A stretch of 8,181 nucleotides of DNA from Candidatus Latescibacterota bacterium (lineage in GTDB: Bacteria > JAAXHH01 > JACQVL01), in assembly GCA_016209865.1 (NCBI GenBank), contig JACQVL010000037.1:1-8181 (forward strand), read 5' to 3'. The notes below the pieces were generated by a model, which searched no databases, had not been told where the DNA came from, and saw nothing but the letters and a program-made list of their open reading frames with translations. Made by a program: the position numbers and the translations under genes. This document shows, in pieces, positions 1 to 8,181 of the stretch (within the stretch, counting starts at the first letter, position 1; every line of letters starts with the position of its first letter).

Positions 1-2115
1 CCCCCAGGCCGCATGATACGCCTGGCGTAACGCCGCTGGCAACTCCCGGTACAACACCTCCTGAGTCTTCCCATGCGCAAACTGATAGACTCCCCCCTCC
101 ACCGGCGAGATGATCCCGTGCCGCCGCTCCAGCCGATGCAGATGCCGCAGCACGTCGATCCGGCCACTGCCCAGGGCGGCGGCTAACCCGTCCACATCGA
201 ACCGCTCGCCCCCGATGGCCGCCACCTCCAGCACCTCCCGCTCGGTATCCCGGAGGCGGCTCAGGCGGTGGGCGATCAGGTCGTAGACCCGGGGCGGGAG
301 CGCTTCGCCCGCCTGTTCCAGCCGAGTCCACTCCTGATCCGGGCCGCCCAGGAGGCCAGCATCCCGCCACCATTTCAAGAGTTCGAGGACGAACAGGGGA
401 TTCCCGCCGGTTTCCCGGGCGACGCGTTCCCAGACCCAGACCGGGACGGCGCGGCTGCCCACCACCTCTTCAACGAGGGTCCGCACCTCCGGCGGCGGGA
501 GCGTCCCCAGCACCAGCCGCTCCCCCACCCCTTCACGGTTCAGCCGCCGCAGCGTCTCTGCCAGAGGAACTTCAGGAATCTGATCAGCTCCTCCCAAGTC
601 CTCAGGACGGTACGTCGCCACCAGGTAAAGACGACGGCCGGTAAGCTGGCGGGCCAGGTAATGGAGAAGTTGTACACTCCCACTATCGCCCCATTGTAAA
701 TCATCTATGCACAGGATGATCCCCCGCTCTTCCGTGAGAGTCAACAGGATTTGCAGAATCGATTGAAACAAGCGCTGTTTTTCTGCTTCGGGACTGAGCG
801 AGACTGACGTGCGTTCACTCAGCCGGCGGTGCTCCTGGGCAGTCCAGATATGCGGCATGAGCTCCGCCAGGTTGGGAGCATCAGAGAGCACCCGGGCTCG
901 GAGTTTCGTCCGAATCGTCGTGTATGGATCAGGAAAGGTAGCAGACAGGCAGCGACTGAATGCCTCGACAAAGGGCTGATAGGGAATCGCCATCTCCTGG
1001 TACAGACACCGCCCAAACAGTGGCCACATCCCTTCCGCCGTCGCATGCTCCATCAGTTCTGTCACGAGTCGAGTCTTGCCGATCCCCGCGCTCCCGGCGA
1101 TCAGCATCAACTGGCCGTCCCCATCCAGCGCGCGCCGTACCCCTGTGTGTAACCGCTCTAATTCGACAGTACGGCCAATCAGATGACTCTGGAACTCGTC
1201 CCGCGGTTGAGGCAATGACCACCGGACGAGGTCCACAAGCGGTTCACGGTCGATCGGGCGTTGCTGGATCGCAGCGGGCCGGCCCGTCAACACCCAGTCG
1301 TGACATCGTGCCAGCTCGGCCATCAGCGCAGCCGCGGACTGATAACGGTCGCCCGAACGCTTCGCTAACAGCGTGAGGACAAGCCCGTCGACTTCAACGG
1401 GAACCGCCGGGTTGTACATGGAGGGGGGCAACGGGTCATCGTTGATGTGTTGATAGATCACCGAGATGACCTCTTCTCCGATGAATGGGGGGCGTCCGGT
1501 CAGCATTTCGTAGATGACCACCCCGAACGAATACAGGTCAGCACGATGGTCAACGGGTTCGTTCAGCACCTGCTCCGGCGCGATGTAATCGATCGTGCCG
1601 ATGACATTCCCGGTCAACGTCAGCACGCTGACACCGGTGAGGCGAGCGAGTCCGAAATCCAGGATCTTCGCCGTTCCGTCCGCCATGATCATGATGTTGC
1701 TCGGCTTGATGTCGCGATGCAGCACCCCTTGCTGGTGCGCGAAATCCAGGGCGTTGGCAACCTGCAACGCGATCTCGATCACGTCGAGGAGGGGAAGTCC
1801 GCCCGGAGCCGGAATCACCTCGTTGAGCGGCCGGCCGTCGAGCAATTCCATGGCAAGAAAACAGACGTCCTCTTCCTGTCCGACGTCATAGATCTTTACT
1901 ACATTCGGGTGGGTGAGCCGGGCGACGATCTGAGCTTCACGGAAGAAGCGTTTGACGTATTCTTCCTGAGCCGCTAAGGACGCGGCTAACACTTTAACCG
2001 CCACCTCCCGCCCCAACCGGGTATCCCATGCCCGGTAGACGGTCCCCATCCCCCCGCGGCCGATAACCGCCAGGAGCTCATAGTGCGCCACTCTTTTGCC
2101 CGGCTGTTCGCTCAT
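1..2115 (-). CDS. Ser/Thr protein kinase fused to AAA_16-type ATPase (3' end outside window)
   Basis: Reading from the ATG at 2115 down to base 1 gives 705 uninterrupted codons with no stop, so the C-terminus lies beyond the window. Residues 12 to about 272 are a complete Hanks-type kinase: glycine loop GRGGMGTVY (19-27), VAVK lysine K41, helix-C glutamate E60, HRDIKPSN (133-140, catalytic D135), DFG (153-155), APE (179-181). All catalytic residues are present, so an active cytoplasmic kinase is expected. After a linker (about 273-310), LIGR at 312-315 opens a STAND/AAA_16-type ATPase with Walker A GSAGIGKT (341-348), Walker B IILCIDD (466-472), ATYRPE (500-505) and GGNPLF (570-575). This architecture resembles PknK-like and ATPase/cyclase-type signalling proteins, which usually continue into TPR repeats; that part cannot be seen here. 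No membrane segment is visible. It follows the M50-HlyD gene by 8 bases and is almost certainly co-transcribed. The phosphorylation target is unknown. Confidence 0.95.
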   Translation of the reverse strand, partial: MSEQPGKRVAHYELLAVIGRGGMGTVYRAWDTRLGREVAVKVLAASLAAQEEYVKRFFREAQIVARLTHPNVVKIYDVGQEEDVCFLAMELLDGRPLNEVIPAPGGLPLLDVIEIALQVANALDFAHQQGVLHRDIKPSNIMIMADGTAKILDFGLARLTGVSVLTLTGNVIGTIDYIAPEQVLNEPVDHRADLYSFGVVIYEMLTGRPPFIGEEVISVIYQHINDDPLPPSMYNPAVPVEVDGLVLTLLAKRSGDRYQSAAALMAELARCHDWVLTGRPAAIQQRPIDREPLVDLVRWSLPQPRDEFQSHLIGRTVELERLHTGVRRALDGDGQLMLIAGSAGIGKTRLVTELMEHATAEGMWPLFGRCLYQEMAIPYQPFVEAFSRCLSATFPDPYTTIRTKLRARVLSDAPNLAELMPHIWTAQEHRRLSERTSVSLSPEAEKQRLFQSILQILLTLTEERGIILCIDDLQWGDSGSVQLLHYLARQLTGRRLYLVATYRPEDLGGADQIPEVPLAETLRRLNREGVGERLVLGTLPPPEVRTLVEEVVGSRAVPVWVWERVARETGGNPLFVLELLKWWRDAGLLGGPDQEWTRLEQAGEALPPRVYDLIAHRLSRLRDTEREVLEVAAIGGERFDVDGLAAALGSGRIDVLRHLHRLERRHGIISPVEGGVYQFAHGKTQEVLYRELPAALRQAYHAAWG

Positions 2116-2120
2116 CGCAG

Positions 2121-2126
2121 ACCTTA
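2121..2126 (-). promoter_or_regulatory. Ribosome binding site of the kinase gene, overlapping the upstream stop codon
   Basis: On the minus strand TAAGGT lies five bases before the ATG at 2115. Its TAA is the stop codon of the M50-HlyD gene, so termination and re-initiation can be coupled. This supports the chosen kinase start, which also places the glycine loop at the usual distance from the N-terminus. Confidence 0.65.
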
Positions 2127-4361
2127 CCACCAGAATTCAGTCCGGATGTACCGGACGACCCGCCTCAGCACTAACGCCCCGATCCGTCGCTGCCCGCAAT
2201 AGATTTTCGCGTTGCCCGTCATCCCGGGTTTCAACACCCCTGTCTCGTTGAGGAGACGGCTCTGAACCAACACCGTCTGCCGTCCGCCTACTTCCGTCGC
2301 AGTCGGCGCGATGGCGGTGACCGTCCCGAAGAAACTCATCGACGGAAAGCCCTGAACTTTCAGCTTCACCGGAAACCCCTCCCGGACATCCCCGACCTCG
2401 CGTTCCGGCACCGGCATCTCCACGAGCATCCTCCGCTGATCGACGAGTTCGCAGATCGTATCCCCGACAGCCACATACGCGTCCCGTTTCTCCTTCAGGA
2501 AGCGCGTCGTGATGACCCCGGCCATCGGACTCACGATCCCGGTCAGGCGTTTCTGTTCATGCAGATGGTCGAGGGTGGCGGTTAGTCCTCGAACCTCCGC
2601 GTTCACCGCGTCGATGCTCTCCGGGCGACTCCCCGCCAGGAGCAGGTTGAGCTGACTCCGCGCCTGCTCAGCCTCAGCCTGCTTGATCGCCAACTCCGTC
2701 CGGGCGGCGTCGAGCGCCTCGGCGGCGATGACACGCTGCTGGGCCAGGGCGGATGCCCGGTTGAAGGCATTCTCCGCCGCGTGCAGGCTCGTCTGTGCCT
2801 GTTCAACCGCAAAACGGGCTTGCTCGATCTCCTCAGGGCGCGCCCCTTTCTTGAGCAGGGCAAGCTGCGCCTGCGCTTGCGCTCTCCGGGCCTGTACGGT
2901 CCGAAGTTCAGCGTCGAGGTCACGCGTGGATAAGCGAGCCAGCACCCGGCCCGCCTGAACGGTATCCCCTTCCTCCACGTAGAGCGAATCCAGTTGCCCG
3001 GCGATCCGGGCCCGGACGACGGCTCGCTCGACCGCGCGAAGCTGGCACGAGGATGAAACTCGCAACTCCATCCGGATGAAAAATCCGCCCAGGATCACGA
3101 TCCCTCCCCCCGCCAGGAGGAGGAGGTTCCGGGGCGCGATGAACCGGGACCGGTGTTCACGGAACACCGCCCCGGTGACCCGCGTGGCCTCTTTCACCGG
3201 CTGGCCGAGGACCGCGCCCATCAGCAGGAGAAACCCGACCACGCCGAGTTCCTGATAATTCGCGACGAGAAACTCTTCCGCCTGAAACAGGAGCGACCCG
3301 ATCAACCCCGCTGAGTAGAGACAGGCCAGCAGACCATAACTCACGTAGAGACGACGTTCCCGTGGGCTGACACGGCCTGCCTGAGAAGAAGAAGGAACGA
3401 GCATGGCTTTTACCCGGGCACTCAAGTACCCGAACGCTTTCTGGCGCAGGTTCGGGATGCCGACCAGATCGCTCAACAGATAGTACCCATCGAATTTCAG
3501 AAGCGGGTTGAAATTAAAGAGCAGGCTCGTCCCTGCGACGACCATGACCAGAAAACTAACGTGGTTCAGGGAGGTCTCCGGCGCGGTCACCCGCCAGACC
3601 AGCGCGGCCCCGGCCCAGACCAGCATCCCACTGTACACCCCGGCGAGCATCACCAGCATCCGTTCTCGTCTGGTGCGGAATAACCAGACATCACTCACAT
3701 CGGTGTAGAAACACGGCTGGAAATAGATCAGCAGGAATCCCGCTTCGTGCACCTCACCCCCGAAATGCCGGCAGGCCAATCCGTGAGCCAATTCATGGAC
3801 GGTCAGGATAAGACTCAGGATCACATACAGGGAGAGCAGGAACGTTCCCTTCAGACGGACTAACTCATGAAATTGTCCGACCCACCCTTCCCAGTCGGAC
3901 GCCAGTCCCCATGCGGCCAGGAGAACTATCCCGATGGAGAAGACGACAAAGGCAGAAGAGAAACAGAAGGCGAACCACGGGTAGAGCCGGTCGAACAGCC
4001 TTCCAGGGTCGAACGCTCGCAGCTTGATATAGAGCAGTCGTCTCAAGAACGGAGGACGTGACGCGTCTTGATCCGTGCTCTCCGGAGCCCCGGCCTGCTC
4101 GATCAACCCGAACCGCGCCAGCCGGCTCACGAATGTCTCCAGGCTCTCCAACCGCACCGGCTTTCCCAAGCGTTCAGATAAGGAAGCCTGAATAGCGCTG
4201 AGGGAAGTGTTGCCGTCCAGTCGCGTGGCGACAGAGTACTGAAAGGCCGTACAACGAAAATACTTGTTCGTCATCGGGTCCTTGAGGACAAACCAGACCC
4301 GACCGTGCTGGTGTTGTTCGCGACAAACCAGGTCAGACCGGAGCTTGGGGAACGGACTCAT
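2124..4361 (-). CDS. PqqD-like / M50 metalloprotease / HlyD membrane-fusion tripartite protein
   Basis: The 745-residue product has three parts. Residues about 8-95 resemble a PqqD-type winged helix (KDPMTNKYFRC near 27-37, then LDG and a leucine-rich helical stretch); PqqD folds bind leader peptides in RiPP pathways. Residues about 125-430 are a multi-pass membrane core with HELAH at 189-193 and NPLLKFDGYY at 285-294, the zinc-binding pair of M50/site-2-protease-like enzymes (H189, H193, probably D291). Residues about 435-725 are a HlyD-type adaptor: split lipoyl/barrel-sandwich halves (about 440-475 and 606-645) around a long coiled coil (478-600) with a repeated ARPEEI/SRPESI motif, then a beta-barrel. 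I chose ATG 4361 because GAGGA lies ten bases upstream and a promoter lies between it and an in-frame TTG at 4454. Family knowledge suggests a membrane protease/exporter component; no ABC or RND partner is visible and the substrate is unknown. Confidence 0.88.
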   Translation of the reverse strand: MSPFPKLRSDLVCREQHQHGRVWFVLKDPMTNKYFRCTAFQYSVATRLDGNTSLSAIQASLSERLGKPVRLESLETFVSRLARFGLIEQAGAPESTDQDASRPPFLRRLLYIKLRAFDPGRLFDRLYPWFAFCFSSAFVVFSIGIVLLAAWGLASDWEGWVGQFHELVRLKGTFLLSLYVILSLILTVHELAHGLACRHFGGEVHEAGFLLIYFQPCFYTDVSDVWLFRTRRERMLVMLAGVYSGMLVWAGAALVWRVTAPETSLNHVSFLVMVVAGTSLLFNFNPLLKFDGYYLLSDLVGIPNLRQKAFGYLSARVKAMLVPSSSQAGRVSPRERRLYVSYGLLACLYSAGLIGSLLFQAEEFLVANYQELGVVGFLLLMGAVLGQPVKEATRVTGAVFREHRSRFIAPRNLLLLAGGGIVILGGFFIRMELRVSSSCQLRAVERAVVRARIAGQLDSLYVEEGDTVQAGRVLARLSTRDLDAELRTVQARRAQAQAQLALLKKGARPEEIEQARFAVEQAQTSLHAAENAFNRASALAQQRVIAAEALDAARTELAIKQAEAEQARSQLNLLLAGSRPESIDAVNAEVRGLTATLDHLHEQKRLTGIVSPMAGVITTRFLKEKRDAYVAVGDTICELVDQRRMLVEMPVPEREVGDVREGFPVKLKVQGFPSMSFFGTVTAIAPTATEVGGRQTVLVQSRLLNETGVLKPGMTGNAKIYCGQRRIGALVLRRVVRYIRTEFWW

Positions 4362-4371
4362 GGAGCGGAAG

Positions 4372-4376
4372 TCCTC
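4372..4376 (-). promoter_or_regulatory. Shine-Dalgarno sequence deciding the M50-HlyD start
   Basis: GAGGA on the minus strand sits ten bases before the ATG at 4361, slightly longer than the ideal spacing but a clear match. The alternative TTG at 4454 has only a T-rich stretch and no purine-rich site before it. Confidence 0.5.
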
Positions 4377-4417
4377 GGAGGACGGGATCGGCTGAAAGGA
4401 CTGTCCACGGCGCTCAC

Positions 4418-4432
4418 GTATACTGAGTATAC
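4418..4432. promoter_or_regulatory. Palindromic operator candidate over the leftward -10 box
   Basis: GTATACTGAGTATAC is a perfect inverted repeat with 7-base arms and one central base. It covers the -10 box and probable start point of the leftward promoter, where a dimeric repressor would block RNA polymerase. Its AT-rich composition stands out from the GC-rich surroundings. Part of the palindrome follows from TATACT reading similarly on both strands, so the match could be partly fortuitous. No regulator gene for it is visible in the window. Confidence 0.45.
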
Positions 4433-4454
4433 AGTCTGTCTTAGGACTCAGCAA
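4426..4454 (-). promoter_or_regulatory. Sigma70-like promoter for the M50-HlyD/kinase operon
   Basis: On the minus strand the -35 candidate TTGCTG (4454-4449) is followed after exactly 17 bases by TATACT (4431-4426), a five-of-six match to the -10 consensus. The -35 is weak (TTG conserved only). Transcription would begin near 4418-4420, giving an untranslated leader of roughly 57-60 bases before the ATG at 4361. The -10 box lies within a palindrome, so the promoter is probably regulated. Confidence 0.5.
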
Positions 4455-4545
4455 GAAAAAACTGTCCGGTTCAGGTTCTTCTCGATATAGACGAAGTCAT
4501 CCGGCGAATCTCGACCGCCGCACTCAACAGACTCTGGAAAATCCC

Positions 4546-4574
4546 TTGACGCCCCCCGGAGGCGGCTGTACATT
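4546..4574 (+). promoter_or_regulatory. Sigma70-like promoter for the rightward gene group
   Basis: TTGACG (4546-4551, five of six to the -35 consensus), a 17-base spacer, then TACATT (4569-4574, four of six to the -10 consensus). Transcription would begin close to 4580-4582, about 105 bases before the ATG of the 69-residue ORF and right at another ATG (4581). It is the best promoter-like pair found by eye on the plus strand in the intergenic region and faces away from the leftward promoter. Confidence 0.5.
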
Positions 4575-4580
4575 GCATCC

Positions 4581-4679
4581 ATGCTGGAGGAGCGAGGCGT
4601 TGCCCGCCCTGGGCGACCCGCCGGGTTGTCTCTCCAAGCGTATCATTTTCTCCGTGAAACAGTAGAACCCGCGAGATGA
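4581..4679 (+). CDS. Possible 32-codon leader ORF, in frame with the next small ORF
   Basis: ATG at 4581 opens 32 codons ending in TGA at 4677-4679. The peptide begins MLEERGVARPG and ends HFLRETVEPAR. It starts six bases after the -10 box of the rightward promoter, so the transcript could be leaderless. The same reading frame resumes six bases later at the ATG of the 69-residue ORF, so the two could be one gene of about 103 codons split by a TGA, or a leader peptide plus a re-initiated gene. GGAGGAG at 4586-4592 is a strong Shine-Dalgarno-like match inside it, but may be no more than two Glu codons. I do not recognise the peptide and it may not be translated. Confidence 0.22.
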   Translation: MLEERGVARPGRPAGLSLQAYHFLRETVEPAR

Positions 4680-4685
4680 TGCCCG

Positions 4686-4895
4686 ATGACCGTCGTCGAG
4701 TTGACCCGCCAGGAAATATGGACGATCCTCTGCTGGGCCGGCGCAGGGAACGGTGAGGAGTTGGAGAGCTACAACCTGGAGGAGGCGTCGATTCTCCGCA
4801 AGTTACGGCTGGCGCTGGCCGTGGAAGACGCCCGTCTGAAGGCGCAAACCGAAGCGGTACGGGATCCCGATCATGGGAAGACCACGACATCCTGA
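4686..4895 (+). CDS. Small unrecognised 69-residue protein
   Basis: The product begins MTVVELTRQEIWTILCW and continues with an acidic, largely helical stretch (EELESYNLEEASILRKLRLALAVEDARLK, about residues 24-53 with junction residues), then a polar tail. There is no signal peptide, no clear membrane span and a single cysteine (C16). Codons strongly favour G or C in the third position, as in the neighbouring real genes, which supports coding. An in-frame TGA at 4677 fixes ATG 4686 as the first possible ATG; the ribosome site is weak, fitting re-initiation from upstream. Its last 23 bases overlap the start of the propeller gene, so the two are probably translationally coupled. The family is unknown to me; a small cytoplasmic accessory or regulatory protein is possible. 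Confidence 0.5.
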   Translation: MTVVELTRQEIWTILCWAGAGNGEELESYNLEEASILRKLRLALAVEDARLKAQTEAVRDPDHGKTTTS

Positions 4896-7137
4896 TCCCG
4901 TCCCATCTCCCGCTCCCCGGCTCCTTTCCTGTTGCCCGACTCTCTTCCTCGTCTTCGTTCTTGCCCAGGCCGTCGGTTCCCCGTCCTCCAGCATCGCACG
5001 GGTCGGGGAGTGGACGACCTATACGTTCGCCAACGAGGTCCGCGCGATCGCGTTCGACCGGGGTGCGATCTGGTGCGCCACGGCCGGGGGGGGAGTCCGG
5101 TTCGACCCGACAACCTCCCGGTTTGCCACATACACCAACGCGGACGGCCTCAGCGGGAATGATGTGACGTCACTCGCCGTCGATCGCAACGGGGATGTCT
5201 GGTTCGGGACGCGGGAACGCGGGCTGTCCCGGCGGCGCGGCGATACGGGCGGGTGGCGGACGTATACTCCGCTCGACGGCCTGGCGAGCGAACGGGTCGG
5301 CGCGGTGTTCATCCGGGGCAATACCCTCTGGGTCGGCACGCAGGATGGGTTGAGCGTGTTCGTCTGGGGAACGGATGTGGACGAGCGCCGCGACACGTTC
5401 GTCTTCTCCGACGCGTACCGTGCCTCCCGCGGCGTCCCACTCGCCAACACGCAGACGATCGCCTTCGGGGAGACGACGATCTGGGCCGGAACGGAGAACG
5501 GCGTGGCGACCGCCCAGTATACCGCTGCCAACCTCAAGGACCCGGCGAACTGGACGACCTACACCGTCGCACACGGCCTGCCGGACGACCGGGTGACCGC
5601 CCTGGCGGTATCGGGAACAGAAGCCTGGGCCGGCACCCCGGCCGGGGTAGCCCGTTTCGATGGGACACGATGGCAGACGATGAACACCGGCCTGCTGTCG
5701 ACCGATATCCGGGGTCTTGCGTTCATCGAGGGGACGCTCTGGGCGGCGACCGGCGCGGAAGTCGCCAAGCTGGACGGCTCGACCTGGCATCAGGTGGGCG
5801 GGGGCGTCGGCCCATCCGGCGCCCGCACGGTCGCGGCGGATTCGACAGGCACGGTCTGGATCGGCGCCGCTCGGAACGGGCTTGGCCGTCTGGAACAAGG
5901 AGAGTGGCGCTTCTCAGCGTCGAACGGGCCGGCCGGGAATGTGATCGACGCTCTCTTCATCGACCGCCGCGGGCACGTGTGGTGCGGACTCGACGAGGGC
6001 GGCGTCAGCCGGTTCGACGGGACGGAATGGGTGACCTACACGACGGCGGACGGTCTTGCGCCCGGGCCGGTCGTGATGATCGGGGAAGATCGAGCCGGGA
6101 TCAGATGGTTCGGCACCTTCGGCCATGGACTCTCCAGGCTGGACGACAACGGGACGCTGGCGAAGGACGACGACCACTGGCGGACGTTCGACCAGCGCGA
6201 CAGTACGTTCGCGGGCGTCCCTGAAGACCCGGCGTTCGTCGTCGTGAACGCCTGGGCGATCGATCAGAGTGGGGGACAGTGGTTCTCGAATTTCGGGGCC
6301 GGGGCGTTGTTTTTGAACACCGATGGCCGATGGGCCGCCTCCCGCCCGCGCGCCGATGAACTGTCGAGCGCGCGCATCCGTGGGATCGCGGTCGGCACGG
6401 ACAGCAGTGTGTGGTTTGCGACAGACGACCGGCTCTCCCGTTTCCGGCCCGACCGGCGGCAATGGCAGGTCTACAGCACCCAGGACGGCCTACTGAGCAA
6501 TCAGGTCAACGCGGTCACGGTCGCCGAAGACGGCACCGTCTGGGTCGGCACAGACGCCGGGGTGAACCGTTTCGAGGGAGAAGTCCAGACGCCGCTCGCC
6601 CTTCCGTCCGGCCTCAACACGGCGGCGGTCAGCGCGCTCGCCACCGACGCCCGCGGCCGCCTGTGGGCCGGAACCCGGCAGGGCCTGGCCGTGCTCGACC
6701 CGGAGACACTCGACTGGCAGGTGTCTACCGTGGACAACAGCCCGCTCGCCCACCCGCTCGTCAAGTCGATCACGGTCAAGACGACGACAGGAGAAGTCTG
6801 GATCGGGACGGGCGGCGGCGTCAGCCGGTTCGAGTCGGGCGTCCTCCCGGTGCGGACGACGCTCTCGGACGTGCTCGTCTACCCCAACCCGTTCATCCCG
6901 TCCCGCGGGGACGCGGCCGTGGTGTTTGACCGATTAGCTGACGGGGCGATGGTTTCCATCCTGACCGCCGCCGGGGAACTCGTCCGTCAGATCCGTCCGG
7001 AGGAAATCGTCGCGCAACAGGCGCATTGGGATGGGCGCAACGACGCGGGACGGCCGGTGGCCGGCGGGGTCTACTTTTTCGTCATCACCACCCCGGATGG
7101 ACGAAACCGGACGGGCAAGGTTGCGGTGATTCGATGA
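4873..7137 (+). CDS. Exported double beta-propeller (Reg_prop) protein with FlgD-like C-terminal domain
   Basis: The 754-residue product starts with a basic/proline-rich segment and a hydrophobic core (residues 17-33, LLSCCPTLFLVFVLAQA), which reads as a signal peptide. Residues about 55-655 hold 14 repeats of the two-component-regulator-propeller type, each built around a pattern like I-a-D-xx-G-x-[VI]-W-[VIF]-G-T-xx-G-[VL]-xR[FL], many ending YTxxDGL. Fourteen fits two seven-bladed propellers. Residues about 666-754 begin VYPNPFIP and end WDGRNDAGRPVAGGVYFF, the FlgD Ig-like/secretion-tail type fold. Such propellers normally form the periplasmic sensor half of hybrid kinases; here no membrane anchor, kinase or cyclase domain follows, so it is an extracytoplasmic protein, perhaps surface-bound, for ligand or partner binding. 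The ATG at 4873 lacks a clear ribosome site and probably relies on coupling with the overlapping 69-residue ORF. Confidence 0.9.
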   Translation: MGRPRHPDPVPSPAPRLLSCCPTLFLVFVLAQAVGSPSSSIARVGEWTTYTFANEVRAIAFDRGAIWCATAGGGVRFDPTTSRFATYTNADGLSGNDVTSLAVDRNGDVWFGTRERGLSRRRGDTGGWRTYTPLDGLASERVGAVFIRGNTLWVGTQDGLSVFVWGTDVDERRDTFVFSDAYRASRGVPLANTQTIAFGETTIWAGTENGVATAQYTAANLKDPANWTTYTVAHGLPDDRVTALAVSGTEAWAGTPAGVARFDGTRWQTMNTGLLSTDIRGLAFIEGTLWAATGAEVAKLDGSTWHQVGGGVGPSGARTVAADSTGTVWIGAARNGLGRLEQGEWRFSASNGPAGNVIDALFIDRRGHVWCGLDEGGVSRFDGTEWVTYTTADGLAPGPVVMIGEDRAGIRWFGTFGHGLSRLDDNGTLAKDDDHWRTFDQRDSTFAGVPEDPAFVVVNAWAIDQSGGQWFSNFGAGALFLNTDGRWAASRPRADELSSARIRGIAVGTDSSVWFATDDRLSRFRPDRRQWQVYSTQDGLLSNQVNAVTVAEDGTVWVGTDAGVNRFEGEVQTPLALPSGLNTAAVSALATDARGRLWAGTRQGLAVLDPETLDWQVSTVDNSPLAHPLVKSITVKTTTGEVWIGTGGGVSRFESGVLPVRTTLSDVLVYPNPFIPSRGDAAVVFDRLADGAMVSILTAAGELVRQIRPEEIVAQQAHWDGRNDAGRPVAGGVYFFVITTPDGRNRTGKVAVIR
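7125..7129 (+). promoter_or_regulatory. Ribosome binding site of the FemAB-like gene
   Basis: GGTGA ends four bases before the ATG at 7134, inside the last codons of the propeller gene. With the ATGA stop/start overlap it supports this start over an upstream in-frame ATG at 7026. Confidence 0.5.
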
Positions 7138-8120
7138 CAGTCGAACGCTTCCAGGATGGTCCTGCCGCTCGCCAGTCGTGGGAACAGTTCGTCGCTGGCT
7201 CGAACAACGGGACGCTGTTCCACAGCCTCCGGTTTCTGAGCTACCATCCGGCCGAGCGGTTCCACGAGCATCATCTGGTGTTCACGAAACGAGGCCGGGT
7301 CGTGGCCCTGCTTCCAGCGACGAGACAGGACGAGGAGACTGGCCCGGCGCTCGTCTCCCATCCGGGTGCCTCGTACGGCGGGTTTGTCGTCCGCCCCGAC
7401 CTGCGGTTTGACGACGCGACCGCCCTCGTCTCCGCCCTGGTCGAGTCTGCCACGCAGGCCGGGTTCACGCGGATCGACCTGACGCTCACGCCCACTGTCT
7501 ACATGACACATCCCCATCAGGCCGTCGAGTTTGCCCTGTTCAGCGCCGGGTTTCGGTACCGGAAACGAGAATTGACCAACATCGTCTCGCTCGACTGTCC
7601 ACCGGATGAGGTCTTTCAGAGACTCACCAACAAGACACGAGGGCATCTCCGTCAAGCCCTCCGATTTGGCCTCCGGGTGGTGTGGACGGATGATCCACAG
7701 GATGACGCCTTAGCTGTCCTCTACCGGATGCTCCTCGACAATCGCCGCCAGCTCGGCCTGACGCCCCCCCCGGCGCATACGCTGGACGAGCTCATCCGCA
7801 TCCGCGCCCTCATGCCCGGTTGCCTGACCCTGGGACTCACGTATCGTGACGATGAACCGATCGCCAGCGTTCTCCTCTTCAATTGCAACACCAGAGCGGT
7901 CCTCACGTTCTATATCTGCCATGAACGGTCCCATCGCCATCATCATCCGGTGCATCTCCTGCTCTACGACTTACTCTGCCGGGCGACACGACAGGGATAC
8001 CGGGTCGTTGATTTCGGAATCTCGACGGTTAACATGGCCCCCCTCCGCAGCCTGATCCAGTTCAAGGAGTCGTTTCTGGCTCAGGGGTTCTTCCGAGACA
8101 CGTTCGAGCTCAGACTCTGA
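7134..8120 (+). CDS. FemAB/BioF2-like GNAT-fold acyltransferase
   Basis: The 328-residue product has the size and layout of the FemAB-like/Acetyltransf_6 (BioF2-like) group: an N-terminal half with GTLFHSLRFLSYHP (26-39) and HPGASYGGFVVRP (76-88), a central NKTRGHLRQALRFGLRVV (166-183), the helix YRMLLDNRRQLGLTPPP (197-213), and a C-terminal half with DFGISTVN (293-300) and LIQFKESFLAQGFF (307-320). Relatives transfer amino acids or acyl groups to peptidoglycan precursors, sugars or lipids, often using aminoacyl-tRNA or acyl-CoA. Many sit in cell-surface polysaccharide loci; the substrate here cannot be read from sequence. There is no signal peptide, so it acts in the cytoplasm. The ATG overlaps the TGA of the propeller gene (ATGA at 7134-7137), making the two translationally coupled. 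It is the last gene of the rightward group in the window. Confidence 0.85.
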   Translation: MTVERFQDGPAARQSWEQFVAGSNNGTLFHSLRFLSYHPAERFHEHHLVFTKRGRVVALLPATRQDEETGPALVSHPGASYGGFVVRPDLRFDDATALVSALVESATQAGFTRIDLTLTPTVYMTHPHQAVEFALFSAGFRYRKRELTNIVSLDCPPDEVFQRLTNKTRGHLRQALRFGLRVVWTDDPQDDALAVLYRMLLDNRRQLGLTPPPAHTLDELIRIRALMPGCLTLGLTYRDDEPIASVLLFNCNTRAVLTFYICHERSHRHHHPVHLLLYDLLCRATRQGYRVVDFGISTVNMAPLRSLIQFKESFLAQGFFRDTFELRL

Positions 8121-8141
8121 GGAGTATATCCTGCTACAAGC

Positions 8142-8162
8142 GGGCGATCACATGGATCGCCC
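8142..8162. repeat. Perfect 8-bp inverted repeat after the rightward gene group
   Basis: GGGCGATC, a 5-base loop ACATG, then GATCGCCC, beginning 22 bases after the acyltransferase stop codon. It could fold as a stable hairpin in the transcript. The following bases (CTACTCCCCT) are not a T-run, so a classical Rho-independent terminator is not supported. It may protect the 3' end, aid termination with Rho, or be one copy of an interspersed GC-rich palindromic (REP-like) family whose copies often look like GGGCGA...TCGCCCCTAC between genes. Confidence 0.6.
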
Positions 8163-8181
8163 CTACTCCCCTATTCGCTCG

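Follow-up and report, generated by a model that had tools for sequence, protein, structure and literature searches.

We favour, with moderate confidence, the reading that a 745-residue protein joining a PqqD-like RiPP recognition element (RRE), an M50 membrane core and a HlyD-type arm is a device for peptide maturation and export in one chain, that the substrates of its family are short open reading frames (ORFs) with a RIAP leader, and that in Zixibacteria the product is probably a signal. We observe three folds in this RRE-M50-HlyD protein, conserved zinc ligands, and linkage of the gene to short ORFs among its relatives. From these we infer leader binding, cleavage, export and signalling: (i) in the cytoplasm, the N-terminal RRE would bind the leader of a peptide made by ribosomes; (ii) the M50 core would cut this peptide at or in the membrane; (iii) the fused HlyD arm would pass the product towards an outer-membrane channel; and (iv) in Zixibacteria, the product would act as a signal between cells or in the envelope, and a TPR or kinase-TPR protein encoded next to the precursor would read it. 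The copy described here may act alike.

The window, which is the whole stretch of DNA that was analysed, is one complete contig of 8181 bases from a metagenome-assembled genome (3.75 Mb, 83% complete). It has the following features:

2124..4361 (-), RRE-M50-HlyD protein, 745 aa, ATG start (open frame, domains, structure model)
4092..4355 (-), predicted PqqD-like RiPP recognition element, residues 3-90 (Pfam on homologues, PDB profile search, AF2, Foldseek/VIA)
3084..4004 (-), predicted M50 (site-2 protease type) membrane core, residues ~120-426 (PF02163 in relatives, SpoIVFB match)
3783..3797 (-), HELAH zinc and catalytic motif, residues 189-193 (conservation in relatives)
3480..3509 (-), NPLLKFDGYY with the third zinc ligand, D291 (invariant residues across 57 sequences)
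2184..3074 (-), predicted HlyD/MacA-type periplasmic adaptor, residues ~430-726 (PF16576, PF13437, TIGR01730; MacA match)
1..2130 (-), Ser/Thr kinase with AAA_16, truncated by the contig end (PF00069 3.5e-54, PF13191 4e-27)
4686..4895 (+), 69-aa ORF, divergent from the RRE-M50-HlyD gene (conserved in a sister genome)
4873..7137 (+), beta-propeller (Reg_prop) with a C-terminal FlgD/CHU_C-like domain, PorZ-like (PF07494 8.5e-27, PF13860 1.2e-6)
7134..8120 (+), FemAB-like GNAT acyltransferase (PF13480 3.8e-14; TIGR03019 3.7e-21, below cut-off)

The GTG start of the kinase-AAA gene, if used, gives a 7-nt overlap with the RRE-M50-HlyD gene, and the start of the beta-propeller gene overlaps the 69-aa ORF. 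No Rfam family or tRNA was found in the window.

A sequence-only reading of this DNA had placed a PqqD-like N-terminus, an M50 core and a HlyD arm in one chain of 745 residues, and domain searches, structure comparison and relatives all bear this out. At the N-terminus, the window sequence alone scores under the Pfam cut-off for PqqD (PF05402, E=0.12, 13.2 bits, cut-off 23.4), yet PqqD is by far the commonest Pfam family among 61 homologous N-termini, with a match at E<=1 in 44 and a best value of 3.4e-7. A profile of the domain searched against solved structures matched TbiB1 (8e-4) and PqqD (3g2b, 0.02). The AlphaFold2 model of this domain (pLDDT 86) has three strands followed by three helices, a winged-helix fold; leader-bound RREs and PqqD are its top Foldseek matches, and VIA matched it to 6jx3 (Z 12.1), 5v1v (Z 11.5) and 5sxy (Z 9.5). 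Solved complexes of TbiB1 and of the lasso B1 protein show an RRE binding a leader. By profile and model, residues 3-90 therefore classify as a PqqD-like RRE and a predicted leader binder. Two clear stand-alone PqqD-domain ORFs lie elsewhere in the window's genome (G000:C142:7797-7994, E 5.5e-18; G000:C229:3959-4159, E 2e-16).

The membrane core follows the same pattern: PF02163 matches the window alone below its cut-off (E=0.0011, 18.7 bits, cut-off 27.2) and matches 54 of 57 relatives at E<=0.01. H189, H193 and D291 are the zinc ligands and E190 the catalytic residue; across the 83 relatives spanning these positions all four are retained, bar in one distant homologue, and P286, D291, G292 and Y293 are invariant in 57 sequences. 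Conservation of D291 is partly a matter of selection, because homologues were retrieved by NPL.K/DGYY patterns; that of HExxH carries no such bias. The modelled core matches SpoIVFB (8vjl) over 162 residues, within residues 120-361 (Z 10.2, rmsd 4.3), and both HExxH and the distal DG motif sit within its membrane helices. Motif and modelled fold thus mark the core as an M50 protease of the site-2 type, with predicted cleavage activity. The exceptional homologue (L041 2332-4710, (-)) is full-length but has lost HExxH and the DG motif (FQRFW), as though it could do without the protease.

The C-terminal half matches PF16576 (2e-18) and PF13437 (4e-17), both above their cut-offs, and MacA is the structural match of residues 430-726, with Z up to 15.9, in a full-length model of pLDDT 91.4 and pTM 0.72. 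Both the sequence families and the predicted fold identify these residues as a HlyD/MFP adaptor.

One scan returned more than 555 relatives, which upholds the earlier guess that the domain combination occurs elsewhere. The best 80 of these are mostly full-length and come from Zixibacteria, Acidobacteria, Planctomycetes, Verrucomicrobia, Gemmatimonadetes, Rokubacteria, Armatimonadetes, Bdellovibrionota and others; the nearest named relative of the window gene is from a Candidatus Zixiibacteriota bacterium. Because relatives are so widespread across phyla, the three-domain architecture is not new in itself. The tree sets the window and L034/L052 apart as a well-supported pair, and the two share their gene order. 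Other family branches have GAF-HlyD, HlyD or TolC partners and no RIAP motif, which counts against the favoured reading. The window's genome also encodes a protein (L042, G000:C200, 3-1934, (+)) in which an RRE-M50 region (daptide-protease match of 155 bits) is followed by a cyclic-nucleotide-binding domain, not HlyD.

A survey of the relatives' neighbourhoods for short precursor ORFs was strongly positive. In about 31 of 84 loci, relaxed motif forms included, a short ORF with an LxVExLExRIAP leader lies within 2 kb of the gene. These ORFs encode 21-198 aa, nearly always on the same strand as the RRE-M50-HlyD gene, and share the leader consensus [L/Y]-x-L-x-[V/I]-E-x-L-E-x-R-I-A-P followed by a variable tail. 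We listed 55 distinct short ORFs, and a good Shine-Dalgarno site precedes almost every one; one of them, in L067, is probably there by chance. Tandem copies occur, four each in L056, L072 and L177. Pfam and NCBIfam do not cover the short ORFs; the few matches that they give are weak or low-complexity and fall under the cut-offs. No description of an RRE/PqqD-M50-HlyD fusion or of the RIAP motif was found in the literature outside subscription journals.

The linkage was examined with a strict motif, E.LE.R[IVTL][ASTV]P, and its reversal as control. Across 1.31 Mb of homologue loci the strict motif was found 35 times and the reversed motif never; 29 of the 35 occurrences are on the same strand as the gene and no more than 2 kb away, in a zone that makes up about 13% of strand space. 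Searching 50 homologue genomes gave 31 matches to the DNA pattern and one to the backward pattern. On the tree, the precursor label (without the Zixibacterial ORFs) is clustered, with 4 changes against 14.5 in shuffles. For the reverse test, 396 Acidobacteriota genomes were searched by the pattern alone and loci then inspected. Twelve of 13 full-motif short ORFs at the inspected loci have an RRE-M50-HlyD gene within 1.5 kb, and the 13th is near a contig end; nearly all other inspected motif matches fall inside long frames. The linkage and the reverse test together give strong indirect support to peptide recognition and processing in the family, and the earlier recognise-process-export interpretation is in part supported.

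Two other loci gave related sequences. An Acidobacteriota ORF (L100, near 10411, (-)) has a RIAP-like leader and, after it, ARKAPL/ARKAPF repeated many times, which would suit a precursor that holds many copies of one unit. Two Armatimonadota precursors ending CGWLWR and ISCFWR (L162, G130:C331) are unlinked to an RRE-M50-HlyD gene and adjoin a gene that resembles, by eye, a B12-binding radical-SAM N-terminus.

Precursors differ in style among lineages. Those of soil Acidobacteria, Rokubacteria, Gemmatimonadetes and Verrucomicrobia encode 40-135 aa with G/N/P/S/H-rich tails and lie upstream of the gene, and those of Planctomycetes carry long GS/GSK repeats; overall, tails in soil Acidobacteria and Planctomycetes are long repeats rich in G/S/N/P/H/K. 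Directly downstream of the gene, seven RIAP loci (L055 7550-8596, L061 12331-13278, L079, L083, L099, L108 and L113) encode a conserved uncharacterised protein of about 340 aa with no Pfam match above cut-off; its motif LILNNGSHRAYALR recalls ParB/sulfiredoxin-like folds by eye only. The long G/S/K/N/P repeats in soil and planctomycete cores also fit a different account, which we consider unlikely: that LExLExRIAP directs the sorting or anchoring of low-complexity structural surface polypeptides, and that the RRE-M50-HlyD protein is their small secretion machine and makes neither signals nor antibiotics. TolC-like genes, convergent and adjacent in three planctomycete loci (L069, L071, L077), would suit such a machine. 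So would a 565-residue frame for a protease-like Gemmataceae protein (L174, G110:C186), which bears the same motif at its N-terminus as VERLEDRIAP. That N-terminus resembles the LExLExR N-termini of large planctomycete proteins, and an exporter that serves RIAP short ORFs might also handle long proteins of this kind. Zixibacterial tails, however, are merely 5-15 residues long and are encoded beside TPR kinases, which speaks against surface polypeptides.

The Zixibacterial precursors encode 21-30 aa, with tails such as LGLSQGGQ, and lie between the RRE-M50-HlyD gene and a convergent kinase-TPR gene; a kinase-TPR gene is beside the precursor in L068, L073, L075, L076, L082, L088 and L097. For Zixibacteria loci without a linked precursor, a profile found unlinked ones (L209, L210 and L212) in the genomes of L053, L054 and L058, and all three have a TPR protein beside them. 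RNPP pheromone receptors bind their peptides through TPR domains, so it is reasonable to propose signalling in this branch. The placement of such tiny precursors beside TPR or kinase-TPR proteins suggests peptide signalling.

The export step of our proposal rests on the HlyD domain and on the TolC-like gene adjacent in some Planctomycetes; on the other side, no ABC family is among the commonest neighbours. We tallied 68 neighbour proteins by family and took the 25 commonest families, a count that is not exhaustive because the scan covered just the largest ORFs up to 4 kb away, shadow ORFs among them. Neither an ABC, MFS or RND pump nor a post-translational modifying enzyme is among these 25 families; a pump may be encoded elsewhere in the genome. 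The sequence-only reading had remarked that no exporter ATPase or RiPP maturase was in view, and the commonest neighbour families of the relatives agree with it. An ABC exporter as fixed partner, and a radical-SAM or lanthipeptide-like maturase as partner, were set aside as candidates, being outside the commonest families in this non-exhaustive tally. It is premature to speak of a RiPP in the strict sense, because no export energy source and no modifying enzyme were identified.

Having no exporter pump linked in the tally would also fit a role as a regulated intramembrane protease of a Ser/Thr-kinase pathway, with a membrane protein as substrate, HlyD as periplasmic sensor and the RRE as adaptor. 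A kinase gene overlaps or abuts the RRE-M50-HlyD gene in the window and in L034, kinases are neighbours in several other lineages, and GAF-HlyD fusions adjoin other family members. The short-ORF linkage, which works in both directions, and the leader-binding fold of the N-terminus nevertheless indicate peptide substrates, and we regard a kinase-pathway protease as very improbable.

The evidence for peptide substrates comes from relatives; for the window's copy, the search gave less. No RIAP-type precursor lies in the 8.2 kb of the window, none was found in its genome (83% complete) by strict pattern, relaxed pattern or profile, and the sister locus L034 has no RIAP ORF nearby. Motif-like matches in the sister genome G011 (L134, L211) were rejected as not credible ORFs. 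Because its own substrate was not found, that the window's copy recognises, processes and exports a peptide is something we infer. The gene order around it is conserved. The L034 kinase, in the same position, is 54% identical to the window kinase and is complete, running on into TPR repeats, and the window's kinase-AAA gene is likely the counterpart of the Zixibacterial TPR or kinase-TPR partner. The beta-propeller is conserved in L034 at 57% and the FemAB-like protein at 48%.

The 69-aa ORF, which starts MTVVELTRQEIWTILCWAG..., is present in 2 of 59 genomes only, the window's (G000) and the sister (G011), and is beside the gene in both. The two copies are 65% identical, and identities of 0.69/0.85/0.44 at the three codon positions indicate constraint at the protein level (positions 1 and 2). 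It has no match in Pfam (E<=1) or NCBIfam (E<=0.05). It could be a candidate substrate or partner, a regulator, or simply part of a conserved block. The window's copy may have diverged to handle the 69-aa protein or to serve the propeller/FemAB operon, in an organism without a RIAP peptide. The confinement of the ORF to two genomes of one branch, its position, the constraint on it and the lack of a RIAP profile match in the window's genome all fit such divergence. On the other hand, the ORF may just belong to a syntenic block that also conserves propeller and FemAB, it shares sequence with the start of the propeller gene and has no family leader motif, and the genome is incomplete. We lean against divergence while taking it seriously as a possibility. 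On the sister contig (L034 15421-16622, (-)), about 8 kb from the RRE-M50-HlyD gene, a 76-aa ORF overlaps a DUF7790 gene, and its tail, ...EEIEPWVAPSGWPID, is loosely like Zixibacterial precursors.

For the family, maturation and export in one chain remains the reading we favour, and a wider one can be put forward tentatively, at somewhat less than an even chance: a hitherto undescribed peptide system in at least eight phyla, with micro-ORFs from 21 codons upwards whose LxVExLExRIAP leader is recognised, and whose product is cut and exported, by one protein, and with Zixibacterial signals read by TPR kinases. If true, this would be a Gram-negative analogue of peptide-pheromone circuits. If the pairing with TPR kinases is real, Gram-negative peptide signalling would have its maturation and export in one chain. 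A specific leader motif and dozens of precursor sequences make the substrate question testable at once. A whole class of peptides in uncultured phyla may be unseen, because precursors this short are likely skipped by annotation pipelines.

Several known systems resemble parts of this one. The HlyD, MacA and EmrA adaptors share fold and Pfam families with residues 430-726, but they pair with an ABC, MFS or RND pump, whereas the arm described here is fused to an RRE and a protease. The NHLP-clan precursor family NF038399 (Os1348 family) matches one Gemmatimonadetes precursor weakly and below its cut-off (E=0.0099, 16 bits, cut-off 40), and the other scanned precursors have no match. The pearlin proteases TglG and TmoG, likewise M50 and membrane-bound, act on a scaffold peptide (PMC10885120); what they take off is a modified amino acid at the C-terminus, their precursor type differs, and no pearlin enzymes were seen here. 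The M50 protease EpeP/YydH (LiaK) is credited with both cutting and exporting an epipeptide (PMC10885120, PMC7614699) and is therefore a precedent for export by an M50 protein. In those papers EpeP has no HlyD fusion, whereas the window protein has a HlyD arm; no radical-SAM epimerase was seen beside the window protein. The epipeptide protease family NF058609, second among the M50 matches in NCBIfam, covers residues 169-300 at 47.1 bits, below its cut-off of 225. The best NCBIfam match is the daptide intramembrane metalloprotease NF041824, which covers residues 6-387, the RRE and M50 parts (E=3.5e-58), and scores 197.6 bits where the equivalog cut-off is 300. This match does not extend to the HlyD half, and no daptide enzymes are in the window. 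Judged by these matches, the window protein would work like the daptide and epipeptide proteases while belonging to neither equivalog.
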